Part shown: in pieces, positions 1 to 64,000 of the stretch
Numbering within the stretch: position 1 is the stretch's first letter
Layout of the letters: each line of letters opens with the position of its first letter
Assembly: GCF_030450055.1 (NCBI RefSeq)
Contig: NZ_CP118480.1
Coordinates: 620,001 to 684,000 of the forward strand
Source of the DNA: Gallaecimonas kandeliae
Lineage (GTDB): Bacteria > Pseudomonadota > Gammaproteobacteria > Enterobacterales > Gallaecimonadaceae
Reading direction: 5' to 3'
Length of the DNA: 64,000 nt
The notes under the pieces: generated by a model
Told to the model about the DNA's origin: nothing
Databases searched by the model: none
The model's input: the letters and a program-made list of their open reading frames with translations, nothing else
Program-made: the position numbers and the translations under genes

Positions 1-1675
1 GGCCGAGGTTCAGCAGCCGCACCATCTCGCTGGCGCAGGCCTCGGCCAGGGCGGCCCTGTAGCCGCCGGTCGAAACCGGCTTGTCGCTCTGCAGCTGCCA
101 GCAGGTGAGCGGCGCCTGGGGCTGGCCGTCGATGCGCAGGACCTCTTTGCGGCCGTTGGCCTCCACCTCGATAAAGGGGATGGCGTCCTTGAACAGGAAG
201 GCGCCCTCCGGCTGCTGCTCCCCTTGCAGGAAGAGGCCGTTGACGGCGGCCACCAGCTCCTTTGTGGAGCGGTAGTTCTTGCCGAGGGTGTAGTGGCGGC
301 CGGCGGTGTCCTGCTTGGCCTGCAGATAGGTGTAGATGTCGGCGCCGCGGAAGGCGTAGATGGCCTGTTTGGGGTCGCCGATCAAAAAGACCCCAGTTCT
401 GCCTGCTGCGCTCGCCGATACGGCGTTGGCCGCCGGCTCAGGTTGCTCCTGGCCCAGGCCGTAGACCTTGGCGAAGATGCCGTACTGGGTGGGGTCCGTG
501 TCCTGGAATTCGTCGATCAGCGCCACCGGGTATTCGCCGCGGATCACCTGGGCCAGTGTTGGGCCCTGGTCGCCGTCGAGGGCGGCCTTGAGGCGGCCCA
601 GCAGGTCGTCGAAGCCGAGGGTGGCGCTCTGGTGCTTCTCCTGCTCCAGGCGCTGCTGTATCCAAGTGGCGGCGTGGCGGATCAGCAGCTCCCTGTCCTG
701 GGGCAGGGCCGCCAGTTGGGCGGGCAACTGGGCCAGGGCGGCGAAGGCCGGGTGCTGGGGCGGGGCCTTGCCCTTGGCGACGGCGCCGGCCAGGCCCTCT
801 GGGGTGAAGCGGCTCCAGGCGCTGTCGGGGAGCTCCGGCGCCAGCTGCGGCTCGTCGGCCAGCCAGTCGCCGAGGCCGTTCAGGAACTTCTCCAGGGTGG
901 GCCTTTTGACATAGGTGCCGGAGAGCACCTTGGCGTCCAGGGCCTGGGTCAGCAGTTCGGCCAGCTCCGGCAGCCACTGGCGCCACTGGGCCTTGAGCGG
1001 CGCCAGGGCCGCCAGGCGCTGGGCCTGCTGCTCGGCCAGCAACTGGCCCAGGTCGCCGCTTTGGGGCTCGGCCAGCTCCAGCCAGGGCTTGATCTTGGCC
1101 TTGAGGGCCTCGGGGCCGGGCCAATGGTCCAACACCCCCAGCAGCTGCCGGGAGGGCAACGGATAGTAATGGCGGCGCCAATAGTCCTTGACGGCCTGAT
1201 CCAGCAGCGCCGAGAGATCCGTTTCCAGGCGGAGGTCGAAGAGGCTGCCGCTGGCGAAGGCGTGGGCCCTCAGCATGCGGTTGCACCAGCCGTGGATGGT
1301 GTGGATGGCGGCCTCGTCCATCCACTGGGCGGCCAGGGCCAGGCGATGGGCGCAGCCCGGCCAGTGCGGCTCGGCAAAGCCGGCCTTGAGGCTCTGCAGC
1401 AGGGCGTCGTCGGTGCCGGCGCCGGCGAAGACGGCGCCCGCCTCAGTGAGGCGGGCGCGGATGCGATCCTTGAGCTCCTGGGTGGCGGCCTCGGTGAAGG
1501 TCACCACCAGGATCTGCGGCGGTGTCAGGGGCGCCTCCTGGCCGTCGGGGGAGCCCAGCACCAGCCGCAGGTAGAGGGCGGCTATGGTGTAGGTCTTGCC
1601 GGTGCCGGCGCTGGCCTCGATGAGGCGGCTGCCGTGCAGGGGAAAAGCCAGGGGGTCGAGCTGCTGGAATTTCAC
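1..1675 (-). CDS. recB: RecBCD nuclease/helicase beta subunit, 5' part (runs off the left edge)
   Basis: This is the N-terminal part, about 558 residues, of the RecB subunit of exonuclease V, the 3'-5' helicase and nuclease that processes double-strand breaks with RecC and RecD. The translation opens with the UvrD-type Walker A region [11 protein letters not shown], then shows [23 protein letters not shown], the Walker B-like [13 protein letters not shown] and [15 protein letters not shown], in the usual RecB order. The start is taken as GTG at 1675, whose GTGA overlaps the recC stop, so translation is coupled. An alanine-rich stretch of about 17 residues lies just before IGDPKQ and looks like a local insertion. 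The C-terminal nuclease domain lies outside the window. Confidence 0.93.
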
Positions 1676-4600
1676 TGCTGGGCCTCCATGGCGTCGAAAA
1701 GGGGTTGGTAAAGGGCCCGGGCCAGGGCCTGGAAGGCGCCTTGGTCCAGCTGCGCGAAGGTGGGGAAGGCCCTGGTCAGGTAAGGGTCCTGACCCTTTTC
1801 GCCGGCCTGGAAGTCGCTGCCGTCATAGCGGGCGGCGGCCTTGGTCAGGGCCTCTTCCTCGCCTTTGGGCAGGGCTTCGAGGAAGGCGAAGGCGGCGGCC
1901 TGGGGCAGGGGCAGGGGGGCGTTCAGGCCGTCCTGGTAGGCCTTGGCCAAGGCCTGGAGGTGGCCCAGGGCCAGGCCCTGGGCCAGGGGCTGGATGTTCA
2001 GCACAGTGTCGGCGCCGCTGACCAGGGTCGTCACCGGGTGGCCGGCGGCGCAGAGGGCCAGGTGGCGGACCCAGGGGCGGACCAGGTGGTGGTATTTTAC
2101 CTTGCCCTTGGGGGCCAGCTCCCCTGGGCGCAGCAGCAGCTGGGCCAGCCGGCCGCTATTGTCTTTGCGCAGCTCCCCCTGCCAGTCCTCAAGCTTGAGG
2201 CCGTCGCCCAGCTCCAGGTCCAGCTCCAGGGCCGGCACCGCCTGGTCAAAGCGGGCCAGCAGGGCGCTGGCGTTGCCATGGGCCTCGGCGGCAGGTTCGG
2301 CCAGGGCCTCCATGGCCAGCTCGGCGAAGGCGGCGGCAGGCAGCTGGCCGCGGCGGCGCTGGCGGGCCAGGGTGGTGCCTATGGCCTCCTGGCCGGCGTC
2401 CAGGGCCTCGGCCAGCAACTCGTCCATCAGCTGGTAGCGGGCCAGGCCGTCCAGGGCGAAGGGCTCTTCGTCGCCGTGGCCCTGGTCCATGTCTTCGAAC
2501 CAGATCTTCAGCCGCTCGTTGAAGAAGAGCCTGACCGGTTGGCGCAGGAAAGCGCCGAGGGCCTTGAGGGTCAGGGGCTCGGTCAGTGCCTGGGTGGTGA
2601 GTGCCTGGGCTGCCAGTCGCTCCTGGCCTTCAGCGGCCTGGGCCTCCAGCTGGGCCCGCCATTCGGCGGCATAGGTGAAGGGGCCAGAGCCGTCGAAGTA
2701 GCGGCGGCTGAAGGGCTGCAGAGGGTGCTCCTGGGTCAGCCTCGCCAGCACCCCTTCGGGATGCTGCCAGCCGGCCTGGACATGGTCGCGCAGCTGGCCC
2801 AGCAGCACAGAGGGCGGCCGTTCCGTGTTGTCCTGCTCGCTGCGGCCGAGCCAGGAGAGGTAGAGGCAGTCCCTGGCCGAGAGCAGGGCTTCCAGGAAGA
2901 GGTAGCGGTCGTCCTCGCGGCGGGATCTGTCCCCTGGCCTGTACTGGCCGGGCAGGTGCATCAGGTCGAAATCCACCGGCTGCTGGCTGCGGGGGTAGTC
3001 GCCGTCGTTGAGGCCCAGCAGGCAGACCACCTTGAAGGGGATGGCCCGCATCGGCATCAGGGTGGCGAAGTTGACGGCCCCGGCCAGGAAACGCTGGCTG
3101 AGGCCACTGTCGTCCAGGCCGGCCAGCCAGGCCTCGCGCACCACGTTCAACGGCAGGGCCTCGGTGAGTCCGGCCTGGTCGCAGTCGGCCTGCCAGTCTT
3201 CCAGCAGTTCCAGCAGCCTGGCGTGGGTATGGCGATCCTGGTCGGACTGGGGGACGAAGCAGTCGGCCAGCAGGGCCTTGAGCCGCTGGCACCAGTCCGC
3301 CACTGGAGCCGGTTCGGCCAGGGCCTGCCAGTGCCTTTGCAGCACGGCCAAGAGGTCGGAAAGCGAGCCCACCAGGGCGGCGTCCAGGCCGGCCACTTCG
3401 TCGTAGGGCTCTATGCCGGCCAGCGGGGCGCTGTCGCCCACGGCGTAGCCCAGCAGCATGCGCTTGAGGCCAAACAGCCAGCCGTTCTCCTCCCAGGCGG
3501 GCAGGGCCAGGGCCGCCCGCTGCTCGCCGCTGAGGCCCCAGCGGACCCCAGCCCCCTCCACCCATTGGCGCAGCAGCGGCAGCTGGCTCTCGGCCAGGTC
3601 GAAGCGGGCCCGCACCGCCGGCACGTCCAGCAAGTCGAGGATCTCCGAGACCCCGAAGCGCCAGCGGGGCAGCTCCATCAGCTTTTCCAGGGCCAGCAGC
3701 ATGGGGTTGAAGCTGCGCTCGGTGCGGTCCGACAACGTATAGGGGATGAAGCGGGGATCGCGCCTGTCCAGTTGGCCGAAGACCGCCTCCACATGGGGCG
3801 CGTACTGGGCTATGTCCGGCACCATGACGATGACGTCCCGCGGCCGCAGCGGCTCGCCCCTGGCCTGGTAGGCCTCGAAGAGCGCCAGCAACTGGTCGTG
3901 CAGCACCTCCAGCTCCCGCTGGCGGCTGTGGGCGACGTGGAACTGCAGCGACCGGTCGTCGTCCGCCAAGGATCTGGGCGCGACCGGCAGTGGCTCCAGG
4001 TCGAGGATGTCCTGCTGCAGCTGGGCCAGCAGGTGCCGGCCCTGGTAGTCGTCGAAGAGATCGATCTTCTGGAAGTTGTCCTGGTAGGACTCGGGCTCGT
4101 CGTATTGGTAGAGCAGGCCTATGTAGTCCCGGCCCTGCTTGCCCCAGGAGGCCAGCAGCGGGTTGGTCTGGCTGTGCAGCGCTTCGCCCATCGGCAGGCC
4201 GGGCTTGTCCTGGTGGCGGCGCCTCTCGATGCGCAGCAGCTCGCGGCCGTCGATGATGTCGCCCCAGTAGTGGCGGCAGGGGTTGTTGACCAGCAGCAGC
4301 ACCTGGCAGTGGCGGCTGATGGCGCTCAGCATCTCCAGCACCTGCTTGGGCAGGGAGGAGATCCCGAACACCAGCACCCGGCGGGGCAGGGCGGCGGGGC
4401 GCTCGGTTAGGGCGGCGCAGGCGTCCAGGAAGCCCTGGTGCAGGCCGGCCCTGCTGGTGCTGCGAAGCTGTGCCGGCAGGTCCGCTTCCAGGGTCCGCCA
4501 CAGCTTGGCCTGCCAGCGCTGGTCGGCATCCAGGGGCCTGGCCTGGCCCCTGGCGCCGAGGATGACATCCTCCCCCCTGGCCCAGGCGTTCAGCCAGTCG

Positions 4601-5043
4601 GCCCTGTAGACCTGGTACTGGTCGAAGAGGTCGGCCAGCTTCTCGGCCAGCTGCCAGCGCTTGCGGCAATCGTCGTCCTCGGCCAGGAAGCGGCGCAGCG
4701 GGGCGAAATCGGGGTCGGCAAGGAGACCGGGCAGCAGCCGCAGCAGCCGCCAGCGCAGCCTGGGCTTGTCGTAGGCGGAGCTGGGCGGCACTGCATCGGC
4801 ACCCAGCACGGCCCTGTAGGCCTGCCACAGGAAGCGGCCCGGCATCTGCATGTCCACGGCGGCGCAGACACCCAGCCCTTCGTCGTGGGCCAGGGCCAGC
4901 TTGAGCCACTGGGCCATGCCGTTGGACTGGACCAGGAAGGTCTCGTTTTCCAGCACCGGCAAGGGATTGGCCTTGAGAAACTGGAGCAGCAGGTCCCGCA
5001 GATCCTCGAGCTTGTTGGCATGAATAACGGAAAGGCCTTGCAT
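1672..5043 (-). CDS. recC: Exodeoxyribonuclease V gamma subunit
   Basis: RecC is the Chi-recognition subunit of RecBCD. The 1123-residue product is almost exactly the length of E. coli RecC (1122). Recognisable stretches include the N-terminal [30 protein letters not shown], given here only as the region near residues 17-46, and later [13 protein letters not shown] and [19 protein letters not shown], typical of the inactive helicase-like domains of the family. The ATG at 5043 follows a modest AGGA ribosome site. The gene precedes recB with a 4-base overlap, the common recC-recB order, and no ptr is seen between them. Confidence 0.96.
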
Positions 5044-5160
5044 GGTCGTCCTGACGAGGGGTTTTGCCCTATCTTAACGGCGAAGGGAGACTGGGCGAAG
5101 CCCTTGCCTGAAAAGCGAAAATGCCGTCAACTGGGCCCATCACCTCAAGGAGTGGCCTTT

Positions 5161-5574
5161 ATGCCGGAATGGTTGCAGCAGCTTGGCACCCTTCTCGAAC
5201 CCTACCTGCCGGCCATAGCCGTGGTCGGCGCCGTCATGGTGCTGGCCTCCATGCTGGTGATCCCCTGGCTTATCCTGCGCATGCCCGCCACTTACTTCGT
5301 GCGTGAGTACAGGCCCAGGCACTGGACGGCCTTCACCGCCAGTTGGTGGCTGCTGCGCAACCTGCTGGCCCTGGTGCTCTTCGCCGCCGGCTTCCTGATG
5401 CTGTTCCTGCCCGGCCAGGGGCTGCTGACCATCCTCATCTCCCTGGTGGTGTCGGACTTCCCCGGCAAGTACCAGCTGGAGAAAGCCGTGATCCGCCAGG
5501 ACGCTGTGTTCAAGGCGGTGAACTGGATCCGCCACCGCTACGGCCGCGAGGCCATCATCCACCCCGATCACTGA
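5161..5574 (+). CDS. Small membrane protein, PGPGW-type
   Basis: A 137-residue protein with two strongly hydrophobic stretches, roughly residues 15-40 and 68-98. The second contains FLPGQGLLTILISL, which resembles the PGPGW motif of a family of uncharacterised bacterial transmembrane proteins. The ATG at 5161 has an AAGGAG site 8 bases upstream. The gene stands alone between divergent recC and the lipase gene, so context does not suggest a role. The family assignment rests on the motif only. Confidence 0.75.
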   Translation: MPEWLQQLGTLLEPYLPAIAVVGAVMVLASMLVIPWLILRMPATYFVREYRPRHWTAFTASWWLLRNLLALVLFAAGFLMLFLPGQGLLTILISLVVSDFPGKYQLEKAVIRQDAVFKAVNWIRHRYGREAIIHPDH

Positions 5575-5714
5575 CCCCTTTTCAATTGGTTGGCAAATAA
5601 ACAACAGCAAACTTCACTTTTGCTGTTGCCGATACTGGTCTGATGTGTAATTTTTGTTAACTGGACGGGCCAGTTGATAAGGCCCGCCAGCCAACTCACA
5701 GACAAGGGGGAGAT

Positions 5715-6650
5715 ATGAAACTCAACGCAATGGTATTGGGCCTGGCACTGCTGGGCACCGCAAGCGTCAGCCAGGAAGCCCAGGCCACGGGCAGCGGCTA
5801 CACCCAGACCCAGTATCCCATAGTGCTGGTGCACGGCCTCTTCGGCTTCGATTCCCTGGCCGGGGTGGACTACTGGTACGGCATACCCTCGGCGCTCAGC
5901 AAAGACGGCGCCCAGGTCTATGTGGTCAATGTGTCCGCCGCCAACAGCACCGAAGTGCGGGGTGAGCAGCTGCTGGACCAGATCCAATCGATCCTGGCCC
6001 TGACCGGCGCCAAGAAGGTAAACCTCATCGGCCATTCCCACGGCGGCCCCACCGCCCGCTATGCCGCCTCCATGCGGCCGGATCTGGTGGCTTCCGTCAC
6101 CTCCGTGGGGGGCGTCAACTGGGGCTCGCGCTTTGCCGACGCCGTGCGCGGCACCCTGCCTGAAGGCTCGCTGGCCGAAGACATAGTGGCCGGCGCCGCC
6201 AACGGCTTCTCGTCCATCATCGAGTTCCTGTCCGGCAGCCCGGCCGACCCCAGCGACTCGATAGCGGCCCTGAACTCCCTGACCACGGCCGACACTGTGC
6301 GCTTCAACGGCCTCTACCCCGAGGGCATGCCCGACCATTACTGCGGCCAGGGCCCCATGAAGGCCAGCAACGGCGTCTACTACTTCTCCTGGAGCGGCGC
6401 CAGCAAGGTCACCAACCTGCTGGACGTCAGCGACGCCGGCCTGCTGGCCACCTCCTTGGTCTTCAACGAGCCCAACGACGGCCTGGTCTCCAGCTGTTCC
6501 AGCCACCTGGGCATGGTGATCCGTGACAACTACGGCATGAACCACCTGGACGAAGTGAACCAGGCCTTCGGCTTGGTGAACCTCTTCGAGACCAACCCCA
6601 AGACCCTCTACCGGGCCCAGGCCAACCGCCTGAAAAACCTGGGGCTTTGA
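5715..6650 (+). CDS. Secreted triacylglycerol lipase (family I, foldase-dependent)
   Basis: An alpha/beta-hydrolase lipase of the Pseudomonas/Proteus family I type, 311 residues including a signal peptide ending near EAQA (residue 24). IVLVHGLFGFD forms the oxyanion region, GHSHGG places the nucleophile at Ser108, NDG supplies Asp255, and MNHLDEVN supplies His277. Cys210 and Cys261 can form the disulfide typical of subfamilies I.1 and I.2. A GGGGGAG ribosome site precedes the ATG. The stop overlaps the start of the foldase gene by one base (TGATG). Such lipases are usually folded in the periplasm and exported by type II secretion. They hydrolyse long-chain acylglycerols. Confidence 0.93.
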   Translation: MKLNAMVLGLALLGTASVSQEAQATGSGYTQTQYPIVLVHGLFGFDSLAGVDYWYGIPSALSKDGAQVYVVNVSAANSTEVRGEQLLDQIQSILALTGAKKVNLIGHSHGGPTARYAASMRPDLVASVTSVGGVNWGSRFADAVRGTLPEGSLAEDIVAGAANGFSSIIEFLSGSPADPSDSIAALNSLTTADTVRFNGLYPEGMPDHYCGQGPMKASNGVYYFSWSGASKVTNLLDVSDAGLLATSLVFNEPNDGLVSSCSSHLGMVIRDNYGMNHLDEVNQAFGLVNLFETNPKTLYRAQANRLKNLGL

Positions 6651-7513
6651 TGAAGTTCCGCTACTGGCTGCCCCCCTTGCTGTTGGGGGCGGCCCTCGGC
6701 TACGGCTTCTGGCCAGCTCAGCATCAGGCGGTTACGTCGGTGGAAGCCAAGCCGGCGAGCCTGGCCAAGACCCAGGCCGACGGCGCCCTCGGCCAAGGCT
6801 TCGCCCTGGACCAGGCCCTGATGGAGCGCTTCGACTATTGGCTGAGCGCCAGGGGCGAGCTGCCGGACGAAGCCCTCAAGGCCAAGTTGGCGGACTCCCT
6901 CAAGGCCGACGGCTGGCGTGATGGCGACATCCAGGCGGCCCTGGCCGCCTTCGGCCGCTACCAGGGGTACCTCAAGGCCTTGGCCCAGGTCGCCAAGCCC
7001 GCCTCGGCCAAGGCCGCCGACCTCAAGGCCGCCTGGGCCGAGCGGGACGCGGTACGGGCCCGTTATTTTTCCGAGGCCGAGCGCCAGGCCCTCTGGGGCC
7101 AGGACAAGGCCCTGGAGGAATTCACCCTGAGGCGCCTGGAGATCAACGAGCTGGGCCTGAGCCCCGCCGAACGGGCCGACTGGCTGGACGACGAACTGGC
7201 CAAGGCGCCGCCCGAGGTGCAGAAGGCCTTTGCCCCCAGCCAGCAGCTGGACAGGCTGGATCAGATGGCCGGCGCCAGCCGCGACCAGTTGGCGGCCCGT
7301 TTCGGGGACGAAGCGGCGGACCGGTTGGAGGCGGCCAAGGCCAGGGAGCAGGGCTGGAAGGACAAGGTGGCGGCCTACCGCGCCGAGGCCAACCGCCTGG
7401 CGGAACTGCCCCCCGAGCAGCGGGACCAGGCCCTGGCTCAATACAGGGCCGGCCACTTCACGGCTCTGGAGGGGCGGCGCCTGGACGCCTGGCTGCGCAG
7501 CGGCCTGAAATGA
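6650..7513 (+). CDS. lifO: Lipase-specific foldase (lipase chaperone)
   Basis: A 287-residue membrane-anchored steric chaperone for the lipase just upstream. The N-terminus has one transmembrane segment (residues about 5-20), then an Ala/Pro-poor linker and a long alpha-helical body rich in Ala, Leu, Glu and Arg, as in Lif proteins. The foldase signature is visible as ALMERFDYWLSARGE, close to the family RxxFDY(F/C)LSAxGE motif. The reading frame also permits a TTG one codon earlier, but ATG at 6650 overlapping the lipase stop is the natural start. The pairing with a lipase makes the assignment firm. Confidence 0.92.
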   Translation: MKFRYWLPPLLLGAALGYGFWPAQHQAVTSVEAKPASLAKTQADGALGQGFALDQALMERFDYWLSARGELPDEALKAKLADSLKADGWRDGDIQAALAAFGRYQGYLKALAQVAKPASAKAADLKAAWAERDAVRARYFSEAERQALWGQDKALEEFTLRRLEINELGLSPAERADWLDDELAKAPPEVQKAFAPSQQLDRLDQMAGASRDQLAARFGDEAADRLEAAKAREQGWKDKVAAYRAEANRLAELPPEQRDQALAQYRAGHFTALEGRRLDAWLRSGLK

Positions 7514-7540
7514 AAAAAGCCGCCCTAGGGCGGCTTTTTC
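7513..7540. terminator. Bidirectional intrinsic terminator
   Basis: GCCGCCC-TA-GGGCGGC stem flanked by A-run on the left and T-run on the right. It sits between the convergent foldase and YebC-like genes and can serve both. Confidence 0.88.
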
Positions 7541-7551
7541 TTTGGCAGCGC

Positions 7552-8244
7552 TTAACCGGCCAGGCCGACGTAGATCTCCTGGACGTCGTCGACGGCGTCC
7601 AGCTTTTCCAGGAAGGCTTCCACTTCTTCGAGGGCCGTGCCGTCCAGGCTCACCGGGTTCTTGGGCTTGTAGCCCAGCTTGGCGGACTGCACCTCGAAGC
7701 CGAAGCCTGGCAGGGCGCGGCTGACGGCGTCGAGATCCTTGGGATCGGTGTAGAAGGTCACCAGGCCGTCCTCGCCCTCTTCGAGATCCTGGGCGCCGGC
7801 TTCGATGGCCGCTTCCTCGGCATTGGCGGTGCCCACCGCCTCGATAAAGCCCAGGTAGTCAAAATCCCAGGACACCGAACCGGAATTGCCCAGCTGGCCG
7901 CCGCGAAAGCCGACCCGCATCTCGGAGAAGGTGCGGTTCTTGTTGTCGGTCAGGCACTCGACGATGACGGGCACCTGGTGGGGGCCGAAGCCCTCGTAGG
8001 TCACCAGCTCGTAGTGGATCACCTCGTCCAGCAGGCCGGCGCCCTTCTTGATGGCCCGCTCCAGGGTGTCTTTGGGCATGGAGGCCTTCTTGGCCGCTTC
8101 GATGGCCAGGCGCAGCCGGGCATTCATGTCCGGATCGGCGCCGGCGCGGGCCGCCACCATGATCTCGCGGGTCAGTTTGGTGAAGATCTTACCCTTGGCA
8201 TTGGCCGCCGCCGTCTTGTGCTTGGCCTTCCACTGTGCGCCCAT
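7552..8244 (-). CDS. YebC/PmpR family protein (probable regulator or translation factor)
   Basis: A 230-residue member of the YebC/PmpR/TACO1 family. It starts [20 protein letters not shown] and carries the conserved [13 protein letters not shown] and [23 protein letters not shown] regions and the C-terminal ferredoxin-like part. The first residues differ from canonical YebC (MAGHSKW), which places it nearer the YeeN-like paralogues. Members have been described as DNA-binding regulators and, more recently, as factors helping translation of proline-rich stretches. Which applies here cannot be told from the sequence. It is a single gene facing the lipase operon. Confidence 0.9.
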
Positions 8245-8576
8245 GGCTCTGCTCGCTCTTATCTGTGTTGGGGCCCTAAGGGCCTGGATTGGGGCGATTA
8301 TAGGTGCTGAGGTGGTGACCAGTCAGCTGCTATTCCCTTGCGGATAGTGGCTACGTTTTGATGCGTTCAGGCACTGAGTGTGATGCCAAGAATATGCGAG
8401 AGACCTTGTTCGGCATTAATCGAGGTGCCCCAGTCAGTTCATGACTAGGCATATTGCCAATCACCTTGCCTTGCAATGACTGGTCTGATATTTAAGCTAC
8501 CCCCCTTTGTATGCCTTCGGTGCTGACGACGGTTGAGGGGCCCTCACTTCATTGGAATGAAAGGAAAAGGATTCCT
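8245..8576. other. Intergenic region between divergent yebC-like and FG-GAP genes
   Basis: About 330 bases that must hold both promoters. I see no ORF with a convincing start, no strong hairpin and no recognisable operator. The right half is clearly lower in GC than the chromosome around it, like the FG-GAP gene it precedes. An AAAGGAAAAGG purine stretch at about 8560-8570 is the ribosome site of the downstream gene. Confidence 0.4.
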
Positions 8577-11537
8577 ATGCAATTCAAACTCAAGCCGCTG
8601 GCGTTGCTGGGACTCTGTGCCTGGCAAGCCACTGCTGCTACCCAGACACCAAATCAATTCGTTAAAAGCAATGCAGGCAATGTGATTGTCATGCAGGCCA
8701 GTCAAGGTAAAACGCTGACGCCGGTCCTGGACTTGTTTTCCATGGGAAACAATGTTGGGCGCTATGGTGCTTACAGCGGCGACTACAATGGCGACGGCAA
8801 TAAAGAGCTGGTACTGGCACAATACAACAATGTCAGTATCGTACAAATCAAAGGCGGGAAATTTGAGCCTGTAAGCCAGTTCAACTTCAAGGTGGGGGTT
8901 TCATCTACGGCCTATTTTCATGATCTTAAGGCCGATGGTCATTACCTCTTTGTGGCGAGCTCAGACGGAAAAGTATCCCGCATTAACTTAATCACTCGTA
9001 CTGTAGAGACCTTGACTGGGATCGACAGCGCCAGGACGCTTCTGGTTGCCCAGACCAGCGATGACAGTCAGCCGCAATTGTTGGTTGAGACCTCTGGCGG
9101 CTATATCCAAGTTTATGATGCCGTAACCGGAGCATTGCAAAGAACCTTCAGCGGTATTTCAAGCAATCATCTGCTTGCAGGCTCCTTTACCGAGAAAGGA
9201 GTCCATGAACTCCTGCTCGACAACGGCCAAATCTACCGATTTACCTCTGGATGGCTGACACTGCAGAAGACCATTGCCTCTCCCATTGGGACATATAGCC
9301 AAGTTGTCGATATGGATGGCGATGGGCTGGACGAAGTTGTCACGTCGAGCGGCTGGACAACCATCAGCATGATAAGCCCGGCAACGGATTCTATTCTTTG
9401 GTCACATACACCGGGTCAGAATATCAGCGCCCTGCAGGTTTTCGACCTGAACGGTGATGGAAAACTGGATGTCGTTTATGGCGATGGCCAATGGGGGGGA
9501 AGCCTCCATGGGCTGGCTCTGACCACAGGTGACGAATTCTGGAGTCTTGCCAGCTCAGGCTATGGGGTTAGCAGTCTGGTCGTGGCCGATCTGGACAGCG
9601 ACGGCAAGCTGGACATCGGCTGGGGCGGCAGTTTTTCAGATAACGAAAATTACCACGTTTACGATGTTGCCAGTCAAACCGCCAAATGGGTCAGCAAGAA
9701 TGTTGGCTTCCCCGTCAATGCGGTCGGATTGGCGGATATCAATGGCGATGGCAAGCTTGAAGCTTTGTACGCCAATGTCATCTCAAGCAGTACCGTGATC
9801 AAAGCCGTTGATCCTGAGAGCAAAGCGCAACTGTGGGAAGCCACGAATCCAGATAACTGGGGTGGGACAGTGATCTTGAAAACGGCTGATTTAGATAAGG
9901 ATGGTCAGCCAGATATCATCGTAGGTGATACCAAGATTGACAAACCTCAGCTCAGGGTACTCAACGGTAAAGACGGTACAGAGCGTTACAGCACCCTGCT
10001 GGGAAATGGTGATGCCATTACCGATATATTGCCGGTTGACTTGGACGGCGACGGTTACCAAGAGCTGGTGGTTGGCAACAAAACGCTTTCTTCGATGTCA
10101 GCTGGGACCGTTTTCAAGGTGTTGAACGGCCGTACCGGCGAGGTGCTGAAAACATCCCCCAGCTTGGGGAGCGATTGGAATGGTCTCAAAGGGTTGACGG
10201 TTTTTGATCTGCCCGAGACTTCAGCCTTGGATATCTTTGGCTTGATGAACGGCAAAGTCTACAGCTATGACTATGCCAACAATATCGTCAAGAGCTACAG
10301 TTTCGGTACCTACTTTAGCGCCTTGACTGCCGCGACCATCAACGGCGAAAAGACGCTGCTTGCCGGGGACAACAGCGGCAACCTTTACCAGTTGGGGCTG
10401 GATGGTTCCGCGACTGCCTTGGGCAAGCTCTGCGACAGTAGTTTTGTGGATTTGAAATCAGCGTCTGGCGGCCGTCTGCTTTACAGCTGCGGCAGCGGCT
10501 TCGGTGAGTACGATCTGGATAGCCAGGCGCAACAGTTTTTTAAGGAGCTTAGTCATGTTACCAGCGCTCCTATTCTTTCGACTCTAGGCGGGGCCGATTT
10601 CTACATGGCGGGAGGAGACAAGGTCACCGTCTACTCCAGTGCCGCCGCCTCGCCCCTGCTGCAACCAGCCGCCCAGTCCTTCACGACCCATGTGCTGAAG
10701 CCGCTGACCGAAACGCTGCAACTGGATCAAGATGTGGACTATGTGGTGCTTGAAGGACAGCCACAGTATGGGCGTTTTAGTTTCACTGATCGCAAGACAG
10801 GCACCTTTACTTACCAGCCCAATGGCACAGTGGGTACCGAAAAGGTGCAGTTCTATGCTGTCAAAGGCGCATCTGTATCTCCCCTGACAGATCTGACCCT
10901 TGATGTGACCAACCAGGCCCCGGTTGCTGACAATCTTTCTGTGAGCACCCCCTGGAACACGCCTGTGGAGATCACCCTGCCGGCAACAGATGCGGACCAG
11001 GAGCCCTTGGCCTTTAAACTTTACAGCCAGCCTGCCCATGGTCATGTTACTTTGCTGGATGCGGCCACAGGTAAGGTGAGCTTTGTGCCAGGCGGTGACA
11101 GCATGGATGCGGTGTCTTTCAGCTTCAGCGCCAAAGACAGCCTGGATGAGACCGAGGTCAAGAACGTGACCATCACCTTGACCAACCAGGCTCCACTGGC
11201 CCAGGCGCTCAGCTACACCTCTTCCTATGAGACGCCGGTCAACGGCAGGCTGAAAGGTACCGATGCCGATGGCGACGCCATCAGTTATGAACTGGTCAGC
11301 CAGCCCTCTGCAGGCAAGGTGTCGCTGGAAAGCGATACTGGCCTCTTCACCTACCAGCCTGCTGGCGAAGGTGATCAGAAGATCAGCTTCAGCTATGTAG
11401 CCAAGGATAAGTTCGCCAGCTCGGCGCCCCAGACGGTATCCATAGACATCAAAGGCAAGTCCAAGTCCGGTGGCGGTAGCCTGGGCTTCGGCGCCCTGGC
11501 ATTGCTGGCACTGGCGGGTCTGCGCCGTCGCCATTGA
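8577..11537 (+). CDS. FG-GAP/VCBS repeat surface protein with GlyGly-CTERM
   Basis: A 986-residue exported protein with a signal peptide ending near WQATAA. Seven integrin-like calcium loops are readable (DYNGDGNKE, DMDGDGLDE, DLNGDGKLD, DLDSDGKLD, DINGDGKLE, DLDKDGQPD, DLDGDGYQE), enough for a seven-bladed propeller. After residue about 700 come three Ig/cadherin-like repeats, two opening with NQAPVA/NQAPLA and holding DADQEP or DADGDA. The end is a GlyGly-CTERM tail: Gly-rich SGGGSLGFG, a hydrophobic helix and RRRH. Such tails are cut by rhombosortase after type II secretion. An in-frame start 22 codons earlier is possible, but ATG 8577 gives the signal peptide. GC is visibly lower than in neighbours. 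Confidence 0.88.
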   Translation: MQFKLKPLALLGLCAWQATAATQTPNQFVKSNAGNVIVMQASQGKTLTPVLDLFSMGNNVGRYGAYSGDYNGDGNKELVLAQYNNVSIVQIKGGKFEPVSQFNFKVGVSSTAYFHDLKADGHYLFVASSDGKVSRINLITRTVETLTGIDSARTLLVAQTSDDSQPQLLVETSGGYIQVYDAVTGALQRTFSGISSNHLLAGSFTEKGVHELLLDNGQIYRFTSGWLTLQKTIASPIGTYSQVVDMDGDGLDEVVTSSGWTTISMISPATDSILWSHTPGQNISALQVFDLNGDGKLDVVYGDGQWGGSLHGLALTTGDEFWSLASSGYGVSSLVVADLDSDGKLDIGWGGSFSDNENYHVYDVASQTAKWVSKNVGFPVNAVGLADINGDGKLEALYANVISSSTVIKAVDPESKAQLWEATNPDNWGGTVILKTADLDKDGQPDIIVGDTKIDKPQLRVLNGKDGTERYSTLLGNGDAITDILPVDLDGDGYQELVVGNKTLSSMSAGTVFKVLNGRTGEVLKTSPSLGSDWNGLKGLTVFDLPETSALDIFGLMNGKVYSYDYANNIVKSYSFGTYFSALTAATINGEKTLLAGDNSGNLYQLGLDGSATALGKLCDSSFVDLKSASGGRLLYSCGSGFGEYDLDSQAQQFFKELSHVTSAPILSTLGGADFYMAGGDKVTVYSSAAASPLLQPAAQSFTTHVLKPLTETLQLDQDVDYVVLEGQPQYGRFSFTDRKTGTFTYQPNGTVGTEKVQFYAVKGASVSPLTDLTLDVTNQAPVADNLSVSTPWNTPVEITLPATDADQEPLAFKLYSQPAHGHVTLLDAATGKVSFVPGGDSMDAVSFSFSAKDSLDETEVKNVTITLTNQAPLAQALSYTSSYETPVNGRLKGTDADGDAISYELVSQPSAGKVSLESDTGLFTYQPAGEGDQKISFSYVAKDKFASSAPQTVSIDIKGKSKSGGGSLGFGALALLALAGLRRRH

Positions 11538-11556
11538 GCACGCCAACTGAATAACC

Positions 11557-11583
11557 AAGGCCTGGGATATCCAGGCCTTTTTT
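11557..11583 (+). terminator. Intrinsic terminator after the FG-GAP gene
   Basis: AAGGCCTGG-ATAT-CCAGGCCTT stem (approximately) followed by six T residues, 20 bases after the stop codon. Confidence 0.85.
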
Positions 11584-11673
11584 GTGCCTGTCTCGGGGCA
11601 TTAAGACCTTGGTCGCAATGCCCAGCAGTGTGCAGGCTGGATATACTGGGGCATTGCCAATAAGGAGCCAGCC

Positions 11674-12651
11674 ATGGCCAAGCGCATTCAGATTGAGAAG
11701 AACGGCGGACCCGAGGTCCTGCAGTGGGTGGAGGTGGCCAAGGCCGAGCCCGGCCCGGGCGAGGTGCGGGTCCACAACAAGGCCGTCGGCGTCAATTTCA
11801 TCGACATCTACTTCCGGGACGGCCTCTACCCCGTGCCGGCCTTCCCCACCAGCCTGGGCACCGAAGGGGCAGGCCAGGTGGATGCGGTGGGGGAAGGGGT
11901 AACCGGCTTCAAGGTGGGGGACCGCGTCGCCTATGCCCAGGGGCCCCTGGGCGCCTACGGCGAGTACCATGTGCTGCCGGCCAGCAAGCTGGTGGCCCTG
12001 CCTGAGGCCATCGGCTTCGACACCGCCGCCGCCATGATGCTCAAGGGCTTGACGGTGCAGTACCTGCTTCGCCAGACGGCCCAGCTCAAGGCCAGGGATG
12101 TCATCCTCTTCCACGCCGCCGCCGGCGGCGTCGGCTCCATCGCCTGCCAGTGGGCCAAGGCCCTGGGGGTGAAACTGATCGGCACCGTCAGCACAGACGA
12201 AAAGGCGGCACTGGCCCGCGCCAATGGCGCCTGGGCCACCGTCAACTACAGCCATGAGAACGTGGTGGAAAGGGTCCGCGAGCTGACCGGCGGCAAGATG
12301 TGCGACGTCGTCTTCGATTCGGTGGGCAAGGACACCTGGGAGACGTCCCTGGACTGCCTCAAGCCCCGCGGCCTGATGGTGAGCTTCGGCAACGCCTCGG
12401 GCCCGGTGACAGGGGTCAACCTCGGCATCCTCAACCAGAAAGGCTCCCTGTTCGTGACCCGCCCCAGCCTCAACGGCTACGCCGACACCCCGGAACGGCT
12501 GCAGATGATGGCCACCGACCTCTTCGAGGTGGTGCAAAGCGGCCAGGTACGGATCAACATAGGCCAGCGCTTCGCCTTGAAGGACGCCGCCAAGGCCCAC
12601 CAGGCCCTGGCCAGCCGCCAGACCACGGGCTCCACTGTCCTGATCCCCTGA
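11674..12651 (+). CDS. qor: NADPH:quinone oxidoreductase (zinc-independent MDR family)
   Basis: A 325-residue medium-chain dehydrogenase of the zeta-crystallin type, which transfers one or two electrons from NADPH to quinones in the cytoplasm. The GroES-like N-terminal domain contains VNFIDIYFRDGLYPVP, characteristic of Qor. The Rossmann part has AAAGGVGSIACQWAKALG as the nucleotide-binding loop. The zinc-ligand cysteines of alcohol dehydrogenases are absent, as expected. A TAAGGAG site precedes ATG 11674. The gene is monocistronic, with terminators on both sides. Confidence 0.93.
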   Translation: MAKRIQIEKNGGPEVLQWVEVAKAEPGPGEVRVHNKAVGVNFIDIYFRDGLYPVPAFPTSLGTEGAGQVDAVGEGVTGFKVGDRVAYAQGPLGAYGEYHVLPASKLVALPEAIGFDTAAAMMLKGLTVQYLLRQTAQLKARDVILFHAAAGGVGSIACQWAKALGVKLIGTVSTDEKAALARANGAWATVNYSHENVVERVRELTGGKMCDVVFDSVGKDTWETSLDCLKPRGLMVSFGNASGPVTGVNLGILNQKGSLFVTRPSLNGYADTPERLQMMATDLFEVVQSGQVRINIGQRFALKDAAKAHQALASRQTTGSTVLIP

Positions 12652-12652
12652 A

Positions 12653-12683
12653 CAAAAAAGCCGCCCCAAGGGCGGCTTTTTTC
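12653..12683. terminator. Bidirectional intrinsic terminator between qor and purD
   Basis: A GC-rich stem GCCGCCC-CAA-GGGCGGC with A-run before and T-run after, placed between convergent genes. Confidence 0.88.
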
Positions 12684-12695
12684 TCGCTGGTTTTC

Positions 12696-13973
12696 TTACT
12701 TCGCTTCGCGGGCTATGGCCCTGTAGGCGATGTCGGTGCGGTAGAAGGCGCCGTCCCAGGCGATGGCCTTGACCCCTTCATAAGCAGCCTTTTGGGCCTG
12801 GGAGACGGTCTCACCCAGCGCCGTGACGCAGAGCACCCGGCCGCCGGAGGTGACCACCTGGCCGTCCTTCTCCTTGGTGCCGGCGTGGAACACCTTGACC
12901 CCTTGGGGCACGGCGTCCAGGCCCTCGATGGCGTCACCCTTCTGGGGCGTACCGGGGTAGTTGGCGGCGGCCATCACCACGCCGACGGCGGGGCGGGGGT
13001 CCCACTTCGCTTCCACCTTGTCCAGCTCGCCACGGGTGGCGGCCAGGCAGAGGGCCACCAGGTCGGACTGCAGGCGCATCATGATCGGCTGGGTCTCGGG
13101 GTCGCCGAAACGGCAATTGAACTCGATGACCTTGGGGGCGCCGCTGCCGTCTATCATCAGGCCGGCGTAGAGGAAGCCGGTGTAGGGCACACCGTCGGCC
13201 TTCATGCCGTTGACCGTCGGGTAGATGACCTCGTCCATGATGCGCTGGTGGATCTCGCTCGTGACCACGGGAGCCGGGCTGTAGGCGCCCATGCCGCCGG
13301 TGTTGGGGCCAGTGTCGCCGTCGCCGACCCGCTTGTGGTCCTGGCTGGTGGCCATGGAGAGGACGTTGTTGCCGTCCACCATGACGATGAAGCTGGCCTC
13401 TTCCCCTTCCAGGAAGTCCTCGATGACGACGCGGGCGCCGGCGTCGCCGAAGGCGTTGCCGGACAGCATGTCGTTGACGGCGTCCTTGGCCTCTTTGAGC
13501 GTCATGGCGACTATGACGCCCTTGCCGGCGGCCAGGCCGTCGGCCTTGATGACGATAGGGGCGCCGCGCTCGTCGAGGTAGGCGAGGGCCTCGTCAACCT
13601 GTGAGAAGGTGCGGTACTGGGCCGTGGGGATGGCGTGGCGGGCCAGGAAGTCCTTGGCGAAGGCCTTGGAGCCTTCCAACTGGGCCGCTGCCGCCTTGGG
13701 GCCGAAGATGGGGAGGCCCGCTGCCTGGAAGGCGTCGACGACGCCCTCCACCAATGGCGCTTCCGGGCCCACTATGGTCAGCGCCACGCCCTTTTCCTTG
13801 GCGAAGGCCACCAGGGCCTCGTTGCCAGAAACGGCGACGTTCTCCAGCTTGGGTTCAAGGGCGGTGCCGGCGTTGCCGGGGGCCACGTAGACCAGTTCCA
13901 CGTCGGGGCTCTGGGCGGCCTTCCAGGCCAGGGCATGTTCGCGGCCGCCGCCGCCGATAACCAGGACTTTCAT
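12696..13973 (-). CDS. purD: Phosphoribosylamine-glycine ligase
   Basis: PurD (GAR synthetase, 425 residues) makes glycinamide ribonucleotide from phosphoribosylamine, glycine and ATP, the second step of purine synthesis. It begins MKVLVIGGGGREHALAW, then shows the ATP-grasp segments VIKADGLAAGKGV and EEASFIVMVDG, and the family stretch YTGFLYAGLM near residue 270 with FNCRFGDPETQ. It lies 9 bases downstream of purH in one transcription unit, so the PurR box before purH should control it too. Confidence 0.97.
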   Translation of the reverse strand: MKVLVIGGGGREHALAWKAAQSPDVELVYVAPGNAGTALEPKLENVAVSGNEALVAFAKEKGVALTIVGPEAPLVEGVVDAFQAAGLPIFGPKAAAAQLEGSKAFAKDFLARHAIPTAQYRTFSQVDEALAYLDERGAPIVIKADGLAAGKGVIVAMTLKEAKDAVNDMLSGNAFGDAGARVVIEDFLEGEEASFIVMVDGNNVLSMATSQDHKRVGDGDTGPNTGGMGAYSPAPVVTSEIHQRIMDEVIYPTVNGMKADGVPYTGFLYAGLMIDGSGAPKVIEFNCRFGDPETQPIMMRLQSDLVALCLAATRGELDKVEAKWDPRPAVGVVMAAANYPGTPQKGDAIEGLDAVPQGVKVFHAGTKEKDGQVVTSGGRVLCVTALGETVSQAQKAAYEGVKAIAWDGAFYRTDIAYRAIAREAK

Positions 13974-13982
13974 GGCTGCTCC

Positions 13983-15545
13983 TTAGTGGCGGAAGTGACG
14001 CATGTTGGTGAAGACCATGGCGATGCCGGCTTCGTCGGCGGCCTTGATGACTTCGTCGTCGCGGATGGAACCACCGGGTTGGATGACGGCGGTGATGCCG
14101 GCCTTGGCTGCGGCGTCGATGCCGTCACGGAAGGGGAAGAAGGCGTCGGAGGCCATGACGGAGCCGGGCACTTCCAGGCCTTCGTCCTCGGCCTTGATGC
14201 CGGCTATCTTGGCGCTGTAGACGCGGCTCATCTGGCCGGCGCCGACGCCAATGGTCATCTCGTTCTTGACGTAGACGATGGCGTTGGACTTGACGAACTT
14301 GGCCACCTTCCAGGCGAACAGCAGATCCTTCATTTCCTCTGCTGTCGGGGCGCGCTGGGTGACCACCTTGAGGTCGCCCTCAGAAACCATGCCCTGGTCC
14401 TTGTCCTGGACCAGCAGGCCGCCGTTGACGCGCTTGTAGTCGAGAGCCGCGGGGCGCTCGGACCAGAAGCCGCATTCCAGCAGGCGCACATTGGCCTTGG
14501 CGCTACAGACTTCGCGGGCGCCCTGGGACACGCTGGGGGCGATGATCACTTCCACGAACTGGCGCTCTATGATGGCCTTGGCGGTGTCGCCGTCCAGCTC
14601 CTGGTTGAAGGCGATGATGCCGCCGAAGGCGCTGGTGGGGTCCGTCTTGAAGGCGCGGTCATAGGCTTCGAGGATGCTGGCGCCCACGGCCACGCCGCAG
14701 GGGTTGGCGTGCTTGACGATGACGCAGGCCGGCTCGCTGAATTCCTTGACGCACTCCAGGGCCGCATCGGTGTCGGCGATGTTGTTGTAGGACAGTTCCT
14801 TGCCCTGCAGCTGGGTGGCGGTGGCGATGGACGCTTCCTTGGGCTCGGCATCAATGTAGAAGGCGGCCTGCTGGTGGCTGTTCTCGCCGTAGCGCAGATC
14901 CTGCTTCTTCACAAACTGGGTGTTGAAGGTGCGGGGGAACTTGCTGTCGGCAAACATGGCGCCGAAGTGGTTGGCGATCATGCCGTCGTAGCCGGCGGTG
15001 TGCTCGAAGGCGCGGATGGCCAAGTCGAAGCGGGTCTCGAAGGTCAGGCCGCCTTGGTGCTTGTCCATTTCTTCGATAACGCGGCCATAGTCATGGGCGC
15101 TCACCACTATAGCCACGTCTTTGTGGTTCTTGGCGGCGGAGCGGACCATGGTGGGGCCGCCGATGTCGATGTTCTCGACGGCGTCTTCCATGCTGCAGTC
15201 GGGCTTGGCCACGGTCGCCGCGAAGGGGTAGAGGTTCACCACCACCATGTCGATGGGCTGGATGCCGTGCTCGCCCATGATGGCGTCGTCAGTGCCGCGG
15301 CGGCCGAGGATGCCACCGTGGACCTTGGGGTGCAGGGTCTTGACCCGGCCGTCCATCATCTCGGGGAAACCGGTGTAGTCGGACACTTCGGTGACGGGGA
15401 TGCCGTTGTCTTTGAGCAGGCGGTAGGTACCGCCGGTGGACAGCAGCTCCACACCGCGCTGGGTGAGGGCCTGGGCGAAGTCGGTGATACCGGTCTTGTC
15501 GGACACGCTGATAAGGGCGCGGCGGATGGGGCGGGCAGCTTGCAT
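13983..15545 (-). CDS. purH: Bifunctional AICAR transformylase/IMP cyclohydrolase
   Basis: A 520-residue PurH, which carries out the last two steps of IMP synthesis. The N-terminal cyclohydrolase domain starts [13 protein letters not shown] and has the [16 protein letters not shown] and [19 protein letters not shown] segments. The C-terminal transformylase domain has [13 protein letters not shown] with the catalytic Lys-His, and ends [14 protein letters not shown], the standard PurH terminus. The frame stays open 66 codons further upstream, but ATG 15545 gives the conserved N-terminus and leaves the PurR-like operator outside the gene. purD follows directly. Confidence 0.97.
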
Positions 15546-15598
15546 CAGTTGGTCTCTATGGCTGGCAAGTGGATCGGAAAAAGCGGGCCGTATTCTAC

Positions 15599-15614
15599 AC
15601 GAAAACGTTTCCGA
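15599..15614. promoter_or_regulatory. PurR-type operator upstream of purHD
   Basis: ACGAAAACGTTTCCGA matches the PurR consensus ACGCAAACGTTTTCGT at 13 of 16 positions, including the central AAACGTTT palindrome. It lies 54 bases upstream of the purH start, where a repressor would overlap the promoter. This is a sequence match, not a demonstrated site. Confidence 0.75.
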
Positions 15615-15708
15615 AGGGAGCGCGGGCACCCGATTTTGCGGCCCCCATCTTGACCCTGGATAGGGCTCCAGGGTTAGGCTTGGCCCAAAGTCCAGACGGA
15701 GTCCTGTT

Positions 15709-16944
15709 TTGAGCTTCTTGAGCCATTTTATCGTCCTCTTCATGGAAGCGGCCCCCTGGCTGCTGCTGGGCTACCTGGCGGCGGCGCTGATCAAGGTCTG
15801 GCTGCCGGCCGATTGGCTGGCCAGACATCTGGGCAGCGAAGGCCCTGGGGCCGTGGCCAAGGCGGCGCTGTTCGGGGCGCCGCTGCCGCTCTGTTCCTGC
15901 GGCGTGTTGCCGGCGGCCATGGGCCTGCGCAGGGCCGGAGCCTCCAAGGGCGCGACCATTTCCTTCCTGGTCTCCACTCCCGAGACGGGGGTGGACTCTG
16001 TGGCCGTGTCCTACGGCCTGCTGGGGCCGCTGATGGCCATAGTCCGGCCGGTGGCGGCCCTGGTCTCGGCCATGGCGGCGGGGCTGCTGGCGGGGCGCCA
16101 GGCGGGGCATCAGGCCGAGGCCGAAAGAGGTGTACTGGCGGCCAAAGCGGAGGCCGGCTGTTGCGGTAGTGAAACCGTCAAAGCCGAGAGTTCTTGCTGC
16201 GCCGCAGAAGCTGCGCCCAAGGTGGAGAGCTGCTGCGCCAGTGAAGCGCCTGTGGCGGCGTCCAGCTGCTGTGCCGGCGAGGTGAAAACGGCCCCTGCGA
16301 CCAGTTGTTGTGGTAGCGAGGCCAAGGCACCGGAACCCCAAGGCGGTTGCGCTGAGGCGTCCTCCTGCTGCGCCCCGGCGCCAAAAGGCCGCAGCAAGTG
16401 GCGCCAGGGCTGGGACTTTGCGGTCAAGGATCTGGTGGACGACTCGGCCAAGTGGCTGCTGATCGGCCTCTTCTTCGCGGCCCTGGTGGCGGCCTATGTG
16501 CCGGCCGGCTTCCTGGCCCAGTGGGGCGGCGGCCTGGCGGCGATGCTGGTGATGATCCTTATCGGCATTCCCATGTACATCTGCGCCACCGCCAGCACCC
16601 CGATCGCGGCGGGGCTGCTGCTGGGTGGCGTGTCCCCCGGCGCCGTGCTGGTGTTCCTGTTGGCGGGCCCCGCCACCCACGCCGCCGCCCTGGGGCTGGT
16701 GCGCAAGGAACTGGGGGGCAGGGCGCTGCTGGCCTATCTCGCCGGCGTCATAGTGACGGCCATCGCCTTTGGCTACCTCACCAACTACTTGGCCGGGCTC
16801 TGGCCTGGCGGCATAGCGGCGGCCGGTGGCGCCCACGAGCTGCTGCCGTTGTGGCTGGAGCTGGTGTCGGCGCTGCTGCTGGCGGGGTTGATGTTGGCCA
16901 GTTTCTACCGAAGCTTGCGGCCGGTGCCGGTGCATGCTCATTAA
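15709..16944 (+). CDS. Metal-efflux permease, SO_0444 family, with cysteine-pair repeat loop
   Basis: A 411-residue polytopic permease of the SO_0444/ArsP-like type, proposed to export Cu, Zn or related metals. The N-terminal half has about four membrane segments and a PLCSCGVLP motif (Cys62, Cys64). The C-terminal half repeats the fold with [18 protein letters not shown]. Between them, residues about 150-221 form a hydrophilic loop with six CC pairs at 151, 163, 175, 187, 200 and 220, the first four exactly 12 residues apart. The start is TTG 15709 with a GGAGT site; no ATG fits. The loop looks like a metal-binding buffer. Which metal is exported is unknown. Confidence 0.82.
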
Positions 16945-16971
16945 AAAAGGCCCTCGGTTGAGGGCCTTTTC
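16943..16971. terminator. Bidirectional intrinsic terminator
   Basis: AAGGCCCTC-GGTT-GAGGGCCTT stem with flanking A and T runs, between the convergent permease and M4 protease genes. Confidence 0.87.
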
Positions 16972-16988
16972 GCTTCAGGTTGCCAGGC

Positions 16989-18494
<1,506 letters not shown>

Positions 18495-18642
18495 TTATTT
18501 TTAATAGGTCTATGGCTCTGAGGCCGGGGCCATTTTTACCTGAAAAATTTAAACAATGAATTAACAATTGTTTTTCATTTCTATCCTTTGTGACGGGGCG
18601 CACAAGCTGGGAAATGGCTCTTCGGCAGGGGTTGCCAGACGT

Positions 18643-18670
18643 AAAAAAGGCCCCTGACGGGGCCTCTTGT
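18643..18670 (-). terminator. Intrinsic terminator downstream of the AsmA gene
   Basis: A stem of AGGCCCC-TGAC-GGGGCCT next to an A-run (T-run on the minus strand), 1-28 bases past the AsmA stop. Confidence 0.8.
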
Positions 18671-20719
18671 TCAATTGCCGGTCTTCTTCTTGAAGAGGTC
18701 GCCCAGCTTGTTCTTCAGCTTGTCTTTGAGCTTGTCCTTCTCCTTGTCCAGCTTCTCCTGGGCCTTGCCCTTGAGCAGGGCGTCCATGTCCGGACGTACC
18801 TTGGGATCGCTGAAGGGGCCGCTGATCTTGATGGGCAGGGTGACGCCGTTCAGCTGGTCCATGGGCTTGCCGTCCTGGCCGGTGAGGGAACCCACCACCT
18901 TGGCGGCCACCTTGTAGTCCAGCTCCTTCTTGGCCAGGTTGATATCCCCTTCCCCCGTGACTCGCAGCAGTGGCGAGGCCAGCAGCAGGTCGGGGTTGTG
19001 CATCAGGCCGTCCTTGAAGGTGGCGGAGCCGGAGAGCTCGGCGAAGTCGGTCTTCTTGACGTCCTCGGCCGGGGCGCTCTCGCCCTTGAGGATGGCGCCG
19101 GCCTTGCGCAGTTCGTGGGCGATGTTGACGCCGTAGACGGCGCCGTCACGGAACTGGAAGTTGGCGGTGCCATTGAGGCTGTCGGTGAGGCTGGTGGGGG
19201 TCAGGCCTGTGGCGGTGATGTCCGCCTTGGCGCTGGTGGTACCGGCCAGCAGCGGCTTGTCGGACTGCATGAAGTCCTTGAGCAGCGGCTCTATCTGCAC
19301 CCCTGCCATGTCTTCCTGAACCGCCAATCGGGCCGGCTGCTTGCGGGCGTCGACCTGGGCGTTGAGCTTGACGTTGCCCTGGTAGAGGTTGGCGCTGAAG
19401 GGGGCCAGGGCGATCTGGCCGCGATCGTTGCTGGCCTTGACGGCTATCTTCTCCATCACCAGGTGGCTGAGGCGCAGCCAGCCGAGGCTGAGGTCCGCCT
19501 TGGCCCTGAAGCCCTTGAGGGCGGAGAGATCCGGCTCCAGCTCAGGGCCGGCGGCCTGCTCGTCGGCGGCGGCCTGGGGCTTGTCGCTCTTGGGCGGCAG
19601 GTAGCGGTCGGCGTCGAACTTGTCCAGCGCCAGGGTCAGGTCCAGATCCGGCACCGCCCCCAGGGCCAGGGCGGCGCTGCCGCTCAGCTGGGTGTCGTCC
19701 AGCTTGCCTTTGAGGTTGGTGAGGCTGGCCTTGTTGTCGCCGTACTGCCAGTCAAAGCCCAGCTCGAAGGCGGCCAGGGTGTTCTGGTCGGCCCGTGCCG
19801 GCAGTACCATGCCAAGGCGGTCGGCCAGGCCGCGCAGATCGGTCTTCTCGATGCTGAGCTGGCCGCTGGCGGTAGGGGCCGTGAACAGCTGTTTGGCGGC
19901 CAGTTGGCCCTTGAGCACCATGTTGGCGATGTCCAGCTGCAGGCTGTCCAGATCCAGGGTGGCGGCCTTGAGGTCGGTGTTGCCCTTGGCGGCCAGCTCC
20001 AGTTCCATGGGTTTGGCGAAACCCTGGCCTTGCAGCTTGGCGGTGACGGCCAGGCGGGGCAGGTCGATATGGGCCAGCTGATCGTCAAACTTGAGCTGGG
20101 CGTCCAGGGTGGCCACCGCCTGCTGGGCGCCGGTGCTGTGCAGCCGGCTGTGCAGGGTGGAGGTCTTGCCGGCGCCGAAGCCGTCCAATGTCAGCTCGTC
20201 CAGCACCAGTTGCTGGCTGGTCTTGCCGGCCTTGTCCAGGAGGTTGACCTGGATGTTGTTGAGGCTGATGCTGCCGAGATCCAGCTTCTGCAGGCCGCTG
20301 AGGTCGGGGGCGCCGGCTGGGGCACCTTCAGGCGCCTTCTGGCCGGCCGGCGGTTCGGCCCCCGGCTTGAGGTTGACCACCACGTTGCTCAAGGCGACGC
20401 CGTCCACCTCGGCTTTGCCGGAGAGCAGCGGCATCAGTTTCACCGACACCTTGGCGTCACCTATCTCGGCGGTGGTGCCGTTGGCGAAGCCCTTGGGTTC
20501 GGACAGGGCCGCCCGCTGGATGGACAGGCCGACCGAGGGGAAGAAGGTCCAGCCGAGGTCGCCGTCCAGGCGCAGTTCGCGGCCTGTGTTGTCGGCCACC
20601 ACTTTCTGGATCTCGCCCTTGTAGCTGTTGGGGTCTATGGTGAGGACGAAGGCGACCAGCCCCGCTATCACCAGCACCACCAGGCCAAGGACTATGGCCA
20701 GGATTTTGCCTGCTTTCAT
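18671..20719 (-). CDS. AsmA family inner-membrane protein
   Basis: A 682-residue AsmA-like protein with one N-terminal membrane anchor (KILAIVLGLVVLVIAGLVAF) and a long periplasmic region rich in short beta strands. DPNSYKGEIQKVV and GRELRLDGDLGW after the anchor, and the AsmA_2-like C-terminal part with MHNPDLLLASPLLRVTGEGDINL, are typical. Family members bridge the envelope and are linked to phospholipid transport and outer-membrane composition. The start ATG 20719 has AAGGAGA 6 bases upstream; an in-frame start 13 codons earlier lacks a site. The C-terminus is highly charged (KEKDKLKDKLK). It is transcribed separately from pldA. Confidence 0.9.
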   Translation of the reverse strand: MKAGKILAIVLGLVVLVIAGLVAFVLTIDPNSYKGEIQKVVADNTGRELRLDGDLGWTFFPSVGLSIQRAALSEPKGFANGTTAEIGDAKVSVKLMPLLSGKAEVDGVALSNVVVNLKPGAEPPAGQKAPEGAPAGAPDLSGLQKLDLGSISLNNIQVNLLDKAGKTSQQLVLDELTLDGFGAGKTSTLHSRLHSTGAQQAVATLDAQLKFDDQLAHIDLPRLAVTAKLQGQGFAKPMELELAAKGNTDLKAATLDLDSLQLDIANMVLKGQLAAKQLFTAPTASGQLSIEKTDLRGLADRLGMVLPARADQNTLAAFELGFDWQYGDNKASLTNLKGKLDDTQLSGSAALALGAVPDLDLTLALDKFDADRYLPPKSDKPQAAADEQAAGPELEPDLSALKGFRAKADLSLGWLRLSHLVMEKIAVKASNDRGQIALAPFSANLYQGNVKLNAQVDARKQPARLAVQEDMAGVQIEPLLKDFMQSDKPLLAGTTSAKADITATGLTPTSLTDSLNGTANFQFRDGAVYGVNIAHELRKAGAILKGESAPAEDVKKTDFAELSGSATFKDGLMHNPDLLLASPLLRVTGEGDINLAKKELDYKVAAKVVGSLTGQDGKPMDQLNGVTLPIKISGPFSDPKVRPDMDALLKGKAQEKLDKEKDKLKDKLKNKLGDLFKKKTGN

Positions 20720-20845
20720 GCTGTCTCCTTGTGCACCCGGCCGGGCCGGGTTAGGCAATCAACTCATTCTCAAAGTTAGCAACTCAGGCCGCCAAAAGCA
20801 GGCTGAATCAAGACCTTATTATCTTCTCATTAAAGCAAGGCCATT

Positions 20846-21793
20846 TCAGAGCCAGTTTGTCAGCATGATGCCTAAGCCCAGGCTCTGGGTGCTGTGGTTA
20901 TAGTCGATGAGGGACTCGCCGTAGCCGTTGAAGTACTGCACATAGCCGCGCAGCTTGCCCCAGAGTGGGAAGGTAAAGCCCAGTTGCAAGGCGCCCTTGT
21001 TGCCGTTTGAGCGCAGGTTGTTCCTGAGCATGAAGTCCAGGCTGGTGTTGCCCATGACGTAGACGCCGGTCAGCTCGCCGTAGCCCAGGTACTTCTCGAT
21101 GTCGGGGTTGTTGTCGTCGCTTCTGGCTTCGGGAATGCGGTACCAGGGCTTGACCTGGAAGACGGCGTTGCCGGCCTCGAAGATGAGATCCAGGTAGGCC
21201 CTGTTCCAGGAACGGGAGTAGGGGTCGGAGCGGCCGTTGGACTGGTGGATCAGCCCCAGGGTCACGTACTTGGGCTTGATGCCGAACCAGTCGTGGCTGA
21301 CGTCGAAGGCCATGAACACCTCCGGCTCGTAGTTGGTCTCCCTGAAGGGGGAGGAGAGCCCGGAGTTGTAGGCCTGCCAGAAGGATTGCTGGCTGTAGGC
21401 CATCCAGATGCTGTTCTTGCCGCCGAAGAGATTGAAGGCCAGGGGAAACTTGAGGCTGACCTGGAACTTCACTTCCACATGGTCGAGGGTCTCCCCCGGT
21501 TCGAGCTTGTCGGCATAGCTGGCGGCGTCCAGGTTGGAGCTGTAGTTGACCGGCAACACGTAGTTGGGCAGGTGCGGTGTGATGACGAAGGGGTTCTCGG
21601 TGGTGGACAGCTCCCGGTTCACCCGCTGCTCCACCAGGCCCTTGTCCTTGGCGGCGCGGCCCTCGATGCTCTGGGGCGCCGGCGGTTCGACGCTGGCCTC
21701 GCTCTGGGTGGGTTCGGTCTTTTTTTGCTCTGTTGGGTCGGCTGCCAGGGCCGGCAGGGCCAAAAACAGCAGTGTCAGACAGGCTCTTGTCAT
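20846..21793 (-). CDS. pldA: Outer-membrane phospholipase A
   Basis: A 315-residue OMPLA, a calcium-dependent outer-membrane phospholipase that removes phospholipids misplaced in the outer leaflet. A signal peptide ends near ALAADP. The catalytic triad is readable in IHQSNGRSDPYSRSWNR: His183, Ser185, Asn197. The last residue pair WL and many alternating strands fit a 12-stranded barrel. The region between residues 20 and 60 is a charged, Pro-rich extension that E. coli PldA lacks. ATG 21793 is preferred because it gives a clean signal peptide. Confidence 0.95.
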   Translation of the reverse strand: MTRACLTLLFLALPALAADPTEQKKTEPTQSEASVEPPAPQSIEGRAAKDKGLVEQRVNRELSTTENPFVITPHLPNYVLPVNYSSNLDAASYADKLEPGETLDHVEVKFQVSLKFPLAFNLFGGKNSIWMAYSQQSFWQAYNSGLSSPFRETNYEPEVFMAFDVSHDWFGIKPKYVTLGLIHQSNGRSDPYSRSWNRAYLDLIFEAGNAVFQVKPWYRIPEARSDDNNPDIEKYLGYGELTGVYVMGNTSLDFMLRNNLRSNGNKGALQLGFTFPLWGKLRGYVQYFNGYGESLIDYNHSTQSLGLGIMLTNWL

Positions 21794-21870
21794 GGTTCTT
21801 CCGTGATCCTTCAGCTTATGAGACTTTAGCCCCATAATAGTGGGCCTTTATTTGAACCGATACTGACCTC

Positions 21871-23271
21871 ATGGCGGAAAAGCGCAAAGCCAGCAAAGAA
21901 GGTGACAGCAAGGTCGCCGCCCTGAAAGTTCCCCCCCATTCCCTGGAAGCCGAGCAAAGCGTGCTGGGCGGCCTGCTGCTGGACAACCAGGCCTGGGACA
22001 GGGTGGCGGAAAAGGTGGTGGAGCAGGACTTCTACTCCCGTGCGCACCGGCTCATCTTCAAGGGCATGACCATACTGGCCGCCGCCAACAAGCCGCTGGA
22101 CTTGATCACCGTCTCCGAGCAACTGGAGCGGGACAACCAGTTGGAAGAGGCCGGCGGCTTCGCCTACCTCGGCGAAATCGCCCGCAACACCCCCAGCGCC
22201 GCCAACATCCACGCCTACGCCGAGATAGTCCGCGAGCGGGCCGTGGTGCGGGAGCTGCTGGGCACCGCCAACGAGATAGCCGAGGCCTGCTTCGACCCTC
22301 AGGGCCGCAGCTCCGCCGAGCTGCTGGATATGGCCGAGAGCAAGGTCTTCAACATCGCCGAGAGCCGCTCCAGCGCCAACGAAGGCCCCCAGAACATCAA
22401 AAACGTGCTGGAAAAGACGGTGGACCGCATCGAGAAGCTGTTCGGCCAGCCCCATGACGGCGTCACGGGGGTGTCCACCGGCTTCAACGATCTCGACAAG
22501 ATGACGGCCGGCCTGCAAGGCTCGGACCTCATCATAGTGGCGGCCCGTCCCTCCATGGGTAAGACGACCTTCGCCATGAACCTGGCCGAATACGCGGCCA
22601 TGACCCAGGACAAGCCGGTGCTGATCTACAGCCTGGAGATGCCCTCGGAACAGATCATGATGCGTATGCTGGCCTCCCTGGGCCGCATCGACCAGACCAA
22701 GATCCGGACCGGCCAGCTGGACGACGACGATTGGGCCCGCCTGAGCTCCACCATGGGGCTGCTGATGGAAAAGGGCCAGATGTACATCGACGACGCCTCG
22801 GGCCTGACCCCCACCGAAGTGCGCTCCCGCGCCCGGCGTATCGCCCGTGAGCACGGCGGCATTTCCCTTATCATGGTGGACTACCTGCAGCTGATGACGG
22901 TGCCCGGCATGCAGGACAACAGGACCTTGGAGATCGCCGAGATCTCCCGCTCCCTCAAGGCCCTGGCCAAGGAGCTGCAATGTCCCGTCATCGCCCTGTC
23001 CCAGCTCAACCGTTCACTGGAACAGCGGGCCGACAAGAGGCCCGTCAACTCCGACCTTAGGGAATCGGGCTCCATCGAGCAGGACGCCGACCTCATCATG
23101 TTCATCTACCGGGACGAGGTCTATCACCCGGAGACGGCGGACAAGGGGGTGGCGGAGATCATCATCGGCAAGCAGCGTAACGGCCCCATAGGCAGGGTGC
23201 GGCTGACCTTCCAGGGCCATTTCTCCCGCTTCGACAACTACGCAGGCCCGGCCTACGACGACGAATACTAA
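21871..23271 (+). CDS. dnaB: Replicative DNA helicase
   Basis: DnaB (466 residues) is the ring helicase of the replication fork. The N-terminal domain opens with PPHSLEAEQSVLGGLL. The RecA-like domain has the Walker A AARPSMGKTTFAMN, the H1a/H2 region YSLEMPSEQIMMRM, Walker B LIMVDYLQLM, and ALSQLNRSLEQRADKRP with the DNA-contact and arginine-finger stretch. No intein is present. alr follows 6 bases downstream, the arrangement common in gammaproteobacteria. Confidence 0.98.
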   Translation: MAEKRKASKEGDSKVAALKVPPHSLEAEQSVLGGLLLDNQAWDRVAEKVVEQDFYSRAHRLIFKGMTILAAANKPLDLITVSEQLERDNQLEEAGGFAYLGEIARNTPSAANIHAYAEIVRERAVVRELLGTANEIAEACFDPQGRSSAELLDMAESKVFNIAESRSSANEGPQNIKNVLEKTVDRIEKLFGQPHDGVTGVSTGFNDLDKMTAGLQGSDLIIVAARPSMGKTTFAMNLAEYAAMTQDKPVLIYSLEMPSEQIMMRMLASLGRIDQTKIRTGQLDDDDWARLSSTMGLLMEKGQMYIDDASGLTPTEVRSRARRIAREHGGISLIMVDYLQLMTVPGMQDNRTLEIAEISRSLKALAKELQCPVIALSQLNRSLEQRADKRPVNSDLRESGSIEQDADLIMFIYRDEVYHPETADKGVAEIIIGKQRNGPIGRVRLTFQGHFSRFDNYAGPAYDDEY

Positions 23272-23277
23272 GGCGCC

Positions 23278-24351
23278 ATGAAAGTCGCAACCGCAGTAAT
23301 AGACACCAAGGCCCTCAAGCACAACCTGGCGGTGGTACGCCGCCACGCCCCCGGCGCCCAGGTGATGGCCGTGCTCAAGGCCAACGCCTACGGCCACAAC
23401 CAGGTGGAAGTGGCCAAGGCCCTGGCCGGGGCCGACGCCTTCGCCGTGGCCCGCCTCAACGAGGCCCTGGCCCTGCGCTCCGCCGGCATCACCCAGCCGC
23501 TGGTGATGCTGGAAGGTTGCTTCAACGCCTCCGACCTGGCGGTGATGGCCAGCTCTGGGGTGCAGGCCATCTTCCACACTCAGGAGCAGCTGGCCATGCT
23601 CCAGGCCGTGGCCATGCCCAAGCCCATCAAGGCCTGGGTGAAGGTGGACACCGGCATGCACCGCATCGGCCTGGCGCCGGCGGCGGTGCCTGACTACCTG
23701 GCCGCCCTCAAGGCCACCGGCAAGGTGGAGGAGGAGGTGGGTCTTATCAGCCATTTCGCCTGTGCCGACGAGCCTGGCCACCCCCTCAACCAGGCGCAGC
23801 TCGCGCGTTTCGCGCCCCTGGCGGCGGCCTGGCAGGGCCCCGTGTCCATGTCCAACTCCGCCGCCGTGCTGAGCCTGCCGGCGGCCCATTTCGACTGGGT
23901 GCGCCCCGGCCTGATGCTCTATGGCTCCTGCCCCATGGTCGGCCAGGTCGGTGCCGACTACGACCTCAAGCCCGCCATGCGCCTGGTCTCCAGCCTCATC
24001 TCGGTCAAGCAGGTCAAGCAGGGGGAGACGGTGGGCTACGGCGCCATCTGGCAGGCCCGGCAGGATACCCAGATCGGGGTGGTGGCCATGGGCTATGGTG
24101 ACGGCTACCCCCGCCATGCCCGCGCCGGCACGCCGGTCTTCGTCAACGGCCGTATCGTGCCCCTGGTGGGCCGGGTGTCCATGGACATGGTGACGGTGGA
24201 TCTGGGGCCGGACGCGACCGACCAGGTGGGGGACGAGGTGGAACTCTGGGGCACCCAGGTGCCGGTGGAGCAGGTGGCACAATGCGCCGACACCATCTCT
24301 TACGAGCTGCTGTGCAATATCGCCCAGCGGGTCAGGTACGAATTCATCTGA
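23278..24351 (+). CDS. alr: Alanine racemase
   Basis: A PLP enzyme of 357 residues that makes D-alanine for peptidoglycan. The N-terminal barrel has VLKANAYGHN with the PLP lysine at position 34. KVDTGMHRIG and the catalytic tyrosine stretch GYGAIW follow, then GRVSMDMVTVDLG in the C-terminal beta domain. It is co-transcribed with dnaB. The family has constitutive (alr) and catabolic (dadX) forms; the dnaB linkage supports alr. Confidence 0.97.
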   Translation: MKVATAVIDTKALKHNLAVVRRHAPGAQVMAVLKANAYGHNQVEVAKALAGADAFAVARLNEALALRSAGITQPLVMLEGCFNASDLAVMASSGVQAIFHTQEQLAMLQAVAMPKPIKAWVKVDTGMHRIGLAPAAVPDYLAALKATGKVEEEVGLISHFACADEPGHPLNQAQLARFAPLAAAWQGPVSMSNSAAVLSLPAAHFDWVRPGLMLYGSCPMVGQVGADYDLKPAMRLVSSLISVKQVKQGETVGYGAIWQARQDTQIGVVAMGYGDGYPRHARAGTPVFVNGRIVPLVGRVSMDMVTVDLGPDATDQVGDEVELWGTQVPVEQVAQCADTISYELLCNIAQRVRYEFI

Positions 24352-24381
24352 AGAAAAGGCCGCATCAAGCGGCCTTTTTTC
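24352..24381. terminator. Intrinsic terminator between alr and the VOC gene
   Basis: AGGCCGC-ATCAA-GCGGCCT stem with A-run on the left and TTTTTT on the right; it can serve both convergent genes. Confidence 0.86.
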
Positions 24382-24385
24382 TGGT

Positions 24386-24793
24386 TCAGGCGTCGGGCGG
24401 CCCCTTCAGCTCCACCACATTGCCTTCTGGGTCTGTGACGTAGACGGAGGGGCCTTCCCCTTCGGCGCCGTAGCGGGATTCCACCTGGCTGGGCTCACAG
24501 CCCTTGGCCTTGAGGTAGGCGATGAGGGCGTCGCCGTCGAAAGGCTCTATGCGCAGGCAGAGGTGGTCCAGGTTGCGGCCCTCCCTGCCTGGCGCGGCGC
24601 CGCCTGCCTTACCCAGCTTGCCGTCCACCGGCACCAGGTCGATGAGGGAGCTGCCGGCCCTCAGCTGGTAGAGGCCTATCCCTTCCTGGACCTTTTCCAG
24701 GCCGCAACCCAGCACCTGCTGATAGAAGGCCATCATGGCCTGGACGTCGACCACCCTCAGCACCAGGTGATCGATCTGGCGGATCTTGAACAT
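24386..24793 (-). CDS. VOC (glyoxalase/bleomycin-resistance fold) protein
   Basis: A 135-residue two-module vicinal-oxygen-chelate protein. IDHLVLRVVDVQAMMAFYQQVLG gives the first metal-ligand strand (His), LDHLCLRI the second, and VYVTDPEGNVVEL the C-terminal glutamate. These could form a divalent metal site for an isomerase, lyase or dioxygenase reaction; the substrate is unknown. ATG 24793 has AGGAG 7 bases upstream. It is a single gene with its terminator shared with alr. Confidence 0.85.
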   Translation of the reverse strand: MFKIRQIDHLVLRVVDVQAMMAFYQQVLGCGLEKVQEGIGLYQLRAGSSLIDLVPVDGKLGKAGGAAPGREGRNLDHLCLRIEPFDGDALIAYLKAKGCEPSQVESRYGAEGEGPSVYVTDPEGNVVELKGPPDA

Positions 24794-24869
24794 AGAGACT
24801 CCTGTCATAGAAAGGGCGAAAGGCATTCAAGCTAATGGGAAAGGCCGGCAGGTGCAACAGGAAGGGGAC

Positions 24870-26456
24870 TTAGTCGCGGCGCTCCAGCAGCGCCAGCAGT
24901 TCCTTGAAGGCCATGGGCTTGCCGAACAGCCAGCCCTGGGCCAGCCGCACCCCCTTGGCCTTGAGGAAGTCCGCCTGGGCCTGGCTCTCCACCCCTTCGG
25001 CCACCATCTCCAGCTTGAGGGCCTTGGCCATGTCGATGATATGGGTCACCACCTGGCTGGTGGGGGCTTCTGTGCCTATGGTCTCGACGAAGGACTTGTC
25101 TATCTTGAGGCTGTCGATGTCGAAGCGCTCCAGGTAGGCCAGGCTCGAATAGCCGGTGCCGAAGTCGTCGATGGCCACCTGTATGCCCTGCTCACGGATC
25201 TGCTGCACCAGCTGACGGACCTGGTCGGCGTTGAGGAAGCCGCTCTCCGTGGCTTCCACCACCAGATTGCCGGGGCTGGCCCCTGTGGCTTCCACCAGCT
25301 CCTTGAGCCTTTCCAGGGTTTCAGGCCGGTGCAGATCCTGGGAAGAGAGGTTGATGGCCAGGTGGAAGTCGGGATGGCCCCTGAAGAGCCCCTCGGCGTC
25401 TTCGGCCACCTGCTCCATCACCTGCGCCGTGATCCTGTGGATCAGGCCCATGGCCTCCGCCGCCGGTATGAAGATATGGGGTGCCATGAAGTCGCCGTTG
25501 GGCCGGCGCCAGCGCACCAGGGCCTCGGCGCCCACCACCCGGCCCGTCTCCAGTTCCACCACCGGCTGGTATTGCAGGAAGAATTCCCTGCGTTTCAGCG
25601 CTGCCCGCAGCAGCCCTTGCAGCGACAGCTGCTGGCGGGCCAGGTAGAGGGTGGCCATCACCAGCAGGAAACCGGCCACCAGGCTGATGGGCAGCAGCAT
25701 CTTCATGAAATCCCGGCTCCGTGCCTGGGCATAGGACAGGGGCAAGGCGGCCAGGGCGACGGTGGCGTAGCGGGGCGAGCGGACCAGGGCCACCAGATAA
25801 CCCTGGTCGATGAAGCTCTGTTGCGGCGCCAGGGTCAGCCGTTCCGGCCAGCCTGGGCTGACCTGGCCACGGGAGGTCCGCAGCCTGTGGTCGTCCGGGG
25901 TGAAGATGGCCAGGGCCAGGCCGGGTTCGTCGTCGTCGGTGTCGATGGCGATGTCGCTGTGGACCAGGGCCGCATAGAGGCCCCGCTGCACCACCGTAAA
26001 GCGGGTGCCTGGCGCCTGGGGTAGCAGCACATGGTAACGGATGGCCGATCCTGTGGAGGTGACCACGGCCGCCGGCCCCAGGGGCAGGGCCATCTCCTGG
26101 CCACCCAGGGAGGAGCATTTGAGCTGGTCGTCGGCCACAAAGCCCAGGGCCTGGATATAGCTGGCGGCGAGATCCAGTTTGCGCATCAGGGCCAGGTTGG
26201 CGGCGGAGCAGGGCTCGGTTGCCCCCGCGGCCTCCAGTTTGTCGGTGGCCTGGTAGATCTGGTCGGCGATGGCGTCGGAGCGGCGCAGCGCTTCCCGGGC
26301 GTAGTGCAGCACCTGGTCACGCTCCGCTTCCAGGCCCTGCTGGTTGGCGAAGTAGAAGGCGCTCAGGGTGGGGGCGGCCGCCAGCACCAGCACCGCCAGC
26401 AGCAACAGCAGCCGGTGGTGGCGCCGGACCAGGCGGACGCCGTTGCCGAGCTGCAT
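24870..26456 (-). CDS. CSS-domain cyclic-di-GMP phosphodiesterase (EAL)
   Basis: A 528-residue inner-membrane protein. Two transmembrane helices (about 15-37 and about 235-258) bracket a periplasmic CSS-motif sensor with LKCSSLGG. The cysteine there can pair with the earlier Cys in TEPCSAAN, as in PdeB/PdeC-type enzymes regulated by DsbA/B redox state. The cytoplasmic EAL domain keeps GAEALVRW, NLSSQDL, EATESG and IDDFGTGYSSLAYL, so it should hydrolyse c-di-GMP. Its ATG overlaps the stop of the upstream diguanylate cyclase gene by one base, so the two antagonistic enzymes are co-translated. Confidence 0.93.
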   Translation of the reverse strand: MQLGNGVRLVRRHHRLLLLLAVLVLAAAPTLSAFYFANQQGLEAERDQVLHYAREALRRSDAIADQIYQATDKLEAAGATEPCSAANLALMRKLDLAASYIQALGFVADDQLKCSSLGGQEMALPLGPAAVVTSTGSAIRYHVLLPQAPGTRFTVVQRGLYAALVHSDIAIDTDDDEPGLALAIFTPDDHRLRTSRGQVSPGWPERLTLAPQQSFIDQGYLVALVRSPRYATVALAALPLSYAQARSRDFMKMLLPISLVAGFLLVMATLYLARQQLSLQGLLRAALKRREFFLQYQPVVELETGRVVGAEALVRWRRPNGDFMAPHIFIPAAEAMGLIHRITAQVMEQVAEDAEGLFRGHPDFHLAINLSSQDLHRPETLERLKELVEATGASPGNLVVEATESGFLNADQVRQLVQQIREQGIQVAIDDFGTGYSSLAYLERFDIDSLKIDKSFVETIGTEAPTSQVVTHIIDMAKALKLEMVAEGVESQAQADFLKAKGVRLAQGWLFGKPMAFKELLALLERRD

Positions 26457-28186
26457 CAGCCGCCCGCCTGGAGTGGCAGGCCGCGTTTTTCCTGTTGGAG
26501 GGCCTCGTCGGGCTGGAAGGGGGTCACCCTGTTGCGGCCTTGCTGCTTGGCCTGGTAGAGGGCGAAGTCGGCGGCCTCGAAGAGATCTTCAGGGCATTCG
26601 AAGTTGCCGCTTTCCAGGGTGGCATGGCCCAGGCTGACGGTCAGCTTGAAGGTGGCGGCCGTGTCCTTGGCGACCTTGGCGCGGATCCGCTCGGCCAGCA
26701 CGGCGGCGGCGGCCTGGTCGGTACCGGGCAAGACCAGCACGAACTCTTCACCGCCGTAGCGGCAGGGGTAATTGGGCCTGCGCACCGTGGCGCTCAGGAT
26801 ATTGGCCACTGCCTTGAGGGCGTTATCGCCCTTGGCATGGCCGTGCTGGTCGTTGAAGGCCTTGAACAGATCCACGTCTATCACCACCAGGGACAGGGGC
26901 AGGCCCTGGACCTTGGCCTTGTGGAATTCCACCACCATGCGCTCGTCGAAGAAACGCCTGTTGTAGAGACGGGTCAGGGCGTCGGCGTAGGAGCTCCTCT
27001 TCAGCTCGGCCAGGCGGCTGGCCACGGCCAGGCTCAGCAGCACCATCTCGATCAACGAGCCTATCTGGAAGGCGTTCTGGGTATAGAAGTTGTGGGGCAG
27101 TATCCCGAAGCTTTTCAGCATGTAGACCACCACTCCCAGCAGCAGCGTCGAGAAGGCCACCATGTAGTAGCGGGCCGAGCCGGAGCCGCGCAGCAGCGCC
27201 AGTACCGCCATCACCATGAAATGGGAGCAGATCACCAGGGTCAGTACCGCCAGCGGCAGTATCAACTGGTGGTAGGCCATGAAGGGGGACAGCACCAGGC
27301 AGGCCAGCATCAGCCATTCCAGCCACTGGGCCACCTTGTCGGCCCTGGGGGAAACGGTGGCGCTGGAGAGGATGGTGCGGGTAAAGCGCAGCGCCCAGTA
27401 GAGGGAAGAGGCCAGCAGCACCAGCAGGCTCTGGTTGGCCAGCCAGGGGTTGTCGGGCCAGAGGTACTGGAAGCTCAGGCCGTTGTGCACCGACATGTAG
27501 AGGCCGTAGGAGAGCAGGTACAGCAGGTAATAGGCGAAGGTCTTTTCCCGCACCGACAGGAACATGATGAAGTTGTAGACCAGCAGCACCATGAAGCCGC
27601 CGTAGTAGATGCCGAGCGCCAGGTATTCCTCGCTGGCCAGCTCCATCATGTTGCTGGTGCCGTGGGCGAAGAGGCCTATGTTGAGCGCACCCTGGGTCTG
27701 GAAGCGGAAGTAGAAGCTCTGCTGGCTGTCCGGCGGCAACTGGACGGGGAAGAGGAACAACCTGTGGTTCAGGGGGCGGCTATGGAAGGGGGTCCTGTCG
27801 CCCGTGGCGATATGCTGCCAGCCGCCTTTGCCGTCCGGTGACCAGAAGTCCAGGTGATCGATAAGGGGATAGTCCTGGCGCAGCACCAGGTGGGCCGGTT
27901 TGTCGGTGCTGTTGCCCAAGGTCACCTTGACCCACCAGGCCGAGGTGGTGAAACCGAAGTTGGGGGAGCCCCCCAAAGGCTCGAAGCGGGAATTGAAGGC
28001 CGGTTTGAGGATCTGCTGGAAGCTCTGGCTGGCGTCCTTGTCGTCCAACAGTTCCAGGTAGGGAACCAGGTTGAGTTCCCCTGTCTGGTTGCTTACCTGG
28101 GCAACAGGCGCAGCGGCCTGGGCTCTGGGGGCGAGCAGGCAGAGCAGGCAAACGAAGATGGCAAGGGAGGCTCGGGTTATCTGCAA
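26456..28186 (-). CDS. 7TMR-DISM diguanylate cyclase (GGDEF)
   Basis: A membrane-bound cyclase of about 576 residues: signal peptide, periplasmic 7TMR-DISMED2 carbohydrate-binding-like domain, seven-helix 7TMR-DISM segment, then a GGDEF domain with ALTRLYNRRFFDERM and RYGGEEFVLVLPG. The GGEEF signature is active-type. No RxxD inhibitory site is seen at the usual place. The start is uncertain: TTG 28186 gives a direct signal peptide (ITRASLAIFVCLLCLLAP), while a GTG at 28237 would add 17 residues. The coupled downstream gene encodes a c-di-GMP phosphodiesterase. The external ligand is unknown. Confidence 0.92.
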   Translation of the reverse strand: MQITRASLAIFVCLLCLLAPRAQAAAPVAQVSNQTGELNLVPYLELLDDKDASQSFQQILKPAFNSRFEPLGGSPNFGFTTSAWWVKVTLGNSTDKPAHLVLRQDYPLIDHLDFWSPDGKGGWQHIATGDRTPFHSRPLNHRLFLFPVQLPPDSQQSFYFRFQTQGALNIGLFAHGTSNMMELASEEYLALGIYYGGFMVLLVYNFIMFLSVREKTFAYYLLYLLSYGLYMSVHNGLSFQYLWPDNPWLANQSLLVLLASSLYWALRFTRTILSSATVSPRADKVAQWLEWLMLACLVLSPFMAYHQLILPLAVLTLVICSHFMVMAVLALLRGSGSARYYMVAFSTLLLGVVVYMLKSFGILPHNFYTQNAFQIGSLIEMVLLSLAVASRLAELKRSSYADALTRLYNRRFFDERMVVEFHKAKVQGLPLSLVVIDVDLFKAFNDQHGHAKGDNALKAVANILSATVRRPNYPCRYGGEEFVLVLPGTDQAAAAVLAERIRAKVAKDTAATFKLTVSLGHATLESGNFECPEDLFEAADFALYQAKQQGRNRVTPFQPDEALQQEKRGLPLQAGG

Positions 28187-28296
28187 GGCCGTTTCTCTAG
28201 TTATTGTTGGCGTTCCGTGGCCCCGTCCCTGTGCCACTCTGACAGCCTAGCAGCATAACGTAACAACAGCGTTACATCCACGGCCTTTCGGCGACT

Positions 28297-28500
28297 TTAG
28301 TCGAATTCCAGCGCAATATCGGTGCAACCTTTTTTACAGCGGATCCCGGGGGGCTGGCCTGAGCCCGGCAGGTGCAGCTGCAACGGCTGGCCGCAGTGGG
28401 GGCAGGGCACGGTGCGGCCCTGCATCAGCTTCTTGATCAGCGCCTTCTGGTCGTTGAAGGACTTGGCGCTCGCCTTGTTGAGCCTGGAAAAATCCATCAT
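28297..28500 (-). CDS. Small zinc-ribbon protein
   Basis: A 67-residue basic protein with a CPHCG...CKKGC ribbon in its C-terminal half, suggesting one Zn site, and a helical N-terminus ([19 protein letters not shown]). The start ATG overlaps the YjbQ stop (ATGA-type), so it is the third gene of an HxlR-YjbQ operon. I do not recognise the family. A nucleic-acid or protein-binding accessory role is possible but unsupported. Confidence 0.72.
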
Positions 28501-28916
28501 TCCCCCATCAACGTCAGCACCAGGCGGCGGCTGCCGCCCTGGTCACGGTGTTCCCCGAGCCAGATCCCCTGCCAGGTGCCAAGGGCCAGACGCCCATTGG
28601 TGACGGGGAGGCTCAGGCTGGCCCCCAGCAGGGACGCCTTGATATGGGCCGGCATGTCGTCGTCCCCCTCGTAGTCGTGCCGGTAGTAAGGGGCCCCTTG
28701 GGGCACGGCCATGTTGAAGTGCCTTTCCATGTCGCCGCGCACCGTAGGGTCGGCGTTCTCGTTGAGGGTGAGGCTGGCCGACGTGTGCTGGATGAAGACA
28801 TGGAGCAGCCCGGTCTGCACCGCCTTGAGCTGGGGCAGGGCGGCCAGCACCTCGTCTGTTATCAGGTGGAAACCCCTTGGCCTTGGCGCCAGGGTCAGGG
28901 TGCTTTGCTGCCACAT
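28497..28916 (-). CDS. yjbQ: YjbQ family protein (secondary thiamine-phosphate synthase type)
   Basis: A 139-residue UPF0047/YjbQ protein. The conserved [18 protein letters not shown] stretch, the metal-site [19 protein letters not shown] and [16 protein letters not shown] are all present. YjbQ proteins form trimers with a metal site and show weak thiamine-phosphate synthase activity in vitro; the physiological role is unsettled. The ATG at 28916 overlaps the stop of the HxlR gene, and the stop overlaps the zinc-ribbon gene, so all three are translationally coupled. Confidence 0.92.
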
Positions 28917-29278
28917 CAGTCTTTCCCCCGGCGCAACTTGAGGCTGGCCAACAGCTCGCTGTGGCGGCGGCCCCAGTCGTAGAGCATCTCTATGGGTTCG
29001 ATCAGCAGGGCGCCGTTGTCGGTGAGCTGGTACTCCACCTTGGGGGGCACCTGGGGGTAGACGGTGCGCAGGATAAGGCCGTCCGCCTCCAGCTCGCGCA
29101 GGGTCTGGGTCAGCATCTTCTTGCTGATCCCCGGCAGGCAGCGCTGCAGCTCGCCGGTGCGCAGCCTGCCGCACTTGAGGGCGTAGAGCACCATGGAGGT
29201 CCACTTGGTGCTGAACAGTTCCAGCACCCGCCTGGGGGTGCAGGTCTCGATGAAGACGAAGGGTTTTTCCTGTGGCAT
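28916..29278 (-). CDS. HxlR family transcriptional regulator
   Basis: A winged-helix regulator of about 120 residues. The pattern of C/S...W...ILYAL is seen as [39 protein letters not shown] (read as consecutive motifs), followed by [25 protein letters not shown], the wing. Cys residues at TCTPRRV could make it redox or electrophile responsive, as in several HxlR members. ATG 29278 (MPQEKPF) is preferred; an upstream in-frame start gives an extra 19 low-complexity residues. It heads the YjbQ operon and is divergent from the TRAP transporter, so it may control either or both. Confidence 0.87.
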
Positions 29279-29441
29279 GGGGCTATCCGGGGCGGCTCTT
29301 GGGCCTATTGAACTGCGAAAAGCCCCGCCGTGCAAATGCCTCAGCCGAAGGTCGAATGTCGGCCCTGTGATACAACTGCTACGCTGTTGTTAATCTTTGA
29401 AAGCTGTTCCTTTTCCCGTCCAGGGCTACCACCATTCATGA

Positions 29442-30446
<1,005 letters not shown>

Positions 30447-30455
30447 GGGCCCAGC

Positions 30456-31103
30456 ATGGCAGTACTGATGCGGGTTTGGGCCAAGCTGGAGGAAGGCGTC
30501 ATCGCCTTCCTTTTGGCCTTGATGACCCTGGTGACTTTCGTCTACGTGATGCTCAACAACCTCTACACCCCCTTCTACGACCTGTCGGACTGGCTGGCGG
30601 ACAAGGGCTGGCAGGGCAGCAGCGATTTCTGCCTGAAGATAGGGGACTTCTTCATCGGCCTGGCCCAGGCCATGACCTGGAGCACGGCCCTGACCAAGGC
30701 GCTCTTCGCCTGGCTCATCTTCCTGGGCATGGCTTACGGGGTGCGCACCGCCGGTCATATCGGCGTTGATGTGGTGGTCAGGCTCTTCAACAAGCCGCTG
30801 CAGAAGGTGATCGGCATCATCGCCTGCCTGGCCTGCCTGCTCTACGGCCTGATGCTCTGCTACGCCAGCTACGACTGGGTGGCCACCCTCTACAGGGCCG
30901 GCGTCTATGCCGAAGATCTGGAGAAGGTGGGCATCAAGCTCTGGGCCATAGGCGCCGTGGTGCCTGTGGGCTTTGCCTTGCTGACCCTGCGCTTCGTGGA
31001 GGTGTTCATCCGCATCATCCGCGGCCTGCAAACGGGCCTGGGCCTGGCCGACGAGGCCGGTGACGCCCTCAAGCACATGATGGACGGGGAGCACCACCAA
31101 TGA
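30456..31103 (+). CDS. dctQ: TRAP transporter small permease subunit
   Basis: A 215-residue DctQ with four predicted transmembrane helices (about 15-38, 70-92, 108-128, 155-178). It forms the membrane scaffold with DctM in Na+-driven uptake of the DctP ligand. WLIFLGMAYGVRTAGHIGVDVVV is typical of the family. The gene overlaps dctM by 4 bases (ATGA). Confidence 0.93.
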   Translation: MAVLMRVWAKLEEGVIAFLLALMTLVTFVYVMLNNLYTPFYDLSDWLADKGWQGSSDFCLKIGDFFIGLAQAMTWSTALTKALFAWLIFLGMAYGVRTAGHIGVDVVVRLFNKPLQKVIGIIACLACLLYGLMLCYASYDWVATLYRAGVYAEDLEKVGIKLWAIGAVVPVGFALLTLRFVEVFIRIIRGLQTGLGLADEAGDALKHMMDGEHHQ

Positions 31104-32383
31104 CCATCCTCTTCCTCTTCTTCATGCTGTTCCTGCTGATGCTGATCGGCGTGCCCATCGCCATCTCCCTGGGGCTGTCAGGGGCCTTGACCATTTTCTT
31201 CTTCAGCCAGGATTCGGTGCGCTCTTTGGTGATCAAGCTGTTCGAGACCTCGGAGCATTACACCCTGCTGGCCATCCCCTTCTTCCTGCTGTCCGGGGCC
31301 TTCATGACCAGCGGCGGCGTGGCGCGGCGCCTCATCGACTTCGCCAACGCCACCGTCGGCCATATACGAGGCGGCCTCGCCATAGCGGCGGTGCTGGCCT
31401 GTATGCTGTTCGCGGCCCTGTCCGGCTCCTCGCCGGCGACGGTGGCGGCGGTGGGCTCCATCGCCATCGCCGGCATGGTGCGCTCCGGCTACCCCAAGGA
31501 ATTCGGCGCCGGTATCGTCTGCAACGCCGGCACCCTGGGCATCCTGATCCCGCCCTCCATCGTCATGGTGGTCTATGCCGCCGCCACCGACAGCTCGGTG
31601 GGCAAGCTGTTCATGGCCGGCGTGGTACCTGGGGCCTTGCTGGGCCTGCTGCTGATGGTGGCCATCTACCTGGTGGCCCGCAAGAAACAGCTGCCGGCCA
31701 TGCCCAGGGCCACCCTGCGCCAATGGCTGGGGAGCGGCCGCCAGGCCATCTGGGGCCTGCTGCTGATGGTGATCATCCTCGGCGGCATCTATTCGGGCAT
31801 GTTCACCCCCACCGAGGCGGCGGCGGTGGCGGCCGTCTACGCCGGCTTCGTGGCGCTCTTCGTCTACAAGGACATGAAGGTCAGGGAATGCCCCGAGGTG
31901 CTGCTGGAGGCGGGCAAGCTGACCATCATGCTGATGTTCATCATCGCCAACGCCATGGTCTTCGCCTTCGTGCTGACCACGGAGCAGATCCCCCAGACCA
32001 TAGCCGCCTGGGTGGCGGGCCTGGGGCTGTCACCCTGGATGTTCCTGCTGATCGTCAACCTGGTGCTGCTGGTAGCGGGCAACTTCATGGAGCCCTCGGC
32101 CATCATCCTGATCCTGGCCCCCATCCTCTTCCCCATCGCCATCCAGATGGGCATAGATCCCATCCACCTGGGGGTGGTGATGGTGGTGAACATGGAGATA
32201 GGCCTCATCACCCCGCCTGTGGGCCTCAACCTCTTCGTCACTTCGGCGGTGACCGGCATGCCCCTTGGCCAGACCATCAGGGCGGCCTTGCCCTGGCTGG
32301 TGCTGCTGCTGGGCTTCCTGATGATCGTCACCTATGTGCCGGCCGTGTCCCTCTGGCTGCCCAACTACCTGGGCATGCCCTGA
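31100..32383 (+). CDS. dctM: TRAP transporter large permease subunit
   Basis: A 427-residue DctM with about 12 membrane segments, the transport subunit of the system. IGVPIAISLGLSGAL, ALSGSSPATVAAVGSIAIAGM and GNFMEPSAIILILAPILFPIA are hallmark segments, and NMEIGLITPPVGLNLFVTSAVTGMPL closes the protein. It completes the operon, and a terminator follows. Confidence 0.95.
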   Translation: MTILFLFFMLFLLMLIGVPIAISLGLSGALTIFFFSQDSVRSLVIKLFETSEHYTLLAIPFFLLSGAFMTSGGVARRLIDFANATVGHIRGGLAIAAVLACMLFAALSGSSPATVAAVGSIAIAGMVRSGYPKEFGAGIVCNAGTLGILIPPSIVMVVYAAATDSSVGKLFMAGVVPGALLGLLLMVAIYLVARKKQLPAMPRATLRQWLGSGRQAIWGLLLMVIILGGIYSGMFTPTEAAAVAAVYAGFVALFVYKDMKVRECPEVLLEAGKLTIMLMFIIANAMVFAFVLTTEQIPQTIAAWVAGLGLSPWMFLLIVNLVLLVAGNFMEPSAIILILAPILFPIAIQMGIDPIHLGVVMVVNMEIGLITPPVGLNLFVTSAVTGMPLGQTIRAALPWLVLLLGFLMIVTYVPAVSLWLPNYLGMP

Positions 32384-32398
32384 GGCATAAAGTCGCCA

Positions 32399-32430
32399 AA
32401 GAAAGCCGCCTGCGGGCGGCTTTTGTTTTT
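32399..32430 (+). terminator. Intrinsic terminator after dctM
   Basis: A GCCGCC-TGCG-GGCGGC stem followed by TTTTGTTTTT. Confidence 0.85.
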
Positions 32431-32527
32431 GGCAAAAGTCACCTTTTGGTGCCCAGCTCCCCAAAGCGTGCCTACTGTTGCGGCGGCCCCCAGCGGCTTA
32501 GACTGGCGCCACTGAACAGGAGGCCTT

Positions 32528-33523
32528 ATGTCGTTGCTCGCTGATACCCCCTTTTCGTTGCTGGAGCTGGCGCCGGTGCGCCAGGGCGGCACTGTCGGCG
32601 CCACCCTGGCCCACAGCCTGCGCTACGCCCAGGAGGCGGAACGCCTCGGCTTCAACCGCTTCTGGCTGGCCGAACACCACAACATGGAAGGCATCGCCAG
32701 CGCCGCCACCGCCGTGCTGATCGGCCATATCGCCGGCGGCACGGCGCGCATCCGGGTCGGCTCCGGCGGCATCATGCTGCCCAACCACCCGCCGCTGGTG
32801 GTGGCCGAGCAGTTCGGCACCCTGGACGCCCTCTACCCCGGCCGTATCGACCTGGGCCTGGGCCGGGCGCCGGGTTCGGACCCCTTGACCGCCCGCGCCC
32901 TGCGCCGGGACGAGCGGCGCGCCGAGCAGTTTCCCGAGGAAGTGGCCGAGTTGCAGCGGCTGCTGGGCCCGAGGGACCCGGCCAAGAAGGTCAGGGCCAT
33001 ACCGGGGGAGGGCAGCGGCCTGCCCATCTGGCTGCTGGGCTCCAGCCTCTTTTCCGCCCAGCTGGCGGCGGCCAGGGGCCTGCCCTACGCCTTTGCCGGC
33101 CACTTCGCCCCCCGTTTCGTCTATGACGCCGTCCGCCTCTACCGCAGCCAGTTCCAGCCCAGCGCCGCGTTGGCCAAGCCCTATGTGATGCTGGGGCTGC
33201 CCCTGGTCGCCGCCGAAACGGACGAAGAGGCGGCCTTCATCGGCACCAGTTCCTTGCAGCGGATCCTGGCGCTGATGCGCGGCGAGCCGCTTTGGCTCAA
33301 GCCGCCGGTGCAGAGCATGGACGGCCTTTGGAGCCCGGCCGAACAGGCCTCGGTCAACGCCTTCCTGGGGCTGAAAGTGGCGGGCGGCCCGGCCAGCCTC
33401 AAGGCCCGCCTGGAGGCCCTGGTCAGGGAGCTGGAGGTGGACGAGCTGATGTTCACCAATGACCTCTATGACGAAGGCCAGCGCCTGCGGGCCCTGGCGC
33501 TGCTGATGTCGGTGAAGGACTGA
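32528..33523 (+). CDS. LLM-class flavin-dependent oxidoreductase
   Basis: A 331-residue luciferase-like monooxygenase of the subgroup sometimes annotated YhbW/MsnO8. [13 protein letters not shown] at the N-terminus, [25 protein letters not shown] and [19 protein letters not shown] are diagnostic. It should use reduced FMN as a substrate; the organic substrate is unknown. An AGGAGG site precedes ATG 32528. It is monocistronic between terminators. Confidence 0.93.
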
Positions 33524-33524
33524 A

Positions 33525-33554
33525 CAAAAAGCCGCCCTGGTGGGCGGCTTTGTT
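33525..33554. terminator. Bidirectional intrinsic terminator
   Basis: A GCCGCCC-TGGT-GGGCGGC stem with A-run before and a T-rich tail after, between convergent genes. Confidence 0.85.
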
Positions 33555-33568
33555 ATCGGCCATGGGGC

Positions 33569-34330
33569 TCAGGTGTCGGCAAGTTGGGCCCAGCTCATGG
33601 TGATGCTGTTGGAGGCCTGGCCCAGGAAGGTCACCGTCTTGGCCTGGGCGTCGGTGGTGATCTTCCACTGGTAGCGGGCGCCGCTCATGTCCCAGCGTTT
33701 GACCTGCTGGCCCTTGGCGTCGTAGGCGACTATGGCCATGCCCACCCTGTTGTCGATGTAGGAGTAGGCCCAGTAGGTCAGCTCGTTGTACTTGATGACG
33801 TCGCAGCGGCTGGCGCTTTCCAGGTTGTCCGGGCCCACCAGGAAGCTGGCCTTGAGGTCGCTGGGCATGGCCGGGTGCTCGCTGACGTCCACCTGCACCA
33901 CTTCCGGCTGGTCCCCGGCGTAGGCGGGCATCAGGATGAACACCGACTTGCTGGAGTAGGGCTGCAACTGCACCTGGCCGCCGCCGGGGCCGTAGGGCGC
34001 GTCCATGCCGCTGGTGATGGTGACGTAGTCGCCGGACGGTGCCCGCAAGGCGACCCTGCGGGTGTCGCTGACGTCGCAGACCTCCAGTTGGAAGAGCGTC
34101 GCCTCGGCCTGGGCGTGGACTGTGCCCACCTTGCCCGCCATCACCGTCAGGAAGGTGCCGGGAAACTGCACCGACTCCATCAGGTAGCTGGTGCCGCCGG
34201 CCTGGGGCAGGAACTGCCACCTTTCCCAGGGCCCCGCCTTGAATTGGCAATTGACGATATTGCCGTCCGTCCTCAGGTAGTTGTCGACAAACTGGGTGGA
34301 TTCCAGGTTAAAGCCGTTTGGTGTCGTCAT
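33569..34330 (-). CDS. Fascin-like beta-trefoil protein of unknown function
   Basis: A 253-residue protein without a signal peptide or membrane segment. NYLRTDGNIVNCQFKAGPWERWQFLP near residues 17-42 (read in two motifs, NYLRTDG and AGPWERWQF) closely follows the fascin/actin-crosslinking pattern of a beta-trefoil, and the GTFLTVMAGKVG and GDYVTITSGMD lines could be the next two repeats. The C-terminal half is also beta-rich with WAYSYIDNRVGMAIVAYD. Such trefoils in bacteria bind sugars or proteins; no catalytic motif is visible. An AAAGGAAA site precedes ATG 34330. It is a lone gene downstream of a cyclase gene. Confidence 0.7.
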   Translation of the reverse strand: MTTPNGFNLESTQFVDNYLRTDGNIVNCQFKAGPWERWQFLPQAGGTSYLMESVQFPGTFLTVMAGKVGTVHAQAEATLFQLEVCDVSDTRRVALRAPSGDYVTITSGMDAPYGPGGGQVQLQPYSSKSVFILMPAYAGDQPEVVQVDVSEHPAMPSDLKASFLVGPDNLESASRCDVIKYNELTYWAYSYIDNRVGMAIVAYDAKGQQVKRWDMSGARYQWKITTDAQAKTVTFLGQASNSITMSWAQLADT

Positions 34331-34444
34331 TTTCCTTTCCCCTTTGTGTTTCCCTGCTGGTGAGTCGTCCGGCTTTTGGGGGGAGCCGGGAACCCCGCTC
34401 GATAAGGCGGTCCCCGCTGAGGTGGCTGTTGCAAGCAGCCCGGC

Positions 34445-35395
34445 TCAGCAGGAGACCTTGATCCTGTCCCTGCCGTCGGTCTTGGCCCTATAGAGGGCGG
34501 TGTCGGCGGCGAACAAAAGGGCTTCGGCGGTGCGGAACTGGCCGCTGGCCTCGGTGGCGATGCCCTGGCTGACGCTGACTCGCACCTCAAAGGGCAGGCC
34601 TTCTCCCTGGAACTCCAGGTCGTTGATGTGGCGGCGTATCACCTCGGCCACGCTCCTGGCCATCTCGCCGTTGCAGCCGGGCAGCAGCACCGCGAACTCC
34701 TCGCCGCCGTAGCGGGCGGCCAGGCAATGGCCGCCGGGCAGGGCCGCCGCTATCTGCTGGGCCACCCTTTTCAGGCACTTGTCGCCCTGCATGTGGCCGT
34801 ACTGGTCGTTGAAGAGCTTGAAGTAGTCCACGTCTATCACCAGCAGGCTGATGGGGCGGCGCTTGCTGGTGCATTGGGCCCACTGCTCGTCCAGGGCGGC
34901 GGCGAAGGTGCGGCGGTTGGCAAGGCCGGTCAGGCAGTCGGTGGCGGCCAGTTGCTGGAGCGCCTTGATCTCGGCCTTCTGGGCGCTGAGGTCCTGGATG
35001 CCGACCACCAGGCAGGGGGTGCCGGCCGGCATGTAGGACACCGAGACGTTGGCCGGCAGCAGGTGCTCCCCCCAGTGCTTTACCAGCATCTCGGTGGGGC
35101 CCTGGACCAAGGCCCTGGGGCCGGCCGCCAGGCGCTCATTGAAGTCGGCCTGCCAGGGCGGCGTCAGCCAGTCTTGCCAGGGCCTCTCCAGCAGCGCGTC
35201 CATGTCGCTGCCAAGCAAGGCCAGGGCGGCGCTGTTGGCGAAATTGACCTGGCCGGCCAGATCCAGGCGCAGCATGGGGTCTTGCATCTGCTCCAGCATC
35301 AGCGCCAGCAGATCGTCCTCGTTGGCGGCGCTGGAGGCGGGCGCGTCGAGGACGTCAGCCGGCAGGGCGGTACCGAGGGGAGGCCGGGTTGTCAT
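34445..35395 (-). CDS. PAS-GGDEF diguanylate cyclase
   Basis: A 316-residue soluble protein with an N-terminal PAS domain (about 28-138; MLRLDLAGQVNFANSAALALLG) and a GGDEF domain (about 148-316) with TDCLTGLANRRTF, DVDYFKLFNDQYGH and the active GGEEF at 230-234. It should make c-di-GMP. No RxxD inhibition site is visible before the signature. The PAS ligand is unknown, though small molecules or redox are common inputs. It is the third c-di-GMP enzyme in the window and is not linked to the coupled pair at 24.9-28.2 kb. Confidence 0.93.
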   Translation of the reverse strand: MTTRPPLGTALPADVLDAPASSAANEDDLLALMLEQMQDPMLRLDLAGQVNFANSAALALLGSDMDALLERPWQDWLTPPWQADFNERLAAGPRALVQGPTEMLVKHWGEHLLPANVSVSYMPAGTPCLVVGIQDLSAQKAEIKALQQLAATDCLTGLANRRTFAAALDEQWAQCTSKRRPISLLVIDVDYFKLFNDQYGHMQGDKCLKRVAQQIAAALPGGHCLAARYGGEEFAVLLPGCNGEMARSVAEVIRRHINDLEFQGEGLPFEVRVSVSQGIATEASGQFRTAEALLFAADTALYRAKTDGRDRIKVSC

Positions 35396-35660
35396 TGTTA
35401 TATCCGTCAGGCAGTTCCGTTGTTGGCAATAACCTTATAAGCCGGGCCTCTTTATTGCCTTCTGCTAACCTTTCGGTTCAATCCTTTGTTTTTAAAGGGT
35501 TATTCTTCTGCCTTCCGGGGCTTCGCCGCAGCCCTTTCGACGCTTCGCAGCGCCCTGGGCGGCCCCGCCGAGGCTGGGGTGCGACAATTTGCCGCATCCC
35601 AAGGACAGGCGCGCATCCCTATACTCGCGCCAGATTTTTGCCCTGAAGGAACCCCGGCCC

Positions 35661-37703
35661 ATGCCTCTTTCCCCCAAGCCCCTGGCCCTGCTGATCGCCA
35701 CCCTCCTGTCCACCGCCGCCTTCGCAGACGACGTCGAAATCATCGAAGTCCACGGCCAGCAGCCCGGCCAGCAGAGCGGCTCGACCTTTGACCAGCTGCT
35801 GGGGCAAGGGGTAGATTTTTCCGCCGCCGGCGGCGTCTCCGCCTTGCCGGTGCTGAACGGCCTGATGGGGGACAGGGTCAAGGTGCAGCTGGACGGCGCC
35901 GACATCAGCAGCGCCTGCGCCAACCAGATGAACCCGCCGCTTTCCTATGTGTCCGGCAACCAGATCGGCAGCGCCCAGGTGCTGGCCGGGGTCTCGCCGG
36001 TGAGCCTGGGGGGCGACAACATCGCCGGTGTCATCAATGTCACCACCCTCGACCCCCATTTCGGCGGTGGCGACAGCCTCGGCTGGCGGCAGGGCTATCT
36101 GAGCGGCGGCTTCAAGAGTGTGAGCAGCACCAAGACCCTGGGCCTGGGTGCCGAGCTTGCCAGCCAGGACCTCAGCCTCAAGTACGACGGCGCCTTCGAA
36201 GACGCCGACAGCTACCATGACGGCAAAGGCGACAAGGTGCTGGACACCCTCTACCGGGCCCAGAACCATGCCCTGACCGCCGCCTACAGAGGCGAAAAGC
36301 AGCTGCTGGCCCTCAAGCTCAGCCACCAATATATCCCCTTCCAGGGCTTCCCCAACCAGTACATGGACATGACCAAGAACCGCAGCTTCGGGGCCAACGC
36401 CCTCTACCGGCGCCGCTTCGCGGCGGGGGAGCTGGAGGCGCGCCTCAACTGGCACGGGGTCAAGCACGAGATGGGCTTCTTCACAGCGGAAAAACCCGGC
36501 ACCATGCCCATGGAGACCAAAGGCATTGATCGCGGCTACCAGCTGCACTGGACCCAGCCCCTGGCCGGCGGCGGCACCCTGAAGCTGGGCCAGGAGTACT
36601 TTGATTTTCGCCTCGACGACGGCTGGCCGGCCGTGCCGGGCTCGATGATGATGGGCCCCAACGACTACCTCAACATCAACGGCGGCAAGCGCCAGCGCAT
36701 CGCCGCCTTCGCCGAGCAGGAACTGGCCCTTGCCGCCTGGCAGCTCAACTACGGTCTGCGCTTCGAACAGGTGCATACCGACACAGGGCCAGTGCAGGGT
36801 TACGGCTCCATGATGATGGCCATGGACAGCGCCGCCGCCCAAGCCTTCAACGGCCGCGACCGCAGCAAGACGGACAACCTATTGGACGCTAGCCTGCTGG
36901 CAAGCGTTCAGCTGGACGGCGAGCAGCAGCTGCAACTGGGCCTGGCCCGCAAGAACCGCGCCCCCAACCTCTACGAGCGCTATTCCTGGGGCCGCAGCCC
37001 CATGGCCAGCACCATGATCGGCTGGTTCGGCGACGGCAACGGCTATGTGGGCGACATAAACCTCAAGCCGGAAACGGCCTACACCGCCAGCCTCAAGTAC
37101 CAGTACCAGGGGGCCGACTGGCAGGCGAGCCTGAGCCCTTACTACACCCGGGTTCAGGACTTTATCGACGCCGACGTCATAGGCACCCTGGGTAGCGGCG
37201 CCGCCACCCGTCACCAGTTGCAGTTCACCAATGTCGATGCCCGCCTCTACGGCCTGGACGCCGCCGCCGCCCTGACCCTGGCCAGCAGCCAGGCCCTTGG
37301 CCAGTGGCAGCTGCCCGCCAAGGCCGGCTACCGCCACGGCGAGCGCGACGGCGGCGGCGCCCTCTACCAGTTGGCCCCTATCCAGGGCAGCCTGGCCCTG
37401 AGCCAGCAGTTTGGGAGTTGGACCAACAAGCTCGAGTGGGCCTGGTCCGGCCGCAAGCATAGGGTGGACGCCCGGCGCCTGGAAAACGAGACGGCCGGCT
37501 ACGGCCTGCTGAACCTCTCCAGCCAGTGGCAGGCCAAGGCCCTGACCCTGAGCCTCGCCGTCACCAACCTGCTGGACCGGGACTACCAACTGCCGCTCGG
37601 CGGCGTCAACATCGCCCAGTACAAGCAGGACAAGAGCCAGGGCTTTAGCCAGCTTAAAGGCCAAGGCCGCTCCGTGGACCTGGGGCTGAGGTATGCGTTT
37701 TAA
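35661..37703 (+). CDS. TonB-dependent copper receptor, OprC/NosA-like
   Basis: A 680-residue outer-membrane receptor: signal peptide to FADD, plug domain about 30-130 with GGDNIAGVINV, then a 22-strand barrel ending in GLRYAF with terminal Phe. The plug carries SACANQMNPPLSY, giving Cys86-x3-Met90, and the barrel has KHEM, giving His269-x-Met271. These reproduce the CxxxM/HxM copper site of Pseudomonas OprC. A further Met-rich stretch (MMAMD near residue 400) could help. It should import copper under TonB energy. ATG 35661 has an AAGGAA site; the frame is open further upstream without one. Confidence 0.85.
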   Translation: MPLSPKPLALLIATLLSTAAFADDVEIIEVHGQQPGQQSGSTFDQLLGQGVDFSAAGGVSALPVLNGLMGDRVKVQLDGADISSACANQMNPPLSYVSGNQIGSAQVLAGVSPVSLGGDNIAGVINVTTLDPHFGGGDSLGWRQGYLSGGFKSVSSTKTLGLGAELASQDLSLKYDGAFEDADSYHDGKGDKVLDTLYRAQNHALTAAYRGEKQLLALKLSHQYIPFQGFPNQYMDMTKNRSFGANALYRRRFAAGELEARLNWHGVKHEMGFFTAEKPGTMPMETKGIDRGYQLHWTQPLAGGGTLKLGQEYFDFRLDDGWPAVPGSMMMGPNDYLNINGGKRQRIAAFAEQELALAAWQLNYGLRFEQVHTDTGPVQGYGSMMMAMDSAAAQAFNGRDRSKTDNLLDASLLASVQLDGEQQLQLGLARKNRAPNLYERYSWGRSPMASTMIGWFGDGNGYVGDINLKPETAYTASLKYQYQGADWQASLSPYYTRVQDFIDADVIGTLGSGAATRHQLQFTNVDARLYGLDAAAALTLASSQALGQWQLPAKAGYRHGERDGGGALYQLAPIQGSLALSQQFGSWTNKLEWAWSGRKHRVDARRLENETAGYGLLNLSSQWQAKALTLSLAVTNLLDRDYQLPLGGVNIAQYKQDKSQGFSQLKGQGRSVDLGLRYAF

Positions 37704-37719
37704 GGACGGCTAGTGGAAA

Positions 37720-37750
37720 GAAAAAAGGCGCCTAAGGGCGCCTTTTTTTA
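37720..37750. terminator. Bidirectional intrinsic terminator
   Basis: A stem of AGGCGCC-TAAG-GGCGCCT with A-run and T-run flanks, between the copper receptor and the convergent small gene. Confidence 0.87.
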
Positions 37751-37760
37751 GGCAAGGATA

Positions 37761-38207
37761 TTAACCAGGAAGAGTTGCCTCGTCGTCATTGATGACCTGC
37801 GGATCGGCACTCAATAGCAACAGGTTCTTGGCCTTGCTGCCGCCAGGGGCGTTTTTAAAGCTGAAGCCGAACTGGAAGCCGACGCTGTATTGGTCAGAAG
37901 TGGCCTTGCTGACGTCATAGGGGTTGGTCAGCACCAGGGTCTGGCCGCCGTTAATGATCTGGGCCTCGGTGATCACGTTGTTGAAGGGGTTGCTGAAGGC
38001 GACGCCGTTAAAGGCAAAGCCGTAGTCCCGCTGGGTGGCGTTGTCTACGATGGTATATTCCAGGTAGCAAGGGCCAGTTGCGATCACGCATTCGCAGCTT
38101 TGGCCTTCGGCCTCGTAAATAAAATTAAAGCCGTTCTGCTCGTCACCGCTGATAATGACGTTGATCTGCTTGGTCGGGTAATTGGGGTTGGTTTCTGATA
38201 TTGACAT
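37761..38207 (-). CDS. Small beta-rich protein of unknown function, partner of the nSTAND regulator
   Basis: A 148-residue acidic protein with no signal peptide or membrane segment. It is rich in Asn, Thr, Phe and Tyr with strand-like segments (INVIISGDEQNGFNFIY, CYLEYTIVD, GFQFGFSF) and ends SADPQVINDDEATLPG. The DPQVIND stretch recalls the DP-EP family of small beta-sandwich proteins, but I hold that loosely. It begins 2 bases downstream of the large winged-helix/nSTAND gene, so the two are one transcription unit. Cysteines C38, C40 and C47 are close together. Function is unknown; a ligand or sensor subunit is an inference. Confidence 0.68.
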   Translation of the reverse strand: MSISETNPNYPTKQINVIISGDEQNGFNFIYEAEGQSCECVIATGPCYLEYTIVDNATQRDYGFAFNGVAFSNPFNNVITEAQIINGGQTLVLTNPYDVSKATSDQYSVGFQFGFSFKNAPGGSKAKNLLLLSADPQVINDDEATLPG

Positions 38208-38209
38208 TG

Positions 38210-41200
38210 CTATTTCCTTGTCATGGTGTAAAAGTTGGCTGGTATGTTCTCTTGCTTAAGTAAGAGTAAGAGCGCTTGTTCATTTGATAACTTTCCAACG
38301 CAGTCCAATGCTCTTGCGTAGGGAGTGATAATGCTTGGTGATTTATTATTTGCCACTAAAGGATATAGAAGAGACAAAGCCTTTTTGCAGTCGTGACTAG
38401 ACAGCAGCTTTTCGCCTAAATTGAGGTGGATGGAACTCCTTGTTAAGTAGCTTTCTGCTAATCCGAGCGATACTGCTACTTTTTTGTTTTCTGCTTTATA
38501 ACGTTTTTCATAAAGCTCAATAGCCATACTTATGTTATTATCAGCAAGCTCTGGATGATTATTGAGACTATAGAGCGCGATCGTCTTATAAAAAATTGAA
38601 AGCAATTCTGTTGAGCGTTGTTCGTTTGAATCTTTTGCGAAATCTAAAATTGATCTATGTAATGATTGTGGTGTGTCGTAATTGCTGCTACATGAACTGA
38701 TAGTGCAAAAATTAAATAAGTAAAGGCGAGCCAATAGCTCTTGTGTTTTCCATGTTTTATTTTTTTTGTCTTGCGACAGAGCTGCATGTGTTGCTTTTAA
38801 CGCTTCTTTTATCACACTTATTGCTTCAGCATTGTTTCCTGAACCAGAAAGCAGCAATGCTTGTTGTCTTAATGTTGCTTCCAATCGATGCAGCATGTAA
38901 CCATTTGTCAAAAAATGTTCAGTGCTAAATTCCTGCCGATTTTTTTCATAGATGATCAGGGCTTCTTTGACCCTACCTTCAGCGCTATTTGCGCTGGCCA
39001 GCCAGGAGCGGGTATCGACCACATCGGCCATCCGCTGGACATTGGTGGGGTCCTGCTTCAGGGCCTGCTCCTTAAGGGCCAGGGAACGTTCGAAGTGTTG
39101 GCGCGCCTCGCCGAAGTTCTGCTCCTTCATCTGCACCGAGCCCAGGCTGTTAAGGGCGTAGGACAGCTCCATCAGGGCGTTGCCGTCCTGGGGGGCCTGG
39201 TCGAACATGGCCTGGCTGTAGGTCAGGTACTGGCTGAACCAGCCGGCGGCCCCCGGCCAGTCGGCCTGATCGTAGCGGAGCTGGCCCAGCCAGTAGGCAT
39301 TGGCCCCCAGGGACTTCAGCAGTTCCAGGTTATGGGGCTGGCTTTTTTGTAGCGGTAGCAGTTCTTTCTGGGCGGCCAGCAGGGCGCTCTTGGCTTCCTC
39401 CGTCTTGCCCCGGGAATAGGCCACTTCGGCCATGGCCTCCAGGGTCTGGCCGTGCTGGAAGCGGCCGTCGAAGCCGAGGTTGTCGTCGTCACTACCGGTA
39501 CTGGTGAAGTATTCCAGGGCCTTGCTGGAGATGCCGTCCAGCAGATCCATGCGGCCTATGCCCCTCAGTTTGTCGGCGAAATCCCCCACCATGAAACCCA
39601 GCAGCTTTTCCGCCGCCAGCCGCCGCTCCGTGGCCTGCTTCTCGGCCTGGACGCTGCGCAGGCTCATCAGGCTGGCCACCAGGGCCAGGCAGCCCAGCAG
39701 CAGCACTGTGCCCGTCTTGAGGGCGCGGCGGCCCCTGGCCTTCTTGGCAGAAGCTGCGATCAGCGCCTTTTCCGACTCCTCGAGGCTGAACAGGGGGTTG
39801 GTTGCCAGGGCCTGGGCCTGGGCCAGGGGTTTGCCCTCGGGCAGCAGGTAGGCGGGGGCCTTGGCTTCCTGCTGCCAGCGCCTGGCCTGGTGCCCCAGGC
39901 GGGCCTGCTGGGCCAGGCTGTCCTTGTGGTCGGCTATCCATTGGCTGGCCCTGGGCCAGCGGCGCAGCAGGGCCTCGTGGGCTATGCCGAAGCTGGGCTC
40001 CCCCTGTTGCAGATGGGAGACGAAGAGCCTTTTCTCCACCATGGCCTGTACCAGGGCCCTTTCCTCGGCGCTGCCGAGCTGGGAGAGGCGGGCGCTGCGG
40101 CTGGTGATGGACTGCTCGTCCTCCCGCAGGGTGACCAACAAGGAGAGCACCCTGGGCAGGGCGTCGCGCTGGCCCTGGCTGAGCTGGCCAAGGGCTTCTT
40201 CGGCGGCCCGGCCTATGGCCCCTTCGATGCCGCCAAGGCCGCGGTAGACGGCGACCTTCAGCAGGCCCGCTTCGCTCCGGGCCAGGTAGAGCTGCTGCAA
40301 CATGTATTGCAGCATGGGCAGCACGTCGGGGTTGGCGGCGGCGTCGAAGCAGAGCAGCTCGTCCAGGGGCTGGGCGCTGTCTGGGTCCTGCTCGAACGTC
40401 AGGCCAGCGGCCTGGGCCGGCAGCCGGATCATCTGCAGCAGCTCGCTGCGCCCAGGGGGCTCCAGGTCGAAATGGGCGCCACTCTGCTTGCCGGCCATCA
40501 GGCTGGGGTGGCTCACCAACTGGGGGTAGAAGTCGTTGCGGCAGGCCGCCAGCACCAGTACGGCGTTGCTGCGGGCAAAGGCGTCCAGCAAGGCGATAAA
40601 GCCCTGGCGCTCGGCCTCGCCAAAGAGCGGCGAGGACAGCAGCACTTCCAGGCGGTCGATAAAGAGGCAGTAGCGGGGCAGGGCATAAGGGCCCTGGGGC
40701 AGGGCGGCCTTGAGCCCGGCCAGCAGGGCGTCGGGCTCGGCCGCCAGCTTGGCGGCGAGGCTCTCGGCGCTCTCGTTCTCGAAGAGCGGCTGGCCACCCA
40801 GCTCCCAATCCAGCAAGGCGCTGGCCAGGGATGGCAGCAGCAGGCCCTGGCTGACGTCGGCCAAGTCCAGGCTGGTGTCGCTGACCAGGCCCAGGCCGTT
40901 GTAGCCCTGGGGCGTGGTGAGGTTGGGGATGATGCCGGCCTGGATAAGGGAGGACTTGCCGCAGCCGCTGGGGCCCAGCACCAGGCAGAAGTCGCGGCCG
41001 AATTTCACCTGGTGGTGGATGCGCTCCAGCAGGGTATGGATCTGGTTGCCGCGGCCATAGAAGACGCCGGCATGCTTGGCGTCGTAGGGCTGCAGGCCGG
41101 GGAAGGGGGAGCCGCCCTGCCAGTTCGCCACCTCGGCAGCCTTCTCGTCGCCCAGGGGGAAGCGCACGTCGGCCAGGGTACGGTAACCGCGCTTGCGGAT

Positions 41201-41473
41201 GGTCTCGATATAGCGGGGGGCCGTGGCCTTGTCGCCCAGGGCGGCGCGCAACTGGGTGATGGTCTTGTGCAGGGGGTTGTCGCCGGTCTCTATGTTCGGC
41301 CAGCACTTGGCCAGCAGCTCCTCGCTGCCCACCACCTGGCCGGGGTGGCGGCAGAGGTAGAGCAGCACGTCCATGGCCTTGGGCTCCAGCTGCTTGACGC
41401 GCTGGCCTTGGCGCAGGCTGTTGGCCTTGGGGGTAACCTGCCAGTCCCCGAAGAAAAAGTGGTTGTTGCCCAT
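38210..41473 (-). CDS. Winged-helix / nSTAND1 NTPase / TM / TPR membrane regulator
   Basis: A 1087-residue protein. Residues 1-105 form a CadC/OmpR-type winged helix (LEPKAMDVLLYLCRHPGQVV, TIRKRGYRTL). Residues about 122-520 are an nSTAND1-type ATPase starting PFPGLQPYDAKHAGVFYGR, with Walker A GPSGCGKSS at 167-175, Walker B LFIDRLE at 270-276 and ACRNDF as sensor. A single TM helix lies at about 587-606, after which TPR-like helices run to the end, probably periplasmic. Codons for residues up to about 827 are GC-rich; from there to the stop the DNA is plainly AT-rich, suggesting a recombined 3' third. An IS element sits 58 bases upstream and may have displaced its promoter. Confidence 0.85.
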   Translation of the reverse strand: MGNNHFFFGDWQVTPKANSLRQGQRVKQLEPKAMDVLLYLCRHPGQVVGSEELLAKCWPNIETGDNPLHKTITQLRAALGDKATAPRYIETIRKRGYRTLADVRFPLGDEKAAEVANWQGGSPFPGLQPYDAKHAGVFYGRGNQIHTLLERIHHQVKFGRDFCLVLGPSGCGKSSLIQAGIIPNLTTPQGYNGLGLVSDTSLDLADVSQGLLLPSLASALLDWELGGQPLFENESAESLAAKLAAEPDALLAGLKAALPQGPYALPRYCLFIDRLEVLLSSPLFGEAERQGFIALLDAFARSNAVLVLAACRNDFYPQLVSHPSLMAGKQSGAHFDLEPPGRSELLQMIRLPAQAAGLTFEQDPDSAQPLDELLCFDAAANPDVLPMLQYMLQQLYLARSEAGLLKVAVYRGLGGIEGAIGRAAEEALGQLSQGQRDALPRVLSLLVTLREDEQSITSRSARLSQLGSAEERALVQAMVEKRLFVSHLQQGEPSFGIAHEALLRRWPRASQWIADHKDSLAQQARLGHQARRWQQEAKAPAYLLPEGKPLAQAQALATNPLFSLEESEKALIAASAKKARGRRALKTGTVLLLGCLALVASLMSLRSVQAEKQATERRLAAEKLLGFMVGDFADKLRGIGRMDLLDGISSKALEYFTSTGSDDDNLGFDGRFQHGQTLEAMAEVAYSRGKTEEAKSALLAAQKELLPLQKSQPHNLELLKSLGANAYWLGQLRYDQADWPGAAGWFSQYLTYSQAMFDQAPQDGNALMELSYALNSLGSVQMKEQNFGEARQHFERSLALKEQALKQDPTNVQRMADVVDTRSWLASANSAEGRVKEALIIYEKNRQEFSTEHFLTNGYMLHRLEATLRQQALLLSGSGNNAEAISVIKEALKATHAALSQDKKNKTWKTQELLARLYLFNFCTISSCSSNYDTPQSLHRSILDFAKDSNEQRSTELLSIFYKTIALYSLNNHPELADNNISMAIELYEKRYKAENKKVAVSLGLAESYLTRSSIHLNLGEKLLSSHDCKKALSLLYPLVANNKSPSIITPYARALDCVGKLSNEQALLLLLKQENIPANFYTMTRK

Positions 41474-41503
41474 GATCCTGGAGCGCTTGTTGTTTTCCGT
41501 CTT

Positions 41504-41531
41504 GGTTTCCAGCCTACCTTAGCCTTGTTAC
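41504..41531. repeat. 28-bp direct repeat, left flank of the IS
   Basis: The 28 bases starting GGTTTCCAGCCTACC are identical to 42580-42607 and abut the IS exactly on both sides. Confidence 0.9.
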
Positions 41532-42579
41532 GGCGTTGTTGATCAAATCAGAGCCTGGAAAGCCTGCTCCTAAAGGGCTTGCTGCCCTTAACTGACCTGG
41601 CGAACAGGCATGCCGAGGCCCAGCATTTTGTTCATCACCTTCACCCCAGCCAAAGCCTCTGCCACTTGGCCGTTGTAGTCGCGCAGACTCAGCTTCGGGC
41701 TGATGAGCTGCTTGTATCGCGACATAGCCGTTTCCGCTTTTGAGCGTTGGTGATAGCCGCTTTCCCTTTTCCACTCGGCCAGTTGCCCGGCTTTCAGCGC
41801 CGCCACTGCCTCGTTCCTTGGGTGACCTTGCTCCCAGTACCCCGCTGTCTTGCGAGGCGGGATGCTGGCTTTGGCGCCTTTTCTTTGCAGTAGCCGGTGG
41901 CAGGCTCTGCTGTCGTAAGCCCCGTCGGCGCTGACTTGGTCGATACGGCGGCGCAGAGGATTGAGCAGGCCGGGCAGTACCTCGCTATCACCGACGTTTT
42001 CCAGGCTGACTTCGGCGGCGATAGCCTCATGGGTCTGCGCATCGACGGCCAGGTGTAGCTTGCGCCAGACACGGCGCTTCTCCTTGCCGTACTTGCGTTG
42101 CTTCCACTCGCCTTCGCCATAGACCTTGAGCCCGGTGGCGTCGATAACCAGGTGGGCAACTGGGCCCTTGCTGGGCAGGCGGTAGCGGATGTTGACCGTC
42201 TTGGCGCGCTTGCTGATGCAGCTGTAACTGGGCGAGGTCAACGGCAGTTCCATCAACTGGAATAGCGAGTTGATAAAGCCTTCCAAGGCACGCAGCGGCA
42301 GGTCGAACAGGCCCTTGAGCATCAGCGCTGTCTCGATGGCGGTGTCGCTGTATTCGAAACCACGACCCCGACCGCCGTGATGCTGTTGGCAATGCCAATG
42401 GCGGGTAGCCGCTTCATCCATCCAGAAGGTTAATGAGCCTCGGTTAACCAAGGCGCGGTTGTAGTCTGCCCAATTGGTGATAGTGCGTTTAGCCTGACCC
42501 ATCTGCTGTTCCCCATCGATACGTCGGGGATCGGATCACAGTCAGGCGGATTGGTTCACCGGATTTGGGAAACAACGCC
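41532..42579. mobile_element. IS5-family, IS903-group insertion sequence (1048 bp)
   Basis: The ends are imperfect 18-bp inverted repeats: GGCGTTGTTGATCAAATC on the left and GGCGTTGTTTCCCAAATC read inward from the right. Both resemble the IS903 terminus. The length and single transposase ORF fit the group, which normally duplicates 9 bp of target. Here the flanking duplication is 28 bp. The element looks intact. Confidence 0.92.
41588..42502 (-). CDS. IS5-family (IS903-group) transposase
   Basis: A 304-residue DDE transposase covering nearly the whole IS. It reads like IS903: TNWADYNRALVNRGSLTFW at the N-terminus, then VIDATGLKVYGEGEWK with the first Asp, SADGAYDSRACH with the second, and the YHQRSKAETAMSRYK line with the Glu and the Y-(2)-R-(3)-E-(6)-K signature. 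No frameshift or stop interrupts it, so the element may be active. It is transcribed away from the secreted-protein gene and toward the nSTAND gene, so read-through could express the latter. Confidence 0.95.
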   Translation of the reverse strand: MGQAKRTITNWADYNRALVNRGSLTFWMDEAATRHWHCQQHHGGRGRGFEYSDTAIETALMLKGLFDLPLRALEGFINSLFQLMELPLTSPSYSCISKRAKTVNIRYRLPSKGPVAHLVIDATGLKVYGEGEWKQRKYGKEKRRVWRKLHLAVDAQTHEAIAAEVSLENVGDSEVLPGLLNPLRRRIDQVSADGAYDSRACHRLLQRKGAKASIPPRKTAGYWEQGHPRNEAVAALKAGQLAEWKRESGYHQRSKAETAMSRYKQLISPKLSLRDYNGQVAEALAGVKVMNKMLGLGMPVRQVS

Positions 42580-42607
42580 GGTTTCCAGCCTACCTTAGCC
42601 TTGTTAC
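42580..42607. repeat. 28-bp direct repeat, right flank of the IS
   Basis: Perfect copy of 41504-41531, directly adjoining the right inverted repeat of the IS. Confidence 0.9.
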
Positions 42608-42820
42608 TAGGCAACCATTTATTTGTGTGAAATGTAAAAGCCCAGTTGAACGGCTGCAGCCCAGCTTATCAAGAGGCTTGCTCTTGCTGTTGCTGCCCGA
42701 GAGGTGAACAATGGTTGCGCGCTGGCCTTCAAGGCCGGTGAAGCTGGCTGTCGCCCCGGCAGGACAAGGGGATAAAGGCTAGGCCACAGATCGCCATCCA
42801 CCTTTCAAGGAGTGAGAAAG

Positions 42821-43339
42821 ATGCGCATCGCTACCTTCTTCGCCAGCATGCTGCTGGCTTCCGTCAACGCCGGTGCCGGCGCCGCAGGCCCCGCTGATAT
42901 GGCCGCCGTCAGCCACTTCAAGCTGACCGGTGATTTCCTCAAGAAATGGGAAAGCTACCAGGAGCTGGCGGCCGAAAAGCCTTGCCAGCTCTCGCCCATG
43001 GTGCTGCTCAAGGACCAGGACGAGGCCCAAAGCCTGGACCAGGCCATCGGCGCTTTCGACGCCAAGCCCGGCGTCCATGCGGCCTTGTCCAAAGTCGGCC
43101 TGACGGCCCGCGAGGCCATCCTCGGCATGTCGGCCCTGATGGGGGCGGCTATGAAGGACATGGCAGCCCAGCATCCCGGCATGATGGAGACCGATGACGA
43201 CGGTCCCGCCGTCAGCCCCCAGAACCTGGCTTTTTACCGCCAGCACAAGGATGAGCTGCACAGCCACCAGATGAAGCTGGCCCGTGAGCAGCTCAAGAGG
43301 AATGGCGGCAAACTGCCGGCATGCCTGATGGGGGGCTGA
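42821..43339 (+). CDS. Putative secreted protein, unknown function
   Basis: A 172-residue protein with a signal peptide (MRIATFFASMLLASVNAGAGAA) and a mature part that is mainly helical, Met-, Lys- and Asp-rich (SALMGAAMKDMAAQHPGMME). Two cysteines (KPCQL and LPACL) could form a disulfide. ATG 42821 has AAGGAG 8 bases upstream. I do not recognise the family. It converges with the MBL hydrolase gene, with only 4 bases between the stops. Confidence 0.75.
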   Translation: MRIATFFASMLLASVNAGAGAAGPADMAAVSHFKLTGDFLKKWESYQELAAEKPCQLSPMVLLKDQDEAQSLDQAIGAFDAKPGVHAALSKVGLTAREAILGMSALMGAAMKDMAAQHPGMMETDDDGPAVSPQNLAFYRQHKDELHSHQMKLAREQLKRNGGKLPACLMGG

Positions 43340-43343
43340 GCAC

Positions 43344-44393
43344 TCAGCCCGAACTGGCTTCCCAGGCCGGTTCAACCTCGGCCAGCTCCCGCCACCAGGC
43401 GGAGCCGCGGTGGGGGCTGGCCAGCTCCAGCCGCTCCGACATGGCCGGGGTACTCACCGGCACCCCCTTGGCCAATCCCAGGGCCTGGATCTGCTCGAAA
43501 GGGTCGTACCAGGCGTGCATGGCCAGGTCGAAAGTGCCGTTGTGGATGGGCAGCAGCCAGTGGCCCTGGAGATCCAAGTGGGCCTGCAGGCTCTCCCTGG
43601 GCTGCATATGCACGCCGGGCCAGTTGGCGTCGTAGGCGCCGGTCTCCATCAGGGTCAGGTCGAAGGGGCCGTACTGCTCCCCTATGGCCTTGAAGCCGTC
43701 GAAATAGCCCGAGTCGCCGCTGAAGAAGAGCCGTTGCCGGCCGCTGTCGATGACCCAGGAACACCAGAGCCGGCTGTTGCCGTCACCAAGGCCCCGGCCC
43801 GAGAAATGCTGGCTGGGGGTGGCCACCAGGCTGACGTCCCCCACCTGGGTCTGCTGCCACCAGTCCAACTGCCGGATCTTCCCCGCCGGCAGCCCCCATG
43901 CCACCAGCAGGTCACCGACTCCGGTCGGGGTCAGGAAGTGCTTGGTCTTGGCTTCCAGGGCCAGCACCGCGGCCTTGTCCAGGTGATCGTAATGATCGTG
44001 GGAGAGGATCACCGCCTCGATGGGCGGCAGCTCGTTGATGCCGATGGGCACCTGGTGGAAGCGCTTGGGCCCCAGCCATTGCACCGGCGAGGCCCGTTCG
44101 GAAAAGACCGGATCGGTGAGCCAGAACAGACCGTGCAATTTCAGCAGCACCGTGGAGTGGCCCAGGCGCCAGAGGCTGTGATCCGGCGCCGCCAGCAGCT
44201 GCGCCTGGCTCAGCTTTTCCACCTCGAAACCCCTGGCCGGCTGGGTATGGCGGGGTTTGTTGAAGAAGAAGTCCCAGAAGATCTTGAGGGTCTTGCCGAG
44301 GCCGGCCTTGGGCATGGGGGCGGCGTTGCGGTACTGCTTGCCCTGGCGGCGGTAGCGGGGCAGGTCATCTGGCAAGGGGGCATTGTGGGACAT
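43344..44393 (-). CDS. MBL-fold metallohydrolase, NAPE-PLD/UlaG-like
   Basis: A 349-residue metallo-beta-lactamase-fold enzyme. SLWRLGHSTVLLKLHGLFWLTDPVF opens the domain, VILSHDHYDHLD carries the HxHxDH dinuclear site, FFSGDSGYFDGF gives the bridging Asp, and LLPIHNGTFDLAMH the last His. The family includes N-acyl-phosphatidylethanolamine phospholipase D; the bacterial substrate is not known. ATG 44393 has GGAGGAG upstream. It is divergent from a TetR regulator with a palindrome in the shared promoter region, so induction by release of TetR is likely. Confidence 0.88.
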   Translation of the reverse strand: MSHNAPLPDDLPRYRRQGKQYRNAAPMPKAGLGKTLKIFWDFFFNKPRHTQPARGFEVEKLSQAQLLAAPDHSLWRLGHSTVLLKLHGLFWLTDPVFSERASPVQWLGPKRFHQVPIGINELPPIEAVILSHDHYDHLDKAAVLALEAKTKHFLTPTGVGDLLVAWGLPAGKIRQLDWWQQTQVGDVSLVATPSQHFSGRGLGDGNSRLWCSWVIDSGRQRLFFSGDSGYFDGFKAIGEQYGPFDLTLMETGAYDANWPGVHMQPRESLQAHLDLQGHWLLPIHNGTFDLAMHAWYDPFEQIQALGLAKGVPVSTPAMSERLELASPHRGSAWWRELAEVEPAWEASSG

Positions 44394-44412
44394 GGACGGC
44401 TCCTCCATAAAT

Positions 44413-44428
44413 TACACTGCACAGTGTA
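44413..44428. promoter_or_regulatory. Palindromic operator between MBL hydrolase and tetR
   Basis: TACACTG-CA-CAGTGTA, a perfect 7-bp inverted repeat with a 2-base spacer, lies 20 bases upstream of the hydrolase start and 63 upstream of tetR. The position and symmetry fit a TetR dimer site. A second, looser AAGTAAA...TTTACTT repeat follows at about 44445-44473. Confidence 0.65.
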
Positions 44429-44491
44429 GTTTTCGATTTGTGGAAAGTAAACTGGTGAGTGTAAAATTTACTTATCTAGCCCGGAGCCCCC

Positions 44492-45097
44492 ATGACCAAG
44501 ACCCGCCTCACCGACCTCAAACGCCATGCCATCATCCAGGCCGCCATCGACGAATTCCGCGAGAACGGCTTCGATGCCACCAGCATGGACGCCGTCGCGG
44601 CCAGGGCCGGGGTCTCCAAACGTACCTTATACAACCACTTTGCCGGTAAGGATCTGCTGTTCGCCGAGATCCTCGACCAGCTCTGGCAAAGCTGCCAGCC
44701 CAGTGAGGAGCGGGGCTACCGCCGGGACCAGCCGCTGCGCCCCCAGCTCAAGGCGCTGCTGGCGGCCAAGATGACCATGCTGGCCGACCCCAATTTCCTG
44801 AGCCTGGCCAGGGTGCTGCTGGCCGAAACCATCCACTCGCCGCAAAGGGCCAGGGACATGGTGGCGCGCCTGGGGGAAAAGGAGCAGGGCCTGGGTCAAT
44901 GGCTGGCCGCCGCCAAAGCCGACGGCCGCCTCAAGGAAGTAGAGCCGGAATTCGCCGCCCAACAGCTGATGGGCATGATCAAGGCCTTCGCCTTCTGGCC
45001 GCAGCTGACCTTGGGCCAGGGGGTTTTAAGCCCGGCCGAAGCCGACAAGGTGGTGGATGGCGCCTTGGATATGTTTTTGGCGTGCTATGAAAGTTGA
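44492..45097 (+). CDS. TetR/AcrR family transcriptional regulator
   Basis: A 201-residue repressor with the standard N-terminal helix-turn-helix: IIQAAIDEFRENGFDATSMDAVAARAGVSKRTLYNHFAGKDLLFAEI, seen as the usual consecutive motifs over residues 14-60. The C-terminal domain has the AcrR-C form (LSLARVLLAETIHSP) that binds a ligand and dimerises. It is divergent from the MBL hydrolase gene and probably controls both genes through the palindrome between them. Confidence 0.93.
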   Translation: MTKTRLTDLKRHAIIQAAIDEFRENGFDATSMDAVAARAGVSKRTLYNHFAGKDLLFAEILDQLWQSCQPSEERGYRRDQPLRPQLKALLAAKMTMLADPNFLSLARVLLAETIHSPQRARDMVARLGEKEQGLGQWLAAAKADGRLKEVEPEFAAQQLMGMIKAFAFWPQLTLGQGVLSPAEADKVVDGALDMFLACYES

Positions 45098-45295
45098 CGA
45101 ATATCGACTTGGCCCTCGTCTGTTTTCCCTATAGTTTGGTAGATGTCGCCGGCGGCGCTGTAGTATCCGAACTGGTGCCATTCAGCGACAGGTACACCAT
45201 TATCAGTTCTGAGGTGTCCCCATCACCATCATGGTGGAACACCGGAAGTTCAGACGCAGGATGCGGTAAGGACAGCAAAGCAAGGAGGCGGCAAA

Positions 45296-45823
45296 GTGAA
45301 AAAGGCTTTTACCTACTGCAATGCCCGCGGGCATATCGGTGCCTACGAGCTTGGCAACTTCTCCGAGACGGAAGCCCACTACCAAGGCTTTCTAGCCAGC
45401 GGTGGCGGCATTCGCACTTTCCGCAAGGACAGGGTGATCCAATACTTCGACACCTTGGCCGATGCCGAGGCCAATATTCCCACCCACTTCATACTCCCGG
45501 AAGACGCAGCAGCACCGAAAGCCACTGGTGTTCCCTGGGAAGAGCGAAGCCCCACCATCTGCTTCACCGGCTTTAAGAAGGATATCAAAGCAGAACTCTC
45601 AGACCTGGCAGAAGGCAATGGCTTGGCGTTGCGGACGGGCGTTTCTGGCCAGCTCAGTTTCCTGTGCTGCGGTGTCAATGCCGGGCCGGTCAAGCTGGAG
45701 AAATCTCGGCTGGCCGGGGTGCTGATCCTAAGCGAAAGCCAGTTCCGTGCCATGCTGGAGACCGGCGAGATCCCCGAGCATGATGATGAGTTCCACTACA
45801 CCGCTGAGACCCTTTCGGCTTAG
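45296..45823 (+). CDS. BRCT-domain protein
   Basis: A 175-residue protein with an unassigned N-terminal region (about 1-80; KKAFTYCNARGHIGAYELGNF) and a BRCT domain at about 86-158. TICFTGFKKDIKAELSDLA gives the first strand and helix, GVSGQLSFLCCG the second and third strands, and GPVKLEKSRLAGVLILSESQF the W-poor final part found in bacterial BRCTs. Solitary BRCT proteins without ligase or exonuclease domains are found in mobile DNA, and may bind DNA ends or phosphopeptides. GTG 45296 has AAGGAGG 7 bases upstream. It precedes an interrupted zinc-ribbon gene and lies in an accessory region. Confidence 0.8.
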   Translation: MKKAFTYCNARGHIGAYELGNFSETEAHYQGFLASGGGIRTFRKDRVIQYFDTLADAEANIPTHFILPEDAAAPKATGVPWEERSPTICFTGFKKDIKAELSDLAEGNGLALRTGVSGQLSFLCCGVNAGPVKLEKSRLAGVLILSESQFRAMLETGEIPEHDDEFHYTAETLSA

Positions 45824-45852
45824 ACGTAACGACAAAACAAGGAGGCTAAAAA

Positions 45853-46044
45853 ATGGCCCTGACCACTTGCAAAGAGTGTGGCAATTAGGTCTCTACCAGC
45901 GCCGATAAGTGTCCGCACTGTGGTGTTAAAAATCCCGGTGTGTCCTTGATTGGACTGGTGGTTGGTTTGTTGGCAATCGCTGCTCTGGTTTACGGGATGT
46001 TGTCTGGTGCTTGGGACTGGCTCCTCGCTGCTTTGGGGCTGTGA
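45853..46044 (+). pseudogene. Zinc-ribbon membrane protein interrupted by an in-frame amber codon
   Basis: The frame reads MALTTCKECGN, then TAG at 45886-45888, then VSTSADKCPHCGVKNPGVS and a hydrophobic helix LIGLVVGLLAIAALVYGML, ending TGA at 46042. Restoring one base of the TAG (for example GAG) gives the common CxxCG...CPHCG ribbon plus one TM helix. A GGAGG site precedes the ATG. The same frame runs on protein-like past the TGA (VPPVLGFMLDNYPEYKKLLP) to a stop at 46192. It is likely a decayed gene; stop read-through is possible but unsupported. It lies just downstream of the BRCT gene. Confidence 0.7.
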
Positions 46045-46159
46045 AGTGTTCCGCCAGTCTTGGGCTTCATGCTGGACAATTATCCCGAGTACAAGAAGCT
46101 TTTACCTATTGCTGGATATAAAAAAGGCCCGGATGGAATTTTTAATGCGCTGAGCTTTG

Positions 46160-46519
46160 TCACCCCGATTTCTTCGGGAAAAGGTTCTTGGTGATAACCA
46201 GGATAACGCCGAATACCTCCGCGAGCGTTCCGCCCATATAGAGGTTGAGTGACCACTCTGAAAATTTTAGCTTTCCCAATCCAACGCAGAAAAAAGTGAT
46301 ATTCATCATGATTAACTGGCAAATCAAAATGCCGATGAACCAGTTGGCGTAGCTCTTCTTTAATTTACGGTCTGCTTCAGCATCTAGCACTTGCTGATTT
46401 AGCATGGGATGAGTTGGTGACGTTAAGCTTTTGTCTTGAAGATTAGCTTTAATCTTCTTTAGCTCTTCATCTAAAAGCTTGGTAGCGTTTCCCTTAAATA
46501 AAGTGGTTCTATCTTCCAT
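46160..46519 (-). CDS. Two-TM membrane protein coupled to ImmA/IrrE
   Basis: A 119-residue protein. The first 58 residues are charged and helical (ATKLLDEELKKIKANL), and two hydrophobic helices follow: WFIGILICQLIMMNITFFCV and LNLYMGGTLAEVFGVILVI, then a basic tail KNLFPKKSG. Its ATG overlaps the ImmA/IrrE stop by one base, so the pair is co-translated. I do not recognise the family. Similar small two-helix proteins act as membrane effectors or sensors in defence-like operons. DNA here is AT-rich compared with the chromosome. Confidence 0.72.
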   Translation of the reverse strand: MEDRTTLFKGNATKLLDEELKKIKANLQDKSLTSPTHPMLNQQVLDAEADRKLKKSYANWFIGILICQLIMMNITFFCVGLGKLKFSEWSLNLYMGGTLAEVFGVILVITKNLFPKKSG

Positions 46520-47013
46520 TAAGCCAGGCCCAAGCTTCTCAACCTATTCTTCAACGCTTCATTAGATACGCCAAAAAATCTCGAAATCTGGAAAATTGGC
46601 ATGTCACTTTCAACCAAATCCATGACAGCAAATTGAGGCATCAGCAGACTGGCTGCAAAAGCATTTGCAAAGCGTTCTTCAGGGTCAGTTCCCATAGACG
46701 CAGAAGGCCCGCGCAGATCCACATACTCATATTCCTGGTCTGGGTCCATAGACTCGACTCTAGAAACGTAGTGGCCCAGCTCATGAGCGCACGAGAAACG
46801 CTTGCGGTTGGGGTGGTCAGCGTGATGCAGCGCGATTATCGGATCTTTCCCCGCTTCCTTGATCAGGGCCCCAGATATCATCTCTGGCAATTCGGTGTCG
46901 AGCACCTGAAGGCCCAAAGCTTTGGCAATGGTGACAGGATCGACCGGAAACCCCCGGTTTTGCCACACGTTTGCCAGGACTTTTCCTGCTTCTGCTTCTG
47001 GATTGAGTTGCAT
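46519..47013 (-). CDS. ImmA/IrrE family metallo-endopeptidase
   Basis: A 164-residue zinc peptidase of the ImmA/IrrE (COG2856) family. RFSCAHELGHYV gives the HELGH catalytic site at residues 77-81, and EERFANAFAASLLMP is the family's conserved downstream segment with the third ligand Glu. These proteases typically cleave a repressor or a partner protein on activation. No XRE repressor is adjacent, which is unusual; the coupled gene encodes a two-TM protein instead. ATG 47013 follows a GGGGGG run; an in-frame start 31 codons earlier has no site and reads poorly. Confidence 0.9.
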   Translation of the reverse strand: MQLNPEAEAGKVLANVWQNRGFPVDPVTIAKALGLQVLDTELPEMISGALIKEAGKDPIIALHHADHPNRKRFSCAHELGHYVSRVESMDPDQEYEYVDLRGPSASMGTDPEERFANAFAASLLMPQFAVMDLVESDMPIFQISRFFGVSNEALKNRLRSLGLA

Positions 47014-47120
47014 TATGCCCCCCCTGAAAAAGTGCGCGGAGCTTATACCTAAGTAAAGCCCCGCTGCAACGCCAGTGTGTCTTATAACATAGTGTAAAGG
47101 CAACACTGCCGTGTAAACTC

Positions 47121-47262
47121 CTAAACGTTTACTTCCAGTTCCACCTGGTTGGTGTAGCTGCCGTCGGTGATGCTGTGTACCACGCGGGCAGCGTCCTTTT
47201 TGCCTCGTCTATCTCCATCTTGAACACCTCCACCTTGGTCGGCAGGTCCGGGCTGATCACCG
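47121..47262 (-). pseudogene. Fragment resembling the C-terminus of a phage tail/late-control D protein
   Basis: Read on the minus strand, one frame gives DLPTKVEVFKMEIDEAK and, after a single-base shift at a run of five A residues, a second frame gives KDAARVVHSITDGSYTNQ and VELEVNV with a TAG at 47121. The VVHSI-DGSYT-VELE pattern is like the end of P2-type gpD. It is a short, frameshifted remnant with no start. The family match is from memory of the motif and is tentative. Confidence 0.45.
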
Positions 47263-47367
47263 CGGGCAGCTATGCATACAGCACTGCTTGGGAAAGCTGG
47301 AGGTTGCAGTATCTTGTGGCTGAAGCGGTGTTTTTATTTCCTGATTTTCTTTCAGGCTACTTTATTC

Positions 47368-47594
47368 GCCGGGTCCCGGCCCGGCAGCCGGGTTACTTTG
47401 TTTTCGCACAAAGTAACCAAAAGCACCGCCCCGACGTTTCGCGATGTCCTTACCTCTGGTCGCTTGCCGCTGACCGCTGCGTACGGTTCCCGACGCGTCC
47501 TCCGCTCGCTCGACATCCCTGTCTCGCGCCAGCTCAGGCTCCCGGCGGTAAGGCGCTCCACTTAAAGGGGCTCCCAAAACGGGCAGCTTCGATT
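47368..47594 (+). repeat. Dispersed non-coding repeat, copy A
   Basis: Starts GCCGGGTCCCGGCCCGGCAG, contains the hairpin GTTACTTTG-N8-CAAAGTAAC at about 47392-47417, then blocks CGCGATGTCCTTACCTCTGG, CGACGCGTCCTCCGCTCGCT, GCGCCAGCTCAGGCTCCCGG and ends AACGGGCAGCTTCGAT. The same blocks occur in the same order at 47931-48417. No real ORF is seen in it. Confidence 0.8.
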
Positions 47595-47683
47595 GGATCC
47601 TGTGTGATCAGCTTTTCTCTGGGCTCTTGAAAGTTGCGGATTATCAGTTGGGAAGCTGGAGTCGGAGCAGAGCTGCTCTGTTG

Positions 47684-47880
47684 CCCCCTTAAAGCCGCCG
47701 GGAGGGAAACTGCGTGAGAGAAGTCGAGGCAGGGATGCCGAGACAGGTGAGTACGTGTCTGGACACGCGTACGAACCGGTTCTCGGTAAGCAGTTGGACG
47801 AGCGGGAACCCCGCAGGGGCGGCGTCCAGGGGGTGCACTCTTTGGTTACTTTCTCTTGCGTAGAGAGAAAGTGACCCGGT
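47684..47880 (-). repeat. Dispersed non-coding repeat, diverged inverted copy C
   Basis: Related to copies A and B but in the opposite orientation. It opens CCCCCTTAAAGCCGCCGGGA, has CAGGGATGCCGAGACAGG (compare the reverse complement of TGTCGAGC...CATCCCTGTC), and ends with the hairpin GTTACTTTCTCT-TGCGT-AGAGAGAAAGTGAC. Divergence is much greater than between A and B. Confidence 0.55.
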
Positions 47881-47930
47881 GCCCGTTAGGGCGTCGGAAG
47901 GCTCTTAAATCCAGGGCAAGCTTTTCACTT

Positions 47931-48417
47931 GCCGGGTCCCGTCCCGGCAGCCGGGTTACTTTTTTTTACTTGGACCTTTCCTGGTCCTCGCCCTCCGGGT
48001 CATCGTCGCTATGCTCCGATGTTCAAAACCGTTCCAGACGATTTTGTCGGCAAAAGTAACCAAAAGAATCGCCCCGACGTTACGCGATGTCCTTACCTCT
48101 GGTCGTTCCGTGCAATAGGTAGACGAGGGCCTTTGGAACCCTCCCTGGTGGTTGTGACCGGCTCGCACATCCTGTGCTCGCGCCCAGCAGCATCAAAGCA
48201 GTGCTTTGATGCGCAAGCTTCGCCCCGACGCGTCCTCCGCTCGCTACCTAACCGGTCGCCGACATCCCTGTCGACTCGGGCCATCCATGGCCCTCGCCCT
48301 AACGGGTGATCTTCGCACACTCCGATATTCAAATTTGCTCCAGGCAAATTTGCCGCGCCAGCTCAGGCTCCCGGAGGCGCTCCACTTACAGGGGCTCCAA
48401 AAACGGGCAGCTTCGAT
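47931..48417 (+). repeat. Dispersed non-coding repeat, longer copy B
   Basis: Same orientation and block order as copy A, but with extra internal segments. The GTTAC...AAAGTAAC hairpin is expanded by about 85 bases (near 47960-48045), and more sequence lies between the CTTACCTCTGG and GACGCGTCCTCCGCTCGCT blocks. It ends near 48417. Nothing else, and no supported gene, is seen between here and dusA. Confidence 0.78.
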
Positions 48418-48547
48418 AAGCTCCGTTGTTATATGCCGAAACAGGAGGGTGACGGTGCCGTAGCGCCATTGCCGACTACAAGCCTAAGGTTTGCCGCTGG
48501 GGCGGCCATTGAGTAAACTTTGCGCCCCCTAGATGTAAGAGCGCCCC

Positions 48548-49525
48548 ATGCTGGACCGTACCTTCTCCGTTGCCCCCATGCTCGATTGGACTGACCGCCA
48601 CTACCGGGTCTTTGCCCGGCAGCTGAGCCGCCATGCCCTGCTCTATACCGAGATGGTGACCACGGGCGCCATCATCCACGGCAAGGGTGACTACCTGGCC
48701 TTCAGCGAGGAGGAGCACCCGGTGGCGCTGCAGCTGGGGGGCGCCAACCCGGCCGATCTGGCCCACTGCGCGAAACTGGCCGAGGAACGGGGCTACGACG
48801 AGGTGAACATCAACGTCGGCTGCCCCTCGGACCGGGTGCAGAACGGCCGCTTCGGCGCCTGCCTGATGGCCGAGCCGGCCCTGGTGGCGGATTGCGTCAA
48901 GGCCATGAAGGATGTGGTCTCCATACCGGTGACGGTCAAGACCCGCATCGGTATCGACGACCAGGACAGCTACGGCTTCCTGGTGGATTTCGTGGAAAAG
49001 GTCAGCGCCGCTGGCTGCGACACCTTCGTGATCCACGCCCGCAAGGCCTGGCTCAACGGCCTGAGCCCCAAGGAAAACCGTGAGATCCCGCCCCTGGACT
49101 ACCCCCGTGTCTACCAGCTCAAGCAGGACTTCCCGGCGCTGCACATAGGTATCAACGGCGGCATCAAGACCTTGGACGAGATGAAGGGCCACCTGGCGCA
49201 CATCGACTCCGTGATGGTGGGGCGCGAGGCCTACCAAAACCCTTACCTGCTGGCCGAAGTGGACGCCGCCCTCTACGACGCCAGCCACCAGGCCCCCAGC
49301 CGCCGCCAGGTTGTGGAATCCCTCTTCCCCTATATAGAGCGGGAGCTGGCCGCCGGCGCCCGCCTTGGCCATATCAGCCGCCACATGCTGGGGCTCTTCA
49401 ACGGCCAGACCGGCGGCCGCCGTTGGCGCCGTTACCTGTCGGAGAATGCCCATAAGCCCGGTGCCGGCTTGGAGGTGGTGGAAGCCGCCCTGGCCCTGAC
49501 CGAGCGCGTCGAAGAGGAGTGGTGA
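48548..49525 (+). CDS. dusA: tRNA-dihydrouridine(20/20a) synthase
   Basis: A 325-residue FMN enzyme that reduces U20/U20a of tRNA to dihydrouridine. [21 protein letters not shown] is the DusA-specific N-terminus, and [20 protein letters not shown] carries the catalytic cysteine. [20 protein letters not shown] and HIGINGGI follow as usual. The accessory region stops just upstream. dusA 5' ends are known integration targets for some mobile elements, but no integrase or attachment duplication is visible here. Confidence 0.97.
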
Positions 49526-49572
49526 AATTCGCCACAAGGGGTGGCGCATTTGCTCACCCCTGTCCCCATATC

Positions 49573-49600
49573 AGGCCACCTTCAGGGTGGTCTTTTTGTT
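49573..49600 (+). terminator. Intrinsic terminator after dusA
   Basis: A GCCACC-TTCA-GGGTGGT stem (one mismatch) followed by CTTTTTGTTT. Confidence 0.78.
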
Positions 49601-49698
49601 TAAATCATTAAAAATCAATGAGATAAAAATATCTGTCGGGTTGGCACGGGCCTTGTAATAACCCAGGTGTATTCGATGACCCCAACAAGGAGTTGGCC

Positions 49699-49974
49699 AT
49701 GAAAACCCTGAGTATCGTTGTTCTGGCCGGTGTTGTTACGTTGTCTACACCTGTTGCCGCCCAAGAAGATCTGACCAATACCGTCACCAACATGGTGGTG
49801 GAGCAAAGTGCCAAGGCCCTGGATACCATCCAGGCCAAGTTGAGCGATGAGCTGTCCAAGAAACTGGATGCCGCCATGGCCAACATGAGCTTCAGCATGG
49901 ATGTCGCTGAAGACGCGCCTCAGGCCCCTGCCAAGGTCGATGCCCCTGCCACGCAGGACAAGGACCAGCACTGA
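49699..49974 (+). CDS. Small secreted protein, first gene of a PspC-containing operon
   Basis: A 91-residue protein with a signal peptide (KTLSIVVLAGVVTLSTPVAAQ) and a short amphipathic helical mature region (VVEQSAKALDTIQAKLSDELSKKLDAAM), then a Pro/Ala tail ending DKDQH. No known family is recognised. Its stop overlaps the next small ORF (TGATG), and pspC and another membrane gene follow. An AAGGAG site precedes ATG 49699. Confidence 0.75.
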   Translation: MKTLSIVVLAGVVTLSTPVAAQEDLTNTVTNMVVEQSAKALDTIQAKLSDELSKKLDAAMANMSFSMDVAEDAPQAPAKVDAPATQDKDQH

Positions 49975-50075
49975 TGTTGAGCATGAGCGTACTGCTGCTG
50001 TACTGGTTGTTGCCGCCCTTGGTGGTAGTCCTGGGCGGCGCCGTTATCACCCTGATAGGAGGCGACCATGCGTGA
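49974..50075 (+). CDS. 33-residue single-TM peptide between the secreted protein and PspC genes
   Basis: MLSMSVLLLYWLLPPLVVV begins the peptide; the rest is LGGAVITLIGGDHA. It is almost entirely one membrane helix. The start overlaps the previous stop by one base, and the last 8 bases overlap the pspC start, so the chain of overlaps supports translation. A start at the Met of the fourth codon is also possible. It recalls PspB-like small proteins in position only. Confidence 0.6.
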   Translation: MLSMSVLLLYWLLPPLVVVLGGAVITLIGGDHA

Positions 50076-50286
50076 GCGCTGGTATAGGGATACTACCCAG
50101 AAATTGCTGTTCGGCGTCTGTGCCGGCCTGGCACCTGTAATTGGCCTGGACAAGGCCTGGGTCAGGCTGGCCGCCCTGGTGGCGCTGCTGATCTCCCCTC
50201 TGACCACGGTCGTCATCTACGGCGTTGCCGTCTGGCTGCTGCCGGTCAAACCCTACCTGGAGGGCGAATGGCAAAGAAAATCCTGA
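50068..50286 (+). CDS. PspC-domain envelope-stress protein
   Basis: A 72-residue protein with the PspC signature: YRDTTQKLLFGVCAGLAPVIGLDKAWVRLA, read as consecutive motifs (residues 6-35), then a hydrophobic helix ISPLTTVVIYGVAVWLLP. PspC proteins sense envelope damage or secretin stress, usually with PspB and PspA. Here no pspA is linked. AGGAGG lies just before ATG 50068. The last part overlaps the start of the next gene by 19 bases. Confidence 0.85.
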   Translation: MRERWYRDTTQKLLFGVCAGLAPVIGLDKAWVRLAALVALLISPLTTVVIYGVAVWLLPVKPYLEGEWQRKS

Positions 50287-50603
50287 CAGCCGGCCTGGTG
50301 CTGCTGGTCATCGCCTGGTGCCTCTTCGCCTTCACCGGCCATTGGCACCACCAGGTGGTGATGCTGAGCGGTGACGACTGGGCCTGGCATTCGAATTCCC
50401 ATCTGGGCGCCTTGGTCGTAGTAGGCCTGGTGCTGGCGGTGGCGCTGTTGACGGTAGGGGGTACCCTGCTGGGCGTCCTGGTCCTGCTGGCATTGATAGG
50501 CGGGAGCCTCTTCCTTGGACTGGCCTTCGTGTCCGTGCCGGTCTGGCTCCCGATCCTGGTGCTTTGGCTGCTGGTGCGGCCGGGCAGGCCTAGCGCCGGC
50601 TGA
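50268..50603 (+). CDS. Three-TM membrane protein, last gene of the PspC operon
   Basis: A 111-residue protein with hydrophobic segments at about 5-22, 47-68 and 70-105, and a His/Trp-rich periplasmic stretch (HWHHQVVMLSGDDWAWHSNSH) between the first two. The His cluster might bind metal or haem; that is only a guess. It overlaps pspC at its start and the convergent enoyl-CoA hydratase gene at its end. No family recognised. Confidence 0.72.
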   Translation: MAKKILTAGLVLLVIAWCLFAFTGHWHHQVVMLSGDDWAWHSNSHLGALVVVGLVLAVALLTVGGTLLGVLVLLALIGGSLFLGLAFVSVPVWLPILVLWLLVRPGRPSAG

Positions 50604-51333
50604 AGAAGGCGCGGATGGCGCCCTTGCACTCATCCCCTTGCAGCAGGCGCACGAATTCACGGGCCTCGTCGAAGATGGCCTTTTCCGCCTCGGCCTGGAA
50701 AGGGGCGCGGATCAACGCCTTGGTGGTGACCAGGGCGTCGCTGGGCAGCTGGGCCAGCTGCTTGGCCATGGCAAGGCCGGTAGCGCAGACGTCCTTTTCC
50801 ACTACCTGGTTGATAAGGCCCTGGGCCAGGGCCTCTTCGCTGCTGTAGGCCTTGCCGGTCAGCAGCCACTCGTTGGCCTTGGCCTGGCCGACACGCTGGG
50901 CCAGCAGCACACTGGAGCCGGCTTCGGCGCAGAGCCCCAGGGCCACGAAGGGCAGCTGGAAGCGGGCGCCCTGCTGGGCCACGACCAGATCGCAGTGCAG
51001 CAGCACTGTGGTGCCTATGCCGACGGCAGGGCCTGCGACGGCGGCCAGCAGCGGTTTCTTGAAGCGCACCAGGGTGGTCAGGAAACGCAGTATGGGGCTG
51101 TCCTGCCCCAGATCCTTGAGGCTCAGGAAATCTTCCAGATCGTTGCCGGCGCAGAACACCTGATCGTTACCCTGCAGCAGCACGGCTTTGACAGCCAGGT
51201 CGGACTCGGCTTGGCTTAGGGCGTCGGTCAGGGCACTGTACATGGCCTGGGTCAGGGCGTTTTTCTTGTCGGCCCTGGCCAGTTTGACCACCAGGACGCC
51301 GTCTTCCAGCGCAGTAGTGACGAATTCAGTCAT
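50590..51333 (-). CDS. Enoyl-CoA hydratase/isomerase family protein
   Basis: A 247-residue crotonase-fold enzyme. KAVLLQGNDQVFCAGNDLEDF gives the oxyanion loop, KPLLAAVAGPAVGIGTTVLLHCDLV the second, and FVALGLCAEAGSS the third; the second catalytic glutamate typical of hydratases is at EAGSS, while the first is not in the usual form. So it may be a hydratase or a delta3-delta2 isomerase. The C-terminal KRR/SRR is not a targeting signal in bacteria. ATG 51333 follows an AGGAAA site. It is a single gene. Confidence 0.9.
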   Translation of the reverse strand: MTEFVTTALEDGVLVVKLARADKKNALTQAMYSALTDALSQAESDLAVKAVLLQGNDQVFCAGNDLEDFLSLKDLGQDSPILRFLTTLVRFKKPLLAAVAGPAVGIGTTVLLHCDLVVAQQGARFQLPFVALGLCAEAGSSVLLAQRVGQAKANEWLLTGKAYSSEEALAQGLINQVVEKDVCATGLAMAKQLAQLPSDALVTTKALIRAPFQAEAEKAIFDEAREFVRLLQGDECKGAIRAFFSRR

Positions 51334-51404
51334 CTGGATTTCCTGTATCTTGTAATGGCTTCGGTACGTTAGACTGGTACAACCAGTAAAGCAAGGAGGG
51401 GTGG

Positions 51405-51848
51405 GTGAAATACGCAATCTCGACGCTGCTGTGGCTGGCCTTGGCGACGGCCTCGGTGACAGCCTCTACGGCCCTCTGGGCTGGCGAGCTGGAAGTGGAA
51501 AACCCCTGGGTACGGCTGATGCCTCCCGGCGTGGCCACGACCGCGGCCTACATGAAACTGCGCAACCAGGGCAGCAAAGCGGTTACCATCCAGAAAGTGG
51601 AAAGCACGGATGCCGGCAAGGTGATGCTGCACGGTTACCGCAACGACGGTGACAAGCTGCACATGGTGCCCATGGACAGCCTGACCCTGGCCCCTGGCGA
51701 GGTGGTCAGCCTGGAACCCGGCGCCCTGCACCTGATGCTGATGGGCCTCACCCACGGCCTGAGTGAAGGTCAGCCCCTGACCCTCACCCTGTATTATTCG
51801 GACGGGCAGAGCCAGCAGATCCTGGCCGAGCCCCGTGCACCTCAATAA
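51405..51848 (+). CDS. Periplasmic copper chaperone PCu(A)C
   Basis: A 147-residue PCu(A)C protein with a signal peptide (WLALATASVTASTALWAG). The copper motif H-x10-M-x21-H-x-M is exact: His76, Met87, His109, Met111. Such chaperones deliver Cu(I) to the CuA or CuB centres of cytochrome oxidases. The start is GTG 51405 with AGGAGG 5 bases upstream. It is 9 bases from the DUF2333 gene, and not adjacent to oxidase assembly genes in the window. Confidence 0.93.
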   Translation: MKYAISTLLWLALATASVTASTALWAGELEVENPWVRLMPPGVATTAAYMKLRNQGSKAVTIQKVESTDAGKVMLHGYRNDGDKLHMVPMDSLTLAPGEVVSLEPGALHLMLMGLTHGLSEGQPLTLTLYYSDGQSQQILAEPRAPQ

Positions 51849-51857
51849 GGAGTCGTT

Positions 51858-52817
51858 ATGGCGAGAGGAAGAATCGTCACCTGGAGTATCGTCGGCCTGC
51901 TGTTGGTGGGTTACCTGCTGGGGGTTTACTGGTCCATGGAGCCTGACCGTTTCGACGTCAAGGCGGTGACCAGCCAGGCCCTGGCCAAGGATAACCTGCC
52001 CGACCAGACCGGCAGCACCCTTACCACCACCGTCATCACCATAGCCCAGACCTTGCTGGACAAGCCCGGTGGCTTCATCTCCAACGACGTCCTGCCCCCT
52101 TACGTCTTCCTGGACAACATGCCGGCCTGGGAATTTGGCAACTTGGAGTTGCTGCGCGACACCACCCTGGTGATGCGTAACGAGCTGTCCCGCTCCCAGT
52201 CCCAGTCCAGCGAGGACAAGGATCTCAAGGAAGCCCAGCCGCTGTTCAACGTGGACCGCCGCTCCTGGGTCATGCCGAGGGCCGAAAGCGCCTACCAGAA
52301 CGGCATCAACCACCTGGTGGCCTACCGCGCCCGCCTCGGCAAGCAGGGCCCCGACAAGGCCGAGTTCTACGCCCGCGCCGACAACCTCAAGGAACTGCTG
52401 CGCCTGGTGGAAAAACGCCTGGGTAGCTACAGCCAGCGCCTGGCCGCCTCCGTGGGCCAGGAAAGCCTGGACGTGCCGGAAGGCAGCGACCCCAAGGGCG
52501 CCGACAGGGTGCGGACTTCCTGGTGGCAGCTGGACGACGTCTTTTACGAGGCCCGCGGTTACAGCTGGGGCCTGCTACATATCCTCAAGGCCGCCGAGGT
52601 GGATTTCGCGCCCATCCTCGAGAACAAGCATGCCGAGGTGAGCCTGCGCCAGATCATCCGTGAGCTGGAATCCACCCAGCAGACGGTGTGGAGCCCTATT
52701 ATCCTCAACGGTTCCGGCTTCGGCCTGCTGGCCAACCATTCCCTGGTGATGGCCAACTACATCTCCAGGGCCAACGCCGCCGTGGTGGACCTGGAACAGC
52801 TGCTGGACAACGGCTAA
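51858..52817 (+). CDS. DUF2333 family membrane-anchored protein
   Basis: A 319-residue protein with one N-terminal TM segment (IVTWSIVGLLLVGYLLGVYW) and a long soluble part. SMEPDRFDV, GGFISNDVLPPYVFLDNMPAWEFG (read as GGFISNDVLPP and NMPAWEFG) and the C-terminal SPIILNGSGFGLLANHSLVMANYISRANAA region match DUF2333. The family has no known function and is common in gammaproteobacteria. It probably forms a two-gene unit with the copper chaperone. Confidence 0.9.
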   Translation: MARGRIVTWSIVGLLLVGYLLGVYWSMEPDRFDVKAVTSQALAKDNLPDQTGSTLTTTVITIAQTLLDKPGGFISNDVLPPYVFLDNMPAWEFGNLELLRDTTLVMRNELSRSQSQSSEDKDLKEAQPLFNVDRRSWVMPRAESAYQNGINHLVAYRARLGKQGPDKAEFYARADNLKELLRLVEKRLGSYSQRLAASVGQESLDVPEGSDPKGADRVRTSWWQLDDVFYEARGYSWGLLHILKAAEVDFAPILENKHAEVSLRQIIRELESTQQTVWSPIILNGSGFGLLANHSLVMANYISRANAAVVDLEQLLDNG

Positions 52818-52822
52818 AAGCG

Positions 52823-52848
52823 AGGTCGCCTTGGGCGGCCTTTTCTTT
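52823..52848 (+). terminator. Intrinsic terminator after the DUF2333 gene
   Basis: A short stem AGGTCGCC-TTGG-GCGGCCT with mismatch, followed by TTTTCTTT. Moderate strength. Confidence 0.65.
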
Positions 52849-52975
52849 GCCTGACTCCCGGCCAAAAAAGCGGCGGCCGCGGCCGGGAATCAAGGAATCA
52901 TCATGACATGTCTTGCCCGCCATCCTGGCCAGAGGCTACCCTCAGGGAACTCAGTTTCCGAGGAGAGAGACAACA

Positions 52976-53725
52976 ATGAAAAAAATACTGCTTGCAACGG
53001 CCCTGCTGGGCAGCCTTTCCGTGCCCGCCTTCGCCGACAACGTCGGCATCTACGCCGGCATCGGCCAGTGGCAGAACAACTTCTCCGGCAACCTGCTGTC
53101 CGAGCAGGTCAGCGTCAAGGATGAGCTTGGCCTCAAGAGCGCCGACCTCACCCAGTGGTACGTCAACATCGAACACCCAGTGCCGGTGCTGCCCAACCTG
53201 CGCCTGGCCTACAGCAACATTTCCGAGAGCGGCAACGGCCAGCTGACCCAGAACGTCGATTTCGACGGCAACACCTATCCCGCCGGCACCCAGATCGGCA
53301 GCGATCTGCAGATCAAGATGACCGACGCCACCTTCTACTACGAGCTCTGGGACACAGGCGGCGACCTGGACCTGGGCCTGACCGCCCGTCGCATGAACGG
53401 CCACGCCAGGCTGTCCAACGACCTGGTGGGCAGCGGTGAAGAGAAGGTGGACCAATGGGTGCCCCTGGTCTACGTCAACGCCCGTATCGACCTGCCCATG
53501 ACCGGCTTCTACGCCGGCGCCCAGGGCAACGGCATCACCTACAGCGGCAACCGCCTGACCGACTTCAGCGCCTTCGTCGGCTATGACTTCGACATCACAG
53601 GCCCAGTGGATGTGGGCGTGCAGCTGGGCTACCGCGCCCTTGAACTGAAACTCAAGGACATCGGCGACTTCGACGCCGACGTCAAGCTGGATGGCGCCTT
53701 CGCCAACGTCACCATGCACTTCTAA
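52976..53725 (+). CDS. Outer-membrane beta-barrel protein, TIGR04219-like
   Basis: A 249-residue protein with a signal peptide (LLATALLGSLSVPAFA) and alternating beta strands ending LDGAFANVTMHF with terminal Phe. GIYAGIGQWQ at the start of the mature protein and the length are typical of the TIGR04219 family of outer-membrane barrels from marine gammaproteobacteria. Role unknown. ATG 52976 has GAGGAGAGAG upstream. A terminator follows. Confidence 0.88.
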   Translation: MKKILLATALLGSLSVPAFADNVGIYAGIGQWQNNFSGNLLSEQVSVKDELGLKSADLTQWYVNIEHPVPVLPNLRLAYSNISESGNGQLTQNVDFDGNTYPAGTQIGSDLQIKMTDATFYYELWDTGGDLDLGLTARRMNGHARLSNDLVGSGEEKVDQWVPLVYVNARIDLPMTGFYAGAQGNGITYSGNRLTDFSAFVGYDFDITGPVDVGVQLGYRALELKLKDIGDFDADVKLDGAFANVTMHF

Positions 53726-53740
53726 GCCTTTTCAGGCATG

Positions 53741-53769
53741 AAAAAACCGGCCAACTGGCCGGTTTTTTG
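53741..53769. terminator. Bidirectional intrinsic terminator
   Basis: A CCGGCCA-ACT-TGGCCGG-like stem (ACCGGCCAACTGGCCGGT) with A-run and T-run flanks between convergent genes. Confidence 0.87.
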
Positions 53770-53784
53770 TTTTGGGGTTGTGCC

Positions 53785-54465
53785 TCAGCCAACCTGGGTT
53801 GCCGTCCACAGCGCCAGGCCCACGAAGACGCCGAGCTTCTCGTCGTCGAAGTAGTGGGGGCTGAAGGCCTCGGCGTCCAGGATGCCGATGGTGTTACCCG
53901 CCTCGTCATAGAGGGGGATGCAGAGCTCGGCCTGCACCTTGGGATCGCAGGTGTAGTACTCGCCACCTTCTTTCAGGTAGGCGGCCACGTCCTGGATCAG
54001 GCGGCCCTTGCCACTCAGGCCGACGGTGGCGTTGTTGGAGATGGCGGCGAACTCGGGCGTCAGGGGAAATTCAGGGCGGGAAGGGGCGCCGCGGTAGGCG
54101 AACTTGACCAGCACCTTTTCACCGGCCGGATTGACCTTGGCGGGGTAGAGACCCAGCCAGTCGACCTGGGTCTGGCCGGTGATGGCCTCGACGGCGGCGT
54201 TGAGGCGGGCCAGCAGGGCGTCATTGGCGTCAGTCTGGCCGCCGAGGATGGGGCGCAGGTCGTAAGGTTCCTCGGCCAGTTGGCCGAACAGGGAGCAGGC
54301 ACCGCCTTCCCCCAGCTCGGGAATCTGGTAGCGGTAATGGCCCAGGGGCTCGGCCGGGGCCAGGGGCGCCAAGATGTCCAGGGCGGCGGCGGTCGCCTCG
54401 GCGGCGGCCAGGCCGGCGGCACCCAGGCTCAGGCCGGACAGTTCGGCATAACGGGCGGCATTCAT
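53785..54465 (-). CDS. GAF-domain protein
   Basis: A 226-residue soluble protein with a GAF-like domain over about residues 85-225. VDWLGLYPAKVN, KFAYRGAPSRPEFPLTPEFA, VQAELCIPLYDEAGNTIGILDAEAFSPHYF and DDEKLGVFVGLALW follow the GAF order. Cys at YTCDPK and ELCIP lie where free-Met-(R)-sulfoxide reductases have theirs, so such activity is possible but unproven. The N-terminal part (about 1-80) is Ala-rich and unassigned. Divergent from cysJ. Confidence 0.78.
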   Translation of the reverse strand: MNAARYAELSGLSLGAAGLAAAEATAAALDILAPLAPAEPLGHYRYQIPELGEGGACSLFGQLAEEPYDLRPILGGQTDANDALLARLNAAVEAITGQTQVDWLGLYPAKVNPAGEKVLVKFAYRGAPSRPEFPLTPEFAAISNNATVGLSGKGRLIQDVAAYLKEGGEYYTCDPKVQAELCIPLYDEAGNTIGILDAEAFSPHYFDDEKLGVFVGLALWTATQVG

Positions 54466-54570
54466 GGCACGCTCCTCGAAGATGGCAGAGGCAGGCATTC
54501 TACTGCGCCGCTTTCACACATCACAACGAACCGCTTATTCCGTAATGGCATACAAAAGCCAATTTTAATC

Positions 54571-54600
54571 TTTCGGTTTGGACGTCCAGCCGCCTACTAT
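54571..54600 (+). promoter_or_regulatory. Possible promoter of the cys operon
   Basis: TTTCGG and TACTAT separated by 18 bases lie 34 bases upstream of the cysJ ATG. The weak -35 would suit activator control. AT-rich DNA at 54535-54570 is where a CysB site could lie, but I see no reliable CysB consensus. Confidence 0.3.
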
Positions 54601-54633
54601 GCGGCCATCATCATAGTCCAGCATTGTGTGCCC

Positions 54634-56316
54634 ATGACCCAAACACTGACCTTGCTGAGCCAGGCGCTCAGGGAACAATTGACCCAGCTCGGCAGCGACG
54701 ATCTGCGCTGGCTGAGCGGCTACCTGGCCGGCCTGGCCGACGCCAAGGCCCCCGCCGGCCAAGTGGCCCAAGTCGCAGCCCCGGCCGCCTCCCGCCGCCC
54801 GCTGCTGGTGCTCTACGGCTCCCAGACCGGCAACGCCGAAGGCATAGCCCAGGCCCTGGCCGCCGCCGCAGAAGCGGCCGGCATCGAGGTGACCCTGGCT
54901 TCCATGGCCGGCTTCAAGGCCAAGAAACTGGCCGGTGCCCAGGACATGGCCCTGGTGGTGTCCACCCACGGCGACGGCGAGGCGCCGGACGACGCCCATG
55001 AGCTGCACCAACTGCTGGGCTCCAAGCGGGCTCCGGACCTGAGCCAGGCGCGCTTCGCCGTGCTGGCCCTGGGGGACAGCTCCTACCCGCTGTTCTGCCA
55101 GACCGGCAAGGACTTCGACGAGCGTCTGGCCGCCGCCGGTGGCCAGCGCCTCTTCGCTCGCATCGACGCCGATGTGGAGTTCGCCGCTTCTGCCCAGGCC
55201 TTCCAGGAAGCCCTGCTCAGCAAGCTGCTGGCGGCTCCCGCCCAGGCTGCTGCCGTGACCGCCGCCCCTGCCGTGCAGGCCGCCGCCCAGCCGACGAGGT
55301 CCAATCCGCTGCTGGCCGAGGTGTTGGCCGTGCATCCCCTGACCCTGGACGCCGGCCACGAGGTCTTCCACCTGGAGCTGGACGCTCCCGGCCTGCAATA
55401 CCAGCCCGGCGACGCCTTGGGTATCTGGCCCGAGCAGAGCGAGGCCCTGGTGGAAGCGGTGCTGGCCGCCACCCAGCTCGGCGCCGACGAGCCGGTCAGC
55501 CTGGACGGCAAACAGCTGCGCCTCTTCGACGCCCTCAAGCTCAAGGAGCTGACCGAGCTGCATCCCCAGACCGTCAAGGCCCTGGGGCTCAGCGAAGGGC
55601 AGGGCCAGCTGCCGGAGCGTATCCGCACCCGCAGCGAGTCCCTGAGCGCCCAGCAACTCATCGACGCCTTGAAGCCCCTGGTGCCGCGCCTCTATTCCAT
55701 CGCCTCCGCCCAGCGCGAAGTGGGTGAGGAAGTGCACCTGACCGTGGCCCTGGTGGCCTTCGACGCCGATGGCCAGAGCCGCTTCGGCGCCGCCTCCGGT
55801 TTCGTCTCCCGCCTGCAGCCTGGCGATGTGGTGCGGGTCTATGTGCAGGCCAACAACCGATTCCGCCTGCCGGCCGCCGATAAAGACGTGATCATGATAG
55901 GGCCCGGCACCGGCGTGGCCCCCTTCCGCGCCTTCCTGCAGGAGCGGGAAGCGGCTGAGGCCACAGGCCGTAACTGGCTCTTCTTCGGCAGCCGCTACCT
56001 GCGCAAGGACTTCCTCTACCAGACCGAGTGGCAGCGCTGGCTGGCAGAGGGGCAGCTGAGCCGCCTGAGCCTGGCCTTCAGCCGCGACCAGGCCGAGAAG
56101 ATCTATGTCCAGCAGCGCCTCAAGGAAGAGGGAAGCGAGCTCTGGCAATGGCTGGAGCAGGGAGCCCACCTCTACGTGTGCGGCAGCGCCGACCCCATGG
56201 CCAAGGACGTGCACAAGGCCCTGGCCGAACTCATCGAGACCCACGGCAAGACCGATGGCGAAACCTATTTGAATGAACTGCGCGCCCAGGGCCGCTACCT
56301 GAGGGATGTTTACTGA
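54634..56316 (+). CDS. cysJ: Sulfite reductase (NADPH) flavoprotein alpha subunit
   Basis: CysJ (560 residues) takes electrons from NADPH through FAD and FMN to CysI. The flavodoxin domain opens [19 protein letters not shown] and has [14 protein letters not shown]. The FAD/NADPH module has [19 protein letters not shown] and [18 protein letters not shown], and it ends GRYLRDVY, the CysJ terminus. No strong ribosome site precedes ATG 54634. An in-frame extension upstream is unlike CysJ. It heads a tightly packed cys cluster and overlaps cysI by one base. Confidence 0.96.
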
Positions 56317-57983
56317 TGGCCTCTCCCAACGAACGTATCAAGAAAGACAGCCAGCACCTGCGTGGCACCCTGGCCGAGAGCCTGGGTGACGGCCACACCG
56401 GCGCCCTGCGCGCTAACGACACCCAGCTGTCCAAGTTCCACGGCTTCTACCAGCAGGACGACCGCGACGTCCGCGCCGAGCGGGCCAAGCGCAAGCTCGA
56501 GCCCCTCTACAGCTTCATGCTGCGTGCAAGGGTGCCGGGCGGCGTGGTCACCCCACAGCAGTGGCTTGTCATCGACCGCCTCGGCCGGGAGCTCAGTGGC
56601 GGCAGCGTGCGCCTGACCACCCGCCAGACCTTCCAGTACCACGGCATTTTGAAGGAAGGCCTCAAGCCCTTGATCCAGGGGCTGCACAGCGCCTTGCTGG
56701 ACTCCATCGCCGCCTGCGGCGACGTCAACCGCAACGTGCTCTGCAACACCAACCCCGTGGACTCCAGCCTGCACGCCGAGGTCTACCGCCAGACTGTTTT
56801 GCTGTCCGAGCACCTGCTGCCGGGCACCCGCGCCTACCATGAGATCTGGCTGGACGAGGAGAAGGTGGCCCATTCGGAAGAGCCCATCTACGGCGATACC
56901 TACCTGCCCCGCAAGTTCAAGACGGCCGTGGCCATACCGCCCCACAACGACGTGGACGTCTATGCCAACGATCTGGGCTTCGTGGCCATCGCCGAGAACG
57001 GCAAGCTGCGCGGCTACAACGTGCTGGTGGGCGGCGGCATGGGCACCACCCATGGCGACACCGCCACTTACCCCCGTGCCGCCAGCGCCCTGGGCTTCAT
57101 CAGCCCGGAGCAGATGAACGTAGTGGCCGAAGCCGTGCTCACCACCCAGCGCGATTTCGGCAACCGTGACGACCGCAAGAACGCCCGCCTCAAGTACACC
57201 TTGGACCGCCTGGGCGTCGATGCCTTCAGGGCCGAGGTGGAAAAGCGCAGCGGCGTCACCTTCCTGCCGGAGGTGCCTGTTGTCTTCACCCAGCAGGGTG
57301 ACAGGTTCGGCTGGGTGCAGGGCATAGACGGCAAGGAACACCTGACCCTCTTCGTGCCCGAAGGCCGTCTCATCGACAAGGGCGAGCAGCGCTGGCTGGA
57401 AGGGCTGAGGGCCATAGCCCAGGTGCACCAGGGCGATTTCCGCATGACCGCCAACCAGAACCTCATCATCGCCGGCGTCCCCCAGGCGCAAAAAGCCCAG
57501 ATTGACGCCCTGGTGGCCGAATATGGCCTCAAGGTGCCCACCAGCCGCCTGCGTGAAAACGCCATGGCCTGTGTGGCCCTGCCCACCTGCGGCCTGGCCA
57601 TGGCCGAGGCCGAGCGTTACCTTGAGGACTTCGTGGCCAAGGTGCAGACACTGCTGGACGAAGTGGGGCTGGGGGACCAGGACATCGTCACCCGCATCAC
57701 CGGCTGCCCCAACGGCTGCGCCAGGCCCTTCCTGGCCGAAATAGGCCTGGTGGGCAAGGCCCCCGGCCGCTACAACCTGTACCTGGGCGCCGATGGCCGC
57801 GGCCTGAGGGTCAACAAGCTGTACCGCGAGAACCAGACCGAGGCCGAGATCCTGGCCGAACTCAAACCGGTGCTGGCCCGTTACAAGGCAGAGGGCCTGG
57901 AGGCGGAGCGCTTCGGCGACTTCGTGGTCCGCGGCGGCATAGTCAAAGAGGTGAGAGATGCCCAAGTCGATTTTCACGCCTGA
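56316..57983 (+). CDS. cysI: Sulfite reductase (NADPH) hemoprotein beta subunit
   Basis: CysI (555 residues) carries siroheme and a 4Fe-4S cluster and reduces sulfite to sulfide with CysJ. The N-terminal [32 protein letters not shown] and [14 protein letters not shown] are typical. The cluster/siroheme ligands are visible as [16 protein letters not shown] and CPNGCARPF. The start overlaps the cysJ stop, and the end overlaps cysH by 26 bases. Confidence 0.97.
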
Positions 57984-58647
57984 CGACCAGGCGCTGCTCG
58001 AGTCCCTGGACGCCAGGGGCCGGGTGCGCTGGGCGCTGGACAACCTCGACGGCCACTTCGCCCTGAGCTCCAGCTTCGGCATCCAGAGCGCCGTCATGCT
58101 GCACCTGGTCAGCACAGAGGCGCCGGGGATACCGGTGATCTTCATCGACACCGGCTACCACTTTCCAGAGACCTACGGCTTCGTGGACCGGCTCACAGAG
58201 CGGCTCGGCCTCAACCTCAAGGTCTACGGCCCCAGGACCTCCGCCGCCTGGCAGGAGGTCCGTTTCGGCAAGCGCTGGGAGCAGGATCTCGCCGGCATCG
58301 AGGCTTACAACCAGGACAACAAGGTCGAGCCCATGCAGCGGGCCCTGGATGAACTGCAGGTGCAAAACTGGTTCGCCGGCCTGCGGCGCCAGCAGTCCGG
58401 CAGTCGCGCCGAGCGCGCCGTGCTGGAGGTACAGGACGGCCGCACCAAGGTCTATCCGCTCATCGACTGGAGCAACCGCGACGTGCACCAGTACCTGACG
58501 GCCAACGGCTTGCCCTACCACCCGCTCTGGGAACAGGGCTATGTGTCGGTGGGGGACTGGCACTCCACAGTGCCGCTGTCCGAAGGCATGCTGGAGGAAG
58601 ACACCCGCTTCGGCGGCCTCAAGCGCGAATGCGGCCTGCACGGGTGA
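57958..58647 (+). CDS. cysH: Phosphoadenosine phosphosulfate (PAPS) reductase
   Basis: CysH (229 residues) reduces PAPS to sulfite using thioredoxin. [17 protein letters not shown] is the PP-loop, DTGYHFPET and [13 protein letters not shown] follow, and the catalytic cysteine is in the C-terminal KRECGLHG. The extra cysteine pairs of APS reductases, which hold a 4Fe-4S cluster, are missing. So the substrate should be PAPS, consistent with a cysC kinase gene in the same cluster. It starts inside the end of cysI. Confidence 0.95.
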
Positions 58648-58652
58648 ACGCC

Positions 58653-60005
58653 ATGCACGATTTTCCGTTGTTTTTAGATCTGCACGGCAAGGCCGTACTG
58701 GTGGTGGGCGGTGGCCAGGTGGCCTGGCGAAAGGTCCAGGCCCTGCACAAGGCCGGCGCCGAGGTGCGGGTGGTTGCCCTCGAACTCTGCCCCGAGCTGG
58801 CGGCCAGCGGCGCCGCCCACCTCGCCGAGGCCTTCGATCCGGCCCAGCTGGACGATGTCTGGCTGGCCATAGCGGCCACCGACGACGGCGAACTGAACGC
58901 CACTGTGGCCCAGGCCGCCAACGAGCGGCGCCTCTGGGTCAACGTGGTGGACCAGCGCGAGCTCTGCTCGGCCATAGTGCCGGCCGTAGTGGACCGCAAG
59001 CCCGTGACCATCGCCATCTCCTCCGACGGCCAGGCCCCGGTGCTGGCCAGGCGCATCCGTGAACAGCTGGAGGCGCAAACGCCCCAGTGGACGGGCGCCC
59101 TGGCGGCCTTGCTGGGCCGGCTGCGCGACAAGGTGGCCCAGCGCTTCGTTTCCTTCGACGAGCGCCGCCGCTTCTATGAGGCCTTGCTGGACAGCGATGT
59201 CAGCCAGGATCTCGCCGCCAACGACGCCGGCAAGGCCGAAGCCAAGGCCTTGGTCCAGCTGGAACAGGGCGCCGTCCAGCCCGGTTGGCTGAAGCTGGTG
59301 GGGGCAGGCCCGGGGGACCCGGATCTCCTGACCCTCAAGGCCTTGCAGGCCCTGCAGGCCGCCGACGTGGTGGTCTATGACCGGCTGGTGTCCGAGGCGG
59401 TGCTGGATTTGGCCCGGCGCGACGCCCGCTTTATACCGGTGGGCAAGGAGAAGGGCTGCCATTCGGTGCCCCAATCCGAGATAGAGGCGATCCTGGTCCG
59501 CGAGGCCCTGGCCGGCCAGCGGGTAGTGCGCCTCAAGGGCGGTGACCCCTTCGTGTTCGGCCGCGGCGGCGAGGAAGTGCTGGCCGCCCGCGCCGCCGGC
59601 ATCGGCGCCGAAGTGGTGCCCGGCATCACGGCGGCGGCGGCCTGTTCGGCCAGCAGCCAGGTGCCGCTGACCCACAGGGGCCTTGCCAACCAGATGACCC
59701 TGGTCACGGGCCACTGCCAGCCGGGCGGCGATGAGCCGGACTGGCGCGCCCTGGCCAGGGCGCAGAGCACCCTGGCCGTCTACATGGGCCTGACCCAGAG
59801 CAGCCATATCGCCGCCGAGCTGGTGGCGGGCGGCCTCTCCCCCCGCACCCCTGTGTTGGTGGTGGAGAACGGCACCAGGCCACAGGAGCGGCGCTTTCGC
59901 ACCGATCTCCAGGGCTTGAGTGACACCATAGCGACAGCACAGGTACAGTCACCTGCACTGCTGATCGTCGGAGACACAGTGACCTTGTATCAGGAGGCAT
60001 CATGA
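58653..60005 (+). CDS. cysG: Siroheme synthase (trifunctional CysG)
   Basis: A 450-residue CysG that makes the siroheme needed by CysI from uroporphyrinogen III. The N-terminal half is the NAD-dependent dehydrogenase/ferrochelatase ([23 protein letters not shown], split at [11 protein letters not shown]). The C-terminal half is the SAM-dependent methyltransferase with [41 protein letters not shown] and [15 protein letters not shown] 58653 lies 5 bases after cysH. Its stop overlaps cysD by 4 bases. Confidence 0.96.
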
Positions 60006-60889
60006 CCCTCAGCCCCCATCTCCAGGCCCTGGAAGCCGAGTCCCTGCACATCATCAGGGAGACGGCCGCCGAGTTTGAAAGGCCGCTGATGCTCTATTCC
60101 ATCGGCAAGGACTCGAGCGTGCTGCTGCACCTGATCCGCAAGGCCTTCCTGCCGGGGCCAGTGCCTTTCCCAGTGCTGCACATCGACACCGGCTGGAAGT
60201 TCCAGGCCATGTACGAGTTCCGCGACAAGCAGGCCCAGAAATTCGGCCTGGATCTGAAAGTGGTGCAGCACCCGGACAGGCTCAATCCCTTCGAGCACGG
60301 CAGCCGCTACACAGACGTGATGAAGACCGAGGCCCTGAAAGGGGAGCTGGCCCGCGGCAAGTACGACGCCGCCTTCGGCGGGGCCCGCCGCGACGAGGAG
60401 GCCTCCCGTGCCAAGGAGCGGGTCTTCTCCCACCGCGACGCCTTCCAGCGCTGGGAGCCGCGCCGTCAGCGGCCCGAGCTGTGGAGCCACGTCAACAGCG
60501 CCCTGGCCAAGGACGAAAGCATGAGGGTCTTCCCCCTGTCCAACTGGACGGAGCGGGACATCTGGGCCTACATCCAGGCCGAAGACATAGAGCTGGTGCC
60601 CCTCTACTTCGCCGCCGAGCGGCCCGTGGTAAAGCGGGACGGCCAGTTGTTCATGGTGGACGACGCCCGTTTCCGCCTCGAGCCCGGCGAGGTGATCGAA
60701 AGGCGCAAGGTGCGCTTCCGCACTTTGGGCTGCTACCCGCTGACCGCCGCCATCGAATCCGAGGCCGAAACCTTGGAGCAGGTACTGGAGGAGCTGGGCC
60801 AGCTGGGGGCCAGCGAGCGCTCCGGCCGCCTCATCGACAAAGACCAGGCCGCCGCCATGGAACGTAAGAAACGCCAGGGGTACTTCTGA
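60002..60889 (+). CDS. cysD: Sulfate adenylyltransferase subunit 2
   Basis: CysD (295 residues) is the catalytic, PP-loop subunit of ATP sulfurylase, which makes APS from sulfate and ATP with GTP energy from Cys[22 protein letters not shown] has the PP-loop, and FHVDTGWKF-like [16 protein letters not shown] and [19 protein letters not shown] follow. It ends [10 protein letters not shown], the standard CysD terminus. It overlaps both cysG and cysN. Confidence 0.97.
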
Positions 60890-62217
60890 TGCAGCAGACT
60901 TTGAAACTCCTCACCTGCGGCTCGGTGGACGACGGCAAGTCCACCCTGATCGGCCGCTTCCTGTTCGAGACGGGCCAACTCTATGCCGATCAGCTCAAGG
61001 CCCTGGGCGAGCCCGATGAGAACGGCGAGCTGCCCTTCGCCAACCTGCTGGACGGCCTGGAGGCCGAGCGCAGCCAGGGCATCACCATAGACGTGGCCTG
61101 GCGCTTCGCCGAGGCGGGCCGCCGCCACCTCATCATCGCCGACACCCCGGGCCACGAGCAGTACACCCGCAACATGGTGACGGGGGCCTCCCACTGCGAC
61201 CTGGCGATCATCCTGGTGGACGCCCGCAAGGGCATCATCCGCCAGACCCGGCGCCACAGCTTCCTCTGCCACCTGCTCGGCATCCGCCAGTTCGTGGTGG
61301 CGGTGAACAAGATGGACGCCGTGGGTTATGACGAGGCGGTGTTCAGGGATATCGAGACCCAGTACCGGGCCCTGGCCCAGCGCATGCCGGGGGCCAACAT
61401 CCAGCTGCTGCCGGTGTCCGCCCTCAAGGGCGACAACCTGGCCCAGCATTCTGCCAAGATGCCCTGGTACCAGGGGCCGACCCTGCTTGCCGCCTTGGAG
61501 GAGGCCGAAGTGAGCCGCCCTGAAGCGGTCGGCACCCGGCTGCCGGTGCAGCTGGTGATCCGCCCCAACCAGGATCTGCGTGCCTTCGCCGGTACCCTCT
61601 TTGCCGGCAACATCACCCAGGGCGAGCACCTCTACCACTGGCCGTCCGGCAAGGAGGCCGTGGTCCAGCAGCTGTGGAGGAGCGGCGCCGCCGTGGACAA
61701 GGTCCAGGCCGGTGAGGCCGTCTCGGTGCAGCTGGACCGCGAGCTGGACATCAGCCGTGGCGACTGGCTGACCAATGGCCCCGTGACCAATAGCCGCCAG
61801 TGGAAAGGCTGGCTGGTGTGGCTGGACGATGCCGCCCACCAGCTGGGCAAGCGCTACAGAATCAAGGCGGCCAGCCGCTGGACCTGGGGCACTGTGGCCG
61901 AGGTTTCTGGCCAGCTCAACGTGGATGACCTTTCCATCAGTGGCGAGACGGCCCTGGACACCAACGCCATAGGCCAGGTGACGCTGCAGCTGGAGGAAGC
62001 CCAGGCCCTGGACCACTACAGCAACAGCCGCCACACCGGCAGCCTGTTGCTGGTGGACCCTGACACCCAGCAGACGGTGGCGGCTTTCATGGCCGAGGAA
62101 GCGGTCGAGGAGAGCGCTGCCAACAGGCCGGCCGTCAGCGCCGTAGAGAAGGAGCTGAACGCCTATATCCGCCGCCACTACCCCCATTGGCAGGCCCTGG
62201 ACCTGAGCGACTGGTGA
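60889..62217 (+). CDS. cysN: Sulfate adenylyltransferase subunit 1 (GTPase)
   Basis: CysN (442 residues) is an EF-Tu-like GTPase that drives APS synthesis with Cys[17 protein letters not shown] is the P-loop, [13 protein letters not shown] is G3, and NKMDAVGYD is G4. Beta-barrel domains follow. There is no fused CysC kinase domain; the kinase is encoded by the next gene. The start overlaps the cysD stop, and the stop overlaps cysC, each by one base. It is about 30 residues shorter than E. coli CysN. Confidence 0.97.
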
Positions 62218-62822
62218 TGACGAGCAACCTGACCTGGCACCACCACGCCGTGGATGCCCAAAGCCGCGCCAAGGCCCTCAAGCAGAAGCCGCTGGTGCTC
62301 TGGTTCACCGGCCTGTCCGGGGCCGGTAAGTCGACCCTGGCCAACGGCGTCGAGCAGGCCCTGGCGGAGCTGGGTAAGCACGCCTTTTTGCTGGACGGCG
62401 ACAATGTCCGCCATGGCCTCTGCAAGGATCTCGGTTTCAGCGACGGCGATCGCACCGAGAACCTGCGCCGGGTCGGCGAGGTGGCGGCCCTGATGCTGGA
62501 CGCCGGCCTCATCGTGCTGGCGGCCTTCGTTTCCCCCTTCAAGGCGGACCGCCAGTTGCTGCGGGACCGTCTTGGGGAGCGCTTTTTCGAGATCCATGTG
62601 GACGCGGATCTCTCCACCTGCGAGGCCCGGGATCCCAAGGGCCTCTACGCCAAGGCCCGTCGCGGCGAGATCAAGCGGATGACAGGGCTGGACTCCCCCT
62701 TCGAGGTGCCAGAGAATCCCGATCTGGTGATCAACACCCAGCAACTGTCGCCGGACGAGGCGGTGGCCAGGGTACTGATCTGGCTGGTGGACAAGGTGGG
62801 ACTGGATGCAGCAACTGATTGA
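62217..62822 (+). CDS. cysC: Adenylylsulfate (APS) kinase
   Basis: CysC (201 residues) phosphorylates APS to [24 protein letters not shown] is the P-loop, [31 protein letters not shown] the conserved substrate region (read as [10 protein letters not shown] and [11 protein letters not shown]), and [14 protein letters not shown] the lid. It overlaps cysN at the start and cysQ at the end by 17 bases. Confidence 0.97.
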
Positions 62823-63546
62823 GGCGGTCAAGGCCGCAGGCCTTAAGGCCCTGAGTTACCAAGGAAAGGTAAGAAGCGAAGACAAGGCGGACGGCTCTCC
62901 TGTCACCCTGGCCGACCGCGCCGCCCACCAGATCCTGATGGCGGCCCTGGAGGCGCGGGACTACCCTGTGCTCTCCGAGGAAGGGGCCCATACCCCCTGG
63001 GCGGTGCGCCGGCACTGGGGCCGCTACTGGCTGGTGGATCCCCTGGACGGCACCAAGGAATTCCTGGCCGGCCGGGACGAGTTCACCGTCAATGTCGCCC
63101 TGATCGACAAGGGCAGGCCCGTGCTGGGGCTGGTCTATGTGCCGGCCACGGATCACCTCTACGTGGGCGAGCAAGGCAAGGGGGCTTACGTGGAAGTGGC
63201 GGGGCAGCGCCGCGCCATAGCGGTGCGCGAGGCGACGCCGCCCGTGGTGCTGGCCTCCCGCTCCCACCCTGTCCCTGAGCTGGTGCCCTGGCTGGCGGCG
63301 CTTGGCGAGCACCAGTTGGCCAACCGCGGCTCCAGCCTCAAGTTCTGCGCCATAGCCGAAGGCCAGGCCCAGCTTTATCCCCGCTTCAACCCCACCATGA
63401 TGTGGGACACGGCGGCGGGCCAGGCGGTGCTGGAAGCGGCCGGTGGCCAGGTGCTGACCCTGGATGGCGAGCCTTTGAGCTACCACAGGGAAGCGCTGCG
63501 CAACCCGGCCTTTATCGCCAGCGCCGGGGCCCTGCCATTGCCCTGA
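62806..63546 (+). CDS. cysQ: 3'(2'),5'-bisphosphate nucleotidase
   Basis: CysQ (246 residues) removes 3'-phosphoadenosine 5'-phosphate, the by-product of CysH. The inositol-monophosphatase fold motifs are present: [46 protein letters not shown] (read as [10 protein letters not shown]) and [17 protein letters not shown] with the last metal Asp. AAGGTGGG precedes ATG 62806. It completes the cluster, and a strong terminator follows. Confidence 0.96.
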
Positions 63547-63551
63547 CGGCA

Positions 63552-63586
63552 ACAAAAAGCCCGGCCGAGCGCCGGGCTTTTTTTTG
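63552..63586 (+). terminator. Intrinsic terminator of the cys operon
   Basis: AGCCCGGC-CGA-GCGCCGGGCT stem with a run of eight T residues. Confidence 0.9.
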
Positions 63587-63598
63587 GTAAAGAACGCC

Positions 63599-64000
63599 TT
63601 ATTGCCAGCTCAGGCTCAGCTCCCCTTCGGCCAGCTTTTTCAGTTCGGTCTCGAATTTGTTGTCCGGCTCGGTGGCCACCAGCCGGGCCAGTTCGTCGCC
63701 GATGGCGCTGAAGCGGCTGGATGGGTGGCAGGCGTGAGTCGCACCGCCGCCGGGGACCTTTATTGCCAGCTCAGGCTCAGCTCCCCTTCGGCCAGCTTAG
63801 TGAGTTCGGTCTCGAATTTGTTGTCCGGCTCGGTGGCCACCAGCCGGGCCAGTTCGTCGCCGATGGCGCTGAAGCGGCTGGATGGGTGGCAGGCGTGAGT
63901 CGCACCGCCGCCGGGGACCTTTATTGCCAGCTTAGGCTCAGCTCCCCTTCGGCCAGCTTAGTGAGTTCGGTCTCGAATTTGTTGTCCGGCTCGGTGGCCA
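63599..64000. repeat. 161-bp tandem repeat, at least 2.5 copies, continues past the window
   Basis: Units begin at 63599, 63760 and 63921, each opening TTATTGCCAGCT and ending GCCGCCGGGGACC. Units 2 and 3 share TAGTGA where unit 1 has TTTTTC; unit 3 has one extra substitution early on. 161 is not a multiple of three, and each unit carries the TAA of a minus-strand reading frame, so the repeat duplicates the 3' end of a gene rather than lengthening a protein. Confidence 0.93.
63921..64000 (-). CDS. Possible 3' end of a minus-strand gene entering from the right
   Basis: Read on the minus strand the last 25 codons are ATEPDNKFETELTKLAEG followed by ELSLSWQ and TAA at 63921. The sequence looks like coding DNA of this genome. 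The two further copies at 63599 and 63760 would then be untranslated duplicates of this gene end. Identity cannot be given from such a short piece. Confidence 0.4.
   Translation of the reverse strand, partial: ATEPDNKFETELTKLAEGELSLSWQ

Follow-up and report, generated by a model that had tools for sequence, protein, structure and literature searches.

The locus examined here raises the question of what a membrane-anchored transcriptional regulator has to do with the small protein that is encoded directly behind it. Both genes lie on the reverse strand of a 64,000-nucleotide stretch of the Gallaecimonas kandeliae genome (the window), and an earlier note on this DNA had proposed the small protein as a candidate ligand, substrate or effector of the regulator. 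All coordinates below refer to the window and to its reverse strand, unless the forward strand is given.

Architecture and topology of the regulator

The regulator (P0001, 1087 aa, 38210..41473) is composed, according to Pfam and to an AlphaFold model with a mean pLDDT of 84, of a winged helix, an nSTAND1 ATPase, a single transmembrane (TM) helix and a TPR region, in the same order that had been read from the sequence alone. The winged-helix domain is of the CadC/ToxR type (aa 27-98, 41180..41395; Trans_reg_C, PF00486, E 2.3e-16) and is followed by the nSTAND1 NTPase (aa 123-539, 39857..41107; PF20703, E 7.1e-89), with both matches far exceeding the Pfam cut-off. Trans_reg_C is N-terminal, Pfam finds no receiver domain in the protein, and the top PDB sequence match of the winged helix is CadC (5ju7, E 1.2e-13). 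The Walker A (GPSGCGKSS, aa 167-175) and Walker B ((C)LFIDRLE, aa ~269-276) motifs are indeed intact, as previously claimed, and among 99 homologues their key residues vary hardly or not at all. This is the only protein in the G. kandeliae genome to match nSTAND1 above the cut-off. The TPR sensor region (aa ~641-1080, 38234..39553) was assigned from TPR matches, which begin in Pfam at about aa 772, and from helical repeats in the model. AlphaFold modelling had been suggested as a check of this architecture; the model shows all-helical repeats over aa ~668-1074, mostly at high pLDDT, and a STAND-TPR structure (6MFV) is found among the best structural matches.

The TM helix (aa 587-606, 39656..39715) is the strongest hydrophobic segment of the regulator (KD19 2.1). 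Another hydrophobic segment, at position 292 in the ATPase (KD 1.69), was judged to be part of the fold. In six homologues, the N-terminal flank of the TM helix carries a net charge of +4 to +6 and the C-terminal flank of −1 to +1. Cys residues are few in the TPR region, with 2.05 per protein over the whole region in 99 homologues, and one pair, Cys1029/Cys1058, is nearly invariant (97/99); in the AlphaFold model, the two residues face each other via a helical hairpin. As there is one TM helix with a positive-inside charge distribution and few Cys other than a single facing pair, the TPR region is probably periplasmic, as the earlier note had also read it.

The small protein belongs to the DP-EP family

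The second gene starts 2 nt past the regulator stop, with AAGGA-type spacing, and encodes the 148-aa protein P0002 (37761..38207), exactly where the small downstream gene had been placed. Its membership in the DP-EP family (PF08985, 32.2 bits with a cut-off of 25) had been overlooked, together with its relation to SO1698 of Shewanella oneidensis (PDB 3N55, 3NJF-3NJN) and to Asp-Pro self-cleavage. P0002 is not a chance open reading frame: it passes the family cut-off and aligns with solved structures, and homologues occupy the same position in about 100 loci. As a single-sequence query against genome contigs, P0002 gave no match, the protein being too divergent, and the regulator alignment was used instead. 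The model of P0002 (pLDDT 84) is a beta-sandwich of the SO1698 type that matches SO1698 structures with a Z of 16.2 (3nji, rmsd 2.0 over 117 residues), as compared with a Z of 10.8 for the next family. The nearest folds after the SO1698 entries are MakD and the inclusion-body protein PixA.

P0002 also shares with SO1698 the S-x-D-P-Q-x-x-N motif near the C-terminus. In P0002 this reads S133-A-D135-P136-Q-V-I-N140 (37788..37811) and in SO1698 S114-P-D116-P117...N121, and among 108 sequences, Ser is conserved in 106, Asp in 107, Pro in all 108 and Asn in 105. The C-terminal tail (P-[QE]-[VI]-x-N-...) is short, often of 8-9 residues. The standard copy of the protein, P0002 included, has neither a signal peptide nor a disulfide pattern. 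Signal peptides are found only in tandem second copies; these exported paralogues lie beside the regulator and carry two Cys exactly 29 residues apart.

SO1698 is named an aspartic peptidase in its PDB entries, and the mutants deposited there indicate self-cutting at Asp-Pro: chains mutated at D37, S114, D116 or P117 appear uncut, while those of K98A, Y26F, P115A and Q118A appear cut. One could thus suppose that DP-EP is active as an Asp-Pro endopeptidase against the regulator and, by cutting it, detaches the cytoplasmic half from the membrane; two Asp-Pro pairs frequent in the regulator, at 363 (67/99) and 902 (79/99), offer possible targets. We consider this highly improbable. The reaction that was solved for SO1698 is self-cleavage; the catalytic Asp37 on which it depends is retained as Asp in just 28 of the 108 homologues, with C40 in its place in P0002, even though the scissile motif is kept; and neither of the Asp-Pro pairs in the regulator is invariant or near the membrane on the cytoplasmic side, so these sites were rejected as DP-EP targets. 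Because of C40, P0002 itself was not classed as a self-cleaving peptidase. P0002 further differs from SO1698 at K98 (G110) and at D89 (N95, with Asp in most homologues). A K98-D116 cross-link was likewise dismissed as a shared function of the family, as K98 is found in only 43/108 sequences and is absent from P0002.

The two genes are strictly coupled

When 80 loci were fetched by the regulator alone, DP-EP was found directly downstream in all 79 that were untruncated, and when other genomes were scanned by DP-EP, the regulator was directly upstream in 26 of 26 loci. The gap between the two genes has a median of 21 nt over all loci. In 295 genomes of the order, DP-EP accompanies every full-length regulator, and a divergent regulator (L141) is likewise paired with it. 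The earlier note had made conserved adjacency in other genomes the test of the coupling, and adjacency held in every intact locus. Three genomes (G072, G146, G171) contain regulators with no DP-EP beside them; these share the winged helix and the ATPase and have another C-terminal half, and were thus assigned to a different subfamily rather than counted as DP-EP-free relatives. Close relatives of SO1698 (88% identical) are themselves encoded directly behind a regulator of this kind.

DP-EP divergence follows the TPR region

The TPR region and DP-EP both evolve fast, and the divergence of DP-EP tracks that of the TPR region (aa ~641-1061) and not that of the DNA-binding domain, of most of the ATPase region or of the cyclase described below. 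With ATPase and cyclase distances removed, partial correlations between DP-EP and TPR distances were 0.55 and 0.49, values that none of 200 permutations reached, as compared with 0.12 for the winged helix and 0.13 for the TM linker. The cyclase gave 0.02 once ATPase distances were removed. The covariation steps at aa ~641, independently of evolutionary speed, and one ATPase window (401-461) covaries with DP-EP as well (0.33). It should be noted that joint transfer of neighbouring DNA can also cause distances to covary, although the cyclase, which is about equally close, shows no such covariation. As DP-EP divergence tracks the TPR region, and as the TPRs look periplasmic, the TPR sensor probably has DP-EP as its partner; this gives the partnership proposed earlier an indirect support.

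The same data bear on the possibility that DP-EP is instead an output: the regulator would control the production of a small protein that processes itself or self-assembles, the TPRs would sense something else, and the covariation would arise because sensor specificity and effector evolve in a linked way. The position of DP-EP downstream in the same transcript unit, the lack of a signal peptide and the resemblance to MakD and PixA are in line with such a role. Nonetheless, we regard it as unlikely, since DP-EP covaries with the sensor half and not with the DNA-binding half, whereas a mere target gene would have no cause to track the sensor, and since exported paralogues adjoin the regulator.

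A diguanylate cyclase as the third gene

A gene that had been overlooked in the earlier reading encodes a 316-aa diguanylate cyclase with a PF24820 sensor and a GGDEF domain (34445..35395; PF00990, E 9e-45, signature RYGGEEF). Such a cyclase is present in 74 of the 77 loci with enough sequence in the scan by regulator, against a backdrop of some 57 GGDEF genes in one genome, and it stays near DP-EP even when inverted (3 genomes) or separated by intervening genes. The protein in the window is the orthologue of the cyclase that adjoins DP-EP in Pseudoalteromonas (209 bits; the next-best GGDEF protein of the G. kandeliae genome reaches 122). In two homologous pairs, from Colwellia and a Porticoccaceae MAG, an AraC-type gene takes its place. 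The linkage and the orthology mark the cyclase as the third gene of the module. A TonB-dependent receptor lies between DP-EP and the cyclase (35589..37703, forward strand); a receptor in this position is shared with only one other locus, and it is probably not part of the module. As this gene is on the opposite strand, the cyclase in the window shares no transcript with DP-EP. The module is found in Shewanella, Rheinheimera, Pseudoalteromonas and relatives, several of them species used in the laboratory, and in the best-covered genus it is present in 54 of 97 genomes.

nSTAND proteins occur often in bacterial conflict systems, and this patchy distribution, together with the fast evolution of the TPR region and DP-EP, could also be read as defence or a programmed response, with the STAND protein as the sensor of an invader and with DP-EP, c-di-GMP or both executing the response. 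This should be considered very unlikely: PADLOC families match only short P-loop stretches, homologues of the tested DP-EP queries were not found on plasmids or phages, the neighbours differ between loci with no defence-island pattern, and the winged helix and linked cyclase point to gene regulation.

A possible mechanism and its difficulties

Building on the observed gene coupling, domain content, DP-EP fold, cyclase orthology and selective covariation, we favour a three-gene envelope signalling module in which DP-EP acts on the TPR sensor and the cyclase is an output, a reading to which we give somewhat less than an even chance. The regulator would span the inner membrane, such that the winged helix and the STAND ATPase face the cytoplasm and the TPR superhelix extends into the periplasm, and DP-EP would be the dedicated protein partner of the regulator, acting as a ligand that physically binds the TPR sensor. 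A change in this binding, perhaps linked to processing at the conserved Asp-Pro bond, would set the ATPase free, so that it binds ATP and forms oligomers; this is the direction of regulation that we infer. Oligomerisation would then gather several winged helices on a promoter, and the conserved output may be the linked cyclase and hence a behaviour under c-di-GMP control, for instance attachment or motility. In a promoter and terminator scan of the locus, sites were no more numerous than in shuffled sequences, and a search for a shared DNA motif in 76 non-redundant regions upstream of the regulator yielded only AT-rich words and lineage-restricted strings.

The main difficulty, which the earlier envelope model does not address, is that DP-EP in its usual copy lacks a signal peptide, so that its route to a periplasmic TPR domain is not obvious. 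A bolder version, which we rate as quite unlikely, is that DP-EP, synthesised with no signal peptide, serves as a protein signal: neighbouring or lysing cells would release it, it would be cut at Asp-Pro, and its body or short C-terminal tail would be read by the periplasmic TPRs and lead to c-di-GMP synthesis. If true, DP-EP and the regulator would form a lineage-matched pair of ligand and receptor that feeds an ATP-driven switch across the membrane.

Comparison with known systems

MalT is a STAND regulator with a repeat sensor, and MalT-like STAND regulators are soluble. The regulator resembles MalT and 6MFV in having a P-loop STAND ATPase fused to a TPR sensor; unlike in MalT-like regulators, its DNA-binding domain is N-terminal and the membrane probably separates its sensor from the ATPase. 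With the CadC/ToxR family it shares a cytoplasmic N-terminal Trans_reg_C, one TM helix and a C-terminal periplasmic sensor (predicted, for the regulator), but it adds a STAND ATPase before the membrane, a long TPR superhelix as sensor and a dedicated protein partner. In CadC, a periplasmic disulfide affects activity (PMC3096576). In Vibrio vulnificus, RcbAB pairs a TPR protein with an adjacent diguanylate cyclase that it controls; however, RcbB has a TPR domain of its own, and a STAND ATPase, a winged helix and DP-EP are all absent from the description (PMC12282931).

We found no description of the three-gene module in openly searchable papers, and in the accessible literature SO1698 is tied to no regulator or cyclase. 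The regulator, DP-EP and the usual cyclase appear to form an undescribed three-gene signalling system. For the DP-EP family, structures and self-cleavage mutants are known, while a biological role was not found in the accessible literature; the strict coupling and the matching divergence reported here provide the first testable role for the family. If the proposed module is real, STAND ATPases, which are usually soluble, could read the periplasm and control both transcription and c-di-GMP.

Domain organization of the regulator

The earlier note described a regulator (P0001, 38210-41473, minus strand, 1087 aa) with an adjoining small gene (P0002, 37761-38207, minus strand, 148 aa), and both are present as described. 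The domain order given for P0001 was also borne out: a Trans_reg_C winged helix (aa 27-98) is followed by an nSTAND1 ATPase (aa 123-539, E 7e-89), the Walker motifs of which are intact, as had been claimed, by a single strong hydrophobic helix (aa 587-606) and by TPRs. Above the cut-off, P0001 is the sole nSTAND1 protein of the window's genome (3.84 Mb). In the AlphaFold model (mean pLDDT 84), residues from about 668 to 1074 form only helical repeats; with an overall pTM of 0.47, it gives no usable relative placement of the domains.

The start of P0001 has an IS5-like element (41531-42591) within about 60 bp. This element carries a DDE transposase (41588-42502), and its inverted repeats, which are imperfect, are near 41531-41561 and 42562-42591. 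As a locus of the same genus (L056) instead carries a homologue of the window gene 43344-44408 directly upstream of its regulator, the native promoter of P0001 may have been displaced in the window.

The small protein belongs to the DP-EP family

P0002 matches DP-EP (PF08985) with 32.2 bits (cut-off 25), and its model resembles SO1698, the structurally solved member from Shewanella oneidensis (Z 16.2, rmsd 2.0, 117 residues). The next fold families are MakD (Z 10.8) and PixA (Z 10.3); judged by the predicted fold, DP-EP, MakD of Vibrio cholerae and the inclusion-body protein PixA could possibly form a wider superfamily.

SO1698 is found in the PDB as wild type and point mutants, with entry titles that agree with the chain sequences. 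The wild type, K98A, Y26F, P115A and Q118A are 119-residue chains ending at D116, and D37A, S114A, D116A and P117A are 128-residue chains running through D116-P117. We read these titles and sequences as SO1698 cutting itself at Asp-Pro, with D37, S114, D116 and P117 being required. Among 108 DP-EP sequences (SO1698 numbering), S114 is found in 106, D116 in 107, P117 in all and N121 in 105, while D37 is found in only 28 and K98 in 43. The scissile motif is thus conserved family-wide, unlike the catalytic acid of SO1698. P0002 retains S133, D135, P136 and N140 but carries C40, G110 and N95 where SO1698 has D37, K98 and D89, respectively.

Coupling of DP-EP to the regulator

Conservation of the small gene beside the regulator was upheld when neighbourhoods were examined from both sides, in two partly overlapping sets that both rest on GTDB species. 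Of 295 genomes from the order, 27 have DP-EP, and in each of the 26 besides that of the window the gene directly upstream, on the same strand, is a P0001 homologue. From the regulator side, GTDB contigs scanned with a regulator alignment (A1) yielded 262 relatives; among the best 80 of these, DP-EP lies downstream in 79/79 loci, the remaining one being interrupted by a contig end. Across 98 loci, the two genes are separated by a median of 21 nt (75th percentile 31). As far as seen, the coupling is obligate.

Within the order sample, DP-EP accompanies every full-length, high-scoring regulator (26/26) and also a divergent one (G183), where it was overlooked by Pfam. Three regulators (G072, G146 and G171) are without DP-EP, and their C-terminal half differs. 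In a phylum sample of 398 genomes, DP-EP is confined to the order (7 genomes), and the only DP-EP locus labelled outside it is the Porticoccaceae MAG contig L128. The queries used gave no DP-EP match on plasmids or phages.

A diguanylate cyclase as third gene

A same-strand GGDEF gene follows in 74 of the 77 loci with enough downstream sequence, and all eight sampled cyclases share a PF24820 sensor and GGDEF with that of the window (34445-35395, minus strand). This linkage is not background, given that, of the few thousand genes in the window's genome, about 57 encode GGDEF proteins and that a Pseudoalteromonas cyclase query scores 209 bits against the window's cyclase versus 122 for the next. 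Likewise, 25 of the 26 strongest PF24820 matches in the order sample fall in DP-EP genomes, nearly all adjoining DP-EP. The cyclase is inverted in three genomes and relocated 23 kb in one, and genes are often inserted before it; that it is kept despite these rearrangements argues for function. In the window, an opposite-strand TonB receptor separates it from DP-EP, so that it must be transcribed from a promoter of its own. In Colwellia (L120, 14439-15299) and in the Porticoccaceae MAG (L128, 8069-8944), the cyclase is replaced by an AraC-type regulator gene.

With about 57 GGDEF genes in 3.84 Mb, the window's genome has an unusually rich c-di-GMP network. Between DP-EP and the cyclase, Rheinheimera-like and Pseudoalteromonas loci (L087:13822-16072, L133:13888-16108, L109:13895-16050) encode a small ORF_2_N protein and an exported P-domain subtilisin, the latter being split into several ORFs in L109. 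Transposase-like genes, by eye of the REP-associated type, are inserted downstream of DP-EP in L058, L059, L060, L073, L088 and L092.

The TPR region covaries with DP-EP

For 66 loci, pairwise distances were compared by partial correlation. Once the distances of ATPase and cyclase are removed, the coefficients between DP-EP and the two TPR halves are 0.55 and 0.49, values reached in 0/200 permutations, as compared to 0.12 for the winged helix and 0.13 for the TM linker; when only ATPase distances are removed, DP-EP and the cyclase correlate at 0.02. In 60-residue windows, the correlation is 0.26-0.50 over regulator residues 641-1061 and -0.15 to 0.17 in almost all windows of 1-640, including the fast-evolving 201-301 and 521-621, with 401-461 (0.33) as the exception; the cyclase, serving as control, mostly stays <0.2. 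Within DP-EP, the signal is 0.43-0.52 in central and later segments (one window 0.31) and weaker at the N-terminus (0.24-0.27). Such distance-based covariation could also be given by joint transfer of neighbouring DNA; its concentration in the TPR region favours contact of DP-EP with that region.

Topology and export

In six homologues, the hydrophobic helix is flanked by charges of +4 to +6 on the N side and -1 to +1 on the C side. Across 99 regulators, mean Cys content is 8.0 before the helix versus 2.05 in the about 480 residues after it, where the C1029/C1058 pair, kept in 97/99, accounts for two. In the model the pair occupies facing positions on antiparallel helices (1022-1040 and 1046-1058), as read from helix limits rather than coordinates, and is comparable to the periplasmic disulfide affecting the activity of CadC (PMC3096576). 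Flank charges, Cys distribution and this pair fit a periplasmic TPR region.

The standard DP-EP copy lacks both a signal peptide and a Cys pattern (mostly 0-3 Cys), which is a difficulty for its meeting a periplasmic TPR region. Several genomes of one genus hold two or three DP-EP copies. Nine loci (L042, L045, L061, L069, L076, L079, L089, L090 and L104) carry a tandem second copy, always following one without a signal peptide. As annotated, seven of these second copies open with a signal-peptide-like segment, and the other two appear to have been given too late a start; a Cys pair with a spacing of exactly 29 residues is common to all nine. Several have, besides a signal peptide, an additional domain at the N-terminus, about 100 residues long and unmatched in Pfam. 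From these predicted starts, the DP-EP family does appear to reach the periplasm in some genomes. L060 holds a 109-aa remnant resembling the start of an exported DP-EP paralogue.

Proposed mechanism

Each part of the module is of an already known kind. For a STAND ATPase in a CadC-like membrane regulator, together with DP-EP and a cyclase, we found no description in the open literature searched, an absence of little weight because most subscription journals fell outside the search. From the observed coupling, gene identities and covariation, we propose that DP-EP would act as a dedicated partner that binds the regulator's TPR sensor. Its binding or processing would control the STAND ATPase, which may oligomerise and so cluster winged helices at target promoters, and the cyclase would be the conserved output of the module.
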